From Candidatus Mycobacterium wuenschmannii (lineage in GTDB: Bacteria > Actinomycetota > Actinomycetes > Mycobacteriales > Mycobacteriaceae): a stretch of 64,000 bases of DNA. The notes beneath the pieces were generated by a model, which had not been told where the DNA came from, made no database searches, and was given only the letters and a program-made list of their open reading frames with translations. Positions 1 to 64,000 of the stretch are shown piece after piece (the first letter of the stretch is position 1; each line of letters opens with the position of its first letter). The translations under genes were made by a program, and so were the position numbers. The stretch is taken from contig NZ_CP126981.1 in the NCBI RefSeq assembly GCF_030252325.1, forward strand, positions 3,100,001 to 3,164,000, in the 5' to 3' direction.

Positions 1-1
1 C

Positions 2-700
2 GCCGAGGTGCGCAACATCGAAAACGTTCCGGCCACCGGCGGGGCACTGGTGGTGTCCAACCACTCCGGCGGGATGCTCACGCCGGACGTGTTCATCTTT
101 TCGCCGGCGTTCTACAAGAAGTTCGGCTACGACCGTCCCGTCTACACACTCGGCCATTACGGCATCTTCATGGGACCGTTGGACGGCATCCTACGACGAC
201 TGGGCGTCATCGAGGCCAGTCGCGAAAATGCCTCCACAGCACTGCATTCCGGCGCCGTGGTGTTGGTGTTCCCCGGCGGGGACTACGACTCCTACCGGCC
301 GACGTTCGCCAACACCATCGACTTCAACGGTCGCACCGGCTACGTGCGTACCGCGATAGAGGCCGGCGTTCCGATCGTGCCGACGGTCTCGATCGGCGCC
401 CAGGAGACCCAGCTGTTCCTGACCCGCGGCCACTGGCTGGCCAAGAAACTGGGAATCACCAAGGCGCGCATGGACATTCTGCCGATCAGCGTCGGCTTCC
501 CGTTCGGGCTGAGCATGATCTTTCCGCCGAACCTGCCATTGCCGTCGAAGGTGGTCACCGAGGTGCTCGAACCGATCGACATCACCAAGCGCTTCGGGAA
601 GGACCCCGACGTCGACACGGTCGACGAGTACGTCCGTTCGGTGATGCAAGCCGCGCTGGACCGGTTGGCCAAGCAGCGCCGCTTCCCGATCCTGGGCTGA
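2..700 (+). CDS. Lysophospholipid-type acyltransferase (5' end outside window)
   Basis: The window opens inside this gene: 232 codons are in frame from base 2 and the true start lies upstream. The product resembles the PlsC-like acyltransferase superfamily. An NHSGG block stands where the catalytic His motif normally sits, followed by a GPLDG/RRLG stretch and a VFPGGDYDSYRP block in the place of the FPEG motif. No membrane segment is evident in the visible part. It ends 62 bases before a wax ester synthase/DGAT homologue on the same strand, which suggests joint work on neutral lipid or phospholipid (inference). The acyl acceptor cannot be told. Confidence 0.8.
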   Translation, partial: AEVRNIENVPATGGALVVSNHSGGMLTPDVFIFSPAFYKKFGYDRPVYTLGHYGIFMGPLDGILRRLGVIEASRENASTALHSGAVVLVFPGGDYDSYRPTFANTIDFNGRTGYVRTAIEAGVPIVPTVSIGAQETQLFLTRGHWLAKKLGITKARMDILPISVGFPFGLSMIFPPNLPLPSKVVTEVLEPIDITKRFGKDPDVDTVDEYVRSVMQAALDRLAKQRRFPILG

Positions 701-762
701 ATGCGCCATTTCGCGGTTTCGCCAGCTCCGAAGTGCTTGCATGAGCGCACGGAGGTGGGCCG

Positions 763-2190
763 ATGAAACGACTCAACGGCATGGACGCCATGCTGCTCTA
801 CAGCGAGACGCCCAACCTGCACACCCACACGCTCAAGGTGGCGATCGTCGACCCTGAGGCCGCCGACACGGAATTCAGCTTCGAGGCGTTCCGGCACCAT
901 CTGCTGCGGCGGCTGCATCTCCTGGAACCGTTGCGCTACAAGCTCGTTGACATCCCATGGCGGTTACACCACCCGATGTGGCTGGAGAACTGCGACGTCG
1001 ACCTCGACTACCACCTGCACCGGGTCCAGGTGCCCGCGCCCGGCGGTCGCCGCGAACTCGACGCGATCATCGGGGAGGTGGCGTCGACGCCGCTGGATCG
1101 CAGCCGCCCGTTGTGGGAGTTCCACATCGCCGAGGGATTGGCGGGCGGACGGTTCGCGCTCATCGGGAAGATCCATCACGCCCTCGCCGACGGCGTCGCC
1201 TCGGTGAACCTGCTCGCCCGCGCGATGGACCTCAGGGGCGCGCCGACCGACGAACGCGACAACGATGAGGCGGGCGTCAGCCCGACGACGGCAGGTCTGC
1301 TGGTCGCCGCCGGGCGCGATCACATCCGGCAAATCACCGATCTTCCCGGTCTGGTCGGCGATGCGGCGAAAGGCTTCACCCGGGTGCGCCGGCGCACGAA
1401 AGAGCGCGGAGATCATCCCGACCTCGCCGACGCCTTCGATGCCCCGCCGACGTTCCTCAACCACGTGGTGTCACCGCAGCGCCGGTTCGCCACCACGGCG
1501 CTGCGCCTGGCCGACGTCAAGGCCACCTCGAAGGCACTCGGTATCACCGTCAACGACGTGGTGCTCGCGACGGCTGCGGGTGCGCTGCGCCGGCTGTTGC
1601 TGCACTACGACGGCAAAGCCGACCGGCCGATCATCGCGTCGGTCCCCACGGCCACCGACAAATCGGACCGCGTCACCGGCAACGAGATCAGCGGGCTGTC
1701 GATTTCACTGCCCGTGCATGTCGCCGATCCGGCCGAACGGGCCCAGCTCGTCGCGCTGGCCACCAAGATCGCCAAGGAGGACCATGAGATCCTCGGCCCG
1801 AAGCTGTACGGACAGTTGATGGGTTACCTACCGACGGCGATTGCCCCCGCGGCGTTCCGCTGGCTCGGCCGGCGCGATGCGCCGAACAAGATGATGAACG
1901 TGGCGGTGTCCAGCGTGCCCGGGCCGCGCGAACGCGGCCACTTCGCGGGTGCGCCGGTCAGCGAGATCTACTCGACGGGGGTGCTGTCACCTGGTGCCCC
2001 GGTGAACATCACCGTCTGGAGTTATGTCGACAAGCTCGGCGTCGCGGTGCTCACCGACGACGAGACCTTCGACGACCCGCACGAGGCCACCGAAGCACTC
2101 AGTGCGGCATTCGGTGAACTACGTTGCACCGCTGGACTTTCCGCGCAAGATAGTCCGGTCGACCTGATGGCCGAGCACGCACTGCGCTAG
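763..2190 (+). CDS. Wax ester synthase/diacylglycerol acyltransferase (WS/DGAT) family
   Basis: This 475-residue protein has the N-terminal [17 protein letters not shown] opening of mycobacterial WS/DGATs and the catalytic HHxxxDG motif as HHALADG, with the His pair at residues 138-139. The C-terminal half carries the SSVPGPRER block of the family's second domain. Such enzymes use acyl-CoA to make triacylglycerol or wax esters at the membrane or lipid droplet. The ATG follows a GGAGGTGGGCCG ribosome-binding region. Its TAG stop shares the CTAG tetranucleotide with the stop of the convergent purQ. Substrate preference is unknown. Confidence 0.92.
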
Positions 2191-2861
2191 GCCGTCAGAA
2201 CTGCGTCGAGCGCCGAGTAGAACAGGCCCAGACCGTCGTCGGACGGCCCCGTCAACGCCTCGGTGGCGTGCTCGGGGTGGGGCATCAGGCCGACGACGCG
2301 GCCGTTGGCCGAGCTGACACCCGCGATGCCACGCAGCGAGCCGTTGGCGTTGTCGTGGTAGCGGAAGACCACCCGGCCCTCGCCTTCCAGCTCGTCGAGC
2401 ACCGCGTCGGAGGCCACGTACCGGCCCTCGCCGGACTTCAACGGGATCAGCAGGTCCGCGCCCTGCTCGTAACGCGACGTCCAGGCCGTCGACGTCGATT
2501 CCACCCGCAGCCAGACGTCACGGCAGACGAAGTGCAGGCCGAGGTTTCGGGTCAGCGCCCCGGGCAGCAGACCTGCCTCGCAAAGCACCTGAAAACCGTT
2601 GCAGATACCCAGAACCGGCAATCCACGCCCCGCGGCGGCGACCACCTCGCCCATCACCGGGGCGAACTTCGCGATGGCGCCGCAGCGCAGGTAGTCGCCG
2701 TAGGAGAACCCACCGGGCACCACCACGGCGTCGACGCCCTTCAGGTCGGCGTCCGCGTGCCACAGACTGACGGCCTCGGCGCCGGCGAGCCGCGCCGCGC
2801 GCGCGGCGTCGACATCGTCCAGCGTCCCGGGGAAGGTGATGACGCCGATGCGGGGCGTCAC
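2187..2861 (-). CDS. purQ: Phosphoribosylformylglycinamidine synthase, glutaminase subunit PurQ
   Basis: At 224 residues this is a typical stand-alone PurQ, the class I glutamine amidotransferase that supplies ammonia to PurL in step four of purine synthesis. The nucleophile is Cys87 in GICNGF, and the His/Glu pair lies in MPHPE (His195, Glu197). Its ATG overlaps the purS stop by four bases (ATGA), so the two are probably translationally coupled. purL is not in the window. It corresponds in place and order to M. tuberculosis Rv0788. Confidence 0.97.
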
Positions 2862-3097
2862 TGCGGCTCTCGGCTGACGGTCCAGTCTTCGATCACCGTG
2901 TTGGCCAGAAGCGACTCGGCGATCTCGGCCAACGCCGCGTCGTCGACGCTGTCGTCTACCTCGAGCTCAAACCGCTTGCCCTGTCGGACATCCGAGATGC
3001 CGCCGTGGCCGAGCCGGCCCAGCGCACCGACGATCGCCTGGCCCTGCGGGTCGAGAATCTCGCCCTTGGGCATTACGTGCACAACCACCCGGGCCAC
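2858..3097 (-). CDS. purS: Phosphoribosylformylglycinamidine synthase subunit PurS
   Basis: PurS is the small bridging subunit of the PurLQS complex. Two in-frame GTG codons are possible, at 3103 and 3097. The AGGAG element at 3107-3103 touches the first but lies five bases before the second, so I chose 3097, giving 79 residues that begin (V)[18 protein letters not shown]. This also fits the usual PurS length of about 80. The gene runs straight into purQ with an ATGA overlap. Confidence 0.93.
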
Positions 3098-3102
3098 CCG
3101 CA

Positions 3103-3107
3103 CTCCT
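3103..3107 (-). promoter_or_regulatory. purS ribosome-binding site deciding the start codon
   Basis: On the minus strand AGGAG occupies 3107-3103. It abuts the upstream GTG at 3103 but is spaced five bases from the GTG at 3097, which is why the shorter PurS is preferred. Confidence 0.55.
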
Positions 3108-3164
3108 CACTACTGTCTTGGCTGCTCGGCGCCAACTGTACCGGTCGGGCTCCCGGCCGGCGCT

Positions 3165-3851
3165 CTAGCAGGAGCCGACGTATGCCGCGCAGACCGAACC
3201 CGTCATGGCGTCCAGCACTTGGGCGTCCGAAATGATCGGCCAGGGCGGCTGCACCGGGTCGGCCCCCCACAGCGTGAGCTCGCTGATCGTGCTGCTCTCC
3301 GGGTGCGCGACGAAGTAGGTGTGCAGGATGGTCGGCCCGCTGATCACCGCGGCAAGTCGGTTGGGCTCGTCCACGGTTACCGACGGCGACTCCGCGGGCG
3401 CGCCCAGCTGGCAGGCGCGCAGCGACGGCGCGACGAGGTCGAACACCGACCTCGCGACCGGACCGCCGTGTGCGGTGTCGCCCCGCCAATGCATGATCTC
3501 GGCCCGTAGCTGCCATTGGCCCACGGGCTTGTCGACCGATGCCCGCGCGGCGACGGCGGAGTTGCGGGTGTCCTGCGGGAACGGCGGCGTGGCGCACGCT
3601 TCCTCGAACCGGAATCGGGGCGTAGCACCGCCGGTCATCACCACCGCCGAGGCGGCCGGCGACGGCCAGCGGTAGGTCGCGCTGAGCGGTATCGCCTCCC
3701 GCGGGATCCAGGCGGTGGCCGGAATCTGATCGCAGGTGGGCGGGCAGGTCTCCGGATCGGCGCGCGCGGCCGGCGCCACCACGCAGGTGACCAGCAGGCC
3801 TCCCGCGATCAGCGCCGTCGCCAAGACTAGGCGCATGCCCCTGCACCCCAT
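3165..3851 (-). CDS. Secreted protein of unknown function (Rv0787-like position)
   Basis: No named domain is recognised. A 228-residue frame begins at ATG 3851 (second ATG at 3836). The N-terminus is a clear Sec signal peptide, MRLVLATALIAGG through a hydrophobic core to an AARA cleavage site before DPETCPP. The mature part has scattered cysteines (PETCPPTC near the start, SC at the end), suggesting disulfides outside the cytoplasm. The frame stays open far upstream, but that extension is antisense to the MBL gene and is discarded. The start lies only 18 bases from the divergent MBL start. Position suggests relation to Rv0787, not established by similarity here. Confidence 0.7.
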   Translation of the reverse strand: MGCRGMRLVLATALIAGGLLVTCVVAPAARADPETCPPTCDQIPATAWIPREAIPLSATYRWPSPAASAVVMTGGATPRFRFEEACATPPFPQDTRNSAVAARASVDKPVGQWQLRAEIMHWRGDTAHGGPVARSVFDLVAPSLRACQLGAPAESPSVTVDEPNRLAAVISGPTILHTYFVAHPESSTISELTLWGADPVQPPWPIISDAQVLDAMTGSVCAAYVGSC

Positions 3852-3869
3852 GAGCGCACAATCGTAGAC

Positions 3870-4508
3870 ATGCAACTCACGCATTTCGGTCATTCCTGCG
3901 TTCTTGCGGATTTCGGCCACACGAAGGTTTTGTTTGATCCGGGCAACTTCTCGCACGGGTTCGAGGGCATCACCGGCCTGTCCGCGATCGTGATCACCCA
4001 CCAGCACCCCGACCACGTGGACGAGGCGCGGTTGCCGGCGCTGCTGGACGGCAATCCGGATGCCGCGCTGTACGCCGATCCGCAGACCACCGGGCAACTT
4101 TCGGTGCCGTGCCAGGTTGTACACGTCGGTGATGCGCTGTCGGTCGGCCAATTGACGATCCGCGCGCTCGGCGGCAAGCACGCCGTCATCCACCCGGAAA
4201 TTCCTGTGATAGACAACATTTCGTATGTCATCGATGACGGCCAGCACGCCGGCAGCTTTATGCATCCCGGCGATGCGCTGTTCGTGCCCGACGAGCCGAT
4301 CGATGTGCTGGCCACTCCGGCCGCCGCGCCCTGGATGAAGATCTCCGAGGCGGTCGACTATCTGCGGGCGGTAGCGCCGGCCCGCGCGGTGCCGATCCAC
4401 CAGGCGGTCGTCGCGCCGGAAGCGCGCGGCATCTACTACGGCCGGCTCACCGAAATGACCGACACCGACTTCCAGGTGCTGCCCGAAGAAACCGGCGTCA
4501 CCTTCTAG
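3870..4508 (+). CDS. MBL-fold metal-dependent hydrolase
   Basis: This 212-residue protein has the metallo-beta-lactamase metal-binding signature THQHPDHVD (His44, His46, Asp48, His49) and later HPGDALFVPDEP and PIHQAV blocks typical of the UlaG/'L-ascorbate lactonase-like' branch. It is cytoplasmic, with no signal peptide. The start ATG at 3870 is 18 bases from the divergent secreted-protein start, so one or both messages may be leaderless or use promoters inside the neighbour (inference). Substrate is unknown. Position matches Rv0786c. Confidence 0.88.
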   Translation: MQLTHFGHSCVLADFGHTKVLFDPGNFSHGFEGITGLSAIVITHQHPDHVDEARLPALLDGNPDAALYADPQTTGQLSVPCQVVHVGDALSVGQLTIRALGGKHAVIHPEIPVIDNISYVIDDGQHAGSFMHPGDALFVPDEPIDVLATPAAAPWMKISEAVDYLRAVAPARAVPIHQAVVAPEARGIYYGRLTEMTDTDFQVLPEETGVTF

Positions 4509-4521
4509 ATCCTCGGCGAAC

Positions 4522-6174
4522 TCAGCCGATGTCGTTGGCCGCGCCGCGGCCCGCCGCGCGCCCGGAAAAGATGCAGCCGCCGAGGAAGGTGCCCTCCAGC
4601 GCCCGATAGCCGTGCACACCGCCCCCACCGAAGCCGGCCACCTCGCCGGCGGCATACAGCCCGTCCAGTGGCGTGCCGTCGGCACCGAGTGCCCGCGAAT
4701 CGAGGTCGGTCTCCAAGCCGCCCAACGTCTTTCGGGTCAGGATGTGCAACTTGACCGCGACCAGCGGCCCGGCCTTGGGGTCGAGGATGGGATGCGGCGC
4801 GACGACCCGGCCCAGCTTGTCGCCGAGGAACTCGCGGGCTGCGCGAATCGCCGTGACCTGACCGTCCTTGGTGAATTTGTTGACCACTTCCCGATCGCGG
4901 GCGGTGACCTCGTCGGCGACCGTCGCGTAGTCCAGCGGCGTTACGTCGGGCAGCGTGTTCATCGCGGACACCAACTCGCGCAACGAGTTTCCGGTGACGA
5001 AGTCGACGCCCCGGTCGACGAAGGCCCGTACCGGACCCGGCGCACCCGACCCGGCCCGTGACGCGAGTAGCTGCCGCACGCTGCGACTGGTCAGGTCGGG
5101 ATTCTGCTCCTGTCCTGAAAGTCCGAACTCTTTGCCAATGATCTTGCTGTTCAACACAAACCAGGTGTAGTCGTGGCCCGACTTCGCGATGTACTCCAGC
5201 GTTCCCAGCGTGTCGAAGCCGGGATACAGCGGAACCGGCAACCGCTTGCCGTTGCCGTCCAGCCACAGCGACGAAGGGCCCGGAATGATCCGGATGCCGT
5301 GCATCGGCCAGATCGGGTCGTAGTTGGTGATGCCTTCGGTGTAGTGCCACATGCGATCCCGGTTGATCACCCGCGCACCGGTCTTCTCGGCGATCGCGAT
5401 CATCCGGCCGTCGACGTGCGCGGGCACCCCGGCGAGCATCTTCTCCGGAACGCGGCCCATTCGGGTGGGCCAGTTCGCCCGCACCATGTCGTGGTTGCCG
5501 CCGATGCCGCCGCTGGTGACGATCACCGCTTGGGCACGAAACTCGAACTCGCCGATCGAATTTCGCGACGAGGTGACGCCACGCGGCTCGGACGACGGTT
5601 CCAGCACGCTGCCCCGAACTCCGACCACCGCCCCACCCTCGACGATCAACTCATCGACCTGGTGCCGGTAGGCGAACTGCACGTGCGGGTTGTCGACCAG
5701 CCGGCGCGCGAAGATCTCGACAATCCCCGGCCCGGTGCCCCAGGTGATGTGGAATCGCGGCACCGAATTGCCGTGTCCCTGAGCGCCGTAGCCGCCGCGC
5801 TCGGCCCAACCGACCAACGGGAAGATCTTCAGCCCGCGGTCGCGCAGCCAGCTGCGCTTCTCCCCGGCCGCGAAATCCACGTAGGCGTGCGCCCATTGCC
5901 TGGGCCAGTAGTCCTCCTGCCGATCGAACGCCGCGGTGCCGAGCCAGTCCTGCAGGGCGAGTTCGTGACTGTCGCGGACGCCGAGCCGACGCTGTTCGGG
6001 ACTGTCGACGAAGAACAGGCCGCCGAACGACCAGAATGCCTGCCCACCCAGGTTGGCGCTGTTCTCCTGGTCGACGATCAATACCCGCTTGCCACGCTCC
6101 GCCACCTCGCAGGCCGCTACCAGGCCGGCCAGGCCCGCCCCGACGACGACGACATCAGCTTGGGTATCGCTCAT
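4522..6174 (-). CDS. FAD-binding dehydrogenase (KstD/fumarate-reductase-like flavoprotein)
   Basis: The 550-residue product starts with a Rossmann dinucleotide site, VVVVGAGLAGLVAACE (GAGLAG at residues 12-17), and ends with the family's second FAD motif, LDGLYAAGEVAGFGGGGVHG. The layout matches the FAD_binding_2 family that includes 3-ketosteroid dehydrogenases and fumarate reductase flavoproteins. The long middle region (GWAERGGYGAQGHGNSVPRFH) is typical of mycobacterial Rv0785-like members. The substrate is not known; a steroid or other cyclic ketone is only a guess. Confidence 0.88.
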   Translation of the reverse strand: MSDTQADVVVVGAGLAGLVAACEVAERGKRVLIVDQENSANLGGQAFWSFGGLFFVDSPEQRRLGVRDSHELALQDWLGTAAFDRQEDYWPRQWAHAYVDFAAGEKRSWLRDRGLKIFPLVGWAERGGYGAQGHGNSVPRFHITWGTGPGIVEIFARRLVDNPHVQFAYRHQVDELIVEGGAVVGVRGSVLEPSSEPRGVTSSRNSIGEFEFRAQAVIVTSGGIGGNHDMVRANWPTRMGRVPEKMLAGVPAHVDGRMIAIAEKTGARVINRDRMWHYTEGITNYDPIWPMHGIRIIPGPSSLWLDGNGKRLPVPLYPGFDTLGTLEYIAKSGHDYTWFVLNSKIIGKEFGLSGQEQNPDLTSRSVRQLLASRAGSGAPGPVRAFVDRGVDFVTGNSLRELVSAMNTLPDVTPLDYATVADEVTARDREVVNKFTKDGQVTAIRAAREFLGDKLGRVVAPHPILDPKAGPLVAVKLHILTRKTLGGLETDLDSRALGADGTPLDGLYAAGEVAGFGGGGVHGYRALEGTFLGGCIFSGRAAGRGAANDIG

Positions 6175-6201
6175 GGCGCTACACAGTAGCGACCGGAATG
6201 G

Positions 6202-6906
6202 TCAGGCCGCGTCGAGAATCGCCTGATCCGCCCGCCACTGGTACACGGTGGCTTCGCAGCCCTGCAGCCGGGCAATATCAACCGCGTCCAGCATCGCCTG
6301 CAACGGCCCCGGCTTGCGCAGATGGCTGGCCGCCACCGCAACCCGGACGACGCCGTCGCGGCGTGCCACCCGCTCGGCCGAGAGCACCAGCATCCGGCAC
6401 CACCACGGCTCGGACAGGAACCCCTCGCCGATGCCCAGCACCCGTGCCCGCACGGTGGACCGCCGAACCAGGTCGGTGATCTCATGCAGGTCGGCAAGTA
6501 GCCGGAATCCGTTGCGCGGCAATGCTGTCACGGTTCCGGGCGATGCGGTCCAGCGCGGCGCCGCGAAGAGCCGGGTGCGCAGGCCGAGGTGTTCGAGCAC
6601 CCGGTCGGCGGCCATCAGCCGAAGGTTGGCCTCGTGCGCGGGCAGCGTCGCGAATTCGCCGCGGCGCTTCTTGGTGGCGGCGTCGTCGTATCCGTTGAGC
6701 AGGACGGCGGCGCCGGAGGCGCGGCGGTCGGTCAGCCACTCGACGGTCGTCGGGTCGCGGTCCAGTCGGTAGCCGCCCTTGAGGCGCGGCGCGACCAGCA
6801 GTGACACCGGCACCGAGCGGGCGTCCATCTTCTCGCAGAACTCGGCAACGTCGTCCAGCGTGCGGTCGCGGATCCCGGATACCGAGACGATCAACTTCCC
6901 AGACAC
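6202..6906 (-). CDS. DUF2334-like protein (polysaccharide deacetylase fold)
   Basis: A 234-residue protein with GTG start. It opens KLIVSVSGIRDRTLDDVAEF and continues with VPVSLLVAP, GAAVLLNGYDD and a late LHEITDLVRR block, the pattern of DUF2334 proteins, which share the NodB-like deacetylase fold. The aspartate/histidine pattern looks partly changed (GYDD rather than the usual HGY), so enzymatic activity is uncertain. It lies 27 bases upstream of the flavoprotein's neighbourhood on the same strand and matches the position of Rv0784. Confidence 0.75.
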   Translation of the reverse strand: MSGKLIVSVSGIRDRTLDDVAEFCEKMDARSVPVSLLVAPRLKGGYRLDRDPTTVEWLTDRRASGAAVLLNGYDDAATKKRRGEFATLPAHEANLRLMAADRVLEHLGLRTRLFAAPRWTASPGTVTALPRNGFRLLADLHEITDLVRRSTVRARVLGIGEGFLSEPWWCRMLVLSAERVARRDGVVRVAVAASHLRKPGPLQAMLDAVDIARLQGCEATVYQWRADQAILDAA

Positions 6907-6985
6907 ACGTCAATGGTGACCATCTCAGGTGTCCAGATAGTGACGTACACGCGGACAGCAGGCGTCAGTTCGCCCCGGCTACCAG

Positions 6986-7474
6986 CTAATTCGGCAAAGC
7001 GGCCTCGACGGCGGCGATGACCTCCGGCGCGTCGGGGACGGTCTGCGGCCGAAATCGATTGACCACCTGCCCACCCGGGGCGATCAGGAACTTCTCGAAA
7101 TTCCACTGCACATCGCCCGCCTCGCCGGCGGCATCGGGCGTCTTGGTCAGCTCGGCGTAGAGCGGATGCCGATCCGGGCCGTTGACCTCGGTCTTCTCCA
7201 GCAACGGGAACGTCACCCCATAGGTGGTGGAGCAGAAGGTCTGAATCTCCTCAGCGGTGCCGGGTTCCTGCCCCATGAACTGGTTGCATGGGACCCCGAG
7301 AACGGTCAGTCCGCGCTCGCCGTAGTCGCGCGCCAACTGTTCCAGTGCCGCGTACTGCGGTGTCAGGCCGCATTTGGACGCCACGTTGACGACCAGGACG
7401 GCACGGTCGTTGTAGTCGGCCAGCGACAGGGCACCGCCGTCGAGGCCGGTCAGAGGGATCTCGGTCACAGTCAT
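6986..7474 (-). CDS. Glutathione-peroxidase-family thiol peroxidase
   Basis: At 162 residues this is a normal-length GPx family member. The peroxidatic cysteine is Cys35 in NVASKCGLT; Gln in NQFMGQEPG and Trp/Asn in WNFEKFL complete the tetrad. The selenocysteine position is an ordinary TGC cysteine. Mycobacteria lack glutathione, so it most likely uses thioredoxin to reduce peroxides (inference from the family). It is not part of the remembered M. tuberculosis gene order here. It diverges from the MFS gene with a 77-base intergenic gap. Confidence 0.92.
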   Translation of the reverse strand: MTVTEIPLTGLDGGALSLADYNDRAVLVVNVASKCGLTPQYAALEQLARDYGERGLTVLGVPCNQFMGQEPGTAEEIQTFCSTTYGVTFPLLEKTEVNGPDRHPLYAELTKTPDAAGEAGDVQWNFEKFLIAPGGQVVNRFRPQTVPDAPEVIAAVEAALPN

Positions 7475-7551
7475 GGTCCGGAGGCTACCTGCATCGCACC
7501 CGCGGCAACTTAGATTGATCAGCTAGTTAGTTTGTCGTTACGCTGGCCCAT

Positions 7552-9126
7552 ATGGTTTCGAGCGCGGCATCGCCGACGGACACTGCATCAGGCGCCGACT
7601 ATCCCGACTCGCTCGACGCCGGACTGCTGCGAATCGCCGGGGTCTGCATTCTCGCCTCGGTGATGGCGATCCTGGACGGCACCGTCGTCAGCGTCGCGCA
7701 ACGCACGTTCGTCGCGGAGTTCGGGTCGACCCAGGCCATGGTCGCGTGGACGATCACCGGGTACACGCTGGGGCAGGCCACCGTTATTCCGTTGGCCGGC
7801 TGGGCATCCGACCGGTTCGGCACCAAAAGGCTGTTCATGGGCGCGGCCCTGTGGTTCACCCTGGCGTCCTTGATGTGCTCGCTGGCGTCAAACATCAGCC
7901 AGCTCATCGCCTTTCGCGTCATTCAAGGCATCGGCGGCGGCATGCTGGTGCCGCTGACGCTGATCATTCTGACCCGCGAGGCCGGTCCGAGGCGGCTCGG
8001 CAGGCTGATGGCGGTGCTCGGAATTCCGATGCTGCTCGCGCCGATGTGCGGCCCGGTCCTGGGCGGCTGGCTGATCAGTGCATACGGCTGGGAGTGGATC
8101 TTCCGGATCAACCTGCCGGTCGGCGCGATCCTGCTGGTTCTGGCCGCCTCGGTCTTCCCGAAGGACCAGCCGCACCCGTCGGAGGCGTTCGACTTCGTCG
8201 GAATGTTGTTGCTGTCACCGGGATTGGCCTCTTTGCTGTTCGGGATCTCGTCGGTGCCCCGGCACGACAGCTTCACCGACAACCGGGTCTGGATACCCGG
8301 GTTGATCGGCATCGCGTTGATTGCGGCGTTCGTGCTCCATGCGCTGCACCGTGCCGACCATCCGCTGATCGACCTGGCGCTGTTCCAGAACCGCGCGGTG
8401 ACGTTGTCCAACATCGCGATGTTCGCCTTCTCAGTCGGATTCTTCGGTGCATTCCTGGTGGTCCCCAGTTACCTGCAGCAGCTGTTCCACGAGACGCCGC
8501 TGCAGTCCGGCTTGCAGCTGATTCCGCAGGGGCTGGGCGCGATGCTCACCATGCCGCTGGCCGGCACATTGATGGATCGCCGCGGGCCCCGCAATGTCCT
8601 GCTGGTCGGCATCGCGCTGATCGCGGCGGGGTTGGCCGTATTCACCTATGGCGCATGGCAACAGGCGGAGTACCTGCCGGTCCTGATGGTGGGGCTGGTG
8701 ACAATGGGGATCGGTCTGGGGTGCACGCTCACGCCGTTGTCCGGAGCTGCGGTGCAGACGTTGCGGCCGAACGAAGTGGCGCGTGGGTCGACGTTGCTGA
8801 GCGTCAACCAGCACGTCGCGATCGCGGTCGGCACCGCCCTGATGTCGGTGATCCTGACCAGTCAGTTCAACCGCAGCGAAACCATCGGCGTCGCAGAGAA
8901 ACTCGGCATCCTGCGTGGCAAGTTCACCAAGCACGGCGCACCGGCCCCGGCACATCACGACGTGTCCGCGGACTTCACCGCCCGGCTCATGCACGACCTG
9001 ACCCAGTCCTACACACTCGTGCTGATGGTGTCTATCGTCATCGTCGCGCTGACACTCATACCCGTGGCGTTCCTGCCCAACAAGCCGCCGCCGGCCGGGC
9101 GGGCCGAAGCGAATGTCCCGGTATAG
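7552..9126 (+). CDS. DHA2-family MFS multidrug exporter (EmrB-like)
   Basis: This 524-residue integral membrane protein has the 14-helix DHA2 layout. Early motifs are LDGTVVSVAQRTF (helix 1 motif D1-like) and GWASDRFGTKRLF (motif A), with GIGGGMLVPLTLIIL and LGIPMLLAPMCGPVLGGWL (motif C, the antiporter signature). It should export drugs or lipids against protons. The ATG is preceded by an AT-rich stretch unusual for this genome (GATTGATCAGCTAGTTAG at about 7514-7531), a likely promoter/operator zone. Position matches Rv0783c, annotated emrB in M. tuberculosis. Confidence 0.93.
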   Translation: MVSSAASPTDTASGADYPDSLDAGLLRIAGVCILASVMAILDGTVVSVAQRTFVAEFGSTQAMVAWTITGYTLGQATVIPLAGWASDRFGTKRLFMGAALWFTLASLMCSLASNISQLIAFRVIQGIGGGMLVPLTLIILTREAGPRRLGRLMAVLGIPMLLAPMCGPVLGGWLISAYGWEWIFRINLPVGAILLVLAASVFPKDQPHPSEAFDFVGMLLLSPGLASLLFGISSVPRHDSFTDNRVWIPGLIGIALIAAFVLHALHRADHPLIDLALFQNRAVTLSNIAMFAFSVGFFGAFLVVPSYLQQLFHETPLQSGLQLIPQGLGAMLTMPLAGTLMDRRGPRNVLLVGIALIAAGLAVFTYGAWQQAEYLPVLMVGLVTMGIGLGCTLTPLSGAAVQTLRPNEVARGSTLLSVNQHVAIAVGTALMSVILTSQFNRSETIGVAEKLGILRGKFTKHGAPAPAHHDVSADFTARLMHDLTQSYTLVLMVSIVIVALTLIPVAFLPNKPPPAGRAEANVPV

Positions 9127-9129
9127 CCG

Positions 9130-11250
9130 CTAGACCTGACCGCCACCGTAATGCTCGCGGTCGGCGGCCGCCAGCAGCCAGGCGTACTGGTAGGCCGTCT
9201 CTTTCCAACGCTCGTACCGCCCGCTGATACCGCCGTGGCCCGCCGTCATCTGAGTCTTCAGCAACACCGGGCTACCGTTAGTGTTGCTATACCGAAGCGC
9301 CGCAACCCATTTGGCGGGCTCTACGTAATAGACCCGGGTGTCGTGCAGCGACGTCATCGCCAGGATGGCCGGATAGCTGCGCTCGGCAACGTTCTCGTAC
9401 GGCGAATACGACTTCATGTAGTGGTAGACGTCGCTGTCGCTCAACGGGTTTCCCCACTCGTCCCATTCGGTGACGGTCAGCGGCAGCGACGGGTCCAGGA
9501 TCGTCGTCAGCGGATCGACGAACGGCACCTGCGCGAGGATGCCCGCGAACAGGTCCGGAGCCATATTGGCCACCGCACCCATCAGCAATCCGCCGGCGCT
9601 ACCGCCCAACGCCACCAACCGATCCGGGCGCGTCTGCCCGGTGTCGACGAGATGCTGCCCGACGGCGATGAAGTCGGTGAAGGAGTTCTTCTTGTCAAGC
9701 AGCTTGCCGTGCTCGTACCAGAGCCGGCCCATCTCGCCACCGCCCCGAACGTGGGCGACAGCGAAGACCATGCCGCGGTCGAGCAGCGACAGGCGAGCGA
9801 TCGAGAACCGGGGGTCCTCGCAGATCTCGTAGGCGCCGTAGCCGTACACCAGTGCAGGAGCCGGTAATTCGATACCGGCGCGGTGCACGATCGAGATCGG
9901 GATCTTGGTTCCGTCGGCGGCCAGCGCCCATTCGCGGCGTTCGACGTAGTCCTCGGGGCGATAGTCGCCGAGCACCGGTTGCTCACGCAGCAGCGTGCGC
10001 TCGCCGGTCTCGAGATCGAGGTCGTAGATGCGCACCGGGATGACGAACGATCCCGCGCCGACCCGCAGCTTCGGCGAGTCCCAGTTGGGGTTGCCGCCCA
10101 GCCCGGCCGACATCAGTTCGGAGTCGAACGAGATCTCCTCGGGTTGCCCGTAGCCGTCATCGGCGATGGGCCACAGCTGAATTCGCGGTAGCGCCTCGCC
10201 ACGGTAGCTGACCACCAGATGTCCGGCGAACGCGTCGACGCCGTCGAGTCGCACGTCGTCGCGATGCTCGATCAGCGTGCGTTGGTCGGTCGGGTCGCCG
10301 ACCGGGGCGTCGACCAGCGTGAAGTTGACCGCATTCTCGTTGTGCAGGATCAGGAATCGGTCCCGCCCGCCGACGACCGCGTGCTCCACCGAGTATTCGA
10401 TCCCGTCGCGGCGCGGTAGCACGGTGACGAACTCGGCGGTCGGGTCGGCGGCGTCGGCGTAGCGGACCTCGGAGGTGATCGCCGAACCCGACGCGATCAG
10501 CACGTACTTGTCGCTACGGGTCCGGCCGACGCCCAGCCAGTACTTCTCGTCCGCCTCGTGATAGACCTTCTCGGCCGGCAGACCGGATGCCAGCCGGTGT
10601 CGCCACACGGTGTCGGGGCGCCACGCCGCGTCGACGGTGATGTAGTAGACGGTCCGGTTGTCGGTGCCCCACGTCGCGCCCGCGCCGATGCCGACGATTT
10701 CGTCGGGGTACTGCTCGCCGGTGCGAAGGTTCCTGAACCGCAACGTGTATCGCTCGTCGCCGACCACGTCGACGGAGTACGCGAGCACGTTGCCGTCCGG
10801 ACTGATGCTGGCCGCTCCCAGTGAGAAGAAGTCGTGTCCCTCGGCCTCGACGTTCTCGTCCAGCAGCACCTGTTCGCCCGGGATCTCCGTGTGCTCGTCG
10901 AGGACGGGCGGATTCCAGTCGTTCGGATCGGCCACCGCGCAACGGCATTGGACGCCGTACTGTTTACCCTCGAAGCTGCGGGCGTAGTACCACCAGTCGC
11001 CGCGCCGGACCGGAACAGAAAGATCCGTTTCCTTCGTGCGGGCCTTGATCTCATCGAAGATCTTCTGCCGCAACGGCTCTAGCGCAGCGGTGGCCTCATC
11101 GGCGTACTCGTTCTCCGCTTCCAGGTAACTGAGCACTTCGGGGCTGGACTTGTCTCGCAGCCACTCGTACGGGTCGACGAAGACGTCACCGTGAAACTCT
11201 CGCCGCGAGTCGACTCTCTTGGCGACTGGCGGCTCAACGCTGGCGGTCAT
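9130..11250 (-). CDS. ptrB: Oligopeptidase B (S9A serine peptidase)
   Basis: A 706-residue prolyl-oligopeptidase family enzyme. The N-terminal half is the beta-propeller that filters peptides. The C-terminal alpha/beta hydrolase half has Ser551 in [10 protein letters not shown], Asp in SLHDTRV and His in [10 protein letters not shown]. It cleaves short peptides after Arg/Lys in the cytoplasm. The frame is unbroken, whereas M. tuberculosis carries this gene split as ptrBa/ptrBb (from memory). Its ATG overlaps the end of purC by four bases, so the two are probably co-translated. Confidence 0.96.
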
Positions 11251-12140
11251 GCGGCCGAACCGATCCAGTCGTCGAAGCTGAGACCGGAAATACGTTCGTA
11301 GGCCTCAATATAACGCGCTCTGGTGGCGTCGACGATGGCGTCCGGCAACGCGGGCGGCGGCTCCGAACCGTGTCGGTCCCAGCCCGACTCGGCGCCGAGT
11401 AGCCAGTTGCGGACGAACTGCTTGTCGAAGCTGTTCTGCACCTCGCCGGCCCGGTATTCGGCGGCGGGCCAGTACCGGGACGAGTCCGGGGTGAAGACCT
11501 CGTCGGCCAGGATGAGGTTGCCGTTGGCGTCCACCCCGAACTCGAATTTGGTGTCGGCGATGATGATTCCCTTGGTCAGCGCGTGATCTGCGGCCTGCAC
11601 GTAGGTCTGTAATGTCCGGTCGCGCAGCTGGTTGGCCCGCACTCCGCCGACCAGTCCGATGACCTGTGGGAACGCGATGTTCTCATCGTGTTCTCCCAGT
11701 TCGGCTTTCGTGGCCGGGGTGAAGAGCGGCGTCGCGAATCTGCTGGCCTCGACGAGACCGGGCGGCAACGTGATGCCGCAGACCTTGCCGCTCGCCTGAT
11801 AGTCCAGCAGGCCCGAGCCGGTCAAATAGCCGCGGGCGACGCATTCGACCGGCACCATCTCCAGTTGCTTCACCACCAGCGCGCGGCCCAGGACCTCGTC
11901 GGGGATGCGCTCGTCGTCCGGTGGGCCGGCGAGGTGGTTGGGCGCGTCGACGAGGCCGAAGAAGAACACGCTCATCGCGGTCAGGATGCGGCCCTTGTCG
12001 GGAATCAGGCTGTCGAGCACGTAATCGAATGCGGAGATCCGGTCCGTCGCGACGAACAACAGGTGGTCGTCGTCGATGCGGTACAGCTCGCGGACTTTGC
12101 CACTGGCCAAGTGCTGGTAGTCGGACAGAGCGGGACGCAT
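11247..12140 (-). CDS. purC: SAICAR synthetase PurC
   Basis: At 297 residues this is a complete phosphoribosylaminoimidazole-succinocarboxamide synthase. It joins CAIR and aspartate with ATP. Recognisable blocks are the [27 protein letters not shown]-terminus (in two parts GKVRELY and ATDRISAFD), [17 protein letters not shown] and ADTKFEFG. The ATG at 12140 is 63 bases from the divergent RDD-like gene. It is followed directly by ptrB with a four-base overlap. Position matches Rv0780. Confidence 0.97.
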
Positions 12141-12203
12141 CGGGACAGCCTAACTGTCAGCCGAACCGTGCCCGCAGAGCCGACCCTGTGCTGGGATCGG
12201 GGT

Positions 12204-12824
12204 ATGAAATCGCGGTATGTCCCCTACGCCAATACCCCGGGCCGGCTGGCGGCGCAGTTGTTGATCGACGCCCTCGTCGTCATCTGGAGTTTCGTGTGGG
12301 TGCTCGTCGGCCTGGCCGTCTACAGCGCGGTGGCGACGATCGCCGAGGTGGGCCGGCAGGTCCAGGGCGGCGCCGACGGTGTCGCCGACAGCCTCGAGTC
12401 CGCGGGCCACAGCGCCAGCCACATCCCGCTGGTCGGGGGCGCGGTCAGCGAGCCGCTCAAGGCGGCCAGCAAGGCCGCGCTCGACATCGCGGGCGCCGGC
12501 CACAACCTGGACAGCACTGCTAGCTGGCTGGCCGTGGTGCTGGCGCTGGCGGTCGCGGCGCCACCGACCCTCGGACTCGTGGTGCCGTGGCTGGTACTGA
12601 GGATCCGCTTCGTCCGTCGCAAGCTCACCGTCGGCGCGCTGGCCGCCACCCCAGCCGGGGCGCAGTTGCTGGCATTGCGGGCGTTGGCCAACCGGCCGCT
12701 CGCCCGGCTCACCGCCATCACCCCCGACCCGGTCGGGGCGTGGCGCGCAGGCGACCCGCACGCGATCCACGGGCTGGCCGCGATCGAATTGCGTTCGGCC
12801 GGAATGGCCGTCAGGACGCGCTAG
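12204..12824 (+). CDS. Small membrane protein, RDD-like (Rv0779c-type)
   Basis: The 206-residue frame starts at ATG 12204, directly after a GGGATCGGGGT stretch. It has a first membrane helix in [21 protein letters not shown] (residues about 16-35) and a second in [20 protein letters not shown] (about 112-132). Between them is a polar, glycine/alanine-rich amphipathic stretch that may lie at the membrane surface. A distant RDD-family likeness is possible. The same frame is open upstream across purC, but that part is antisense and rejected. Stop codon TAG shares CTAG with the stop of convergent cyp126. Confidence 0.75.
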
Positions 12825-14041
12825 CGCAGCTCGACAACGAGGTGGCGGATGCCCGTGTGCCGGTTGCTGCGGGTCCATTCGACGTCGCGCACCACCCGGA
12901 CGTCGGCGAAACGGGCCAGCAGTTCCTCGAACAGCACCCGCAGTTCCAGCCGGGCCAGGTTGGCGCCCAGGCAGTAGTGCACACCCTGACCGAAACCCAA
13001 GTGCGGATTCGGTTTTCGCGTGACATCGAATTCGTCGGCGCCGTCGAACACCGTCGCGTCACGATTGGCCGACCCCTCCCAGATCTGCACCTTCTGGCCC
13101 GCCTCGATGGGCACGCCGCCGAGCGTGACGTCGCGGGTGGCGGTGCGCCGCTTCGACGGTGACGGCGATGTCCACCGGACCATCTCCTCGACCGCGACCG
13201 GCAGCGCGTCCAAATCGCCACGCAGAGAACCTAATTGGTCTGGATGCTGGGCCAATGCCAGCAACCCGCCCGCGACAGCGTTGCGGGTGGTCTCGGCGCC
13301 GGCGCTGAACAGCAGGCTGAAGAACAGGTACAGCTCGAGGTCGGACATCTCCGGTCCGTCGGCGGTATCGGCGTTGGCGACCACCGACAACATGTCGTCG
13401 GTCGGCTGCGCGCGCTTCGCGGCGATCAGCTCCTGCCCGTAGGTGTACATCCGCGACCCGGCCTCTTCGGCCGTCAACTCCGACAGTGAGGCCGTGCGCG
13501 ATCCGCCGAAGTCGAACTGCGGCTCGATTGCCTCGAACAGCCAATGACGTTCGGATTCAGGCACTCCCAGCAGTATGCAGATCATCTGCATCGGCAATTC
13601 GGCGGCGATGTCGACCAGGAAGTCGAACGGCTCGCCGGGCACCACCGCGTCCAGCAAGCGCCGGGTCCGGGCCCGCAGATCGTCTTCGACGAGGCCGATC
13701 ATCCGCGGTGTCAGCCCCGAGCTGACCAGCCGCCGGATCTGCGAATGCCGCGGGTCGTCCATCATGTTGAGCACCTGGCCGGCGATCGACAGGTCCTGCA
13801 ACAGCGTCCCGCCGAAGGCCCGGCCGCCGCCGGTGACCGACGAGAACGTCACCGGATCCTTCAGCACCGCAAGTGTTTCCGCGTATGAGGCGACCGACCA
13901 GAAGCCCTCCCCGTCGGGGGTGTGCTCGGTCGGGTGGTGCCAGTACACCGGTGCGTCACGGCGGTGGATCGCGAAGAGGTCGTGGGGGAAGCCGCTGGCG
14001 AAGTTGTCCAGATCGGTGAAGTCGACCTCCGCGAGCGTCAC
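12821..14041 (-). CDS. cyp126: Cytochrome P450 CYP126 family
   Basis: A 406-residue bacterial P450. The heme-binding loop is [17 protein letters not shown] with Cys357 as the thiolate ligand. The I-helix oxygen-activation motif is SAGAETTRN, and the ExxR pair lies in VEEMVRW. GTG start at 14041 overlaps the purB stop (GTGA), which supports co-transcription with purB, and matches the purB-cyp126 order of M. tuberculosis Rv0777-Rv0778. The physiological substrate is unknown. It needs a separate ferredoxin and reductase; none is adjacent. Confidence 0.93.
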
Positions 14042-15456
14042 AGGATGGCGCCCGGCGTGTACTTCGCTGCATCGGGGTAACGGGCGACCAGCGCGTCGAC
14101 CTCCGCGATCACGGCATCCACCTGGTCCCCGGCCGCGCCGATGAACGATTCACGATCGGCCAGTGCGGCGTCGATCGCGTTGCGGTCCAACGGCAATCGC
14201 GAATCGCCGGCCAGCCGGCCCGGCAGATCCGGCTCGACGCCCTGCTCGCGCATGGCCAGCGCCGCGGCGACCGCATGCTCCTTGATCACCTCGTGCGCCG
14301 TCTCGCGGCCCACCCCGGCCCGCACCGCGGCCATCAACACCTTGGTGGTGGCCAGGAACGGCAGGTAGCGGTCCAACTCGCGCTGGATCACCGCAGGGTA
14401 GGCGCCGAACTCGTCGAGCACGGTCAGCATCGTCTCGATCTGACCGTCAACGGCAAAGAAGCTGTCCGGCAACGTGACTCGACGCACCACCGAGCAGAAG
14501 ACATCGCCCTCGTTCCACTGCGCGCCGGCCAGTTCGGCGGCCATCGACCCGTAACCGCGCAGTATCACCTGCAGCCCGTTGACCCGCTCGCAGCTGCGGG
14601 TGTTCATCTTGTGCGGCATGGCCGACGAGCCGACCTGGCCCTGGGCGAAGCCCTCGGTGACGAGGTCGTGGCCGGCCATCAGCCGGATGGTGTGCGCCAG
14701 CGACGACGGTCCGGCGCCCAACTGCACCAGGGCCGACACCACGTCGTGGTCCAGCGAGCGCGGGTAGACCTGGCCGACGCTGGTCAAAACTGTTGTAAAG
14801 CCCAAGAAATCAGCGATCAGACGTTCCAATTGGGCGAGTTTGGCCGCGTCGCCACCGAGCAGATCGAGCATGTCCTGCGCGGTGCCCATCGGGCCCTTGA
14901 TGCCGCGCAGCGGGTAACGGTCGATCAGTTCACGCAGCCGGGTCAGCGCGACCAGCGTCTCCTGCGCGGCCGAAGCGAACCGCTTACCAAGGGTGGTCGC
15001 CTGCGCGGCAACGTTGTGGCTGCGGCCTGCCATCACCAGATCGCGGTAGCTCGCGGCGCGCTCGGCCATCCGGGCCACGACGGCCACCCCGTGCGCGAAC
15101 ACCAACTCCAGCGACCGGCGCACCTGCAGCTGCTCGACGTTCTCGGTCAGGTCGCGGCTGGTCATGCCCTTGTGTACGTGCTCGTGGCCGGCGAGGGCGT
15201 TGAACTCTTCGATGCGGGCCTTCACGTCGTGCCGCGTCACGCGCTCGCGGGCGGCGATCGAGGGCAGGTCGACGTCGTCGAGCACCCGCTCATAGTCGGT
15301 GATCGCGCCGGCCGGCACCTCGACGCCCAGCTCTGACTGGGCACGCAACACCGCCAGCCACAGTCGTCGCTCGGCCACGATCTTGGCCTCCGGCGACCAG
15401 ATCGCCACCATCTCGGCGCTGGCGTAGCGATTGGCCAGGACGTTCGGGATTGTCAC
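14038..15456 (-). CDS. purB: Adenylosuccinate lyase PurB
   Basis: PurB catalyses two beta-eliminations in purine synthesis, on SAICAR and on adenylosuccinate. The lyase signature is [18 protein letters not shown], and [17 protein letters not shown] carries the general-acid region. Two close GTG starts exist, at 15462 and 15456; the second gives (V)[16 protein letters not shown], the length expected for mycobacterial PurB (472 residues), and is preferred. It overlaps cyp126 by four bases and diverges from a DUF429 gene across a gap of only 53 bases. Confidence 0.96.
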
Positions 15457-15509
15457 GAACACACAGCTTAATGGCGTCTCATTCAGCGCGGATCAGGCAC
15501 AGTGACCTC

Positions 15510-16367
15510 ATGCACTTTGTCGGGCTCGACCTCGCCTGGGGCGAGAAGAACAACACCGGCGTCGCCGTCGTCGACGCGGACGGCCGGTTGCTGCACGTCG
15601 GCTCCGCCCACGACGACGAGAGCATCGAGGCGGCGATCGAGCCCTACGTCAGCGGCGACTGCCTGGTCGCCATCGACGCACCGCTGATCGTCCCCAACCT
15701 GACCGGTGCTCGCCCCTGCGAAACAGCGCTCAATCGTGACTTCCACACATTCGATGCGGGGGCGCGCCCGGCCTTCGCGAACAACCCCGCGTTCAAACAT
15801 CCTCGCGGTGCCCGGATCGCAGCCGCGCTGACGCTCGACATGGACCCGACATCCAGTTCATCGCGGCGGGCGATCGAGGTCTATCCCCACCCGGCGAGCA
15901 TCGTGTTGTTCGGTCTGGACAAAACCCTGAAATACAAGAGGGGTTCCGTCGAAACACGTCGTCCCGAACTACTGCGGTTGATGACGCTCATCGAGGCGCT
16001 GGACAACGAGACGCCCCGGCTGCGGGTGAACCACAATATGTCCTGGGTCGAACTGCGCAAACGGGTCGAGGCCGCGACCCGGCCGGTGCAACTCGACCGC
16101 GACGAGGATCCGGTCGACGCGGTGCTGTGCGCGTACGTCGCGCTGTATTCCTACCATCGCCCCGAGGATGTGACCGTCTACGGCGACTACCCCACCGGCT
16201 ACATCGTCACCCCGACACTGCCGCCCGACGCGGCGCCGACGCGCCGCCGACGGCCCGCCCCCGCTGTGGATCGCGAGGACCTCAGCGCCCGCGTCGCGCA
16301 GGTGGCCGCGCTACTAGACGAAGCTCAGCGGGGTCTGGCGGAGATTCGCCGGCAGCTGGACGGCTAG
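15510..16367 (+). CDS. DUF429 family protein
   Basis: This 285-residue protein begins MHFVGLDLAWGEKNNTGVAVVD, an RNase-H-like fold opening with an acidic residue in the first strand, as in DUF429 proteins. Further blocks are LVAIDAPLIVPN, RAIEVYPHPA and EDPVDAVLCAYVAL, whose conserved acids could bind metal. A nuclease-like role has been suggested for the fold, but function is unknown. The C-terminal 40 residues are a charged predicted coiled coil. ATG 15510 is preferred over earlier in-frame codons because the domain starts there. Matches Rv0776c. Confidence 0.8.
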   Translation: MHFVGLDLAWGEKNNTGVAVVDADGRLLHVGSAHDDESIEAAIEPYVSGDCLVAIDAPLIVPNLTGARPCETALNRDFHTFDAGARPAFANNPAFKHPRGARIAAALTLDMDPTSSSSRRAIEVYPHPASIVLFGLDKTLKYKRGSVETRRPELLRLMTLIEALDNETPRLRVNHNMSWVELRKRVEAATRPVQLDRDEDPVDAVLCAYVALYSYHRPEDVTVYGDYPTGYIVTPTLPPDAAPTRRRRPAPAVDREDLSARVAQVAALLDEAQRGLAEIRRQLDG

Positions 16368-16442
16368 CTCGACATCGAGTGGCCGGCGAGCGCGGAGGTG
16401 CGGTAAAGATCAGTGCGGCAAGCTATTTCGCGTGCCGGGAAC

Positions 16443-17204
16443 TCAAAAGCGCACAGGTCCTCGGTCGATCGGCGCCACCGCGTCGATGACATCAATCACA
16501 GTCGCGCGCGCGACGGCCCGTGGGTCCTGCAGTTCGTCGACCAACGCCGACACCACGGCGCCATCGATCGTGCAGATCAACGCGGAGACGAGTTCGGTGC
16601 GCACCGAACGACCGGAACGTTCGATCACGTCGGCGACGGCGTCGACGCGCTGACGCATGTTGCGGCGCTGGATTTCCCGCAACCCGGGCAGTCGCGCGCA
16701 GGCGATGTGCCGTTCGTAGCGGGAGATCAGATTCTCGGTGAGGTGCGGTTCGGACTTGCTGCCGACCAGCAATTCGACCAGCAGGTCCGCCGTCTTGTCG
16801 GCGCTGCGACGCCGCCGCGACAGCGTCGCCACCTGGGCCCGCAACTGCGCGACTTCGAGCATTCCGATGTGTGCGACGGCGCTGGCGATGAGGTCGTCGA
16901 GGCTGGAGAAGTAGTAGGTGGTCGAGGCCAACGGCAGGCCTGCGCGGCGCGCGACGGCGCGATGCCGGACCGCCTCGAACCCGCCTTCGCACAGCAACTC
17001 GGCCGCGGCGCTGACCAACGCGTAGCGCCGGCGTTCACCCTTGGGCGTGACGGCCCCCTTGGGGACGATCACCGCCTTGGGCGCGACAACCGGAGTCGAC
17101 GCCACCGCCGTCGGCGAGACCGGGGCGGGTGCGGCGACAATCCCGGTAGCGGCGAGCGCCACCTCGGGAGCGAAGGCCCCCTCGGGAGCCACTGCTGCTG
17201 TCAC
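16443..17204 (-). CDS. TetR-family regulator with Ala/Pro/Val-rich N-terminal extension
   Basis: The HTH lies in RRRYALVSAAAELLCEGGFEAVRHRAVARR followed by AGLPLASTTYYFSSLDDL, a standard TetR recognition helix. From the GTG at 17204 the protein is 253 residues and carries about 45 low-complexity residues before the HTH (runs such as VAAPAPVSPTAVAS). An internal GTG at 17072 would give 209 residues, close to the usual TetR length and to Rv0775. No clear ribosome-binding site separates the two. It diverges from an exported esterase and could control it. Confidence 0.85.
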   Translation of the reverse strand: MTAAVAPEGAFAPEVALAATGIVAAPAPVSPTAVASTPVVAPKAVIVPKGAVTPKGERRRYALVSAAAELLCEGGFEAVRHRAVARRAGLPLASTTYYFSSLDDLIASAVAHIGMLEVAQLRAQVATLSRRRRSADKTADLLVELLVGSKSEPHLTENLISRYERHIACARLPGLREIQRRNMRQRVDAVADVIERSGRSVRTELVSALICTIDGAVVSALVDELQDPRAVARATVIDVIDAVAPIDRGPVRF

Positions 17205-17298
17205 CTAGGACATGGTGCCAGCCACAATGGCCTCGCATCGGGCTTTCGGACAATCCACTCACAGTCGCGCGGCAGGCCGGTGACACGCCGGGCACTTT

Positions 17299-18198
17299 AT
17301 GATGACCCGCATGCCGGAGATGAGTCGTCGCGCCGTGCTGCGCCTGGGCACGGGCGCGGCGGCCGGCGCGCTCGGCGCGTTCGCGGTGGACCGCCTGCTG
17401 CCCGGCCGGCCCCCGGCGGCGCCGCCCGTGGTGATGACCGGGACGGGTGTGCCGCTGGCGCCTCCCGCGCCCCTCGACACGCCGCCGGCGCCGACGATGG
17501 TCACCGGTTCGTTCGTCTCGGCTGCGCGCGGTGGCGTATCGACCAACTGGGCGATCGCCCGCCCGCCGGGCCAGACCAAACCGCTGCGACCGGTGATCGC
17601 GCTGCACGGCAAGGGCAGTAGCGCAGCCACCGTGATGGAGGGCGGCGTCGAACAGGGGTTGGCCCAGGCGGTGGCCGCGGGCTTGCCACCGTTCGCGGTC
17701 GTCGCAGTCGACGGCGGTGGAAGCTATTGGCACAGAAGGGCTTCCGGTGAGGACAGCGGCGCGATGGTGGTCAACGAGCTGATCCCGCTGCTGGCCGGCC
17801 AGGGGCTGGACACTTCCCGGGTGGGATTTCTCGGCTGGTCGATGGGCGGCTACGGCGCCCTGCTGCTCGGCGGCCGACTCGGACCCGGCCGGACCGCGGC
17901 GATCTGCGCGGTGAGCCCCGCGCTGTGGATGTCGTCGGGCGCGGCGGCCCCGGGCGCATTCGACGGACCCGACGACTTCGCGGCCAACTCGGTCTTCGGG
18001 ATGCCCGCCCTGGCGTCGATCCCGATCCGGGTGGACTGCGGCAACAGCGACCCGTTCTACGACGCGACCAAACAGTTCGTCGCACAGTTGCCCCATCCAC
18101 CTGCCGGGGGATTCTCCCCCGGTGGCCATGACGGGTCGTTCTGGAGTTCTCAGCTGCCCGCGGAACTGACCTGGATGGCCCCGCTGCTCACTGGTTAG
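17299..18198 (+). CDS. Exported alpha/beta-hydrolase esterase (Rv0774c-like)
   Basis: A 299-residue esterase-D-type hydrolase. The N-terminus MSRRAVLRLGTGAAAGALGA reads as a Tat signal (SRRAVLRL twin arginine). A proline-rich linker follows, then the catalytic domain: Ser181 in GWSMGGYG, a likely Asp in CGNSDPFYD and His in GGHDGSFW. M. tuberculosis Rv0774c has been described as an extracellular esterase. Several in-frame ATGs crowd the start (MMTRMPEM); the twin-arginine segment favours any of the first three. The TetR gene is divergent across 94 bases. Confidence 0.88.
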   Translation: MMTRMPEMSRRAVLRLGTGAAAGALGAFAVDRLLPGRPPAAPPVVMTGTGVPLAPPAPLDTPPAPTMVTGSFVSAARGGVSTNWAIARPPGQTKPLRPVIALHGKGSSAATVMEGGVEQGLAQAVAAGLPPFAVVAVDGGGSYWHRRASGEDSGAMVVNELIPLLAGQGLDTSRVGFLGWSMGGYGALLLGGRLGPGRTAAICAVSPALWMSSGAAAPGAFDGPDDFAANSVFGMPALASIPIRVDCGNSDPFYDATKQFVAQLPHPPAGGFSPGGHDGSFWSSQLPAELTWMAPLLTG

Positions 18199-18237
18199 CG
18201 GCCCTTTCGGGGGCAGCAACGAGCCCTACCAAAAGCC

Positions 18238-18258
18238 TTACGATATTTGTTACGATAA
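18238..18258 (+). promoter_or_regulatory. Tandem TTACGATA repeat upstream of TetR gene
   Basis: TTACGATA occurs at 18238-18245 and again as TTACGATAA at 18250-18257/8, a direct repeat with a 12-base period, 46 bases before the TTG start of the following TetR gene. Each copy contains a TACGAT hexamer resembling a mycobacterial -10 element, so this may be tandem promoters or an autoregulatory operator. Confidence 0.4.
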
Positions 18259-18303
18259 CCCGCCATCATGCATAGTCACAGCAGCACACGGAGGTAACCC
18301 GAA

Positions 18304-19005
18304 TTGGCGAGGCAGGCCGTCGCGGACAAGCGGCAACGGCGTGAACGCGGATCGATCAGCGTCGACGAGATCATCAGAGGTGCGTTCAAGGTGGCCGGTG
18401 AGGCCTCGGTCGACGGCTTGAGCATGCCATTGCTGGCGAAGCATCTCGACGTCGGCGTGACCAGCATCTACTGGTACTTCCGGAAGAAGGACGACTTACT
18501 GGATGCGATGACCGATCGCGCGATGGGCCAGTACGACTTCGCCACCCCCTTCGTGGAGAGCCGGAACTGGCGCGACTCGTTGCGCGAGCACGCACGCAAG
18601 GTGCGCCAGACCTTCCGCGACAACCCGATCCTGTGCGACCTGATCCTGATCCGAGGCACGTTCGGCCGCGAGGCCACCCTGGCGGCCTACGAGAAGCTGG
18701 AGAAGGTCATCGCCACGATGGTCGAGGCCGGCCTGTCGCCGGAGGACGCGTTCGACACCTACGCCAGTATCTCGGTGCACACCCAGGGGGCGGCAGTGTT
18801 GGAGCGGCTACACGCAAAGTCGGGCGGAGCCGAAAGTGACCAGCGCAGAAGGGATCTCGCGATCAATCCGGAAACCATGCCGCTGATCGCGCAGTTGACT
18901 CAGAAGGGCCACCACATGGGGGCCACCAACGACATCAACTTCGAGTACGGCCTGAACTGCATCCTCGATCACGCCAGCCGGTTGATCGAGGACGCAAGGT
19001 CCTAG
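18304..19005 (+). CDS. TetR-family transcriptional regulator
   Basis: A 233-residue TetR protein with TTG start, supported by GGAGG at 18290-18294 nine bases upstream. The HTH spans SVDEIIRGAFKVAGEASVDG and LSMPLLAKHLDVGVTSIYWYF. The ligand-binding half (RKVRQTFRDNPILCDLILIRG and on) resembles no regulator whose ligand I know. It stands at the left edge of a block (DUF2945, epimerase, thiolase) missing from the remembered M. tuberculosis order, and may regulate that block or itself through the tandem repeat upstream. Confidence 0.88.
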   Translation: MARQAVADKRQRRERGSISVDEIIRGAFKVAGEASVDGLSMPLLAKHLDVGVTSIYWYFRKKDDLLDAMTDRAMGQYDFATPFVESRNWRDSLREHARKVRQTFRDNPILCDLILIRGTFGREATLAAYEKLEKVIATMVEAGLSPEDAFDTYASISVHTQGAAVLERLHAKSGGAESDQRRRDLAINPETMPLIAQLTQKGHHMGATNDINFEYGLNCILDHASRLIEDARS

Positions 19006-19264
19006 CTCACTTCGTCTTCGTGGGGTCGGGGCCCCAGTTCATCAATGAATACCGCGCTGCCAGACAGGGCCGATTTCTTCGTGTCGAGGATCTTCACGAT
19101 GTGGCGTCCGCTGACGTGACCGGTCGATTCCCCGCCGCCGCTTTATTTTTGGCCCGCCGATGTCGACTTGTCGTCATCCGGCCAATGACGAATCTCTGCA
19201 GTCGTCATGTTGACGGCATCGCCGAAGTCTTGCCAGATCTCTTGCTGCTCACCATTTTTGGTGG

Positions 19265-19486
19265 TCATGAAGCAGACTTTTTCTTCAACGCATCCGGCTT
19301 GTGAACGGCATCGTTGCCACTCTTGTCAGATCGAACTCGATACTGCGGCTCATCCGTGGACGCTCGAACCTTACGCCCCGCCGCGGTTCGGTCCGACGTG
19401 ATCTTCTCCTCGACGGTGCCTTCGGCGGTGCTGCCGTGACTCTGCCATTCGACCTTGTCGCCCTTACTCAGTTTCTTTTCACTCAT
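19265..19486 (-). CDS. DUF2945 small protein (Tudor-like fold)
   Basis: The 73-residue protein from ATG 19486 reads MSEKKLSKGDKVEWQSHGS and continues with GTVEEKITSDRTAAGRKVRAS and PQYRVRSDKSGNDAVHKPDAL. The GDKVxWxSHGxxxxGxV pattern is the hallmark of DUF2945, a small SH3/Tudor-like domain often found in soil bacteria and fungi. Function is unknown. The longer open frame upstream of this ATG overlaps the epimerase start and is not needed. The 260 bases to its right end (19006-19264) contain no gene I can support. Confidence 0.85.
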   Translation of the reverse strand: MSEKKLSKGDKVEWQSHGSTAEGTVEEKITSDRTAAGRKVRASTDEPQYRVRSDKSGNDAVHKPDALKKKSAS

Positions 19487-19571
19487 CTGTGCGGCATACC
19501 CAGCGTCGCCAATTGTCAGACGATGGCCCGCTTGCGTTTCGCCCAGTCGCGGGCCGGGAAGGCAGGCAATC

Positions 19572-20558
19572 ATGTCATTGCGCGTCGCCATCACCGGGCC
19601 AACTGGAGAGATCGGTATCTCGACAATCGATGCTCTCGAAAGCCATCCCGATGTCGAACGCATCGTCGGGATGGCGCGGCGCCCATTCGACCCGGACGGT
19701 CAGGGGTGGTCGAAGACCGAATACCGGCAGGGCGACATCCTCGATCGCGACGCCGTCGAAGCACTGGTCGCGGAGGCTGACGTGGTGGTGCATCTCGCGT
19801 TCATCATTATGGGCTCGCGGGAAGAGAGCGCGCGAGTGAACCTGGCAGGCACGCGCAATGTTTTCGAGGCAACGGCAGCGGCGGATCGCCCTCGGCGACT
19901 CGTGTACGCGTCATCGGTTGCCGCCTATGGCTACCACGATGACAACCCGTTGCCGATCACCGAGGAGGTGCCCCCGCGAGGCTCGTCCGAGCACTACTAC
20001 TCAGAACAGAAGGCGGCGTGCGAGTCCGCATTGAGCGAGATCACCGTCGGCTCGCCACTCGAGGTATTCGTGCTCCGGCCGTGCATCGTCGCCGGGCCGA
20101 AGGCGCCCCTGCTCGCTGACGCAATGCCCTGGAACCAACTTCCTGGCCCGGTCCGTCGAATCACCCGTTCGCTGCCACTACCCAAACCCTTGTTACCCGA
20201 CCCGGGAATCCCGATGCAGTTGGTTCACCACGACGACGTCGCCGGCGCGATCGCGTTGGCGGTCACCACGGCGTCCGCTCCAGCCGGGGCGTACAACCTC
20301 GCGGGCGACGGCGTGCTGTCGATTTCGGACGTCGCCGAGGCGCTCGGCGCACGGCCGGTCAAAATACCGCAAGCTGCGGCGGCGGCAACGTCGGAGGTGA
20401 TCTCGCGACTGCCCTTTGTGCCGTCGGCACTGGAATGGCTGCACGCAGGACGGACGTCGGTCGTAATGGACATCAGCAAGGCCAAGGAAAAACTGCGGTG
20501 GCAACCGAAATATTCGGCAGCGCAGACACTTTCGCAACTAGCTGGCAGCCTCGAGTGA
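19572..20558 (+). CDS. NAD-dependent epimerase/dehydratase (extended SDR)
   Basis: Starting at ATG 19572 the protein is 328 residues. The NAD site is VAITGPTGEIG near the N-terminus, the catalytic serine region is VYASSVAAYG and the Tyr/Lys pair is YYSEQK. LVHHDDVAGAIALAV is the usual substrate-domain block. Family members act on nucleotide sugars, sterols or other ketones; which applies here is unknown. Neighbouring thiolase on the opposite strand converges with a nine-base gap. No homologue sits here in M. tuberculosis as I recall it. Confidence 0.85.
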   Translation: MSLRVAITGPTGEIGISTIDALESHPDVERIVGMARRPFDPDGQGWSKTEYRQGDILDRDAVEALVAEADVVVHLAFIIMGSREESARVNLAGTRNVFEATAAADRPRRLVYASSVAAYGYHDDNPLPITEEVPPRGSSEHYYSEQKAACESALSEITVGSPLEVFVLRPCIVAGPKAPLLADAMPWNQLPGPVRRITRSLPLPKPLLPDPGIPMQLVHHDDVAGAIALAVTTASAPAGAYNLAGDGVLSISDVAEALGARPVKIPQAAAAATSEVISRLPFVPSALEWLHAGRTSVVMDISKAKEKLRWQPKYSAAQTLSQLAGSLE

Positions 20559-20567
20559 GGTTGCCGA

Positions 20568-21743
20568 CTAGACCTCGATCACCACGGCGCCGCCCTGGCC
20601 GCCGCCGGCGCACATCGCCGCCACACCGATTCCGCCACCGCGACGGCCCAATTCGTGCACCAGCGTGGTCAGCATCCGCGCACCGCTGGCCGCGATGGGG
20701 TGGCCGAGGCTGCAGCCACTACCGAAGAAGTTGACCCGCTCTTCGTCGAGTCCGTACTCGCGGCACGCGGCGATCGGCACCGACGCGAAGGCCTCGTTGA
20801 TCTCCCACAGCGCGACGTCACCCGGTGCCAGACCGGCGCGGTCGAGCACCTTGCCGATCACCTTCACCGCGCCCAGGCCGGTGTCCTTCGGTTCGACGGC
20901 GGCCGCGGCCCAGGCCCGGACCGTCCCAAGCACCTTCAACCCGTGGGCGGAGGCATAGCCATCGTCGGCCAGCGTCAGCGCGGCGGCGGCATCGTTGGTG
21001 CCACTGCTGTTGCCTGCGGTGATCGAGAAGCCCTCGATCTCGGGGTGCAGCACCTTCAGCGAGGCCAGCTTCTCCGGGCTGGTCTCACGGCGCGGGTGCT
21101 CGTCGACGGCGAATTCGATCAGTGCGTCCTCGCGACCCTTGATTTTCAGCGGAAGGATCTCGTCGACGAACTTGCCGCCGTCGATCGCCCCGACCGCACG
21201 CTGGTGGGAGCGGTACGCCCAGGCGTCCATCTCCTCGCGGCTGATCCCGACGGCCTGCGCGGTGTTCCACCCGACGGTGATCGACATGTCGCGACCGGGG
21301 GCATCCGGGGTCTCGACGTGGGTCGGTGGAATCCAGCGCTCCTCGAACTCCAGCGTCGGGCCGGGAATGCGCCAGTTCATCAGCGGCGTCATCGACAACG
21401 ACTGCACGCCACCGCCGACGACGACCTTCTCCATACCGGAACTGATCTGTGCCGCGGCGTTTCCGACTGCGGTCAGGCTGCCCGCGCAGTGGCGGTTGAC
21501 GGCCTGCCCGGGCACCGACGTCATCCCGGAGGCCGACGCGGCGTAGCGGGCCATATCGCCTCCGCCATAGTGCGATTCGGCGAAGATCACGTCGTCGATG
21601 TCGGCGACCTCGACGCCCGAGCGACGGACCGCTTCCTGCAGGATCGAGGTCGCCAGGAACTCCGGTGTGGTGTTGACCAGTGATCCCTTGAACGACGTCG
21701 CGATGGCGGTTCGGACTGCGCTGACGATGACGGGCTTGGGCAT
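20568..21743 (-). CDS. Thiolase (acetyl-CoA acetyltransferase family)
   Basis: A 391-residue degradative-type thiolase. The acyl-accepting cysteine is Cys86 in NRHCAGSL, GHPIAASGARM carries the catalytic His and the C-terminal CAGGGQGGA holds the second cysteine. It cleaves 3-ketoacyl-CoA or condenses acyl-CoAs. FadA-type enzymes in mycobacteria serve fatty acid, cholesterol side-chain or other acyl-CoA degradation; the specific role is not visible here. It is monocistronic and diverges from ggtA. Confidence 0.93.
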   Translation of the reverse strand: MPKPVIVSAVRTAIATSFKGSLVNTTPEFLATSILQEAVRRSGVEVADIDDVIFAESHYGGGDMARYAASASGMTSVPGQAVNRHCAGSLTAVGNAAAQISSGMEKVVVGGGVQSLSMTPLMNWRIPGPTLEFEERWIPPTHVETPDAPGRDMSITVGWNTAQAVGISREEMDAWAYRSHQRAVGAIDGGKFVDEILPLKIKGREDALIEFAVDEHPRRETSPEKLASLKVLHPEIEGFSITAGNSSGTNDAAAALTLADDGYASAHGLKVLGTVRAWAAAAVEPKDTGLGAVKVIGKVLDRAGLAPGDVALWEINEAFASVPIAACREYGLDEERVNFFGSGCSLGHPIAASGARMLTTLVHELGRRGGGIGVAAMCAGGGQGGAVVIEV

Positions 21744-21840
21744 GTGATCTACCTTCGGTTCGGCCGCGTGCGGGGTTACAAATTCGGCTCAAAGCGTAAA
21801 TCGTAGCAGCTACCGTTGGACCGACGATATCGGCCGTCGA

Positions 21841-21856
21841 CCTACGCCTCCGTAGG
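21841..21856. promoter_or_regulatory. Short perfect hairpin before ggtA
   Basis: CCTACG and CGTAGG flank a four-base CCTC loop, ending eight bases before the GTG of ggtA. It could cover the translation start region or be an operator half. Six-base stems do arise by chance in GC-rich DNA. Confidence 0.3.
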
Positions 21857-21864
21857 CTGTCGGG

Positions 21865-23445
21865 GTGCAACCCTTCGGATGGGACCTGCCCTATGCATGG
21901 CCGCGCAAGCCGGTCCTGGCGGGCAACGTGGTGTGTACTTCGCAACCACTCGCCGCGCAGGCGGGCTTGAGGATGCTCGCCGACGGCGGCGGCGCGGTCG
22001 ACGCGGCGATCGCCACCGCAATCGCGCTGGCTGTCGTCGAACCGGTGTCCAACGGGATCGGGTCCGACGCGTTCGCGATTGTGTGGGACGGACGGAAACT
22101 GCACGGGCTCAACGCTTCCGGTCGCTCGCCCGCGGCGTGGACGCCGGAGTACTTCGGCGCCGCAGGTGTTCCCCCGTTCGGGTGGAATTCGGTAACGGTT
22201 CCCGGGGCGGTGTCGGCGTGGGTGGAACTGCACGCGAAGTTCGGCAAGCTGCCATTCGAGCGACTCTTCGATCCGGCGGTCTCCTACGCGCGCAACGGTT
22301 TTCTGCTGTCGCCGACGATCGCGCAGCAGTGGGCGGCGCAGGTTCCGCTGTTCGAGGGGCAACCCGGCTTCGCGGAGAGCTTCCTGCCAGGCGGACGCGC
22401 GCCGCACGCCGGCGAACTGGTAAAGCTGCCGGGCCATGCCGCCACCCTCGAGTCGATCGCCGACACCCGAGGCGAGACGTTCTACCGCGGAGAACTCGCC
22501 GAGAAACTCGAGGCGCACTCGACCGCGAACGGCGGGGCGATGCGGGTGGCCGATCTGAGCGCGCATCACGCCGACTGGGTCGATGTCATATCCGGCCAAT
22601 ACCGCGGCTACACAGTGCACGAGATCCCGCCTAATGGCCAGGGCATCGTCGCGCTGATCGCGCTCGGCATCCTGGAGCACTTCGAGATGGATTCGCTCCC
22701 AGTCGATTCCGCTGAGAGCGTGCACCTGCAGATCGAAGCGGTGAAGCTGGCGTTCGCCGACGCGCAGGCCTACGTGTCCGACATCGACACCATGCCGCTG
22801 CGCCCGGACGACCTGCTCGACCCCGGCTATCTGCGCGAGCGCGCCGCGCTCATCGACCCGCACCACGCCCGAGCGGCGACGGCCGGTACGCCCCGCGGTG
22901 GCACCGTGTATCTCACCGCCGCCGATTCGTCGGGTGTGATGGTCTCGATGATCCAGTCGAACTACATGGGCTTCGGCTCGGGCGTAGTGGTGCCCGGCAC
23001 CGGCATCGCCCTACAGAACCGTGGTGCGGATTTTACTGCGCAACAAGGACATCCGAATCAGGTCGGGCCCAACAAGCGGCCGTACCACACCATCATCCCG
23101 GGCTTCCTGACAAAGGACGGCGCCCCGGTGATGAGCTTCGGGGTGATGGGCGGACCGATGCAGCCGCAGGGCCACGTTCAGGTGGTGGCGCGTATCGCCG
23201 ACCATGGTCAGAATCCGCAGGCCGCCTGCGACGGGCCACGGTTCCGCTGGGCGCACGATCGCCAGGTGTACTGCGAGGCAGGATTTCCGGCGACGACGCT
23301 TGACGGGCTGCGGCAACGGGGTCATGAACTTGCGACCACCGACGACTACAACCAGTTCGGCAGTTGCCAGGCAATCTGGCGACTCGACGACGGCTACCTC
23401 GCAGTCAGCGACCCGCGCCGGGACGGCCAGGCGGCCGGCTTCTAG
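21865..23445 (+). CDS. ggtA: Gamma-glutamyltransferase family protein
   Basis: A 526-residue GGT-type Ntn-hydrolase precursor. The early [18 protein letters not shown] and [19 protein letters not shown] blocks are typical. Autoprocessing should occur before Thr347 in [14 protein letters not shown], which aligns with the TTHxSVVD nucleophile region but replaces its His. No signal peptide is evident, unlike many periplasmic GGTs. Other members of this branch act as acylases, so glutathione is not assured as substrate. GTG start. Its TAG shares CTAG with the stop of purD. Matches Rv0773c. Confidence 0.9.
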
Positions 23446-24710
23446 AGGCTGATCCTGCCTTCGGCCGCGGCCAGGCCGATGTCGGTGCGAAAGTGGCTGC
23501 CAGGCAACCGAATCGAGCCGATAATGTCGTACGCCGCCGAGCGGGCAGCGGTCAGATCGGCACCGGTGCCCACTACCGAGAGCACACGCCCGCCTGTCGA
23601 CACGATCGCGCCGTCGTCGCGTCGTATGGTTCCGGCGTGCAGGACACCGGCGGCCTCCGATCCGGAGATCGCATCGCCGACGCGGGGCTTGCCCGGATAG
23701 TTCTCCGCTGCGACCACCACCGTCACGGCGGCACCGTCGCGCCACCGCAACTCGCCGAAGCTCGCCAGCGTGCCGGTGGCGGCCGCATTCAGCAGCTGGC
23801 CGAGCGGCGACTCGAGCAGCGCAAGCACCGACTGCGTCTCGGGATCACCGAAGCGGCAATTGAATTCGATCACCGCCGGCCCGTTCGAGGTGATCGCCAG
23901 CCCGGCATACAGCAGACCCGAGAACGAACTACCGCGCCGGACAAGCTCAGCCGCAACGGGTTCCACGATCAAGCCGACGATCGAGCGATACACGTCGTCG
24001 GGGAGCCACGGCAACGGGGCGTAGGCCCCCATCCCCCCGGTGTTCGGACCCGCGTCGCCGTCGCCGACCCGCTTGAAGTCCTGCGCCGCCAGCAACGGCA
24101 CCACGGTCTCGCCGTCGACGATGCAGAACAGCGACACCTCGGGCCCGTCGAGGAAAGACTCCAGCAGCACCGGATGTCCGGATTCGAGCAGGCTTGCGGC
24201 GTGGGCGCGCGCGACGTCGCGGTCGGGGGTGACCACCACACCCTTGCCGGCGGCCAACCGGTCGTCCTTCACCACCCAGGCGGGATCGCCGGCGCCCGGG
24301 CCGAACCTATCCAACGCCGCATCCACATCGGCTGGGCTGTCGACGATCTCGCTGGACGCGGTGCGCACCCCCGCAGCCGCCATCACATCTTTGGCGAAGG
24401 CCTTCGATCCCTCGATCTGCGCCGCGTCCTTGCTGGGTCCGAAGCAGGCGATGCCGGCGGCGCGCACGGCGTCGGCAACGCCAAGCACCAAGGGGACTTC
24501 AGGCCCGATCACCACCAGGTCGGCATGGACCTCACGCGCCAAGGCCACGACGTCGTCACTCGAGGAGACGTCTACGTCGTGCTGGTCAGCGACCGAGGCG
24601 GTGCCGGCGTTGCCGGGTGCGATGGCCAGCGCCTCGACCTGCGGATCGGCGCGCAGCGCCAGCAGCAGGGCATGTTCGCGGGCACCGGAGCCGATCACCA
24701 GAACGCGCAC
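23442..24710 (-). CDS. purD: Phosphoribosylamine-glycine ligase PurD
   Basis: The 422-residue ATP-grasp enzyme makes GAR from phosphoribosylamine, glycine and ATP. N-terminal [15 protein letters not shown] is diagnostic, and the ATP-grasp core shows [26 protein letters not shown] and [12 protein letters not shown] with the metal-binding residues. GTG start at 24710. It is the fifth purine gene on this strand in the window, though separated from the others by many unrelated genes. Matches Rv0772 in place and length. Confidence 0.97.
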
Positions 24711-24756
24711 GGGAGGTCACTCTAGCGAAGCGATGCGGCACCACGCGGAGCGGCAG

Positions 24757-25158
24757 TCAGATGATTTTCTCGAGCAGGTTGGTCAGCTCTTTGCGTTGAG
24801 CGGCGGTGAGCCGCTCTAGCCGCTTGTCGAACTCTCCGGACAGCGCTGACATGCCGCCCGCCGACGCCTTCCGGCCGGACGCGGTGAGCAACAGCCGGTG
24901 GCGTCGCAGATCCGAGGGATCGATCTCACGGCGCACGAAACCCGCCGACTCCAGCCGCTTGAGATACGCGGTCACCGTCGCCTTCGGCATATGCAGCGTC
25001 GAGGCCAATTCCGCCGGATAGGGATGCTCGTCAATCTCGGCGAGCAGAAAGAGCTCTTTGGAGTCCAGACCCAGCGCGCAGATGTCGTTCTCGGCACAGG
25101 AGATTACCGACAGCAGCACCCGGTAATTCAGCGACCAGATTTTCGCGGCATCAGACAT
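24757..25158 (-). CDS. MarR-family transcriptional regulator
   Basis: A 133-residue winged-helix protein. The recognition region is YPAELASTLHMPKATVTAYLKRLESAGFVRR and the wing is DPSDLRRHRLLLTASGRK. The C-terminal amphipathic helix (FDKRLERLTAAQRKELTNLLEKI) is the dimerisation arm. It diverges from an aldo/keto reductase across 82 bases that hold a perfect 14-base palindrome, so it most likely represses both. No ligand can be named; phenolics and quinones are common for the family. Confidence 0.9.
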   Translation of the reverse strand: MSDAAKIWSLNYRVLLSVISCAENDICALGLDSKELFLLAEIDEHPYPAELASTLHMPKATVTAYLKRLESAGFVRREIDPSDLRRHRLLLTASGRKASAGGMSALSGEFDKRLERLTAAQRKELTNLLEKII

Positions 25159-25172
25159 CGACTTGCCAGATC

Positions 25173-25186
25173 GTTCAGATCTGAAC
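25173..25186. promoter_or_regulatory. Palindromic operator between MarR and aldo/keto reductase genes
   Basis: GTTCAGATCTGAAC is a perfect 14-base palindrome lying 15 bases before the MarR start and 55 before the reductase start. It runs into AACTAGTTTAGTTATG, which contains a second short palindrome (AACTAGTT, 25184-25191) and AT-rich -10-like sequence. This is the usual arrangement for a MarR operator. Confidence 0.65.
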
Positions 25187-25240
25187 TAGTTTAGTTATGA
25201 ACAACCGCATAGCCGAACAATCTATCAGAAGGACGTCATC

Positions 25241-26329
25241 ATGCCTCTGGATCAATACGTGACACTCGGACGATCCGGCCTGCGCGTCAGCCCGCTCTGT
25301 CTGGGCGCCATGACCTTCGGCGAAGACCTCGGCTGGGGCACCAGCGTCGAGGAGTCGCAACAGATCATCGACCGTTACATCGAACTCGGCGGCAATTTCA
25401 TCGACACCGCGAACTTCTACACTCGCAGCCACTCCGAAAAGATCCTCGGCGACCACATCGGCCGCAACGCCGCCCGCCGCGACCGTCTGGTGCTCGCCAC
25501 GAAATTCAGCGGCAACCTGTATCCGGGCGACCCGAACGGCGGCGGCTCGGGCCGCAAGTCGTTGATCAGCGCCTGCGAGCACTCCCTACGCAGGCTGCAG
25601 ACCGACTACATCGACCTGTACTGGTTGCACATCTGGGATGCCAACACTCCCATCGAGGAGACGATGGCGGCGCTCGACGATCTCGTCACGGCGGGCAAGG
25701 TGCGCTACATCGGCGTCTCGGACACCCCGGCCTGGAAGATCGCGCAAGCCAACCTGATTGCGAACTTCCGCGGGTGGTCCAGCTTCATCGGCCTGCAGGT
25801 TGAGTACTCACTGTTGGAGCGCTCCATCGAGCAGGAGTTGGTTCCGATGGCCGATGAATTCGGCCTCGGCATCACGCCGTGGTCACCGCTCAAGGGCGGC
25901 GCGCTCAGTGGAAAGTACACCCGGGCCAACAGCAGCGCGAACGACTCCGGTCGCGGCGTGATGGTCAACGCGTTCCTCAACGAGAAGACCTACGCGCTGG
26001 TCGATGAATTGGAAATCATCGCCGAGGCGCACAACACCACCGTCGCCGGCGTCGCGCTGGCCTGGGTGCACGAACAGCCCGGAGTTTCGTCGGTGATCAT
26101 CGGCGCGCGCAGGCTGTCGCAACTCGACGACAACATTGAGGCTGTCGACGTGCACCTCACCGCCGAAGAACTCGAGCGGCTCAACACGCTCACCAAGCCC
26201 AAGTTCGGATTCCCGAACAACATGCTGGAGATGGCCCCGGGCATCCTCAACGGCGGGGCTACCGTCAACGGTGTCACCGCACAGCCGTCGGAGTACGTGT
26301 TGATCCCCGAAGGCGTTCAGCCGTACTGA
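25241..26329 (+). CDS. Aldo/keto reductase
   Basis: A 362-residue AKR with the full tetrad: Asp and Tyr in NFIDTANFYTRSHSE, Lys in LVLATKFSG and His in LYWLHIWD. The C-terminal NADPH-binding block is SSVIIGARRLSQLDDN. It belongs to the YghZ/Tas-like branch that reduces aldehydes and ketones with NADPH. The ATG follows AGAAGGACGTCATC, a good ribosome-binding site. It is controlled very probably by the divergent MarR protein. Not part of the remembered M. tuberculosis order at this place. Confidence 0.93.
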   Translation: MPLDQYVTLGRSGLRVSPLCLGAMTFGEDLGWGTSVEESQQIIDRYIELGGNFIDTANFYTRSHSEKILGDHIGRNAARRDRLVLATKFSGNLYPGDPNGGGSGRKSLISACEHSLRRLQTDYIDLYWLHIWDANTPIEETMAALDDLVTAGKVRYIGVSDTPAWKIAQANLIANFRGWSSFIGLQVEYSLLERSIEQELVPMADEFGLGITPWSPLKGGALSGKYTRANSSANDSGRGVMVNAFLNEKTYALVDELEIIAEAHNTTVAGVALAWVHEQPGVSSVIIGARRLSQLDDNIEAVDVHLTAEELERLNTLTKPKFGFPNNMLEMAPGILNGGATVNGVTAQPSEYVLIPEGVQPY

Positions 26330-26339
26330 GATTGGCGGG

Positions 26340-26768
26340 CTATTCGCCCGAATGCATCTTCAGTGCGCCCTCGACGTTCGCCTTCTTGTCCTCGGCGGCC
26401 CCCTTGGCCGCGGCTTTCTTCCGCTTGGCGACGACGCTGTCGACGGCACCGTTGAGAGCCGAGCCCAACGGGAAGCCGAGATAGTGCGTGAGGAAGACCG
26501 CCATCTCCTTGAGTTCGGTCTCGGTCATCTCATCGTTGAGGAGCGCGGCGTTGATCTGAATCTCGGCCAAGTCGCGGTTACCGATCGCGGTCACCGCGGT
26601 CAGCGTCATGATCCGCTTGTCGCGCATCGACAATCCGGGCCGGGTCCAGATGCTGCCGAAGAGGTGGTCGACGGTCAGGTCGAAATACGCGTCGCCCTCG
26701 ATGTTGGGCATCTCCCAGCCGTAGACCTCGTTCATCTTGGCGAGGCCCTTGCTGCGCAACTCGTCCAT
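26340..26768 (-). CDS. Carboxymuconolactone decarboxylase family protein
   Basis: A 142-residue protein from ATG 26768, which lies four bases after AGAGG and overlaps the preceding stop by one base. GDAYFDLTVDHLFGSIWTRPG and ELKEMAVFLTHYLGFPLG are typical CMD/AhpD-fold blocks, but the CxxC of AhpD peroxidases is absent, so it is not a thiol reductase. The last 30 residues are a Lys/Ala-rich tail. It is the last gene of the aldehyde dehydrogenase operon. Matches Rv0771. Confidence 0.88.
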   Translation of the reverse strand: MDELRSKGLAKMNEVYGWEMPNIEGDAYFDLTVDHLFGSIWTRPGLSMRDKRIMTLTAVTAIGNRDLAEIQINAALLNDEMTETELKEMAVFLTHYLGFPLGSALNGAVDSVVAKRKKAAAKGAAEDKKANVEGALKMHSGE

Positions 26769-27622
26769 CACGCCTCTTTCTCTGTGTGTGGCACCCCGAG
26801 TCCGGCGGCCAACCCTTTATAGGCCAACTGCGCCAACGGCAGATCGACGGACACCGACTCGCCCAATTCCAGAGCGAGGCTCAGATCCTTCTCCCCCAGC
26901 CCGCGGGCGTGCACGAAGGAGTTGTACAAGAAGTTCTCCGGCTCAATGTCTTTCATGTCGTCGCGCACCATGATCGCGCCCGGCCCACTGGTGAGCGCAT
27001 CGGTGTGCCGGACGACGCGGCCCAGCGCCTGCAGGTCCAGCCCCGCGGCCTCGGCAAGCTTCATCGCTTCGCAGGCCGCGACGTATGAGGTGAAGGTCAA
27101 CATGTTGCGGGCCAACTTCATTCGGGTGCCCGCGCCCGGCTCCCCGGCATGCACCACCATCGCCGCCCAGTGCTTGAACGCCGGCTTGATCTTCTCGTAG
27201 ACCTCGCGGTCGGCACCCACCATGGTGGCCAGCTTGCCTTCGGCCGCGGCCGTCGCGCCGCCGCTCACCGGGGCGTCGACGATGTAAATGCCCTGCGGCT
27301 TCAGCTCATTCGCGAGTTCCGCCGCCGTGGTCTCGCGAATCGTCGAGTGAATTGCGATCACCGTTCCGGGCTTGGCGTGCTTGGCAAGATCGCCGACTAC
27401 CTCACGCACCTGGTCGTCATCGAGCACGGTCACGTGGATGATGTCTGCGTCGGCGACGTCGGCCACACTGTCGGCCAGCCGTGCGCCCTTTTCGGCCAGG
27501 GGTGCCATCGCATCAGACCGGATGTCGTAAACCGTGATGCCACCGGCCCATTCGGTCATCTTGGTGGCCATCGGCGCACCCATGTTGCCCAGACCGATGT
27601 AGCCCAGCGTCATGTGGGTCAT
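26768..27622 (-). CDS. 3-hydroxyisobutyrate-dehydrogenase-family NAD(P) oxidoreductase
   Basis: At 284 residues it has the beta-hydroxyacid dehydrogenase layout: GYIGLGNMGAPMATKM for NAD(P), DAPVSGGATAAAEGKL for substrate and a catalytic Lys in RMKLARNML. It oxidises a 3-hydroxyacid or reduces the semialdehyde; substrate unknown. The ATG overlaps the upstream SDR stop (ATGA), and its own stop overlaps the CMD start by one base, so the four genes from aldA on form one tightly coupled operon. Matches Rv0770. Confidence 0.92.
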   Translation of the reverse strand: MTHMTLGYIGLGNMGAPMATKMTEWAGGITVYDIRSDAMAPLAEKGARLADSVADVADADIIHVTVLDDDQVREVVGDLAKHAKPGTVIAIHSTIRETTAAELANELKPQGIYIVDAPVSGGATAAAEGKLATMVGADREVYEKIKPAFKHWAAMVVHAGEPGAGTRMKLARNMLTFTSYVAACEAMKLAEAAGLDLQALGRVVRHTDALTSGPGAIMVRDDMKDIEPENFLYNSFVHARGLGEKDLSLALELGESVSVDLPLAQLAYKGLAAGLGVPHTEKEA

Positions 27623-28368
27623 GAGCGGAAGATCTGTCCGCCGTCGACGTTGAAGATCTGGCCGGTGATCCAGGACGCCTCGTCAGAGAGCAGGAAAAGA
27701 CACATGCCGACCAGATCCTCCGGAGTTCCCATCCGGGAGAGCGGGATACCCTTGACGATGTCCGCGACCATCTCCTGCGGTGTGGTGGTCCGGTTGGCCT
27801 CGGTGTCGATGGGGCCCGGGGCGATCGCGTTGATCCGGATGTTCTGGCCCGCGAGTTCGGTGGCCAACTGCTGAGTCAGGCCGTTGATACCGACCTTGGC
27901 CAGTCCATAGAAGTTCGAATACAGCCATGCGGCCGTTGAGGATTGGTTGACGATCACGCCTCCGCCGCGCTTGGCCATCTTCTTGTACACCGCGCGGGTG
28001 CACCACAGCGCGCCGTCGAGGTTCACGCTCATGAACTTCTTGTAGTACTCGGGGTCGACGGTGAGCAGGAAGTCGAGCTTCATGCCGCCGAAGATCGCGG
28101 CGTTGTTCACCAGGTAGTCGATGCCGCCGAACTCCGCGAGCGTCTGGTCCGCCATCGCCTTGGCCGAGGCCGGGTCCGAGACGTCCACCGGAATGCTGAG
28201 CGCCGTGCCACCGTCGGCGACGATCTGCTTGGCAACACCTTGTGCCGCTTCGGCATTGATGTCGGCGACAATGACGGCAGCACCCTCGCGGGCCAGCGCT
28301 TCGGCGTAGGCCTGGCCGATACCGCCGCCGGATCCGGTGACGATCGCGACCTTGTTCTCAAACCGCAT
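27619..28368 (-). CDS. Short-chain dehydrogenase/reductase
   Basis: A 249-residue classical SDR. The cofactor motif is TGSGGGIG near the N-terminus, NNAA marks the fourth strand, and the active site reads NQSSTAAWLYSNFYGLAKVG, with Ser and the YxxxK-type Tyr-Gly-Leu-Ala-Lys. The C-terminus ends IFNVDGGQI. An AGGAAAAC element precedes the ATG. It sits 17 bases after the aldehyde dehydrogenase and overlaps the next gene. Substrate is unknown. Matches Rv0769. Confidence 0.93.
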   Translation of the reverse strand: MRFENKVAIVTGSGGGIGQAYAEALAREGAAVIVADINAEAAQGVAKQIVADGGTALSIPVDVSDPASAKAMADQTLAEFGGIDYLVNNAAIFGGMKLDFLLTVDPEYYKKFMSVNLDGALWCTRAVYKKMAKRGGGVIVNQSSTAAWLYSNFYGLAKVGINGLTQQLATELAGQNIRINAIAPGPIDTEANRTTTPQEMVADIVKGIPLSRMGTPEDLVGMCLFLLSDEASWITGQIFNVDGGQIFRS

Positions 28369-28385
28369 GTTTTCCTCTCCAGCTG

Positions 28386-29855
28386 TCAGGACACAGCCGT
28401 GGCGATGGTTTTGATTTCCAGGTATTCCTCGAAGCCCGCCAGGCCCATCTCGCGTCCGGTGCCGGACTGCTTGTAGCCGCCGAAGGGAGCGTCGGCCGAG
28501 TACCAGACACCGCCGTTGACGTTGACGGTGCCTACCCGCAACCGCGCCGCGAAGCCCGCCGCGCGCTCCGGGTCAGCGCTGAATACGGTGCCGGACAAGC
28601 CATATGGCGAATCATTGGCGATGCGCAGCGCGTCCTCGTCGCCGTCGTGGGCGATCACGGTGAGCACCGGGCCGAAGATCTCCTCGCGGGCCGGACGCGC
28701 GTCGTTGGTCAATCCGGCGATCACGGTGGGCTCGATGAAGAAACCGGTGTCGCGGTCGGCCGGGCGGCCGCCACCGCATGCGAAGGTGCCACCCTCGGCG
28801 ATCGCCAGGTCGAGGTAGCTCTGCACCCGGTCGCGCTGCCGCGCGGAAATGACCGGGCCGCAGACGGTTCCGGGCTTGTTCGGGTCGCCCGGCTTGATCG
28901 AGCCCATCGTGCCTGCGGCGATCGCGACGGCCTCGTCGTACCTGGCGCGCGGCACTACGAGACGGGTCGTGATCGCGCAACCCTGACCGGCGTGCATGGA
29001 CGCGGTGAACGCCGACACCGAGCACGCGCCGTTCAGATCCGCGTCGTCGAGCACGACGAACGCCGACTTGCCGCCGAGTTCCAGGAACACCTTCTTCAAA
29101 GTCGCCGCGGCGTCGCCCATCACGGCGCGGCCGGTGGCCGTCGACCCGGTGAACGACACCATGTCGACCCGGGGGTCTTTCGCCAGTAGCGCGCCAACGC
29201 TGTGGTCGCTGGAGGTGACGATGTTGACGACGCCGGGCGGGAAATCGGTGTGCTCGGTGATGATTTCGCCGAGCACTGCCGCGCACCACGGGGTGTCCGG
29301 GGCTGGTTTGAGCACGATCGTGTTGCCGGCCGCCAGCGCCGGACCGAGCTTGGCGAGGTTGATCTGGTGCGGGAAGTTCCAGGGGGTGATCGCGCCGACG
29401 ACGCCGACGGCTTCGCGGGCGATGGTGCGCCGGGTGGGAATCCCCATCGGCGAAGCCTCACCCAGATCGACGCTCCACTGGTAGGACTCCGCGGTGTCGG
29501 CGGCGAAGTTCAGGTCGTCGACCGGACCTTCCAATTGCGCTGCGGCGGTGAGCATCCGGGGTGCGCCCACCTCGGCGATGGTGATCTCGCGCAGTTCCTC
29601 GACGTGGGCCTGCATCGCCTCGCGGAGCTGACGGATGCAGCGCACCCGCAACTCGGTGTTGCGCGACCAGTCGGTGTCGTCGAAGGCCCGCCGGGCCGAC
29701 TCGATGGCCCGGCCCATGTCCTCGGCGTCGGCATCGGCCGCAGCACCCAGCACCTCTTCGGTGGCCGGGTTGACCGTCGCAAACGTGCCTTGGTTGCCGC
29801 CCGTCAGCTTGCCGTCGATGAGCAGCGAGCTCACCCCGTCGGCCAGCAGTGCCAT
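28386..29855 (-). CDS. aldA: NAD-dependent aldehyde dehydrogenase
   Basis: From ATG 29855, five bases after a GGAGG, the protein has 489 residues, exactly the length remembered for M. tuberculosis AldA (Rv0768). PWNFPHQINLAKLGPALAAG, FTGSTATGRAV, ELGGKSAF (catalytic Glu) and HAGQGCAITTR (catalytic Cys) are all present. Earlier in-frame codons are ignored because they lack a ribosome-binding site. It heads the minus-strand operon and has a GGACA/TGTCC palindrome 27 bases upstream, likely the site of the divergent TetR repressor. Confidence 0.94.
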   Translation of the reverse strand: MALLADGVSSLLIDGKLTGGNQGTFATVNPATEEVLGAAADADAEDMGRAIESARRAFDDTDWSRNTELRVRCIRQLREAMQAHVEELREITIAEVGAPRMLTAAAQLEGPVDDLNFAADTAESYQWSVDLGEASPMGIPTRRTIAREAVGVVGAITPWNFPHQINLAKLGPALAAGNTIVLKPAPDTPWCAAVLGEIITEHTDFPPGVVNIVTSSDHSVGALLAKDPRVDMVSFTGSTATGRAVMGDAAATLKKVFLELGGKSAFVVLDDADLNGACSVSAFTASMHAGQGCAITTRLVVPRARYDEAVAIAAGTMGSIKPGDPNKPGTVCGPVISARQRDRVQSYLDLAIAEGGTFACGGGRPADRDTGFFIEPTVIAGLTNDARPAREEIFGPVLTVIAHDGDEDALRIANDSPYGLSGTVFSADPERAAGFAARLRVGTVNVNGGVWYSADAPFGGYKQSGTGREMGLAGFEEYLEIKTIATAVS

Positions 29856-29881
29856 AGTCGCCTCCGCAGCTGTTCGTCGAT

Positions 29882-29893
29882 GGACAGTTGTCC
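29882..29893. promoter_or_regulatory. Palindrome GGACA-GT-TGTCC, aldA side
   Basis: TGGACAGTTGTCC starts at 29881; the core GGACA and TGTCC arms flank two bases. A second copy with the same arms lies 146 bases away over the start of the divergent TetR gene. Two identical operators in one divergent intergenic region point to coordinated repression. Confidence 0.6.
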
Positions 29894-30027
29894 GGAATAG
29901 TCCCGTCGAAGATAGCCGCAGCGCCGCGCGAAAGGCAAGAGCGGCCAACGACTGCGACTCTTCTACCGCTCGTTAGCTGGTATTTCACCGAATGGGCTTG
30001 CCGGTCGCCCGTCACGTCGGATAGCTT

Positions 30028-30039
30028 GGACAAGTGTCC
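30028..30039. promoter_or_regulatory. Palindrome GGACA-AG-TGTCC over the TetR start codon
   Basis: TGGACAAGTGTCCA (30027-30040) is a perfect 14-base palindrome whose right arm covers the GTG start at 30034. Binding here would block the TetR gene itself, and with it the CYP123/CYP51 operon, which fits autorepression. Confidence 0.6.
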
Positions 30040-30645
30040 AGTGACCCCGTGGCCACCATCACGCCCGCGACCGGCGACTCAGTCGGTGCCGCGCCACGCA
30101 ACCGTCGGCAAGAAGAGACGTTCCGCAAAGTGCTGGCGGCCGGGATCGAGGTACTACGCGAAACGTCCTACGCCGACCTGACAGTGCGCGCGGTGGCCGC
30201 CCGCGCCAAGGTCGCCCCGGCGACGGCCTACACCTACTTCTCCTCCAAGAACCATCTGATCGCCGAGGTGTACCTCGACATGGTTCGCCAGGTGCCGTTC
30301 TTCACCGACGTGAACGAGTCGATGCCGACGCGCGTGGACAAGGCACTTCGTGCGCTCGCCCTCGTCGTCGCCGACGAACCCGAAGTCGCTGCGGCGTGCA
30401 CCACGGCGCTGCTCGGCGGCAGCGGCGATCCGGCGGTCCGCGCGGTGCGCGACCGGATCGGGGCCGAGATCCACAAACGCATCACCTCCGCCATCGGACC
30501 CGACGCGGAACCCCGCATCGTGTCGGTGCTCGAGATGACGTTCTTCGGCGCCCTCGTCAACGCCGCCAGCGGCGCGTACACCTACCACCAGATCGCCGAC
30601 CATCTCGCCTACGCAGTCGGCCTCATCCTCAAGACGGAAGCCTGA
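30034..30645 (+). CDS. TetR-family regulator of the CYP123/CYP51 region
   Basis: A 203-residue TetR protein with GTG start. The HTH is DLTVRAVAARAKVAPATAYTYF followed by SSKNHLIAEVYLD. The stop overlaps the CYP123 ATG by one base (TGATG), so repressor and P450 are co-translated. The likely operators are the two GGACA/TGTCC palindromes upstream. It corresponds to Rv0767c. The ligand is unknown; a sterol-derived or acyl intermediate is only a guess from the neighbourhood. Confidence 0.9.
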   Translation: MSSDPVATITPATGDSVGAAPRNRRQEETFRKVLAAGIEVLRETSYADLTVRAVAARAKVAPATAYTYFSSKNHLIAEVYLDMVRQVPFFTDVNESMPTRVDKALRALALVVADEPEVAAACTTALLGGSGDPAVRAVRDRIGAEIHKRITSAIGPDAEPRIVSVLEMTFFGALVNAASGAYTYHQIADHLAYAVGLILKTEA

Positions 30646-31859
30646 TGACCGCTCAAATCGAGAAGCCAATGTTGGATCCGTACGACTACGACTTCCACGA
30701 GGACCCGTACCCGTACTACAAGAAGCTGCGCGACGAGGCGCCGCTGTATCACAACGAGGAACTGGGCTTCTGGGCATTGTCCCGACATCAGGACGTGCAC
30801 CAGGGGTTTCGCAACAGCACGACGCTGTCCAACAAGTACGGCGTCTCGCTGGACCCGGCATCCCGCGGGCCGCATGCCGCCAAGACCATGTCGTTTCTGG
30901 CGATGGACGACCCGGGCCACCTGCGGCTGCGGACCCTGGTGTCAAAGGGCTTCACGCCCAGGCGAATTCGCGAGCTCGAGCCGCGTGTCACCGAAATCGC
31001 GACCCAGCACCTCGACGTGATGCTGGAGAAGGCGGCCTCCGGTGTCGCCGTCGACTATGTCGACGAGTTCGCCGGCAAGCTGCCGATGGATGTCATCTCC
31101 GAGCTGATGGGGGTTCCCGAGCCGGACCGGGTCCAGGTGCGGGCCTGGGCCGATGGCGTGATGCACCGCGAAGAAGGTGTCACCGACGTGCCGCCGGAGG
31201 CCATCGAGGCCTCGCTCAATCTGATCGTCTACTACCAGGAAATGGTCGCCGAGCGGCGCACGAAGCTCACCGACGATCTGACGTCCGCGCTACTGGAAGC
31301 CGAGATCGACGGCGACCGACTCACCGACGAAGAAGTGCTGGGCTTCATGTTCCTGATGGTGATCGCCGGCAACGAGACGACCACCAAACTGCTTGCCAAT
31401 GCCGCTTTTTGGGGTCATCGCAGCCCGGATCAGCTGACGCCGGTGTACGACGACCTGTCCCGGGTGCCGCTCTGGGTGGAGGAGACGCTGCGTTACGACA
31501 CGTCGAGCCAGATCCTGGCGCGCTCAGTCGCCAGCGAACTCACCCTCTACGACACCACGATTCCCAGCGGCGACGTCCTGCTACTGCTACCGGGCTCGGG
31601 CCACCGCGACGAGCGCGCCTTCGACAAGCCCGACGACTTCATCATCGGGCGCGACATCGGTTCCAAGCTCTTGAGTTTCGGCAGCGGCGCGCACTTCTGC
31701 CTGGGCGCGCACCTGGCCCGGATGGAGGCGCGCGTCGCACTCACCGAATTGTTCACCCGCATCCGCGGTTACGAGGTCGACGAGGCCAACTCGGTTCGCG
31801 TCCACTCCAGCAACGTCCGCGGATTCGCCCACCTACCGATGACCGTGGAGGTCCGCTAA
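30645..31859 (+). CDS. cyp123: Cytochrome P450 CYP123 family
   Basis: A 404-residue P450 from ATG 30645. The heme loop is FGSGAHFCLGAHLARME with Cys352 as ligand; the I-helix has VIAGNETTTKL and the ExxR motif lies in VEETLRY. The next start codon follows its TAA directly. Electron supply probably comes from the 3Fe-4S ferredoxin encoded three genes downstream. It matches Rv0766c (cyp123A1) in place. The native substrate is unknown. Confidence 0.93.
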   Translation: MTAQIEKPMLDPYDYDFHEDPYPYYKKLRDEAPLYHNEELGFWALSRHQDVHQGFRNSTTLSNKYGVSLDPASRGPHAAKTMSFLAMDDPGHLRLRTLVSKGFTPRRIRELEPRVTEIATQHLDVMLEKAASGVAVDYVDEFAGKLPMDVISELMGVPEPDRVQVRAWADGVMHREEGVTDVPPEAIEASLNLIVYYQEMVAERRTKLTDDLTSALLEAEIDGDRLTDEEVLGFMFLMVIAGNETTTKLLANAAFWGHRSPDQLTPVYDDLSRVPLWVEETLRYDTSSQILARSVASELTLYDTTIPSGDVLLLLPGSGHRDERAFDKPDDFIIGRDIGSKLLSFGSGAHFCLGAHLARMEARVALTELFTRIRGYEVDEANSVRVHSSNVRGFAHLPMTVEVR

Positions 31860-32683
31860 ATGCCCCGCTTTGCACCACTGCCCGAACGCCGTCCGGCCAT
31901 CGTCGCGGGGGCATCGTCCGGCATCGGTGAGGCCACAGCCATCGAGCTGGCCGCACACGGCTTTCCGGTTGCCCTGGGAGCTCGCCGCGTCGAGAAGCTG
32001 GAAGACATCGTCGGCAAGATCAACGCCGACGGCGGCGAAGCGGTCGGCTTTCACCTCGACGTAACCGACCCGAACTCCGTCAAATCCTTTGTTGCGCAAT
32101 CGGTCGACGCGCTCGGCGAGATCGAGGTGCTGGTGGCCGGCGCCGGTGACACCTACTTCGGCAAGCTGGCCGAAATCGCGGGCGACGAATTCAACTCGCA
32201 ACTGCAGATCCACCTGATCGGCGCCTTCCGATTGGCAGAAGCGCTGTTGCCCGGGATGATCGAGCGCCAACGCGGCGACCTGATCTTCGTCGGCTCTGAC
32301 GTCGCCCTGCGTCAGCGGCCGCACATGGGCGCCTACGGCGCGGCCAAGGCCGCGCTGACGGCGATGGTCAACAACCTGCAGATGGAACTCGAGGGCACCG
32401 GCGTGCGGGCCTCGATCGTGCACCCCGGCCCGACCAAGACCGGGATGGGCTGGAGCCTGCCGGCCGAGAAAATCGGCCCGGCACTTGAAGATTGGGCGAA
32501 GTGGGGCCAGGCCCGGCACGACTACTTCCTGCGTGCGGCCGACCTCGGGCGGGCCATCACATTCGTCGCCGAGACCCCGCGCGGCGGCTTCATCGCGAAC
32601 ATGGAGCTGCAACCCGAGGCCCCGCTGGCCGACACCAAGGACCGCCAGAAGCTCGCGCTCGGCGAAGAAGGGATGCCAGGTCA

Positions 32684-32687
<4 letters not shown>
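31860..32687 (+). CDS. Short-chain dehydrogenase/reductase (Rv0765c-like)
   Basis: A 275-residue SDR starting with no gap after CYP123. The cofactor motif is AGASSGIGEATA, the serine block VGSDVALRQRPHMG and the Tyr/Lys pair MGAYGAAKAAL. Its length equals that remembered for Rv0765c. The stop overlaps the CYP51 start by four bases (ATGA). Lying between two P450s and before an alcohol dehydrogenase, it could oxidise or reduce a P450 product (inference). Confidence 0.92.
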
Positions 32688-34248
<1,561 letters not shown>

Positions 34249-34250
34249 CA

Positions 34251-34796
34251 ATGGCGTCACACTCGCGCGCGGACCTGGAGAACTGGGTCGACCGCTGGCT
34301 GCAGGCAAACAGGGACTGCGAGCAGGCCGGCGACTGGCGGCCGCTCGGTGACTTCTACGCCCCCGAGGCCACCTACGGCTGGAACATCGGACCCAAGGAA
34401 GACGTGATGTGCGTCGGGGTCGACGAGATCCGCGACGTGGCGCTCGGCATGGAGATGGAGGGCCTGGAGAACTGGGTCTATGAGTACCAGAAGGTGCTCA
34501 TCGACGAGAAGCAGGGCGAGGTCGTCGGCTTCTGGAAGCAGATCGTCAACAAGTCCGACGGCAGCCAGGACGAGATCTACGGCATCGGCGGCAGTTGGTT
34601 CCGGCTGAACGACAACGCGCTCATCGAATGGCAGCGCGACTTCTTCGACTTCGGTCATGTCGCCTACATGTTCGGCAAGCTCGTCGAGTCCGGCGACCTG
34701 AGCGAGGGAATGCAGAACCGCATCCAGCGCAGCATCGCGGGTGAGAAGCTGCCCGGCTATTACCCGCTCGGCCAGGCGCCGGTCCCCATCTGGTGA
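34251..34796 (+). CDS. SnoaL/NTF2-like protein (Rv0762c-like)
   Basis: A 181-residue protein, the length remembered for Rv0762c. An AAGGAGG at the end of the ferredoxin gene precedes the ATG by about seven bases. The sequence (NWVDRWLQANRDCEQAGDW, LGDFYAPEATYGWNIGP, FWKQIVNK, FDFGHVAYMF) has the cone-like NTF2 layout, with several Trp and acidic residues lining the expected pocket. It may be a small hydrolase, isomerase or binding protein for a P450 product. Function is unknown. Confidence 0.8.
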   Translation: MASHSRADLENWVDRWLQANRDCEQAGDWRPLGDFYAPEATYGWNIGPKEDVMCVGVDEIRDVALGMEMEGLENWVYEYQKVLIDEKQGEVVGFWKQIVNKSDGSQDEIYGIGGSWFRLNDNALIEWQRDFFDFGHVAYMFGKLVESGDLSEGMQNRIQRSIAGEKLPGYYPLGQAPVPIW

Positions 34797-34802
34797 CGTG
34801 CC

Positions 34803-34818
34803 CGTGACCCGGGTCACG
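34803..34818. promoter_or_regulatory. 16-base perfect palindrome upstream of adhB
   Basis: CGTGACCCGGGTCACG lies 85 bases before the adhB ATG, in the 107-base gap after the SnoaL-like gene. It is a candidate operator or an attenuating hairpin separating adhB from the CYP51 genes. Confidence 0.45.
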
Positions 34819-34836
34819 CGCTGACCTACACTCAAC

Positions 34837-34850
34837 CAAGCGGTTGCTTG
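34837..34850. promoter_or_regulatory. CAAGC-GGTT-GCTTG inverted repeat before adhB
   Basis: CAAGC and GCTTG flank four bases, 54 bases before adhB. The AAGC/GCTT arms look like a TetR-type operator core. It lies 19 bases right of the larger GTGACCC/GGGTCAC palindrome, so two proteins may act here. Confidence 0.45.
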
Positions 34851-34903
34851 CGTGGAGCTAAGCCGTTCTCAACCGACGTTTCAACGACGAAAGCAGGTTC
34901 ACG

Positions 34904-36031
34904 ATGAAGACCAAAGGCGCGCTGATCTGGGAGTTCAATCAGCCCTGGTCGATCGAGGAAATTGAGATCGGCGACCCGCAGAAGGATGAAGTCAAGATCC
35001 AGATGGAAGCGGCGGGCATGTGCCACTCCGACCACCACCTGGTCACCGGCGGAATCCCGATGGGCGGCTTCCCGGTTCTTGGTGGTCACGAGGGCGCCGG
35101 CATCGTCACCGAGGTAGGCCCGGGCGTCGAGGACATCGCCGTCGGCGACCACGTGGTGCTGTCCTTCATCCCCTCCTGCGGGCACTGTCCGACCTGTCAG
35201 GCCGGCATGCGCAACCTCTGCGACCTGGGCGCCGGACTGCTCAACGGCGCGGCAGTCTCCGACGGCACGTTCCGCATCCAGGCCAAGGGCAAAGACGTCT
35301 TCCCGATGACCCTGCTGGGGACCTTCTCGCCCTGGATGGTTGTGCACAAGAGCTCGGTCGTGAAGATCGACCCGTCGGTGCCGTTCGAGGTTGCCGCCCT
35401 CGTTGGCTGCGGTGTCACCACCGGTTACGGCTCGGCGGTCCGCACCGCCGACATCCGTCCGGGCCAGGACGTCGCGATCGTCGGTGTCGGTGGCGTCGGC
35501 ATGGCGGCCCTGCAGGGCGCCGTCGCGGCCGGCGCGCGCTACATCTTCGCGATCGACCCGGTCGAGTGGAAGCGCGACCAGGCCCTGAAGTTCGGCGCCA
35601 CCCACGTCTACCCCGACATCTTCGCCGCGATGGGCGGGATGATGGAAGTGACCTACGGCCTGATGGCCCACAAGGTGATCGTCACGGTGGGCGAACTGCA
35701 CGGTGCCGACATCGACAATTACCTGGTCCTCACCCAGAAGGGCGGCACCTGCGTGCTGACCGCCATCGGCAGCCTGGTGGACAACAACGTCCAGCTGAAC
35801 CTGGCCATGCTGACCCTGATGCAGAAGAACCTGCAGGGCACCATCTTTGGTGGCGGTAACCCGCAGTTCGACATCCCGCAGCTGCTGTCGATGTACAAGG
35901 CCGGCAAGCTGAATCTCGACGACATGATCACCCGCCAGTACAAGCTGGAGCAGATCAACGACGGGTACAAAGACATGTTGGAGGGCAAGAACATTCGCGG
36001 CGTCATCCGCTTCACCGACGCCGACCGGTAA
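34904..36031 (+). CDS. adhB: NDMA-dependent (mycofactocin-type) zinc alcohol dehydrogenase
   Basis: A 375-residue medium-chain alcohol dehydrogenase of the NDMA-dependent type, the length of M. tuberculosis AdhB (Rv0761c). Catalytic zinc ligands are Cys40 and His62 (GMCHSDH, GGHEGAG); structural zinc is held by Cys92, Cys95, Cys98 and Cys106. GVGGVGMAALQ binds a tightly held NAD(H). In this family the cofactor is thought to be re-oxidised through the peptide redox carrier mycofactocin. No mft gene lies in the window. ATG follows GAAAGCAGGTTCACG. Confidence 0.94.
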   Translation: MKTKGALIWEFNQPWSIEEIEIGDPQKDEVKIQMEAAGMCHSDHHLVTGGIPMGGFPVLGGHEGAGIVTEVGPGVEDIAVGDHVVLSFIPSCGHCPTCQAGMRNLCDLGAGLLNGAAVSDGTFRIQAKGKDVFPMTLLGTFSPWMVVHKSSVVKIDPSVPFEVAALVGCGVTTGYGSAVRTADIRPGQDVAIVGVGGVGMAALQGAVAAGARYIFAIDPVEWKRDQALKFGATHVYPDIFAAMGGMMEVTYGLMAHKVIVTVGELHGADIDNYLVLTQKGGTCVLTAIGSLVDNNVQLNLAMLTLMQKNLQGTIFGGGNPQFDIPQLLSMYKAGKLNLDDMITRQYKLEQINDGYKDMLEGKNIRGVIRFTDADR

Positions 36032-36036
36032 TCGCC

Positions 36037-36462
36037 ATGTCCGCCGAAACCGCCGAAAAGTCCCCCGCACTGGCCGCTTCCCAGTCGTCGTGGCGCTGCG
36101 TCCAGGCCCACGACCGGGAGGGCTGGCTGGCCCTGATGGCCGACGACGTGGTGGTCGAAGACCCGATCGGCAAGTCGATCACCAACCCCGAGGGCACCGG
36201 CGTGCGCGGCAAGGACGGCGTCGCGGAGTTCTACGACACCAACATCGCGGCCAACAACCTCACGATCACGTGCGAGGAGACGTTTCCGTCGAGTGATCCG
36301 AACGAGGTCGCGCATATCTTGGTGTTGGACAGCAAGTTCGACAACGGAATCACCAGCAGCGTGCGGGGCGTGTTCACCTATCGAACCAATGCCGCGGGGC
36401 TGATCGCGAACATGCGCGGCTACTGGAACCTCGACATGATGAAGTTCGGCCAACAGGAGTGA
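36037..36462 (+). CDS. Ketosteroid-isomerase-like protein (Rv0760c-like)
   Basis: A 141-residue NTF2-fold protein close to Rv0760c (139 residues), whose structure is known to resemble ketosteroid isomerase and to bind steroids. The early block SWRCVQAHDREGWLALMADDVVVEDP carries the Tyr/Asp-type pocket residues, followed by GVRGKDGVAEFYDTNI. It begins five bases after adhB and overlaps the next SDR by four bases, so it belongs to the same transcript. True isomerase activity is unproven. Confidence 0.88.
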   Translation: MSAETAEKSPALAASQSSWRCVQAHDREGWLALMADDVVVEDPIGKSITNPEGTGVRGKDGVAEFYDTNIAANNLTITCEETFPSSDPNEVAHILVLDSKFDNGITSSVRGVFTYRTNAAGLIANMRGYWNLDMMKFGQQE

Positions 36463-37322
36463 CCTCTCTGCTCGCCGGCCGCGGCGCGGTCGTGGTCGGC
36501 GGGTCACGAGGCATCGGCGCCGCCGTCGCGGCGTTGCTTGCGCAGCACGGCGCCGGCGTGGTGGTCAACGGTCGCGACGCCGACGCCGCCCACTCGACCG
36601 CCCAGGCGATTTCCGCCGCGGGCGGGCGGGCCATCGCCCATCCCGGTGCGCCGTCCGACCAGCAGACCGCAGAGTCATTGGTGGACAACTGCATTGGCGA
36701 ATTCGGCGGCATCCACATCCTGATCAACTGCGCAGGCATCGCCGAACCGCCCGGCTCGTCGATCCTCGACATCAGCGCTGCGCAGTTCGCCGAATTGATG
36801 GACGCCCATCTCGGCACGGTGTTCGCGACGTGCCGCGCGGCGGCGCCGATGATGATCGCGCAGGGCGGTGGCAGCATCGTCAACAGCAGTTCGTTCGCGT
36901 TCCTCGGCGACTACGGCGGCACCGGCTATCCCGCCGGCAAGGGCGCAGTCAACAGCCTGACGCTGGCGATCGCGGCAGAACTGAAGGAGCACGGCGTGCG
37001 GGCCAACGTAGTGTGCCCCGGGGCGCGGACCCGATTGTCGACCGGACCGGACTACGTCGCGCACATCACCGAGCTGAACCGCCGCGGCCTGCTCGACGAC
37101 GTCTCGATGCAGGGCTCGCTCGACGTGGCCACGCCGGACTACGCGGCGCCCACCTACGTCTATCTGGCCAGCGACCTCTCCCGGCACACCGGCGAAATCT
37201 TCGCAGCCTCAGGCGGTTTCGTCGGCCGCTTCCCGCGAGCCGCCCCCGACCTGATCGGCTACCGAGGCCACCATGACGCACCGCCGTGGACCGTCGCCGA
37301 GATTGCCGCGATGTTCCAATAA
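36459..37322 (+). CDS. Short-chain dehydrogenase/reductase
   Basis: A 287-residue SDR with GTG start overlapping the preceding stop (GTGA). [14 protein letters not shown] binds the cofactor, NCAG marks strand four, and [21 protein letters not shown] supplies Ser, Tyr and Lys. The C-terminus ([13 protein letters not shown]) is longer than in classical SDRs. In my memory of M. tuberculosis, Rv0760c is followed directly by the HIT gene, so this is an addition to the operon. Confidence 0.9.
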
Positions 37323-37342
37323 GCGGCTCATATGCTGGAGCC

Positions 37343-37753
37343 ATGTCGACCATATTCAGCAAGATCATCAACGGGGAACTGCCGGGCCGGTTCGTCTACG
37401 AGGACGACGAGGTCGTCGCCTTTCTGACGATCGAGCCGATGACGCAGGGGCACACGCTGGTGGTGCCGCGCGCCGAGATCGATCAGTGGCAGAGCATCGA
37501 CCGCGGGGTGTTCGCCAAGGTCATGTCGGTCGCCCAGTTGATCGGTAAGGCCGTCACCCACGCGTTCGACGCAGACCGTGCCGGCCTCATCATCGCCGGC
37601 CTCGAGGTGCCACACCTACACGTGCACGTCTTTCCGGCCAAGAGCCTCAGCGACTTCGGCTTCGCGAACGTCGACCGCAGTCCGTCCGCGGAATCCCTCG
37701 ACGAGGCTCAGTCGAAAATCACGGCGGCGTTGGTCGACCTGACGACGGGCTGA
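37343..37753 (+). CDS. HIT-family nucleotide hydrolase/transferase
   Basis: A 136-residue HIT protein. The histidine triad is HLHVHVFP with His91, His93 and His95, and the N-terminal SIFxKIxxGELP motif is present as [19 protein letters not shown]. It should hydrolyse AMP-linked small molecules. ATG 37343 is the start that fits the family. The stop is TGA inside the palindrome TGATCA, whose other strand gives the TGA of the convergent membrane protein. Matches Rv0759c. Confidence 0.94.
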
Positions 37754-38428
37754 TCAGCCACCGTCGCGGTGGCGGTGCTGGGTCCTGAACTGACCGGGGA
37801 ATGTCAGGTGGGCGGATTTCGCCCACTCGTCCATCGAGTCGATGTCGATGCCGAACGTCGCCTTGTACGAGGCGCCGAGCAGGACGATGACGACCGCGTA
37901 GACGATCGCCATGACCGTGGCCAACTCCTGCCAGTCGTGGTTGACGAAGATCGGCACCACCACGCTGGCGACGGTGAGGGCGAGCACGATCGCGAGCAGT
38001 CCGCCGTAGGTGATGATGGACGCCGCGGCCATGGCATAACGCTTCTCGCGCAACAGGATCGGGATCTCGTTGACCAACCGCCCGCTGGTGTGGCCGAGCC
38101 AGAGCCGGGTCGGGTAGGTGATGCTGGGGATGTGATCGAGCAGCTTCTGTTCGAGGATCACCACCGCCTGGTTGTGCGCGAACAGCCGGCTGTTCAGCTG
38201 CGAATGCCACGCGATGACCAGCCACACCGGTATCGGAACCACGGGGACCAGCGCGTGCGGGACGGTGTCGGGCCGGGTCGCCCACGCCGCGCCGACGACC
38301 GTGGAGTAGGCCACCAGAATGCTGATCAGGGACAGCGCGTGCCCCAGAATGCTCTGCACCTCGGTGCGTTCCGCCTCGAACAGCGCTGCGATCGCAGGGA
38401 CCGAATCCTCGCCGTCGGGCGTCGTCAT
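37754..38428 (-). CDS. Membrane protein of unknown function, coupled to phoR
   Basis: I do not recognise a family. The 224-residue protein has probable membrane helices near residues 33-50 (ISILVAYSTVVGAAWA), 60-75 (VVPIPVWLVIAWHS), 135-155 (SIITYGGLLAIVLALTVASV) and 165-185 (VMAIVYAVVIVLLGAS). Both ends are polar and likely cytoplasmic. Its ATG follows the phoR TAG with no gap, which strongly suggests co-translation with phoPR. It is absent from the remembered M. tuberculosis order, so it may be a species-specific third member of the PhoPR operon. Confidence 0.75.
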   Translation of the reverse strand: MTTPDGEDSVPAIAALFEAERTEVQSILGHALSLISILVAYSTVVGAAWATRPDTVPHALVPVVPIPVWLVIAWHSQLNSRLFAHNQAVVILEQKLLDHIPSITYPTRLWLGHTSGRLVNEIPILLREKRYAMAAASIITYGGLLAIVLALTVASVVVPIFVNHDWQELATVMAIVYAVVIVLLGASYKATFGIDIDSMDEWAKSAHLTFPGQFRTQHRHRDGG

Positions 38429-39868
38429 CTACGCCCGTGCCGTCAAGGCGTGCGCGGGAATGTCGCTGATCCGCGGCAGGCTCACGTAGAAGCGGCAGCC
38501 CTGCCCCGGTGCCGTCGTCACGTTGACCGTTCCGCCGTGCGCCTGCACCAGCGAGTCGACGATCGACAGGCCCAGACCGCTGCCGCCACTGCTGCGAGTG
38601 CGCGACGAGTCGGTGCGGTAGAACCGCTCGAAGATTCGCAGCGCATCCTCCTTGGTCATGCCGGGCCCCTCGTCCACGACTTCGAGAATCGCGTCCTCGG
38701 CGGTGGTGCCGACCCGCACGATGATGTCGGCGGATTCCGGGGTGTGCTGCATCGCGTTGGTCATCAGGTTGCCGAGCACCTGGCGTAGTCGCGCCTCGTC
38801 ACCGAGTACCTGCGGAGTACCGGGGCCGTCCACCACCTCGATGGCAATGGACCGGCTGGGCGACACCGCCTTTGCGTCGTGCACGGCGTCGGTGGCAAGC
38901 GCGAGCAGATCGACCCGCTTGCGCTCGATCGGGCGTTGCGCGTCCAGGCGGGCCAGCAGCAGGAGATCGTCGATCAGCAGGCCCATGCGGCGCGATTCGC
39001 TCTCGATGCGCGACATCACCATCTCCATGTCGCGCGCCGCACCCTGGCGGTACAGCTCGGCGAACCCGCGCATGGTGGTCAGCGGGGTGCGCAATTCGTG
39101 ACTGGCGTCGGTGATGAACCGGCGCATCCGGTCCTCGGAGTTGACGGCCTTCTGCGCTGAGGCCTCCGACGAGGCCAACGCCTGTTGAATCTGCGCGAGC
39201 ATTCCGTTCAGCGCCGCCGAGAGCCTGCCGACCTCGGTGCGCGAATCGCGTTCAGGCACACGGCGATCCAACTGCCCGGCAGCGATTGCGGCAGCCGTCT
39301 CTTCGACTTCCATCAACGGCTGTAGGCTCCGGTGCACCACCCACGACCCGGCGAGCCCGAGAACCAATAGCACCGCCGCACCGATGCCGAGTTGCAGCCA
39401 GGCCAGCGACCGCACGATGTGTTGAATCTCGGACAGGTCGTAGGCGACGGTGACGAGCCGGTTGGGCCCACGCATCGACACGACCCGCCACTGCACGCCG
39501 GAGTTGTCCACCGAGCCGACGGTGATCGGCTCGGGACCGACGTCACTATTGGAAGGCAGGACGGGTTCTGCGTGCCGGTCGTTGATGACGGTTCGGCCCC
39601 GACCGTCCGCGGCGAGGCTGCGCACGTAGAAATTCGACGGCGGCCGATCGAGGTTGGCGCCGTGCGGGATCTTTAGCGCGCCCCGGGGGGCCTGCGCCCA
39701 CCCACGCGACGCCTCTTCCAGCGTCTGGTCGGCGCGTTGGATCAGGTGTTGACGCAGGATCGAGGTCACCGCGATGCCCGACGCCGTCAATCCCATCGCC
39801 ACGAGTAGCAGGGTGGCGGCGACCAGCGCGACGCGCAGCGGCAGTTCGATCCGAATGTGGCGCGGCAT
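38429..39868 (-). CDS. phoR: Sensor histidine kinase PhoR
   Basis: A 479-residue membrane kinase. Helix 1 is in VALVAATLLLVAMGLTASG (about residues 13-32), then an extracytoplasmic sensor loop, helix 2 in LGIGAAVLLVLGLAGSWVV (about 150-170) and a HAMP linker. The phosphorylated His257 lies in DASHELRTPLTTMRGF, and the ATPase domain shows GNLMTNAMQHTP (N box), DEGPGMTKED and GSGLGLSIV. In mycobacteria PhoPR responds to acid and chloride and controls lipid and secretion genes. It begins six bases after phoP. Confidence 0.97.
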   Translation of the reverse strand: MPRHIRIELPLRVALVAATLLLVAMGLTASGIAVTSILRQHLIQRADQTLEEASRGWAQAPRGALKIPHGANLDRPPSNFYVRSLAADGRGRTVINDRHAEPVLPSNSDVGPEPITVGSVDNSGVQWRVVSMRGPNRLVTVAYDLSEIQHIVRSLAWLQLGIGAAVLLVLGLAGSWVVHRSLQPLMEVEETAAAIAAGQLDRRVPERDSRTEVGRLSAALNGMLAQIQQALASSEASAQKAVNSEDRMRRFITDASHELRTPLTTMRGFAELYRQGAARDMEMVMSRIESESRRMGLLIDDLLLLARLDAQRPIERKRVDLLALATDAVHDAKAVSPSRSIAIEVVDGPGTPQVLGDEARLRQVLGNLMTNAMQHTPESADIIVRVGTTAEDAILEVVDEGPGMTKEDALRIFERFYRTDSSRTRSSGGSGLGLSIVDSLVQAHGGTVNVTTAPGQGCRFYVSLPRISDIPAHALTARA

Positions 39869-39874
39869 AACGGG

Positions 39875-40591
39875 TTAGCGAGGCTCCCGCAGCACGTAGC
39901 CGACGCCGCGCAGGGTGTGCAATAGCCGCTTCTCACCGGTGTCGATCTTGCGGCGCAGGTACGACACGTACGACTCGACGACGTTGACATCACCGCCGAA
40001 GTCGTAGCGCCACACGTGATCCAGGATCTTCGGCTTGCTCAACACGGTTCCCGCGTTGATGACGAAGTAGCGCAACAAAGTGAACTCGGTGGGCGACAGC
40101 GAGACCGCCTCGCCGGCCTTCCACACCTCGTGGGTGTCCTCGTCGATTTCGATGTCGGCGAACGTGAGTCGCGCATTGCGACTCTCAGCGACGCCTTTTC
40201 CGGTGCGCCGCAGGATAACCCGCAGCCGGGCGACGACCTCCTCCAAGCTGAACGGCTTGGTCACGTAGTCGTCGCCGCCGAGCGTGAGGCCGGCGATCTT
40301 GTCCTGCAACGAATCCCGGGCAGTGAGGAACAGGGCGGGGGCGTCGATGCCGTCGGCGCGAAGCCGGCGCAGCACTCCGAAGCCGTCCATGCCGGGCATC
40401 ATCACGTCGAGGATCACGGCGTCCGGCTTGACGTCGCGAGCCAGATCGAGCGCCGTCGCGCCGTTGGTCGCGGTGTACACCTCGAAGCCCTGGAACTTGA
40501 GGCTGACCGACAACAGTTCGACGATGTTGTCCTCGTCGTCGACGACGAGGACACGTGCTTCGGGGGCTGCTTCTGGCATCGCTGCTGACAT
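39875..40591 (-). CDS. phoP: Response regulator PhoP
   Basis: The 238-residue protein is near-identical to M. tuberculosis PhoP from EARVLVVDDE on, but with an N-terminus about nine residues shorter. The phospho-acceptor is Asp62 in ILDVMMPGMDG; Thr and Lys switch residues sit in LFLTARDS and YVTKPFS. The OmpR-type winged helix ends in VNVVESYVSYLRRKIDTG, which reads direct-repeat sites. A matching direct repeat stands upstream (40625-40642), consistent with autoregulation. An AGGAGG lies 11 bases before ATG 40591; a second ATG is at 40579. Confidence 0.98.
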   Translation of the reverse strand: MSAAMPEAAPEARVLVVDDEDNIVELLSVSLKFQGFEVYTATNGATALDLARDVKPDAVILDVMMPGMDGFGVLRRLRADGIDAPALFLTARDSLQDKIAGLTLGGDDYVTKPFSLEEVVARLRVILRRTGKGVAESRNARLTFADIEIDEDTHEVWKAGEAVSLSPTEFTLLRYFVINAGTVLSKPKILDHVWRYDFGGDVNVVESYVSYLRRKIDTGEKRLLHTLRGVGYVLREPR

Positions 40592-40624
40592 GTCGTCAAT
40601 TCCCTCCTACGTAGCTGAAGAATG

Positions 40625-40642
40625 GCTCCGAGCTGGCTGTGA
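40625..40642 (-). promoter_or_regulatory. PhoP-box-like direct repeat upstream of phoP
   Basis: Read on the minus strand, TCACAGC at 40642-40636 is followed by four bases (CAGC) and TCGGAGC at 40631-40625. This is the layout of the mycobacterial PhoP box, two seven-base repeats with a four-base spacer: the first copy matches fully, the second at five of seven bases. It ends 33 bases before the phoP ATG and also lies 77 bases before the divergent gene. Confidence 0.6.
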
Positions 40643-40719
40643 CCGAGCTGAGAGTTCGTTGTAAGACCGATCACGGTCAACCACCACGGGATGTGGGCCG
40701 GGCTGAATACACTCGTGGA

Positions 40720-41463
40720 ATGAGTCTGGGCAAGAGTTTGGTGAGCCTCGCCACCGCGCCGGTGCGGGTCGGGCTCGCTGCGGCCGACGCGGGGGTGGGA
40801 ATCGCGACCACCGCGCTCGGCATGGCCCACCGCAGCCTCGGCGAGACCGGCACGACGGCCGCGGGTAACCCGGTCGCGCACATGCTCGGCATCGACGACG
40901 CGATGGCCCGCGCCAACCGGCTGGCCCGGCTGCTGGATGACGACGCTCCGCTCGGACGGGCGATTGCCACCGACGGCCCGATCGACCGGCTACTACGCCC
41001 GGGCGGGGTCGTCGACATGCTGACCGCCGACGGCGGCCTGCTCGACCGGCTGACCGCGGAGGGCGGCGGGCTGGAACGCGCGCTGAAGCCGGGCGGCATG
41101 GTCGACCAGTTGACCGCGGACGACGGGCTGATCGAACGCGTCCTCGCCGAGGACGGGTTGGTCGATCGGCTGCTGTCCGAGGGCGGCCTGGTGGACAAGC
41201 TCACCGCCCGCAACGGGCCACTCGAGCAGCTCGCCGCCGTGGCAGACACCCTGAGTCGATTGGCCCCCGGCATGGAAGCCCTCGAGCCGGCCATCGCCAC
41301 GCTGCAGGATGCCGTCAACGGCTTGACCATGGTGGTCAACCCCTTGAGCAACATCGCCGACCGGATCCCGTTGCCGGGCCGTCGGCCGGGCCGGCGCTCA
41401 CCCACCCGGACCGTGCGGTCGCAACGGGTCATCGACCACGAGAGCTCGGGTCAGGACGACTGA
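40720..41463 (+). CDS. Decapeptide-repeat protein, divergent from phoP (Rv0756c-like position)
   Basis: A 247-residue protein of unknown function. The N-terminus (SLVSLATAPVRVGLAAADAG) is an amphipathic, glycine/alanine-rich stretch. Residues 86-175 are nine 10-residue repeats in perfect register, consensus G-[LVM]-[ILV]-[DE]-[RK]-[LV]-[LT]-x-x-[GD], for example GLVDRLLSEG. The tail is basic (RRPGRRSPTRT). The repeats suggest a stacked-helix or solenoid surface. It shares the intergenic region, and maybe the PhoP box, with phoP. Equivalent position in M. tuberculosis is Rv0756c, itself uncharacterised. Confidence 0.8.
   Translation: MSLGKSLVSLATAPVRVGLAAADAGVGIATTALGMAHRSLGETGTTAAGNPVAHMLGIDDAMARANRLARLLDDDAPLGRAIATDGPIDRLLRPGGVVDMLTADGGLLDRLTAEGGGLERALKPGGMVDQLTADDGLIERVLAEDGLVDRLLSEGGLVDKLTARNGPLEQLAAVADTLSRLAPGMEALEPAIATLQDAVNGLTMVVNPLSNIADRIPLPGRRPGRRSPTRTVRSQRVIDHESSGQDD
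40975..41244 (+). repeat. Nine in-register decapeptide repeats (30-base units)
   Basis: Units read GPIDRLLRPG, GVVDMLTADG, GLLDRLTAEG, GGLERALKPG, GMVDQLTADD, GLIERVLAED, GLVDRLLSEG, GLVDKLTARN and GPLEQLAAVA. There are no insertions or deletions between units, while codons differ, so the repeat is old and under protein-level selection. Confidence 0.85.
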
Positions 41464-41491
41464 CCATCAGATCGGCGAGGTAAGCACGGCG

Positions 41492-41806
41492 TCAGTACGA
41501 CTGACCGTTGGCGTAACGCTGTCGCCGGTAGTGGCGACCGCTGCCGCGGTTTCTCGCCTTATATGTCGGCAACTGGCTGTCGCAATTGGGACAAATGAGA
41601 CGCAGATTTTCGCGGCGGTTATGGCCTTGATACGACATCCGGCCGCAAACTCCGCTGTCGAGCCACGCCTGCAGGAGCAGGCGTCGGCGGTGCGACTGTT
41701 GACATGCGTTGGTGCAGAAGACTTTTGGTCGGCGACCTACAAAATCGGCCCCGCTTCCGAGACAGCAAGTCGACATGGGAAGGACGCTATTCCTCGACAC
41801 CGACAC
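41492..41806 (-). pseudogene. HNH-endonuclease remnant beside tRNA-Thr
   Basis: The 104-residue frame has two recognisable ends of a phage-type HNH nuclease. The left part, RRPKVFCTNACQQSHRRRLL and QAWLDSGVCG, is the zinc-knuckle region. The right part, HNRRENLRLICPNCDSQLP then TYKARNRGSGRHYRRQRYANG, is the HNH C-terminus. The centre that should hold the second zinc pair and the HH/DGN catalytic loop is missing between CGRMSYQ and GHNRREN, about 30-40 residues by family length. It ends three bases from the tRNA's CCA, a typical landing place for integrating elements. It may still be translated, but nuclease activity is unlikely. Confidence 0.6.
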
Positions 41807-41809
41807 GAC

Positions 41810-41885
41810 TGGAGCCGCGTGAGAGACTCGAACTCTCGACCCTCGCTTTACAAGAGCGATGCTCTACCAACTGAGCTAACGCGGC
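41810..41885 (-). tRNA. tRNA-Thr (anticodon TGT)
   Basis: On the minus strand the acceptor stem GCCGCGT pairs with ACGCGGC, followed by discriminator T and an encoded CCA. The D arm has AGCTCAGTTGGTAGAGC. The anticodon loop CTTGTAA between TCGCT and AGCGA gives TGT, and the T arm is GAGAG-TTCGAGT-CTCTC. All stems are complete. Without CCA the gene is 73 bases (41813-41885). Confidence 0.97.
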
Positions 41886-41911
41886 CGGGCTTGGCTGGAT
41901 GAGCCACGGCG

Positions 41912-41917
41912 ATTCTA
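41912..41917 (-). promoter_or_regulatory. Possible -10 element of the tRNA-Thr gene
   Basis: TAGAAT on the minus strand lies 27 bases upstream of the mature tRNA 5' end. No convincing -35 hexamer is seen at the usual distance. Confidence 0.35.
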
Positions 41918-42040
41918 CGACGGATGGGTGTCCTCATCGCATGTGCCGGCTGACGCCGGCGATGGGGGCGAGCCAACTGGGCGTTGCTAGTCGCGAAATA
42001 CTGTCGATAAGGCCGAGGTCTCGACAGCAGAGGATTTCTC

Positions 42041-42505
42041 ATGAACTATCTCCGTCTCGCGTGTGCGCTGGGCGCTGTGTTGGCGGCTGCCGTCGTCCCG
42101 CTGCAGGCTCACGCCGATCCGCCGGTGCCGCCGGGGCAGCCGGTGAAGTGCTTGACCAACAGTCCCAAAAAGCAGGTTCTGGTTCCCTGCGATCTGCTCA
42201 ACGCGGGCGCCAACTTCCCGCCGGGGTACCGGTGCCCGCCGCCGCTCGAGCAGTACACAGAGGATGTGCAGGGTTGGTGTGGCGTGGGGCCCGGTCTGGG
42301 GGTCACGCCCCCGGGCCCTGCGGTTCCGGCAGGTCCGACCAGCCCCACATCGCCGACGAGCCCGACGTCTCCAACCAGTCCGACGTCCCCGACGTCTCCG
42401 ACGAGCCCCACGTCCCCGACCAAGCCGGCGAGCCCGAGCCCATCACCAAGTTCGGGGTCCACGCCCAGCCCGTCTCCGTCACCGAGTTCGGGCGGCACAC
42501 GCTAA
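42041..42505 (+). CDS. Secreted Cys-containing protein with (PTS)n tail
   Basis: A 154-residue exported protein of unknown function. The signal peptide is MNYLRLACALGAVLAAAVV with an AHA cleavage site before DPPVPPG. A short folded part of about 65 residues with four cysteines (VKCLTN, VPCDLL, YRCPPP, GWCGVG) probably forms two disulfides. The rest is nine Pro-Thr-Ser triplets followed by Ser/Pro-rich sequence. Such Pro/Thr-rich stretches are typical O-mannosylation targets in mycobacteria. Repeat number is likely to vary between strains. Confidence 0.8.
   Translation: MNYLRLACALGAVLAAAVVPLQAHADPPVPPGQPVKCLTNSPKKQVLVPCDLLNAGANFPPGYRCPPPLEQYTEDVQGWCGVGPGLGVTPPGPAVPAGPTSPTSPTSPTSPTSPTSPTSPTSPTSPTKPASPSPSPSSGSTPSPSPSPSSGGTR
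42335..42415 (+). repeat. Nine tandem Pro-Thr-Ser codon triplets (9-base units)
   Basis: Nine 9-base units encode PTS, followed by a divergent PTK unit. Codons vary mainly at serine (AGC, TCG, TCT, AGT, TCC), so the tract is not a simple DNA slippage array today. Confidence 0.8.
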
Positions 42506-42537
42506 GGGCGTCTGGCTTCACGCCCGCTAAGGTTCGC

Positions 42538-43356
42538 TCAGCAGGTGCCCAGTTGCTTACATTTCTGACCGCTGCCGGTAGTTGTCCCAGTCGACGAGCC
42601 AGTTGTCGAACCCGTGCTGGAGCCGGTGGTCGAACCGGTTGTGCTTGCAGTGGTCGAGCCGGTCGTCGTCCCAGTGGTCGAGCCGGTCGTCGTCCCGGTA
42701 GTAGAACCAGTTGTCGACGCAGTGGTCGAACCCGTGGTGCTGCCTGTCGTTGAACCGGTGGTGGTGCCATTTGTCGACCCCGTGGTGCTCCCGGTCGTCG
42801 AGCCCGTCGTCGACGCCGTGGTGCTCCCGGTCGTCGAGCCCGTCGTCGACGCCGTCGTCGATCCCGACGACCCTTTGCCGTTCGTATTCTCCGGACCGTT
42901 GGTGTTGCCCGGCCCGTTCGAATTGCCGTGGCCGGGCGGCCCGACCGGGATCGGGACGGGGATCGGGACGAAGATCGGAGGCGGGGCGGGAGCAAATGCC
43001 GGCGGTGGCGGCTCCGCCGGCTGCGGAACACCGGGCGCGGCCGGCGCTGGGACATACGGCGCGGCAGGCGCGGGTGCAATGGCAGCAGGTGCCGGCACGA
43101 GGGGTGCGGCCGGGGCGGGCACGATCGCGGCCGGAGCCGGCGCGATCGGGGCGGCGGGCGCCGGAACGACTGCCGCCGGCGCCGGCCCGGGCGGCGCTGC
43201 CGGTGGAGGCGGCCCCGTCACCTGACTGGAATTGGTGAGCGTGTAGGCGAGTCCGCCGCCGGCAAGGGCCACCGCAACCACCGAGGCTGCGAACAAGTAG
43301 GTCGGCAGGCGCGAACCGGCATCGGAGGTTGCCGGTGTGTTTCGTCTGGCGTTCAT
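42538..43356 (-). CDS. Membrane-anchored/secreted low-complexity protein (APAAP and GSTT repeats)
   Basis: From ATG 43356 the product is 272 residues with no known domain. A single hydrophobic segment, YLFAASVVAVALAGGGLAY (residues 20-38), should anchor or export it. Residues 58-117 repeat APAAP with inserted I, L, V or Y. After IFVPIPVPIPVGPPG and an N/G-rich bridge (GNTNGPENTNG), residues 165-261 are a nearly pure Gly-Ser-Thr-Thr array. It ends GQKCKQLGTC, a cysteine pair that may close a small loop. This could span the cell envelope as a glycosylated stalk (inference). Confidence 0.75.
   Translation of the reverse strand: MNARRNTPATSDAGSRLPTYLFAASVVAVALAGGGLAYTLTNSSQVTGPPPPAAPPGPAPAAVVPAPAAPIAPAPAAIVPAPAAPLVPAPAAIAPAPAAPYVPAPAAPGVPQPAEPPPPAFAPAPPPIFVPIPVPIPVGPPGHGNSNGPGNTNGPENTNGKGSSGSTTASTTGSTTGSTTASTTGSTTGSTTGSTNGTTTGSTTGSTTGSTTASTTGSTTGTTTGSTTGTTTGSTTASTTGSTTGSSTGSTTGSSTGTTTGSGQKCKQLGTC
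42574..42864 (-). repeat. Gly-Ser-Thr-Thr coding array (about 24 tetrapeptide units)
   Basis: Residues 165-261 of the minus-strand protein are built from GSTT, ASTT, GTTT and GSST tetrapeptides, a 12-base unit. Neighbouring units are very alike at DNA level, so recombination or slippage could change its length. Confidence 0.8.
43006..43185 (-). repeat. APAAP-type Pro/Ala repeat coding region
   Basis: Residues 58-117 of the same protein repeat PAPAAP with single inserted hydrophobic residues (VV, IA, IV, LV, IA, YV). The stretch is expected to form an extended polyproline-like rod. Confidence 0.7.
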
Positions 43357-43666
43357 AGTCGCGTCCTTCACGACGTGGCGAATAACTCCCACCCTGCCGC
43401 CATGAAACACCGCCCCGGGGCAAGCCGGAGCATTTCTGCAATATTTGCCGACACCGCTTGATCGCCGCTCCTGCACAAGGCTTTGGTGAATGGATTACCA
43501 ACAATTCGGGCGGTACCAATCACGGCGTCTCTTACAGAGAATTGAGATTCAAGCCGGTGCCGGACAGCGGCAGGTCTAGCGCCGCGCTATTTGCGCAACA
43601 GCCGCCCGGCGACGATTAAAATGTATTTGCTCCGTGGCCGCGCCAGGGCATGGAAATGTAGGTGAA
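43357..43666. other. 310-base intergenic region between divergent genes
   Basis: No gene or RNA is supported here. It is less GC-rich than its surroundings near its right end. A TAAAAT at 43617-43622 could be the -10 of the following plus-strand gene, with TTGCGC about 20 bases upstream as a poor -35. Confidence 0.4.
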
Positions 43667-44200
43667 ATGCAGCAGACACCCGAATCGGAGGTAGCGCCCA
43701 ATCCTCGTCGCATCCGCAATGCGGCGACCAGTGCGCTGATCATTGTCTTCCTGCTAACGGGCGTGGCGTGGAATCTGCCCGACGCCGCAATAACACGGGC
43801 GATAGCCCCAATCCTTCGGCCCATTGCGCTACCCCTCGGGCTCGACCAGAGTTGGTCGATGTATGCGCCGAATCCACCACGGCAGCAAGAGAATATCGAA
43901 GTGCATGTCACGATGGCGGACGGTTCCGACCGGGCGTGGACGCTTCCTCAGCTCAATCCCGTTCTAGGAGTAGAACTTTCGCACCGCTGGCGCAAAGTCA
44001 AAGAGACGCTGGTGACCGACCGGCAGTCGCGCGCGGACTTCGCCCACTGGGTCGTCCGCGAACTGAGCCGCCCCGGTGACCACCCCCGCCGCGTCGAGAT
44101 GATCCTGCGGACGGAGTCGATTTCACCACCCGGCACGAACGAGCCCCGACACACGGGTGCCGAATCGTTGTACATCGAATCGTTGGCCAACGACCGATGA
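43667..44200 (+). CDS. Membrane-anchored partner protein of the HTTM gene (DUF5819-like)
   Basis: A 177-residue protein starting at ATG 43667 after AGGTG. It has one membrane helix near residues 24-42 (ALIIVFLLTGVAWNLP), then LDQSWSMYAPNPPRQQENIE, a block I associate with small proteins encoded next to HTTM genes. The rest is a soluble domain outside or inside the membrane. Its stop overlaps the HTTM start by four bases (ATGA), showing tight coupling. Function is unknown. Confidence 0.7.
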   Translation: MQQTPESEVAPNPRRIRNAATSALIIVFLLTGVAWNLPDAAITRAIAPILRPIALPLGLDQSWSMYAPNPPRQQENIEVHVTMADGSDRAWTLPQLNPVLGVELSHRWRKVKETLVTDRQSRADFAHWVVRELSRPGDHPRRVEMILRTESISPPGTNEPRHTGAESLYIESLANDR

Positions 44201-45141
44201 CGGCGATCGCACACTCGACGCGCACGCAGCTGTCATCCATTGGCCAAGCGTGGCAATCGTTTTGGTTCGAGCCCCAGCCGATGTACACGCTTGGCCTGAT
44301 CCGAATGGCGTTCGGCGGGCTCGCGCTGCTGTGGAGCCTGTGGCTGTGGCCGATGCGCCACGGATTGCTGGACCCGCACGGAACGACGCCCGCACCGCCC
44401 TCGATCGCGTACACCTGGGGCGTTTTTCAGCTGTGGAACAGCGACCTCGCCATGGTCATCGGAATGATCGTGCTTGCGCTGGCGGCAGTCGCATTGCTGG
44501 TCGGCTGGCACAGCAGACCGGCGGCCATCGTCGCGTTTATTCTCATTTTGTCCTTCGAGCGACGGGTGCCGTCGGCCTTCAACGCGGGCGACGTTCTGGT
44601 TCGGATCGAAGCGTTGCTGCTCGCCGTATCGCCCTGTGGGGCCGCACTATCGCTCGACCAACGACGGCGTACGGGGTCGTTCTGGTCGGCGCAGACACGA
44701 GCACACTGGCCGATTCGCCTGATGCAGGTTCAGCTGTCGCTCATCTATCTCGCAGCGGCTCGCTCGAAATTGGCTGGGGAGACCTGGCTGGACGGCACCG
44801 CCGTCTCGTACGCGCTACGGGTCGAGGACATGCAACGCGTGCCGGTACCGCGATGGTTGGTGGAAAACCCCATGATCATGAACGTCGCGACCTGGGGCGC
44901 CATCGCGATCGAGGTATCAATCGCGATCCTGGTGTGGTCGCCACGTTTTCGACCGTTTGTGCTGACCGCCGGCGTCGTGATGCACGCGCTCATCGACCTC
45001 CACATCCAAATCGGCATCTTCAGCTACGCGACCTACGTCATGTACATCGCTTGGATCTCCCCCGAGACGGTGCGGAATTTGCCGGATAGAATTCGAGCTC
45101 GCCGTCAGCAGGTGCCTTTACAGAAGGCCCGACTTTTGTAA
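44197..45141 (+). CDS. HTTM-domain membrane protein
   Basis: A 314-residue polytopic protein of the HTTM family, the membrane fold shared with vitamin-K-dependent gamma-carboxylase. FWFEPQPMYTLGLIRMAFGG is the usual opening, followed by six or so helices and LSLIYLAAARSKLAGETWLDG, a family-typical block. Bacterial members have no established reaction. It is coupled to its membrane-anchored partner upstream and lies 10 bases before the phosphotransferase gene, hinting at a three-gene unit. Confidence 0.88.
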   Translation: MTAIAHSTRTQLSSIGQAWQSFWFEPQPMYTLGLIRMAFGGLALLWSLWLWPMRHGLLDPHGTTPAPPSIAYTWGVFQLWNSDLAMVIGMIVLALAAVALLVGWHSRPAAIVAFILILSFERRVPSAFNAGDVLVRIEALLLAVSPCGAALSLDQRRRTGSFWSAQTRAHWPIRLMQVQLSLIYLAAARSKLAGETWLDGTAVSYALRVEDMQRVPVPRWLVENPMIMNVATWGAIAIEVSIAILVWSPRFRPFVLTAGVVMHALIDLHIQIGIFSYATYVMYIAWISPETVRNLPDRIRARRQQVPLQKARLL

Positions 45142-45151
45142 TGCTGCATCG

Positions 45152-46261
45152 GTGAGCAACGTCGCCGCGGGATTCGGCTTGGCCGCACACGTGAGCCGCG
45201 GCATCCAGCGGGTAGTGACCGATGCCGCGCTCGGCCGATTTCGCTCGCTCCCGCGCTCGATCAATGAGCTTGACGCGCAAGCACTCTCGACGATCATGGG
45301 CCGCCGCGTCGCATCGGTGTCGGTGATCGGCGGCGACGCCGGCACATCGTCGCGCGCTCGATTGGCACTGACCGGGGACGGCGTCCCCGCCTCGGTGTTC
45401 GTCAAGATGCCCGCCGAGACGGTCGCGACCCGGCTGATGGGCGAACTGGGCCGACTGGCCCACACCGAGGTGATGTTCTACCGCGAACTCGCGCCGCAGC
45501 TGACCGGCCTGCCCACGTCATACGGGTCGGCCTTCGACTCGCTGACCGGTCGCTTCGTGCTGGTCCTCGAAGACCTCGCGGTCGACCCCTGCGTATTTCC
45601 GGACACGTTGCATCCACTCGACCAAGACCAGGCGGCCACGATCGTCGAGTTGCTGGCCACGCTGCATGCGACGTTCTGGGGCAAGACAACCCGGTGGGTG
45701 TACTCCGCCTCCGGCGACGACACCTCGCTGCTGACCGGCCCGCTGCTCAATACCTCGGCCCGTCGGCTTGGAGAGCGAACAGATATTCCTGTCGAGGACG
45801 GCCGGTTCATCATCGACAACTATCGCACCGTCGCGAAACTCATTGATGCGCAACCGAACACGGTGATGCACGGCGACGCCCATCCCGGCAACGTCTATTT
45901 CCGCAACGGCGAGGCCGGGCTGCTCGACTGGCAGGCCGTGCGGCGGGGGCACCCGGGTCGGGAGCTGTCCTACACGCTCGTCACCGGCATGACCACCGCC
46001 GACCGCCGGTCCAGCGAACGCGAGCTGCTGGGCACCTACCGGCACGCCCTGGCCGCCGCCGGTGGTCCGGAGCTGAACGCCGACGACCTCCTGCTGCGCT
46101 ACCGGCAGGGTGCGCTGTACGCCTATGTGGCACCGCTGATCACCGCGGGCATGGGTGGCATGCAGGACGAAGGCATTGCGCTGGAAGGGGTTCGACGCGG
46201 TGTGGCCGCGCTGAACGATCTGGAGACCGTCGCCGCACTCCGGCTATCCTTGGGGTCGTAG
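45152..46261 (+). CDS. Aminoglycoside-phosphotransferase-fold kinase
   Basis: A 369-residue kinase-like protein with GTG start. The catalytic Brenner motif is MHGDAHPGNVYF (His240, Asp242, Asn247) and the metal-binding Asp259 is in GLLDWQAV. The N-terminal lobe has SVSVIGGDAGTSSRARLALTG and VFVKMP with the ATP lysine. It is closest in feel to the ecdysteroid-kinase-like branch common in actinobacterial catabolic regions, so a sterol or other alcohol is a more likely substrate than an antibiotic (inference). Confidence 0.87.
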   Translation: MSNVAAGFGLAAHVSRGIQRVVTDAALGRFRSLPRSINELDAQALSTIMGRRVASVSVIGGDAGTSSRARLALTGDGVPASVFVKMPAETVATRLMGELGRLAHTEVMFYRELAPQLTGLPTSYGSAFDSLTGRFVLVLEDLAVDPCVFPDTLHPLDQDQAATIVELLATLHATFWGKTTRWVYSASGDDTSLLTGPLLNTSARRLGERTDIPVEDGRFIIDNYRTVAKLIDAQPNTVMHGDAHPGNVYFRNGEAGLLDWQAVRRGHPGRELSYTLVTGMTTADRRSSERELLGTYRHALAAAGGPELNADDLLLRYRQGALYAYVAPLITAGMGGMQDEGIALEGVRRGVAALNDLETVAALRLSLGS

Positions 46262-46272
46262 ATTCTTTACCC

Positions 46273-47019
46273 ATGCGACTGACGGTGCTCGGCAGCGGTG
46301 GATGGATTCCCACCAGCTCCCGCCAGACCAGCTGCTACCTGATCACCTCTGGGACCGAGGCTTTAATACTCGACGCGGGAACGGGTTTCGGTGCGCTGCA
46401 CATCAACCCGTCCCTGCTCGACGGCATCGAGTCGGTGACCGTGGCGCTCAGCCACTTTCACCTCGACCATGTCACCGGCCTCGGGTTCGTCAGCGCACGC
46501 GCACTGGGCGGCAGGGAACTGACCATCGCCGGCCCGGGCTCGATGGCGTACGGCCGACCCACTCGCTCGATCGTCGAGGAGCAACTCCTCGCGGTCCCCT
46601 TCCAGACGTCGTCCCCGCTGGCATCGGCGCGCTGGGCGGAGCTGGGCTGGGACAGCCTGGGCTTCGCCGGTCTCGAGATCCGGACCTGGGAGCAGATCCG
46701 CCACCCCCTGCCGTCGGCGGGATTGCGGATCGGCGATCGCGTCGCCTACTGCACCGACACGGAATTCGACCCGAACACCATCCGCAAGGTGGCCGGTGTG
46801 GGGACCCTGCTCCACGAGGCGTGGGAGCCGCAGGACGCCGAGCGGGGCCACACCTCGGGTGATGAAGCCGGCGCTATCGCCATCGAGGCCGGGGTGTCGC
46901 GCCTGCTGATCACCCACCTCCACCCGCTCCCGGGCGTGGCCGAACGCACCGCGCAGGCGGCCCAAACCCGCTTCGACGCCGCACTGCCCGCCGCCGACGG
47001 GACGATTCTCGAGCTCTAG
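46273..47019 (+). CDS. MBL-fold hydrolase, ribonuclease-Z-like
   Basis: A 248-residue metallo-beta-lactamase-fold protein with SHFHLDHVTG (His61, His63, Asp65, His66), a later RVAYCTDTEFDP and C-terminal LITHLHPLPG. This pattern matches the RNase Z/phosphodiesterase-like branch, but the exosite arm of tRNase Z is not evident. It follows the kinase by 11 bases and is probably co-transcribed. Substrate unknown. Confidence 0.88.
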   Translation: MRLTVLGSGGWIPTSSRQTSCYLITSGTEALILDAGTGFGALHINPSLLDGIESVTVALSHFHLDHVTGLGFVSARALGGRELTIAGPGSMAYGRPTRSIVEEQLLAVPFQTSSPLASARWAELGWDSLGFAGLEIRTWEQIRHPLPSAGLRIGDRVAYCTDTEFDPNTIRKVAGVGTLLHEAWEPQDAERGHTSGDEAGAIAIEAGVSRLLITHLHPLPGVAERTAQAAQTRFDAALPAADGTILEL

Positions 47020-47237
47020 CGGCACGATTTGGCCACAATTGGTACGCCCGCACAGGAACGCTGCCAGGAGCTATCGCCGCTGTTCAGGACCTTTTTGACG
47101 AAGCTGACAAATAGATGCGGTTAACTGGGTCACAGAACGCGGCCGAACAAGCTGCCGCATACTAGACGGCAAGTACCAATCAGCGCCCGAGCACAGTCAC
47201 CCCGGTCTGGCGCAGACCCTCGAACACAGCCGAGATT

Positions 47238-48797
47238 GTGATGGGAACCCTGCAGCAATCCAACCCGAAGCATCGCCTGCACGCGACGCCGCCTCAGCCG
47301 CGGCGCCACTCACTGGCGCATGCGATCGGCGCGATCGTCGCGGTGGGGGCCCTGCTGATGACCGGGTCGGGTTACTGGATGGCTCATGGCGTACTCAGCG
47401 GCATCACCGTCTCGCAGGCGTTGAGCCCCGAGGACCCCAAATCCACCGGCGACGGCATGAACATCCTGCTGATCGGCCTCGACTCCCGTAAAGACCAGAA
47501 CGGCGACGATCTGCCGTGGAGTGTGCTGAAGCATCTGCATGCCGGTGACTCCGACGACGGCGGCTACAACACCAACACGTTGATCCTGGCGCACATCGGC
47601 CCCGACGACAAAGTGTCCGCGTTCTCGATACCCCGCGACGACTGGGTCTCCTGGAACGGCGTGCCCGGCTACAACCACATCAAGATCAAAGAGGCGTACG
47701 GGCTCACCAAGCAGTACGTCGAGCAGAAGATGATCGACAAGGGCGTCAGCGACCAGAAGCAGCTGGAAACCAAGGGCCGCGAGGCCGCCCGCGCCGCCAC
47801 GCTGAAGGCGGTACGCAAGCTGACCGGGGCGCCGATCGACTACTTCGCCGAGGTCAACCTCGCCGGTTTCTACGACCTGGCCAACAGCCTCGGCGGTATC
47901 GAGGTCTGCCTCAAGCACGCGGTGTATGACGACTACTCCGGGGCCGACTTCCCCGCCGGTCGTCAGACGCTGGATGCCGCACAGGCACTGGCGTTCGTCC
48001 GCCAGCGCCACGGCCTGGACAACGGCGATCTGGACCGCACGCACCGCCAGCAGGCCTTCCTGTCCTCGGTCATGCGACAACTCCAGGACAGCGGCACGTT
48101 CACCAACATCGGCAAGCTCAAAGACCTGATGGCGGTCGCCCGCAAGGACGTCGTGCTGTCAGCCGGCTGGGACGAAGGCATGTTCCGCAAGATGGGCGCA
48201 CTCGCCGGCGGTTCCATGGAATACCGCACCCTGCCCGTGGTGCGCTACGACAACATCAACGGCCAGGACGTGAACATCGTCGACCCCGCGGCGATCAAGA
48301 CCGAAGTGGCGGCGGCCTTCGGCTCGTCGACGACCTCGAGCACGACACTCGATGCGCCCAGCCCGTCGACCGTGGTCGACGTCGTGAATGCCAGCAGCAC
48401 CAGTGGTCTCGCGAGCAAGGTGGCCCGCACGCTCAAGCACGACGGCTACACCACCGGCTCGGTCCGCGACCGGGTCAAGGGCGAACCCACCTCCACCACA
48501 ATCGAATACGCCCCCGGTGCCGATAACGATGCGAAGGAAGTGGCCAGCCTGCTCGGCATCGACGCGCCCGACAAACCGAATCGCAGTTTGCAGTTCGGTC
48601 ACGTCGAGGTGGTGGTCGACGACAGCTTCTCCGTCCCCGCACAGGACGAGGCGTTGTCGGACTCGACGAGTGAAACCACCACGACGCCAGATCTTTACGG
48701 CAATTTCAAGTGGCGATCCAGCGTGACGACCAGTGCCGATCCGATCCCCGATCGCGGTGCGCCGATTGACGGCGGCGGCGTGCCCTGCGTCAACTGA
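47238..48797 (+). CDS. LytR-CpsA-Psr (LCP) family cell-wall ligase
   Basis: A 519-residue single-pass membrane protein. Helix at residues 28-49 (IGAIVAVGALLMTGSGYW), then the LCP catalytic domain from NILLIGLDSR with FSIPRDDWV, GYNHIKIKEAYG, DLANSLGGIEVC and AFVRQRHGL, whose arginines and acids bind the polyprenyl pyrophosphate. The C-terminal part (VVDVVNASSTSGLASKVARTL) is a LytR_C domain. LCP enzymes attach arabinogalactan to peptidoglycan in mycobacteria. Start is GTG 47238 or the ATG right after it. A TTGACG at about 47095 could be a -35 element. Confidence 0.93.
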   Translation: MMGTLQQSNPKHRLHATPPQPRRHSLAHAIGAIVAVGALLMTGSGYWMAHGVLSGITVSQALSPEDPKSTGDGMNILLIGLDSRKDQNGDDLPWSVLKHLHAGDSDDGGYNTNTLILAHIGPDDKVSAFSIPRDDWVSWNGVPGYNHIKIKEAYGLTKQYVEQKMIDKGVSDQKQLETKGREAARAATLKAVRKLTGAPIDYFAEVNLAGFYDLANSLGGIEVCLKHAVYDDYSGADFPAGRQTLDAAQALAFVRQRHGLDNGDLDRTHRQQAFLSSVMRQLQDSGTFTNIGKLKDLMAVARKDVVLSAGWDEGMFRKMGALAGGSMEYRTLPVVRYDNINGQDVNIVDPAAIKTEVAAAFGSSTTSSTTLDAPSPSTVVDVVNASSTSGLASKVARTLKHDGYTTGSVRDRVKGEPTSTTIEYAPGADNDAKEVASLLGIDAPDKPNRSLQFGHVEVVVDDSFSVPAQDEALSDSTSETTTTPDLYGNFKWRSSVTTSADPIPDRGAPIDGGGVPCVN

Positions 48798-48798
48798 C

Positions 48799-49659
48799 CT
48801 ACTTCCGCAGCAGGAACGCCAACACCGCGCTCTCGAAGGCCTCTTTCGCCTCGATCATCGCCCAGTGACCGCAATTCGGGAAGACGTGCAGTTCCGCGTT
48901 GGGGATGGTCCGCATCGGCAGTAGTGCCATGTCCAGCGGACTGACCCGGTCGTCACGACCCCAGGTGATCAGCGTGGGCGCCTGCACCCGATGCATCACC
49001 GCCCACGGCTGCGGCCCCTTGGACGCCTCCACGGCCTTCATCATCTGAGCGAAGGCTTCCTTGCCGTACATCCGCCGTGCGCCGGCCAGCGTCGCCGGGT
49101 CGGTGGCGTGAGTCCACCGCTCCTCGATCAGTTCCTCGGTCACGACGGCCGGGTCGTAGACCATCGAATGCAGCCACCGCACAAGGCCTTCGCGGCTCGG
49201 ATCATCGGTGAAGTCCTGCAGCAGCCGGATGCCTTCAGCGGGACCGGGGCTCAGCAGGTTGCGCCCGATACCGCCGATCGTCACCAGCCGGCGCACCCGA
49301 TCGGGGTGCGCGATCGCGTAGTTGATGCCCACGCCGCCACCCATCGAGTTACCAAGGATGTCAACGGTTTTCAGGCCGAGTTCGTCGACGAAGCGCACCA
49401 CCGCGTCCAACGCGGTGATCATCGGGTGGCCACCGAAGTCGTCGCTGACGCCGAAGCCGGGAAATTCCAGCACCAGACAGCGGAAGAACTCGGCGAAGGT
49501 GCCGAGGACGCCGCGAAAGTTCCGCCAGCCCGTCACACCGGGGCCGGATCCGTGCAGCAGCAACAGCACCGGACCGTCGGCTGGACCGGCTTCGTGATAG
49601 CGCAGAACGCCTGGCTCCGTGGCGATTTCGCGCAGGGTGCCCTCGTAGTCAGTGCTCAC
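48799..49659 (-). CDS. Meta-cleavage-product hydrolase (HsaD/BphD-like)
   Basis: A 286-residue alpha/beta hydrolase of the C-C bond hydrolase type. LLLHGSGPGVTGWRNF forms the oxyanion region, Ser105 sits in GNSMGGGVG, the acid in GRDDRVSPLD and His in NCGHWAMIE. These enzymes cut the ring-opened product of extradiol dioxygenases. GTG start is preceded by GAGGAGGAGC. It is the last gene of the minus-strand operon that begins with the Baeyer-Villiger monooxygenase and is the natural partner of the HsaC-like dioxygenase at 54.3 kb. Confidence 0.9.
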   Translation of the reverse strand: MSTDYEGTLREIATEPGVLRYHEAGPADGPVLLLLHGSGPGVTGWRNFRGVLGTFAEFFRCLVLEFPGFGVSDDFGGHPMITALDAVVRFVDELGLKTVDILGNSMGGGVGINYAIAHPDRVRRLVTIGGIGRNLLSPGPAEGIRLLQDFTDDPSREGLVRWLHSMVYDPAVVTEELIEERWTHATDPATLAGARRMYGKEAFAQMMKAVEASKGPQPWAVMHRVQAPTLITWGRDDRVSPLDMALLPMRTIPNAELHVFPNCGHWAMIEAKEAFESAVLAFLLRK

Positions 49660-49708
49660 CGGCGGCGCTCCTCCTCATCGCTGCGCTCTGCATCGTCGCC
49701 GCCGCGCG

Positions 49709-50500
49709 TCACGCGTGGGTTCCGCCATCGATCCGGATCTCGGTGCCGGTGATGAACGCACCGTCATCGGACACCAGCATCGCGATGACGCCCGCGACCG
49801 CGGAAGGAGCCGCCATCCCGGCGCCGCTGGACAGCTCCGTGGTCGGCAGGATCGGCATCAGCCTGGTGAACAGATTCCAATCGGCATCCTGCGGGATGTA
49901 TCCGCCAGTGGCATCGGTGATTCCGGACTTGATGCTTCCAGGACACACGCAAACCGCTCGCAGCCCTTTGCTCGCATACTCCAATGCCAAAGCGTGCGTG
50001 AATGATTGGACGCCACCCTTACTCGCGGCGTAGGCCGCCATATAAGGGTGCGCGAACTGGGCCGACGTCGAGCTGAAGTTGACGATCGCGCTGCGCGGCT
50101 TCTCCAGCAGGCTCGGCAGGGCTTCGCGGACGACGAGAAACGTTCCGGTCAGGTTGATTCCGATGATCTGGTTCCACAATGCCAGGTCCATCTGCTCGGT
50201 GTGGACGGCCCGCAGAATGCCCGCGGCGTTGACCACCGAATCCAGACCGTCCAGTGTCTCGACTGCCGAATGCACACCGTCGATGACAGAGCGTTCGTCG
50301 CTGATGTTCATCTCCAGCGCCGTCAGCCGCTCGCCGTTGCCGGCCTCCGCGGCCATAGCCCGGGTTTTCTCCAGGCCGTCGGCCGCGACATCGGCGCCGA
50401 CGACCTTGGCACCCTCGTCGAGCAGGCGTAGCGCGGTTGCCTGCCCGATTCCCGAAGCCGCGCCGGTCACCAGAATCCGGTTGCCATCGAGACGTTTCAT
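49709..50500 (-). CDS. Short-chain dehydrogenase/reductase
   Basis: A 263-residue classical SDR: TGAASGIGQATA for the cofactor, NAAG in strand four, NFSSTSAQFAHPYMAAYAASKG with Ser, Tyr and Lys, and the C-terminal GTEIRIDGGTHA. It lies 19 bases downstream of another SDR in the same operon. In a ketone-degrading pathway such enzymes interconvert alcohol and ketone before or after ring oxygenation; substrate unknown. Confidence 0.92.
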   Translation of the reverse strand: MKRLDGNRILVTGAASGIGQATALRLLDEGAKVVGADVAADGLEKTRAMAAEAGNGERLTALEMNISDERSVIDGVHSAVETLDGLDSVVNAAGILRAVHTEQMDLALWNQIIGINLTGTFLVVREALPSLLEKPRSAIVNFSSTSAQFAHPYMAAYAASKGGVQSFTHALALEYASKGLRAVCVCPGSIKSGITDATGGYIPQDADWNLFTRLMPILPTTELSSGAGMAAPSAVAGVIAMLVSDDGAFITGTEIRIDGGTHA

Positions 50501-50519
50501 CTGCGCGCTCCTGTCTGAC

Positions 50520-52926
<2,407 letters not shown>

Positions 52927-53090
52927 GAGAACTCACTGTAGGGAAGGCGATGTGATGGCCACGGGGATTTCCCGGTGATCGGACACCGCGACTGATCGTC
53001 TAGGTTTTCCGCCCGCTCATCGGGATCGGCCACGGATGCGCCCTGTGCTGCGGTAGACCATGACTAGGCCTAGAACCGGAGGACGACATC

Positions 53091-54275
53091 ATGAGCGAAC
53101 GTGTACTCGACCGAGTGATGGACTTGGCCGACCAGATGCGCGATCAGGCCGACCAGGCCGAGCAGATCGGCAGACTCACCGACGACACCGTCAAGATGAT
53201 GAAGTCGGCCGGTCACATCCGGCTGCTGCAGACCAAGCAGTATCAGGGCTTCGAAGCCCACCCCCGCGAGTTCGCGGAAACCACGATGGCTACCGCGGCG
53301 CTGGATCCGGCCGCCGGCTGGATCACCGGCGTGGTGGGCGTGCACCCCTACCAGCTCGCCTATGCCGACCCGAAGGTCGCTGCCGAGATCTGGGCCGACG
53401 ACGTCGACACCTGGATGGCGTCGCCGTACGCCCCGCAGGGAGTGGCCCGGCCGGTCGACGGCGGCTACATCTTCAACGGGCGCTGGCAATTCAGCTCCGG
53501 CACCGACCATTGCGACTGGATCATCCTCGGCGCGATGCTCGGCGACGAGAAGGGCATCCCGATCATGCCGCCGCAGATGGTGCACATGATCCTGCCGCGC
53601 AAGGACTACGAGATCGTCGAGGACTCGTGGAATGTGGTGGGGCTGCGCGGAACCGGCTCCAAGGACGTCATCGTCAAAGACGCGTTCGTGCCGACCTACC
53701 GGACCATGGACGCGGCCAAGGTGATGGACGGCACCGCGCAGCGCGAGGCCGGTATGACCGAGCCGCTCTACCTGATGCCGTGGTCGACGATGTTCCCCCT
53801 CGGAATCTCCGCGGCGGCGATCGGCATCGCCGAGGGTGCGCTCGCCGCGCACCTGGACTACCAGCGGGCACGAGTCGGCGCGACCGGAACCGCGATCAAG
53901 GATGACCCGTACGTCATGTACGCGGTTGGCGAGGCCGCGGCCGACATCAACGCCGCCCGTCAGGAGTTGCTCGCCAACGCCGACCGCATCTACGACATGG
54001 TCGCCGCCGGCAAAGAGGTGTCGTTCGCCGACCGGGCGGCGGGCCGCCGCACTCAGGTCCGCGCCGTGTGGCGTGCCGTCTCAGCCGTCGACGAGATCTT
54101 CGCCCGGTCCGGCGGCAACGCGGCCCGGATGGACAAGCCGTTGCAGCGCTACTGGCGCGATGTCCACGTCGCGCAGATGCACGCCATTCATGTCCCGGGC
54201 ACCACGTATCACGCGGCGGCGCTCAGTTCGCTGGGCGTGGAACCGCCGGAAGGCCCGCTGCGGGCGCTGATCTAG
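53091..54275 (+). CDS. HsaA-like flavin-dependent monooxygenase (acyl-CoA-dehydrogenase fold)
   Basis: A 394-residue protein of the HsaA/HpaB-like branch of the acyl-CoA dehydrogenase fold. Blocks include AALDPAAGWITGVVGVHPY, NGRWQFSSGTDHCDWIILGA, SWNVVGLRGTGSKDV and YWRDVHVAQMHAIH. HsaA hydroxylates a phenolic secosteroid to a catechol using reduced flavin from HsaB. No flavin reductase gene is visible in the window. GGAGG lies eight bases before the ATG. It is followed by the extradiol dioxygenase, the next enzyme of such a pathway. Confidence 0.9.
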   Translation: MSERVLDRVMDLADQMRDQADQAEQIGRLTDDTVKMMKSAGHIRLLQTKQYQGFEAHPREFAETTMATAALDPAAGWITGVVGVHPYQLAYADPKVAAEIWADDVDTWMASPYAPQGVARPVDGGYIFNGRWQFSSGTDHCDWIILGAMLGDEKGIPIMPPQMVHMILPRKDYEIVEDSWNVVGLRGTGSKDVIVKDAFVPTYRTMDAAKVMDGTAQREAGMTEPLYLMPWSTMFPLGISAAAIGIAEGALAAHLDYQRARVGATGTAIKDDPYVMYAVGEAAADINAARQELLANADRIYDMVAAGKEVSFADRAAGRRTQVRAVWRAVSAVDEIFARSGGNAARMDKPLQRYWRDVHVAQMHAIHVPGTTYHAAALSSLGVEPPEGPLRALI

Positions 54276-54286
54276 GAAGGCGAGCC

Positions 54287-55195
54287 GTGAGCGATCTGAA
54301 AAGCCTTGGCTACATCACCATTTCGACCAACGACATCGCCCGCTGGCGGCAGTTCGCCTTCGGCGTGCTCGGCTTCGCCGAAGGAAAGGGCCCCGATCCG
54401 TCGGCGCTGTATCTGCGGATGGACGAGCGCGCCGCGCGCATGATCATCGTGCCCGGCGACAGCGACCGGGTGCTGACCGTCGGCTGGGAAGTCCGCGATC
54501 ATCCTGCGCTGCAACGGGTCAAGGCGGCCCTGGACGGCGCGGGCGTCCCGTTCAAGCAGCTGTCGACCGAGGACGCCGAGGCCCGTCGGGTCGAAGAGGT
54601 CATCGCCTTCGAAGACCCGGCCGGAACGACGCTCGAGGTGTTCCACGGCGCGGTGCTCGACCACAGTCCGGTGGTCACTCCGTTCGGGGCCACGTTCGTG
54701 ACCGGCGATCAGGGCATGGGCCACGTCGTTCTCCCCGCGACAGATCCCAACGGCTTGTTCGACTTCTACACCGAGGTGCTGGGTTTCCGCTCCCGAGGCG
54801 CCTTCCGGGTGCCGCTGCCGAAGGAGTTCGGGCCGGTGCGGGTCCGCTTCCTCGGCATCAACGAGCGCCACCACAGCATGGCCATCGTGCCCGCCGCCCA
54901 TCAACGCGATCCCCGCCTGGTCCACATCATGGTCGAGGTAGACACCCTCGACGCGGTCGGCCGTGCGCTGGATCGCGTCAACGCCGAGGGCTTCCAACTG
55001 TCGTCCACGCTCGGGCGGCACACCAACGACAAGATGGTGTCGTTCTACGTCCGCGCGCCCGGCGACTGGGACATCGAGTTCGGCACCGAGGGCATGCGGG
55101 TCGACGAAACCTTCTACACCGCAGAGGAAATCACCGCCGACAGTTACTGGGGCCATCAGTGGGTCGGCGAGATGCCCGCAGCCATGCGGATGTGA
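54287..55195 (+). CDS. Extradiol catechol dioxygenase (HsaC/BphC-like)
   Basis: A 302-residue type I extradiol dioxygenase made of two VOC modules. The iron ligands of the family align at His146 (GHVVLPATDP), His213 (LVHIMVEVDTLD) and Glu264 (DWDIEFG), with the active-site base His195 in NERHHSMAI. All are present, so ring-cleaving activity is expected. The GTG start has GGAAGG six bases upstream. It follows the HsaA-like gene by 11 bases. The MCP hydrolase needed next is encoded on the opposite strand at 48.8 kb. Confidence 0.94.
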   Translation: MSDLKSLGYITISTNDIARWRQFAFGVLGFAEGKGPDPSALYLRMDERAARMIIVPGDSDRVLTVGWEVRDHPALQRVKAALDGAGVPFKQLSTEDAEARRVEEVIAFEDPAGTTLEVFHGAVLDHSPVVTPFGATFVTGDQGMGHVVLPATDPNGLFDFYTEVLGFRSRGAFRVPLPKEFGPVRVRFLGINERHHSMAIVPAAHQRDPRLVHIMVEVDTLDAVGRALDRVNAEGFQLSSTLGRHTNDKMVSFYVRAPGDWDIEFGTEGMRVDETFYTAEEITADSYWGHQWVGEMPAAMRM

Positions 55196-55199
55196 CGCG

Positions 55200-56663
55200 G
55201 TGAGCAATCCGGACGTCACGCCGATCGCGGCGTCGTCGATCACATCCTGGGACCACGAGGCCGACGTGGTGGTCGCCGGCTACGGTGTCGCGGGCGCGGC
55301 AGCAGCGGTCGAGGCGGCCCGGTCCGGCGCCGACGTCCTAGTGCTGGAGCGCACCGGCTCCTGGGGTGGTGCGGCCTCGATGGCGGGTGGCTTCATCTAT
55401 CTCGGCGGCGGCACCGCGCTCCAAACCGCCTGTGGATTCCACGATTCCGTCGATAACATGACGGCGTTCCTCAACGTCGCGATGGGGCCGGGCGCCGACG
55501 AGAACCGGATCGCCGATTACTGCGCCGGCAGCGTCGCGCACTTCGACTGGCTGGTCGGCTGCGGGGTGCCGTTCAAAGCCGAGTTCTTCGCCGAGCCCGG
55601 CTGGGAGCCGATGGGCGATCAGGGACTGATGTACAGCGGGGGCGAAAACTCCTACCCGTTCAATACGATTGCGACCCCGGCCCCGCGCGGGCACGTGCCG
55701 CAGATGCAGAACAAAAAGCAGGGCGAGGCCAGTGCGGGGTTCATGCTGATGAAGCCTCTGGTCGAAACCGCGACGGCGGCCGGGGCGCGGGCGCTGTACG
55801 ACGTTCGCGTACAGGCCCTGATCGTCGAATCCAACGGCAGGGTGGTCGGTTTGCGCGCCCGCCAGTACGGCGCCGTGATGACGATCAAGGCCCGCACCGG
55901 GGTTGTCCTCGCCACCGGCAGCTTCGCCTACAACGACGAGATGGTGGCACGCTTCGCCCCGCGCATCGCCGGCCGTCCGGCCGCATCGATCGAGCAGCAC
56001 GACGGGCAGGCCATCCGGATGGCGCAGGCGCTGGGCGCCGATCTGGCCCACATGGATGCCACCGAGGTCGCGATCTTCATCGACCCACAGCAACTGGTTC
56101 GCGGCATCCTGGTCAACGGCCGGGGCCAGCGCTACGTCGCCGAGGACACCTACCCCGGCCGGGTCGGGCAGCTCACGCTGTACCACCAGGACAACACCGC
56201 GTACCTGATCATCGACAGCGACGCGAACGACGAGGCGAACGCCTCCTGGTCGCCGAAATTGATGCTGCGCGAGGCGACCTGGGTGGCCGACACCATCGCC
56301 GACCTGGAGGGCGAAATCGGCCTGCCGACCGGGTCGCTGCAGGCAACTGTCGCGGCCTACAACGACGCCGCCGCCCGTGGCGAGGATCCGTTGCTGCACA
56401 AGAAGTCTCAATGGCTCAAGCCGATCGGCTCGCCGGTCGGCGCGATCGACCTGCGCGAGAACACCGGCGGGTTCACTCTGGGTGGACTGGCGACCACGCT
56501 GGACGCCGAGGTGCTGCACGTCAGCGGCGAACCCATTCCGGGACTGTTCGCCGCAGGACGTTCGACCGCCGGTCTGGCGGCGTGGGGCTACGCCAGCGGC
56601 ATCTCGCTGGGCGACGGCAGTTTTTACGGGCGGCGCGCCGGCCGGTCTGCCGCCAAGGGCTGA
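55200..56663 (+). CDS. FAD-binding dehydrogenase (KstD-like)
   Basis: GTG 55200 starts a 487-residue flavoprotein of the fumarate reductase/3-ketosteroid dehydrogenase group. ADVVVAGYGVAGAAAAVEAA binds FAD; GSWGGAASMAGGFIYLGGG is the typical second loop, and the C-terminal IPGLFAAGRSTAGLAAWGYAS completes the flavin site. It may desaturate a cyclic ketone next to the carbonyl, preparing ring aromatisation or cleavage (inference). It begins four bases after the dioxygenase stop and ends 103 bases before the regulator gene. Confidence 0.88.
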   Translation: MSNPDVTPIAASSITSWDHEADVVVAGYGVAGAAAAVEAARSGADVLVLERTGSWGGAASMAGGFIYLGGGTALQTACGFHDSVDNMTAFLNVAMGPGADENRIADYCAGSVAHFDWLVGCGVPFKAEFFAEPGWEPMGDQGLMYSGGENSYPFNTIATPAPRGHVPQMQNKKQGEASAGFMLMKPLVETATAAGARALYDVRVQALIVESNGRVVGLRARQYGAVMTIKARTGVVLATGSFAYNDEMVARFAPRIAGRPAASIEQHDGQAIRMAQALGADLAHMDATEVAIFIDPQQLVRGILVNGRGQRYVAEDTYPGRVGQLTLYHQDNTAYLIIDSDANDEANASWSPKLMLREATWVADTIADLEGEIGLPTGSLQATVAAYNDAAARGEDPLLHKKSQWLKPIGSPVGAIDLRENTGGFTLGGLATTLDAEVLHVSGEPIPGLFAAGRSTAGLAAWGYASGISLGDGSFYGRRAGRSAAKG

Positions 56664-56715
56664 GCTGCATCTTTTGTAAACCCTAGTGACAGCGGCCACA
56701 CCCGTGTGCTAAGTC

Positions 56716-56736
56716 TATATGACTATTAGTCATATA
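56716..56736. promoter_or_regulatory. Perfect AT-rich palindrome upstream of the IclR gene
   Basis: The arms TATATGACTA (56716-56725) and TAGTCATATA (56727-56736) are exact reverse complements around a single T. So long and AT-rich a palindrome stands out sharply in this GC-rich sequence. It ends 30 bases before the preferred ATG of the IclR regulator and probably is its operator. Confidence 0.7.
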
Positions 56737-56766
56737 TCTCCCAGCTATACGAGGGTTGGAGAAGCG

Positions 56767-57603
56767 ATGCCCGAGATCGTCAGCAGCAACGCCGCCGCTG
56801 AATCAGCCACCCCGAGCGCCATGATCGACCGCATCTCGCTGGTGCTCGACGCCTTCGATGGTCCGGGGCGCCTGACTCTCGCCCAACTTGTGCGCCGCAC
56901 CGGCCTGCCCCGCTCGTCGGCGCATCGCATGCTTGAGCGCCTCGTGGAACTGCGCTGGCTGCGTCGCAGCGGACGTGATTACGAACTCGGCACGCGATTG
57001 GTCGAGTTGGGTTCGCTCGCCGTTCATCAAGACCGGCTGGTGCGTGCCGCGCGTCCGCTGATGGGTGAACTGCACAGGGCGACCGGCCTTGTCGCGCATC
57101 TGGCGATCCTCGATGGAGCCGATGTGGTCTACCTGGAGAAGGTCGGCGACCGGTTGGCGGCCGCGATCCCCACCCGGGTCGGCGGTCGCCAGCCCGCGCA
57201 TTGCACCGCCGTCGGCAAGGCCCTTATGGCGTTCTGCGACGACCCGACCCCTGACCTCGATGCCCGCAAGACACGCTATTCGATATCCGCCAGATCCCAG
57301 CTTGCCGCCGAACTGTCCAAGGTCCGGGCACAGGGCGTCGCTTACGAGCGCGAGGAGTCACAGCTCGAATTCGGTTGCGTGGCAGCACCTATCGGCAACC
57401 CCGGCGAGGCCGTAGCCGCGGTCTCGGTCTGCGGCCCGATGAACCGCATGGCGTTCGACCAACGGCTGGCCGCGCCGGTCCGGATGACGGCAATGGGCAT
57501 TTGGCGCAATGTCGAGGGTGGCCCGCAGCGGGTCGCGCCGACACTGCAGCCGTTGCGGCCACTGGCGCCTCGCCGTCACGCACCGATGCTGCAGTACGCG
57601 TGA
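56767..57603 (+). CDS. IclR-family transcriptional regulator
   Basis: From ATG 56767, five bases after GGAG, the protein is 278 residues; an earlier ATG at 56719 lies inside the palindrome and is not used here. The winged HTH is LTLAQLVRRTGLPRSSAHRM then LERLVELRWLRRSGRDYELG, and the effector domain runs from HRATGLVAHLAILDGADVVY to FGCVAAPIG. IclR proteins often govern aromatic degradation genes. Its stop overlaps the esterase GTG by four bases. The C-terminus is a Pro/Arg-rich tail. Confidence 0.9.
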   Translation: MPEIVSSNAAAESATPSAMIDRISLVLDAFDGPGRLTLAQLVRRTGLPRSSAHRMLERLVELRWLRRSGRDYELGTRLVELGSLAVHQDRLVRAARPLMGELHRATGLVAHLAILDGADVVYLEKVGDRLAAAIPTRVGGRQPAHCTAVGKALMAFCDDPTPDLDARKTRYSISARSQLAAELSKVRAQGVAYEREESQLEFGCVAAPIGNPGEAVAAVSVCGPMNRMAFDQRLAAPVRMTAMGIWRNVEGGPQRVAPTLQPLRPLAPRRHAPMLQYA

Positions 57604-58520
57604 CACTCGACCCACAGCTCGAGCCGCTGATCGAGGCTCTCGACGCCGGATTCCCGCCGGTGCACACGATGACCGGGGCGCAAGCCCGCGCCACGATCAA
57701 GTCACGATTCGCGCGCCCGCTCGATCCCGAGCCAGTGGCCGAGGTGCGCGACGTCGTCGTGCCCGGCCCGGGCGGCGACATACCGGTGCGGATCTACCGC
57801 CCCTCCCACGACGCGAGCCTTCCGATCCTGATCTACGGGCATGGCGGCGGGTTCGTGTTCTGCGATCTGGACAGCCACGATGGACTGTGCCGCGACATCG
57901 CGAATCGCACTCCGGCCGTGATCATCTCGGTCGACTACCGGCTGGCTCCCGAGCATCCGTGGCCCGCCGCCGCCGAGGATTTTTACGCGGCCGCCCAATG
58001 GGCGGCAGACAATGCCGCGGATCTCGGGGGTGACGCGCAGCGCATCGTGCTGGGCGGCGACAGCGCCGGTGGGAACCTCGCTGCCGTCACCGCGGTGATG
58101 ACGCGCGACCGCGGCGGGCACCCGATCGCCGCTCAGCTGCTGATCTACCCGGTGATCGCCGCGAACTTCGCTACCGAGTCATACCGGTTGTACGGCAAGG
58201 GTTTCTACAACCCGGAGCCGGCGATGCGTTGGTACTGGGACCAGTACGTGCCAGCCGTAGCCGATCGAAAGCACCCGTACGCCTCGCCGTTGCAGGCCGA
58301 CCTGGCCGGGCTGCCGCCGGCGGTCGTCGTCATCGCCGGGCACGATCCTTTGCGCGACGAAGGTCTCATGTTCGCTGACGCACTCGACGCCGCGGGCGTC
58401 AGCACAGCGCGATGCGTGTTCGAGGGTGGTATCCACGGCTTCGTGACGATGCCGACGCTGGGCATCGCGCAGCAGGCCCGGCAGGAGTCCTGCCGTGAGT
58501 TGTCCCGGTTACTGGGCTGA
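57600..58520 (+). CDS. Hormone-sensitive-lipase-family esterase
   Basis: A 306-residue HSL-family (family IV) esterase, GTG start. HGGGF holds the oxyanion residues from His81, Ser155 lies in LGGDSAGGNL, Asp in IAGHDPLRDE and His in GGIHGF. It should hydrolyse short acyl esters in the cytoplasm, which makes it a natural follow-up to a Baeyer-Villiger enzyme. It overlaps the IclR gene and is followed by two small genes on the same strand. Confidence 0.92.
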   Translation: MTLDPQLEPLIEALDAGFPPVHTMTGAQARATIKSRFARPLDPEPVAEVRDVVVPGPGGDIPVRIYRPSHDASLPILIYGHGGGFVFCDLDSHDGLCRDIANRTPAVIISVDYRLAPEHPWPAAAEDFYAAAQWAADNAADLGGDAQRIVLGGDSAGGNLAAVTAVMTRDRGGHPIAAQLLIYPVIAANFATESYRLYGKGFYNPEPAMRWYWDQYVPAVADRKHPYASPLQADLAGLPPAVVVIAGHDPLRDEGLMFADALDAAGVSTARCVFEGGIHGFVTMPTLGIAQQARQESCRELSRLLG

Positions 58521-58523
58521 GCC

Positions 58524-58871
58524 GTGACCGATCACCGAGTATTTGTCATCGACCGAATGGTCACCAAACCCGGGTGCGCCAGAACACTTGTGGACAGCTA
58601 TCTTTCGCAGTATGCGCCTGGCGCCCGCGAGCGGGGCATGACATTGCGTGAGGTGTTGGTCAGCCCGCCGATCTGGTCAACGGGATTGTCCAACACGGTC
58701 ACGATCACCTGGACGTTGCCCAGCGCGGAGGCCTGGTGGGAGATGACATGGAAGGGGCGTCCCGACCCCGCGTTGGGCGAATGGTGGTCGCGGATCGGCG
58801 AATTGCTCGTCGAGCGGACGCGGCAATTCGCAGCGGCCCCGGACGACGTCGACGAACTCTGCGATGTATAG
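58524..58871 (+). CDS. Small protein of unknown function, possible Dabb-like fold
   Basis: A 115-residue protein with GTG start three bases after the esterase. I do not recognise it with confidence. VFVIDRMVTKPGCARTLVDSY and TITWTLPSAEAWWEMTW suggest an alpha-beta ferredoxin-like (Dabb/ABM) fold, like its downstream neighbour. It overlaps the next gene by eight bases. Members of this fold near catabolic genes can be cyclases, decarboxylases or small monooxygenases. Confidence 0.65.
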   Translation: MTDHRVFVIDRMVTKPGCARTLVDSYLSQYAPGARERGMTLREVLVSPPIWSTGLSNTVTITWTLPSAEAWWEMTWKGRPDPALGEWWSRIGELLVERTRQFAAAPDDVDELCDV

Positions 58872-59487
58872 CGTCACTCGCCTGCTCGACGTCGGCGCCG
58901 GTGCGCGCGATCGCGTCCTGGCCACGGCACGTTCGGCCGCCGCGGACACCGGCGCGCGGCTACGCCTGGTTGAGCCGACGCTTCCAGGGTCTCGCAATGG
59001 TGGCGACATACTCGTACACCTGAGATTCGGCACGGTTGACGGATGGCACAGCAGTGCAGCATCTTTCGACGCAGTGTTACGTGACCGAGACGTCACGCGC
59101 ATCAACGGGGCAAGCTATCCAGGGACTGCGACGAACCGTGATGGCGGCACCATCTACCGGACGCTGCTGCTGCGGGTGCAGCCGAATGTCCACGCCGACG
59201 TCGTGGCACGTTTCGAAGACGACCTCCTGTCGATGACCCGCTACGTACCCGCGATCACGGCGTGGCAACTGAGCCGAGTCGATCACGCGATGGGCGATGC
59301 ACAGTGGACGCACGTGTTCGAGCAGGAGTTCAGCGACGCCCGCGGCCTCAACAGGGCCTACCTGATGCACCCAATCCACTGGGCGGTGGTGGACCGCTGG
59401 TTCGACCCGGAGTGTCCCGAGGTGATCGTCCGAGACCGGTTGTGCCACAGCTTCTGTGCAGCGGTGCCGTCGACCGGACTGTTCTGA
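58864..59487 (+). CDS. Dabb-like (stress-responsive A/B barrel) protein
   Basis: A 207-residue protein with two related halves. The second half (IYRTLLLRVQPNVHADVVAR, FEDDLLSMTRYVPAITAWQL, DAQWTHVFEQEFSDARGLNR, YLMHPIHWAVVDRWFDPE) is a typical Dabb domain; the first half looks like a degenerate copy, so the monomer may form a whole barrel. Conserved His residues near the HP-H motif could be catalytic. It ends one base before the convergent SDR's stop. Confidence 0.75.
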   Translation: MYSVTRLLDVGAGARDRVLATARSAAADTGARLRLVEPTLPGSRNGGDILVHLRFGTVDGWHSSAASFDAVLRDRDVTRINGASYPGTATNRDGGTIYRTLLLRVQPNVHADVVARFEDDLLSMTRYVPAITAWQLSRVDHAMGDAQWTHVFEQEFSDARGLNRAYLMHPIHWAVVDRWFDPECPEVIVRDRLCHSFCAAVPSTGLF

Positions 59488-59488
59488 G

Positions 59489-60376
59489 TCACACGCCAGC
59501 GGCCAGCACATGGGGATTCGCATTCGCCGGCGGCGGCATCGGCTCCAGTACGGTGACGCCGTCGAGAGTGCGCACCGGTAACTGCTGTGACCACGGATAG
59601 TGCAGGCTGAACGCCACCAGGCCGGTGCGATCGCGGGCCGGACGATGGCACATCGCCAACACCGTCTCCGCCAGGTACTCCACCGGCTCAGTCGGAAAAT
59701 CATCCGGAATCAGTTGCGCCGCACCGGGTGTACGGACAGCGGTCGAAGGGCCGACACAGTTGACCGCGATGTTGTCGTCGACCAATTCGGCGGCGACCCC
59801 TTGGGTGAAGCGGTGCAGTCCGGCTTTGCAGGACGCATAGACCACGTCGCCCGCGACCTTGTTGTAGTCACGGTAGGGCCGCACCGGGGCCACCCCGGTG
59901 ACCGATCCGATGTTGACGATCCAGCCGCCGCCCTGTCGTTGCATGTGCGGTATCGCGGCTTGGGTGAGCGCGAACGGTGCCCGCAGGTAGTGCTCCACGG
60001 TCCGGTCGAAGGTCTCCATCGGCATCTCCGCCACCCGCGCGTAGTCGGCGAAACCGGCGTTGTTGACGAGGATGTCGATACGGCCCGTTCGATCCAGCAC
60101 CGCGTCTATCAGCCTTTGACGGGCCTCGGCGTCCTCCAGGTCGGCGGCGAGCCCGAATGCTGAACCGCCGGCGGCGTCGATCAGGGTGACGGTCTCGTCG
60201 ATCGTTCCGGGCAATGCCGTGGGTGCGCCGGCCCGGATCGACGGTGTAGGCTGGAGGGCGCGCGCCGTCACGGCGACCGTCGCACCTTCCGCCCCGAGTC
60301 GCTGGGCGATTGCCCGCCCGATGCCCCGGCTGCTGCCGGTCACCAAAGCTGTTCTGCCGTGCAGCAACTTGCTCAT
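59489..60376 (-). CDS. Short-chain dehydrogenase/reductase
   Basis: From ATG 60376 the protein has 295 residues. TGSSRGIGRAIAQRLG binds the cofactor, NNAG marks strand four, and NIGSVTGVAPVRPYRDYNKV and VVYASCKAGLHR supply Ser, Tyr and Lys. An insert of about 20 residues after VTARALQPTPSIRAG and a long C-terminus set it apart from classical SDRs. Its ATG overlaps the upstream monooxygenase stop by four bases, so the two act in one transcript. Confidence 0.9.
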   Translation of the reverse strand: MSKLLHGRTALVTGSSRGIGRAIAQRLGAEGATVAVTARALQPTPSIRAGAPTALPGTIDETVTLIDAAGGSAFGLAADLEDAEARQRLIDAVLDRTGRIDILVNNAGFADYARVAEMPMETFDRTVEHYLRAPFALTQAAIPHMQRQGGGWIVNIGSVTGVAPVRPYRDYNKVAGDVVYASCKAGLHRFTQGVAAELVDDNIAVNCVGPSTAVRTPGAAQLIPDDFPTEPVEYLAETVLAMCHRPARDRTGLVAFSLHYPWSQQLPVRTLDGVTVLEPMPPPANANPHVLAAGV

Positions 60377-62334
60377 CGCAGGACGAAGTCTTCTTCGATC
60401 GGTGCACGATGCTGCTGCCAGATGTCGACCAGTCGATACGGTGTCGCCACCACCACTCTGCCCGACCCCGACCGGTAATAGGTGTGCGCGGTCGGCGTGT
60501 GGCACCACACGGTCCGGGCCATCGCCGTGTCGATCGCCGCCACGTAGTCCTGGTATGCCCGTCGCGTCACCTCGATGGTGGCCGCACCGCGCAACGCCAT
60601 CAACTGCAGGCATTCGACGATGTAGTGCGCCAGCACCTCCATCGAAAAATTAGCTCCCGCACCGTGTCCCGGGCTGTAGTTCGGCGCCGACATGGTGAAC
60701 AGGTTGGGGAAGCCAGGGACCGTGCCCCCGCGGTAGGCCCGCGGGCTGTCGCCCCACTCGTCCGTCAGCTTCTTCCCATCACGGCCACGAATGTCGATGG
60801 TGGACAGGAAGTCCAAGTGGTAACCGGTCGCGTAGACGATCACGTCGAGGTCGACCTCCCGACCATCCTGCGTGACAATGCCTTTCGCGTTGACCTCGGC
60901 CGGCTCGGCGGCTTCGACGTCGACATGATCGCGGGCAAGTGCCGCATAGTAGCCGCCGGGATCCCGGATGATCCGCTTGCCATAGGGCGCGAAGTCCGGC
61001 GTCACCTTCCTCGCCAACTCGGAATCCTTGCCGAATACCCGGTCGATGTAGTCCAGGCACATCTGCAGCAGTACATCGTTCGCAGGCGAAATGGACAGGT
61101 GGTCCTTGGCCCACTCCGGGTCCTGCAGGATGATCGGATAGTTGTTGTCCGCCGTGCCCCAGTAGGACTTCAGCCGATTCCAGTTCGCGTAGTGGGGCAG
61201 ATGTCTCCCGAGATAGCGCTTGTGCGCAGGGACGACGTCGGTGAGGCGCTTGCGCGGCGCGACCCAATGCGGCTGGCGCTGAAACACCGTCAGATGACCC
61301 ACCTGGTCGACGCAGGCGTCGACGATCTGCACCGCCGTGCATCCCGCTCCGATGATGCCGACCCTCTTCCCGGCGAGATCGAGCGAAGTGTCCCACCGTG
61401 CCGAGTGAATACTGATGCCCTCGAACGTGTCTCGTCCCTTGACTGCCGGCCAGCGTGGACGATTCAAGTAGCCGGCTGCGGTCACGACAGCGGCTGCGTA
61501 ATCGGTGACGCGCCGGCCGTCGGCGTCGACCGAGCGAATCTCCCACCGCTTGCCGTCCTCGTCCCACCACAGTGCCTCGACCTCGGTCTGAAACCGAATG
61601 TGTTCGCGCAGCCGATGTTTGTCAGCGAGCGCCACCAGGTAGGCCTGGTACTCCGCACCCTGCGGGTAGTAGCTGGACCAATCCGCGTTCACCTCACGCG
61701 ACAGCGAGTAGTACGCCGATGGGGTGTCGACACCGATACCGGGATAGACCGTGCTGTACCACGTTCCGCCCACCTCTGGGTTGCGGTCGAAGATCGTGTA
61801 CCGCACCCCCGCGTCGGCCGCGGTTAGCGCGACGCTGATGCCGGCGATACCTGCACCGACGATCGCGAGGTCGACAGTGATCGGAGCCGTACGTGGAAGG
61901 ACAGGCTGCGAAAGCTGAAAGCCACCCTGTTCGAGGAGCAGATCCACCTGCTCGTCGTCGACCGCCGAGCCCAGCGCGATCGGTAGCAGCCGCGTGAAGA
62001 ACTCGCGGTCGCAGGCCTGGCCGGGGCCAGTGTGCGACACCTGCCCCAGCGCGTCGACGATTTGCGCGACCAGCGCAGCGGTCGTGTCGGCATCGGCGAC
62101 GCCGGCCCGCTCGGGCGGGTCAGGGACGTGTGAAATCTTGTCGGCGTAGCGCTCGAGCACGCCCACGTCACCGGTCAACTGCGCCAGCACCGCAACAAGC
62201 ACACCCGGGTCGGCCTGCCGCAGGTTGTCCCGCAGTTCGTCGACATTGGTCGGACCCATGGCGTCGAGTATCGAAACCCGAAGCTGCCGGGGACAGAGAC
62301 TGTTCCACTCACCGGACACCTCGATCGCCGGCAC
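60373..62334 (-). CDS. Baeyer-Villiger monooxygenase with N-terminal extension (HAPMO-like)
   Basis: A 653-residue flavin monooxygenase. GAGIAG (160-165) binds FAD, GAGCTA (329-334) binds NADPH, and the BVMO fingerprint reads FEGISIHSARW (304-314). About 150 residues precede the flavin domain (ADPGVLVAVLAQLTGD, DREFFTRLLPIALG), as in 4-hydroxyacetophenone monooxygenase, where the extra domain aids dimerisation. This points to an aryl or bulky ketone. GTG 62334 is the outermost start; ATG 62259 (MGPTNVDELRDN) is possible and neither has a good ribosome-binding site. Confidence 0.92.
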   Translation of the reverse strand: MPAIEVSGEWNSLCPRQLRVSILDAMGPTNVDELRDNLRQADPGVLVAVLAQLTGDVGVLERYADKISHVPDPPERAGVADADTTAALVAQIVDALGQVSHTGPGQACDREFFTRLLPIALGSAVDDEQVDLLLEQGGFQLSQPVLPRTAPITVDLAIVGAGIAGISVALTAADAGVRYTIFDRNPEVGGTWYSTVYPGIGVDTPSAYYSLSREVNADWSSYYPQGAEYQAYLVALADKHRLREHIRFQTEVEALWWDEDGKRWEIRSVDADGRRVTDYAAAVVTAAGYLNRPRWPAVKGRDTFEGISIHSARWDTSLDLAGKRVGIIGAGCTAVQIVDACVDQVGHLTVFQRQPHWVAPRKRLTDVVPAHKRYLGRHLPHYANWNRLKSYWGTADNNYPIILQDPEWAKDHLSISPANDVLLQMCLDYIDRVFGKDSELARKVTPDFAPYGKRIIRDPGGYYAALARDHVDVEAAEPAEVNAKGIVTQDGREVDLDVIVYATGYHLDFLSTIDIRGRDGKKLTDEWGDSPRAYRGGTVPGFPNLFTMSAPNYSPGHGAGANFSMEVLAHYIVECLQLMALRGAATIEVTRRAYQDYVAAIDTAMARTVWCHTPTAHTYYRSGSGRVVVATPYRLVDIWQQHRAPIEEDFVLR

Positions 62335-62360
62335 GTTCGCACAAGGGTTGACTGACCGAC

Positions 62361-62840
62361 ATGACGAACGACATCACACTGTCGGACCTTCAAGAGTTCA
62401 TCGCCGCCTTCTGGTACGCCTACGACGAGGCGCACTTCGAGGAACTCACCGCGAACCTTGCCGAGGACGTGCATTACGTCACGCGAAGCGACAGCGGCGC
62501 AAGTCCATTCGAGGAATTGATGTCACCCGAGATGCACGGTCGCGCGGCCGTGATGGAATGGATGACCGAGCACCGCCGGCAGAGCCCTTACCCGCTGCGG
62601 CACCACGCCACCAACATTCACCGCACCGGCCGGGACGGCCCGGCCACCACAGCCCGGTTCTACATCCTGGTCAACCAGATCGCCAATTTCGTGCCGTTTG
62701 CGGTGTCGAGTGGTGTGGTCGACGTCAGTGTTCGACGCGGGAGCTCAGGTTTGATGTTCACCGACATGGAAGTTGTTCTGGATACTCAGAATTCGGTGCT
62801 GTTATCTGAATTCACCGCCGACAGCGCCGCGGGGTCGTGA
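62361..62840 (+). CDS. SnoaL/NTF2-like protein
   Basis: A 159-residue protein of NTF2-like fold: LQEFIAAFWYAYDEAHFEEL, NLAEDVHYVTRSDSG, MHGRAAVMEWMTEHRRQSPY, LRHHATNIHR and ARFYILVNQI. The His pair in LRHHATN is often at the active site of SnoaL-like or aromatic ring-hydroxylase small-subunit-like proteins. It diverges from the second BVMO across only 26 bases and overlaps the next SDR by four, so it is translated with it. Confidence 0.82.
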   Translation: MTNDITLSDLQEFIAAFWYAYDEAHFEELTANLAEDVHYVTRSDSGASPFEELMSPEMHGRAAVMEWMTEHRRQSPYPLRHHATNIHRTGRDGPATTARFYILVNQIANFVPFAVSSGVVDVSVRRGSSGLMFTDMEVVLDTQNSVLLSEFTADSAAGS

Positions 62841-63667
62841 ACGCGCGGGACAATTTTTTGGGCGGCATTGCCGTCGTCACCGGGGCTGGGGCCGGCGTCG
62901 GCGCCGGCATCGCGCGGTACGCGAGCGGGCTTGGCATGACGGTGGTGCTGGTCGATATCGATGGTGAGGCAATCGCCTCCGTTCGTGACGAGTTGTCCGC
63001 CGAGGGCGGCGCCGTGCATCTCGCGACCTGCGACGTGCGCGACGCGGACGCGATGCAGGACCTGGCGGAGCGCACTTACCACGAACTCGGCCCGGTGCGT
63101 CTGCTCGTCAACAACGCGGGGATCGAACAGTTTGGCTACCTCTGGGATACGCCGATCGCCAATTGGCAACGCGTGCTGGACATAAACGTCACTGGTGTGT
63201 TCAACGGGGTGCGCGCGTTCTTGCCGAGAATGATGGCCACCCGCGAACACGCTTGGGTGTGGAACCTGTCGTCGGTCGGCGGTGTGGTCGCCATCCCGTT
63301 GCAGGCCCCCTACATCATGAGCAAGCACGCGGTGCTGGCGCTGACCGAGTGTTTGCATCTGGATGTTCAGTCCGCAGGCCACGGCGAGCACATTCACGTC
63401 CAAGCCGTGCTACCCGGGGCCGTGGTATCCGACATCTTCGAGTCGGCCGGCGGAGTCGACGGCGGTGACGTCGCTGCGGCTGACGCACAGCGCACGGCGA
63501 TGCTGTGCGTCAAGGCCGGGGCGATGGATCCGCTCGCTGCGGCCGCGACGCTGTTCGACCAGTCCGCGGCGGGCCAGTTCTACCTCTTGACGCAGGAGTC
63601 GGTGCGCACGGCGATGACTGAGCGCGCCAATACCCTTGCTGTACAACGTCCCCCGAGACTCCGGTGA
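62837..63667 (+). CDS. Short-chain dehydrogenase/reductase
   Basis: A 276-residue SDR with GTG start overlapping the SnoaL-like stop (GTGA). TGAGAGVGAGIA binds the cofactor, NNAG marks strand four, and NLSSVGGVVAIPLQAPYIMSKH gives Ser, Tyr and Lys. The C-terminal 70 residues differ from classical SDRs and lack the usual DGG end. Its own stop overlaps the following esterase start, making a three-gene coupled operon that leaves the window. Confidence 0.9.
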   Translation: MNARDNFLGGIAVVTGAGAGVGAGIARYASGLGMTVVLVDIDGEAIASVRDELSAEGGAVHLATCDVRDADAMQDLAERTYHELGPVRLLVNNAGIEQFGYLWDTPIANWQRVLDINVTGVFNGVRAFLPRMMATREHAWVWNLSSVGGVVAIPLQAPYIMSKHAVLALTECLHLDVQSAGHGEHIHVQAVLPGAVVSDIFESAGGVDGGDVAAADAQRTAMLCVKAGAMDPLAAAATLFDQSAAGQFYLLTQESVRTAMTERANTLAVQRPPRLR

Positions 63668-64000
63668 GCATGCCACTGCTGGACGCGGACGCCGCCGCCC
63701 GGGTGGCGTCCTTCGGCAAGATCCCGCCGATGCGCCAGCGCGGGTTGACGTCGATCCGGTCCGCCATCGAGTCGGCGCCATTGCCCGACGGCATGCCTGC
63801 GATGGCAGGCATCGCCGACATCTCGATACCCGGGCCTGACGGCGCACTCGACCTACGGATCTACCGTCCGACAGACGAACCAGCCCAGCCGGGACTGGTC
63901 TACTTCCACGGCGGGGGCCTCGTAATGGGGTCCAACCACTCGTTCGAGCCGCTTGCCCGGGGTTTGGCCTCGGCCTCGGGTGCGACCGTCGTTGCCGTGG
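63664..64000 (+). CDS. Hormone-sensitive-lipase-family esterase (3' end outside window)
   Basis: The first 112 codons of a second HSL-type esterase. IYRPTDEPAQPGLVYFHGGG contains the HGGG oxyanion motif, and the reading stops at the window edge before the serine motif. GTG 63664 overlaps the SDR stop by four bases; an ATG two codons on is an alternative. Like the esterase at 57.6 kb, it lies near a Baeyer-Villiger monooxygenase, so each BVMO has a nearby esterase. Confidence 0.85.
   Translation, partial: MSMPLLDADAAARVASFGKIPPMRQRGLTSIRSAIESAPLPDGMPAMAGIADISIPGPDGALDLRIYRPTDEPAQPGLVYFHGGGLVMGSNHSFEPLARGLASASGATVVAV

What the first reader, a model, noticed from the sequence alone, without database searches (positions are those of the whole stretch)
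48799..64000. Undescribed-looking ketone catabolic cluster joining two BVMO-esterase pairs to an HsaA/HsaC/HsaD-like ring-cleavage set
Seen directly: two BVMO fingerprints, two HGGG-type esterases, an HsaA-like oxygenase, an extradiol dioxygenase with its full 2-His-1-Glu set, an MCP hydrolase, a KstD-like flavoprotein, four SDRs and an IclR regulator, arranged in four mutually divergent coupled operons. Known chemistry: BVMO gives an ester, an esterase releases a phenol or alcohol, HsaA-type enzymes make catechols, HsaC-type enzymes open them, HsaD-type enzymes cut the product. Inference: the cluster degrades an aryl or alicyclic ketone (acetophenone-, terpenoid- or steroid-like). It lies right of the segment collinear with M. 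tuberculosis. Flavin reductase and hydratase/aldolase genes are not in the window.
Basis: partly seen in the sequence, partly recalled or inferred. Interest (0 to 1): 0.8.

Follow-up and report, generated by a model that had tools for sequence, protein, structure and literature searches.

The report
Steroid side-chain and ring degradation cluster
This Mycobacterium carries a second steroid-eating gene cluster that pairs ring-opening enzymes with an enzyme closely related to one that clips the side chain off progesterone, which suggests what this widespread but poorly understood kind of cluster is for.

Summary
In detail: every named gene is there, in four alternating blocks (48799-64000); the second esterase ends at 64641. 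BVMO1 is 65% identical to the structurally solved progesterone-oxidising steroid monooxygenase (STMO). The "KstD-like" protein is a close homologue of a Delta4-(5alpha)-ketosteroid dehydrogenase. Just past base 64000 lie a second KshA, a KstD and a PadR gene. The HsaA/C/D-like proteins are diverged paralogues of the cholesterol set, which sits about 97 kb away beside a flavin reductase gene. STMO itself nests among BVMOs encoded within 10 kb of kshA-hsaA-hsaC in other genera. Among 90 family genomes an STMO-like BVMO and this HsaA co-occur (39 both, 45 neither, 6 one only), within 30 kb in 19 of 27 with known positions. Best reading: a C-19+-type steroid cluster with a Baeyer-Villiger/esterase module that turns 20-keto C21 steroids (progesterone, pregnanes) into C19 androgens for the 9,10-seco pathway. 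Chemistry is inferred from homology; no activity was tested. New variant of a known kind. The roles of BVMO2, several SDRs and the small proteins remain open.

The parts
48799..49659 (-). HsaD-like meta-cleavage product hydrolase
   Evidence: NF045632 HsaD 270.9 bits (cut-off 400, not reached), best of 37 families; PDB HsaD 5JZ9 210 bits; GNSMG nucleophile motif
49709..50500 (-). SDR oxidoreductase 1 (possible hydroxysteroid dehydrogenase)
   Evidence: PF13561/PF00106
50520..51296 (-). SDR oxidoreductase 2
   Evidence: NF053702 240.6 bits, below cut-off 400; start codon assigned by eye
51286..52926 (-). BVMO1, STMO-type Baeyer-Villiger monooxygenase
   Evidence: PDB 4AOS steroid monooxygenase 782 bits vs phenylacetone monooxygenase 615; 65% identity; tree
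53091..54275 (+). HsaA-type flavin-dependent oxygenase, divergent paralogue
   Evidence: NF045629 365.7 bits (cut-off 450); PDB 2OR0 550 bits, 3AFE 313; tree
54287..55195 (+). HsaC/BphC-type extradiol dioxygenase
   Evidence: TIGR03213 376.4 >= 366.45; NF045631 HsaC 368.8 < 450; PDB 2ZI8 297 bits
55200..56663 (+).
   Evidence: PDB 4AT0 739 bits, next best 106; PRK07121.1-5 958 >= 812
56719..57603 (+). IclR-family regulator
   Evidence: PF01614, PF09339
57600..58520 (+). LipP1-family HGGG esterase, candidate steroid-ester hydrolase
   Evidence: NF058653 386.6 >= 350; HGGG and GDSAG
58524..58871 (+). 115-aa protein without family match; conserved in cluster
   Evidence: no Pfam/NCBIfam match; 53 of 80 loci
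58864..59487 (+). Dabb-domain protein
   Evidence: PF07876 56.5 bits; 52 of 80 loci
59489..60376 (-). SDR oxidoreductase 3
   Evidence: PF00106; 50 of 80 loci
60373..62259 (-). BVMO2, about 628 aa with N-terminal extension
   Evidence: fingerprints; length 628, where many homologues are named 4-hydroxyacetophenone monooxygenase by JGI annotation
62361..62840 (+). SnoaL_4 (NTF2-like) protein
   Evidence: PF13577 34.3 bits
62837..63667 (+). SDR oxidoreductase 4
   Evidence: PF00106
63664..64000 (+). second HGGG esterase; gene continues to 64641 outside the window
   Evidence: Abhydrolase_3 219.6 bits; LipP1 289.9 < 350

Best explanation
A second, dedicated steroid catabolic cluster that degrades 20-keto C21 steroids (progesterone and 5alpha-reduced pregnanes). 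Proposed order: SDRs set 3-keto/20-keto states; the Delta4-(5alpha)-dehydrogenase makes the 4-en-3-one; BVMO1 (STMO-type) inserts oxygen between C17 and C20 giving testosterone acetate; a LipP1-type esterase releases testosterone and acetate; an SDR gives androstenedione; the neighbouring KstD and KshA open ring B to a phenolic 9,10-secosteroid; the HsaA-like oxygenase (with a flavin reductase supplied in trans) makes the catechol, the HsaC-like enzyme cleaves it, the HsaD-like enzyme splits the product; the remainder goes to the canonical cholesterol pathway. Shown here: gene content, homology, motifs, conserved linkage. Inferred: every reaction and its order, the trans use of HsaB, and the roles of BVMO2, SDRs, SnoaL, Dabb and 115-aa proteins.
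For: BVMO1's closest solved relative is STMO, 782 vs 615 bits for phenylacetone monooxygenase, 65% identity over 526 positions. STMO nests (support 100/97) with five BVMO1s lying within 10 kb of kshA-hsaA-hsaC in other genera, 70-76% identical to it. FAD protein vs 4AT0 739 bits. Neighbouring KshA: PF19298 307 bits, PDB 4QDF_B 607 bits. Neighbouring KstD: NF009479 1033 >= 793. Cluster HsaA clade separate (98/91) from canonical HsaA. STMO-like BVMO and this HsaA in 90 family genomes: 39 both, 5 HsaA only, 1 BVMO only, 45 neither, Fisher p 1e-18; within 30 kb in 19 of 27 with known places. Published: STMO and the C. tardaugens BVMO turn progesterone into testosterone acetate (PMC12239570, passages); R. 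ruber KstD2 prefers progesterone (PMC5348764, abstract and passages), though its orthology to this KstD was not shown.
Against: No activity tested. 10 of 59 full-flank mycobacterial loci carry the ring core without BVMO1 nearby; 10 of 20 loci of other genera show none in the stretch fetched, though in two of those genomes (L100, L105) it lies about 12 kb away. Module members also occur without BVMO1: lipP1 in L011, L100, L102, L105, L108, L117, and BVMO2, SDR3, Dabb, 115-aa and lipP1 in a 40-kb stretch of G655. With relatedness controlled, BVMO1/BVMO2 association rests on 5 supported independent pairs (about 2.8 same way, 0 opposite; median p 0.25). Cross-genome co-occurrence may partly reflect catabolic richness; the BVMO cut-off (E 1e-185) admits hits of 53-55% identity, and at most 15 candidates per genome were scored. 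HsaA, HsaC and HsaD models miss their equivalog cut-offs. BVMO2 is unexplained. The progesterone paper credits M. smegmatis progesterone use to a luciferase-like enzyme, not a BVMO. BVMO specificity is not predictable at 65% identity.
Confidence: 0.66

Rival explanations
1. The cluster is for C19 steroids as such: BVMO1 and/or BVMO2 lactonise the 17-ketone (ring D) of androstenedione-type compounds and the esterases open the lactone; C21 side chains are not the natural substrate.
For: Ring core resembles the C-19+ cluster of M. smegmatis, described as necessary for efficient use of C19 steroids (PMC5962712, passages); two BVMO/esterase sets would fit two sites.
Against: STMO was reported not to lactonise androstenedione (PMC12239570, passage), and BVMO1 groups with STMO.
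Confidence: 0.12
2. Substrates are plant or fungal steroids/triterpenoids with other 17-side-chain ketones (pregnane glycoside aglycones, saponin or alkaloid breakdown products), with progesterone only an analogue.
For: Many SDRs, SnoaL, Dabb and unknown proteins beyond what progesterone needs; homologues of the 359-aa neighbour in Sphingomonas and other Proteobacteria.
Against: No glycosidase or transporter among the genes scanned in the cluster; no direct evidence either way.
Confidence: 0.14
3. One reading: aryl or terpenoid ketone degradation (acetophenone-like), with Hsa-like enzymes recruited for a simple phenol.
For: Many BVMO2 homologues are annotated 4-hydroxyacetophenone monooxygenase; the dioxygenase passes the BphC model cut-off.
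Against: KshA, KstD, Delta4-(5alpha)-dehydrogenase and STMO-type BVMO in one recurring cluster.
Confidence: 0.05
4. Only a chance neighbourhood of independent catabolic genes beside mce genes.
For: The genome has 23 FMO-like matches, so BVMOs are common; one close relative (L011) lacks much of the middle.
Against: Same genes recur together in other chromosomal settings and genera.
Confidence: 0.03

Closest known systems
Steroid monooxygenase (STMO) of Rhodococcus rhodochrous (PDB 4AOS)
   Same: 65% identity, same fingerprints, sister subclade among cluster-linked BVMOs
   Different: STMO was characterised as an enzyme; the passage read says that work did not describe the catabolic pathway. Activity of BVMO1 untested.
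C-19+ gene cluster of Mycobacterium smegmatis (Fernandez-Cabezon 2017, 2018, seen only through citing papers; range MSMEG_2851-2901 recalled)
   Same: Second KshA/KstD/Hsa-type set apart from the cholesterol regulon; kshA-kstD-padR neighbours here match the tags MSMEG_2870 and 2869 in papers and 2868 as PadR (recalled)
   Different: Whether the M. smegmatis cluster holds an STMO-like BVMO could not be checked; its sequence was not compared. Its substrates are called yet unknown (PMC6593523, passage).
Rhodococcus ruber Chol-4 steroid cluster (PMC6498646, Fig. 5c legend)
   Same: Legend lists kstD, kshA, a hydroxylase, hsaC, iclR, padR and chnB (cyclohexanone monooxygenase)
   Different: BVMO not discussed: 0 occurrences of Baeyer or progesterone in that text. 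Sequences not compared here.
pdc cluster of Caenibius tardaugens
   Same: Baeyer-Villiger opening of progesterone before the 9,10-seco pathway (PMC12239570)
   Different: Proteobacterial, four genes (BVMO, LLM, two regulators), no ring-degrading genes in that cluster.
Canonical hsaA/hsaC cholesterol genes of the same genome (C1:3249898-3253306)
   Same: Homologous HsaA (40%) and HsaC (48%)
   Different: Has a flavin reductase gene beside hsaC; about 97 kb away; separate HsaA clade.

Membership tests
STMO-type BVMO (BVMO1) | Type I BVMO fingerprints and two Rossmann motifs | tested here: met
STMO-type BVMO (BVMO1) | Groups with STMO rather than other BVMOs | tested here: met
   4AOS 782 vs phenylacetone monooxygenase 615 bits; tree: STMO within the cluster-linked clade, fork joining its subclade to the mycobacterial one 84/96; phenylacetone monooxygenase was not in the tree
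STMO-type BVMO (BVMO1) | Converts progesterone to testosterone acetate | not testable with these tools
   needs enzyme assay
3-ketosteroid Delta4-(5alpha)-dehydrogenase | Close sequence match to the solved enzyme including its active-site Tyr319, Tyr466, Ser468 (residues recalled) | tested here: met
   739 bits; the three positions conserved by eye in the printed alignment, allowing a 20-residue offset in chain numbering
KshA (neighbour, outside window) | KshA_C domain, Rieske CxH...CxxH and HxxxxH | tested here: met
KstD (neighbour, outside window) | NCBIfam 3-ketosteroid Delta1-dehydrogenase model over cut-off | tested here: met
   NF009479 1033 >= 793
HsaA equivalog NF045629 | Score over 450 | tested here: not met
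   365.7; therefore called HsaA-like paralogue
HsaC equivalog NF045631 | Score over 450 | tested here: not met
   368.8; TIGR03213 BphC met, 376.4 >= 366.45
HsaD equivalog NF045632 | Score over 400 | tested here: not met
   270.9
C-19+ cluster (M. smegmatis) | kshA-kstD-PadR neighbours plus second hsaA/C/D | tested here: inconclusive
4-hydroxyacetophenone monooxygenase (BVMO2) | Sequence grouping with characterised HAPMO | not tested
   no chain of that name among the PDB matches shown; only annotation names
LipP1 hormone-sensitive lipase family | NF058653 over 350 | tested here: met
   first esterase 386.6; second esterase 289.9, not met

The most novel reading that the evidence does not exclude
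The STMO-linked clusters are a dedicated, modular pregnane/progestogen catabolic system of Mycobacteriales: a ring-degrading core (KshA, KstD, HsaA2, HsaC2, HsaD-like) with a largely separable Baeyer-Villiger/esterase module. This would be the missing pathway context of STMO and the natural role of at least some clusters now called C-19+ or of unknown substrate, and would include new players (BVMO2, the 115-aa, Dabb and SnoaL proteins and the uncharacterised 359-aa neighbour).
Probability: 0.5. Interest if true: 0.72.

Novelty: new variant of a known kind. Interest (0 to 1): 0.56.

Why it matters
Progesterone and other C21 steroids are common pollutants. A 2025 paper states that the pathways of complete oxic progesterone mineralisation remain unknown (PMC12239570, start of abstract), and a 2019 paper says the C-19 cluster degrades yet unknown steroids (PMC6593523, passage). 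Linkage of STMO-like BVMOs to the HsaA-like gene in 19 of 27 genomes with known places gives both questions one testable answer: the inducer and substrate are 20-keto C21 steroids. The HsaA-like gene occurs in 268 of 396 genomes of the genus sampled, so the trait, if real, is common. It also matters for industrial strains that make C19/C21 steroid synthons.

Tried and rejected
Acetophenone/terpenoid reading: rejected because BVMO1, the FAD protein and the neighbouring KshA and KstD have steroid enzymes as closest solved relatives. hsaB, hsaEFG or kshB in the cluster: none recognised among the genes scanned to 73548; only flavin reductases were searched genome-wide (two loci, both elsewhere). 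Strict module rule (module genes only with BVMO1): true in the 59-locus count but broken by L011 and five loci of other genera for lipP1 and by G655 for BVMO2, SDR3, Dabb, 115-aa and lipP1. Tree-controlled association test: run, underpowered (its printout was cut). Structure of the 359-aa neighbour: one AlphaFold job, mean pLDDT 45.8, not used further; no family for it or two homologues. Literature: searches, open PMC library only. Thirteen papers were opened, by term passages only, none read whole; none of the passages seen links an STMO-type BVMO with an HsaA2/KshA cluster as a progesterone pathway. The primary C-19+ papers, the STMO papers and Petrusma 2011 were not read. Dropped rows: in the 59-locus count, 21 of 80 loci with short flanks; in the 27-genome count, 12 of the 39 genomes with both genes, because their HsaA position was not printed (and the window's own genome); where a genome has several HsaA hits, only printed ones were compared. 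Lists and positions for one search were copied by hand. One search's fad1 row used a wrong frame and is replaced.


Full report
What is there. The window is C1:3100001-3164000 of a single-contig 5.10 Mb genome, a Mycobacterium judging by the 80 nearest loci, all titled Mycobacterium or Mycolicibacterium. Beyond base 64000 (L009) the right block continues with the second esterase (to 64641) and a 359-aa protein without any family (64686-65765), followed by KshA (66061-67335, -), KstD (67334-68986, +), PadR (68987-69655, -), a hotdog thioesterase-like gene, an amidohydrolase, an SDR and an enoyl-CoA hydratase, then an OtsA-type gene and MCE genes. On the left is an LCP-family gene. From memory, these flanks correspond to Rv3484 and Rv3490 plus mce4 of M. 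tuberculosis.

What the proteins are. BVMO1 (546 aa) matches steroid monooxygenase (PDB 4AOS) at 782 bits and phenylacetone monooxygenase at 615, with 65% identity to the former over 526 positions. The FAD protein matches the Delta4-(5alpha)-ketosteroid dehydrogenase 4AT0 at 739 bits, the next structure at 106. The neighbouring KshA has PF19298 at 307 bits and matches 4QDF chain B at 607 bits and 2ZYL at 514 (that these are R. rhodochrous KshA5 and M. tuberculosis KshA is recalled). The neighbouring KstD passes NF009479 (1033, cut-off 793). HsaA-, HsaC- and HsaD-like proteins are best matched by Hsa/Bph families but do not reach the Hsa equivalog cut-offs; their nearest structures are 2OR0, named only Hydroxylase (550 bits, against 313 for 3AFE), 2ZI8 (HsaC, 297) and 5JZ9 (HsaD, 210) (organisms recalled, and HsaC as the identity of 2ZI8 is recalled). 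The same genome has a more canonical HsaA (40% identical) and HsaC (48%) at 3250395-3253306 with a flavin reductase gene beside them, one of two in the genome. In a 48-row tree the cluster-type HsaA proteins form a clade of 43 (98/91) apart from the canonical pair, the genome's own and 3AFE.

Is it one inherited unit? Of 80 mycobacterial loci found by the HsaA-like protein (the best 80 of 214), 65 have BVMO1 (at least 55% identity) and 78 have HsaC; of the 59 with full flanks 49 have BVMO1. In these 49, BVMO2, SDR3, the 115-aa and the Dabb genes are present in 44, 44, 45 and 45, lipP1 in 31 and iclR in 49; in the ten without BVMO1 the first five are in 0 each and iclR in 4, while HsaC (48 and 10), the Delta4 dehydrogenase (43 and 8) and HsaD (48 and 9) do not depend on it. 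This suggests a ring core plus a Baeyer-Villiger module. The counts are not independent: on the HsaA tree of 77 loci BVMO1 needs at least 12 changes, but only five supported independent pairs exist, and the association with BVMO2 there (about 2.8 the same way, 0 opposite) is not significant. In stretches of about 40 kb the set runs from hsaD through bvmo1, hsaA, hsaC, fad1, iclR, bvmo2, sdr4, est2 and the 359-aa gene to kshA and kstD in G642 and G586; G717 is read as far as kshA and G439 as far as the 359-aa gene and an SDR. Of the 15 genomes read this way, G312, G239 and G655 show no BVMO1; G655 nevertheless has BVMO2, SDR3, Dabb, 115-aa and lipP1. L011, a close relative, lacks BVMO1, fad1, iclR and BVMO2 but keeps lipP1. 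So the module is a strong tendency, not a rule.

Other genera. In 20 loci of other genera of the family, chosen from the search of 401 genomes (196 positive), kshA is near in 17, hsaC in 18, iclR in 13, padR in 13, lipP1 in 11 and BVMO1 in 10; in two of the ten without, L100 and L105, the BVMO lies about 12 kb from hsaA, just outside the stretch. In a 48-row BVMO tree the solved STMO sits (100/97) with the cluster-linked BVMO1s of five of these loci and is 70-76% identical to them. Among 90 family genomes (own genome left out) 39 have both an STMO-like BVMO (E at most 1e-185; a few only at 53-55% identity) and the HsaA-like protein, 5 only the latter, 1 only the former, 45 neither (Fisher p 1e-18); of 27 with both places known, 19 pairs lie within 30 kb, 7 on different contigs and 1 far apart. 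A gene would fall that near by chance in about 1.2% of cases in a 5 Mb genome.

How it most likely works. The set reads as a path for 20-keto C21 steroids: oxidation state by SDRs, ring-A Delta4 bond by the Delta4-(5alpha)-dehydrogenase, C17-C20 oxygen insertion by BVMO1, ester cleavage by a LipP1-type esterase, 17-oxidation by an SDR, ring-B opening by KstD and KshA, ring-A cleavage by the HsaA/C/D-like set with a flavin reductase supplied from elsewhere. Shown: genes, homology, motifs and linkage. Inferred: all reactions and their order. The second BVMO and esterase may serve other 20-ketosteroids or ring D; the two redundant Baeyer-Villiger enzymes of C. tardaugens with different preferences are a published parallel (PMC12239570, abstract and passages).

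Compared with what is known. The ring core resembles the C-19+ cluster of M. smegmatis: papers put KshA_2 at MSMEG_2870 (PMC6593523), kstD2 at MSMEG_2869 (PMC5962712) and a further minor KSD at MSMEG_2867 (PMC10672877); kshA, kstD and padR are neighbours here too (PadR at 2868 is recalled). The sequence itself was not compared, so membership stays open. Papers call its substrates unknown and its natural activation not established. The progesterone paper reports by personal communication that M. smegmatis uses progesterone after activation of a cluster it calls ADD+, but credits a luciferase-like monooxygenase, MSMEG_4862, not a BVMO: this supports a C21 link and speaks against a BVMO being required there. 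The R. ruber figure legend lists the same kind of cluster with a cyclohexanone monooxygenase. A steroid protein subclade that includes R. jostii cluster 2 and M. smegmatis proteins is of unknown function (PMC4810484, passage).

Verdict. Real, conserved, steroidal, and larger than the window shows. Not categorically new: known enzymes and a known kind of cluster, with a Baeyer-Villiger/esterase module whose linkage gives a specific, testable substrate. Interest 0.56.

Noticed in passing
C1:3164686-3165765, just right of the window (L009:4686-5765): Uncharacterised ~359-aa protein, no Pfam/NCBIfam family; 957 homologues, and among the 120 listed some named from Proteobacteria (Parahaliea, Sphingomonas, a gammaproteobacterial MAG) at 71-73% identity; 82-88% conserved in the same cluster of five other mycobacteria. 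Invariant GHLD and H-R-G-E segments might be metal ligands (speculation).
   Followed up: partly
L120/L121 (G029) and L122/L123 (G112): Two neighbouring copies of bvmo1-hsaA-hsaC-fad1 about 10 kb apart, which looks like a duplication of the core.
   Followed up: no
L011:1300-13000: Reduced cluster (cpsA-hsaD-sdr1-sdr2-hsaA-hsaC-lipP1-sdr5-ech-otsA) in a close relative, lacking BVMO1, fad1, iclR, BVMO2: possible decay.
   Followed up: no
Genome C1, whole: 23 FMO-like/BVMO matches and five KshA_C matches in a 5.1 Mb genome.
   Followed up: no
L160:8295-9905: An AMP-binding (acyl-CoA ligase-like) gene sits between BVMO2 and snoaL in a relative's cluster but not in the window.
   Followed up: partly
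L058 and L074: Mycobacterium sp. 4858 holds two loci, one without and one with BVMO1: a natural pair for comparison.
   Followed up: no
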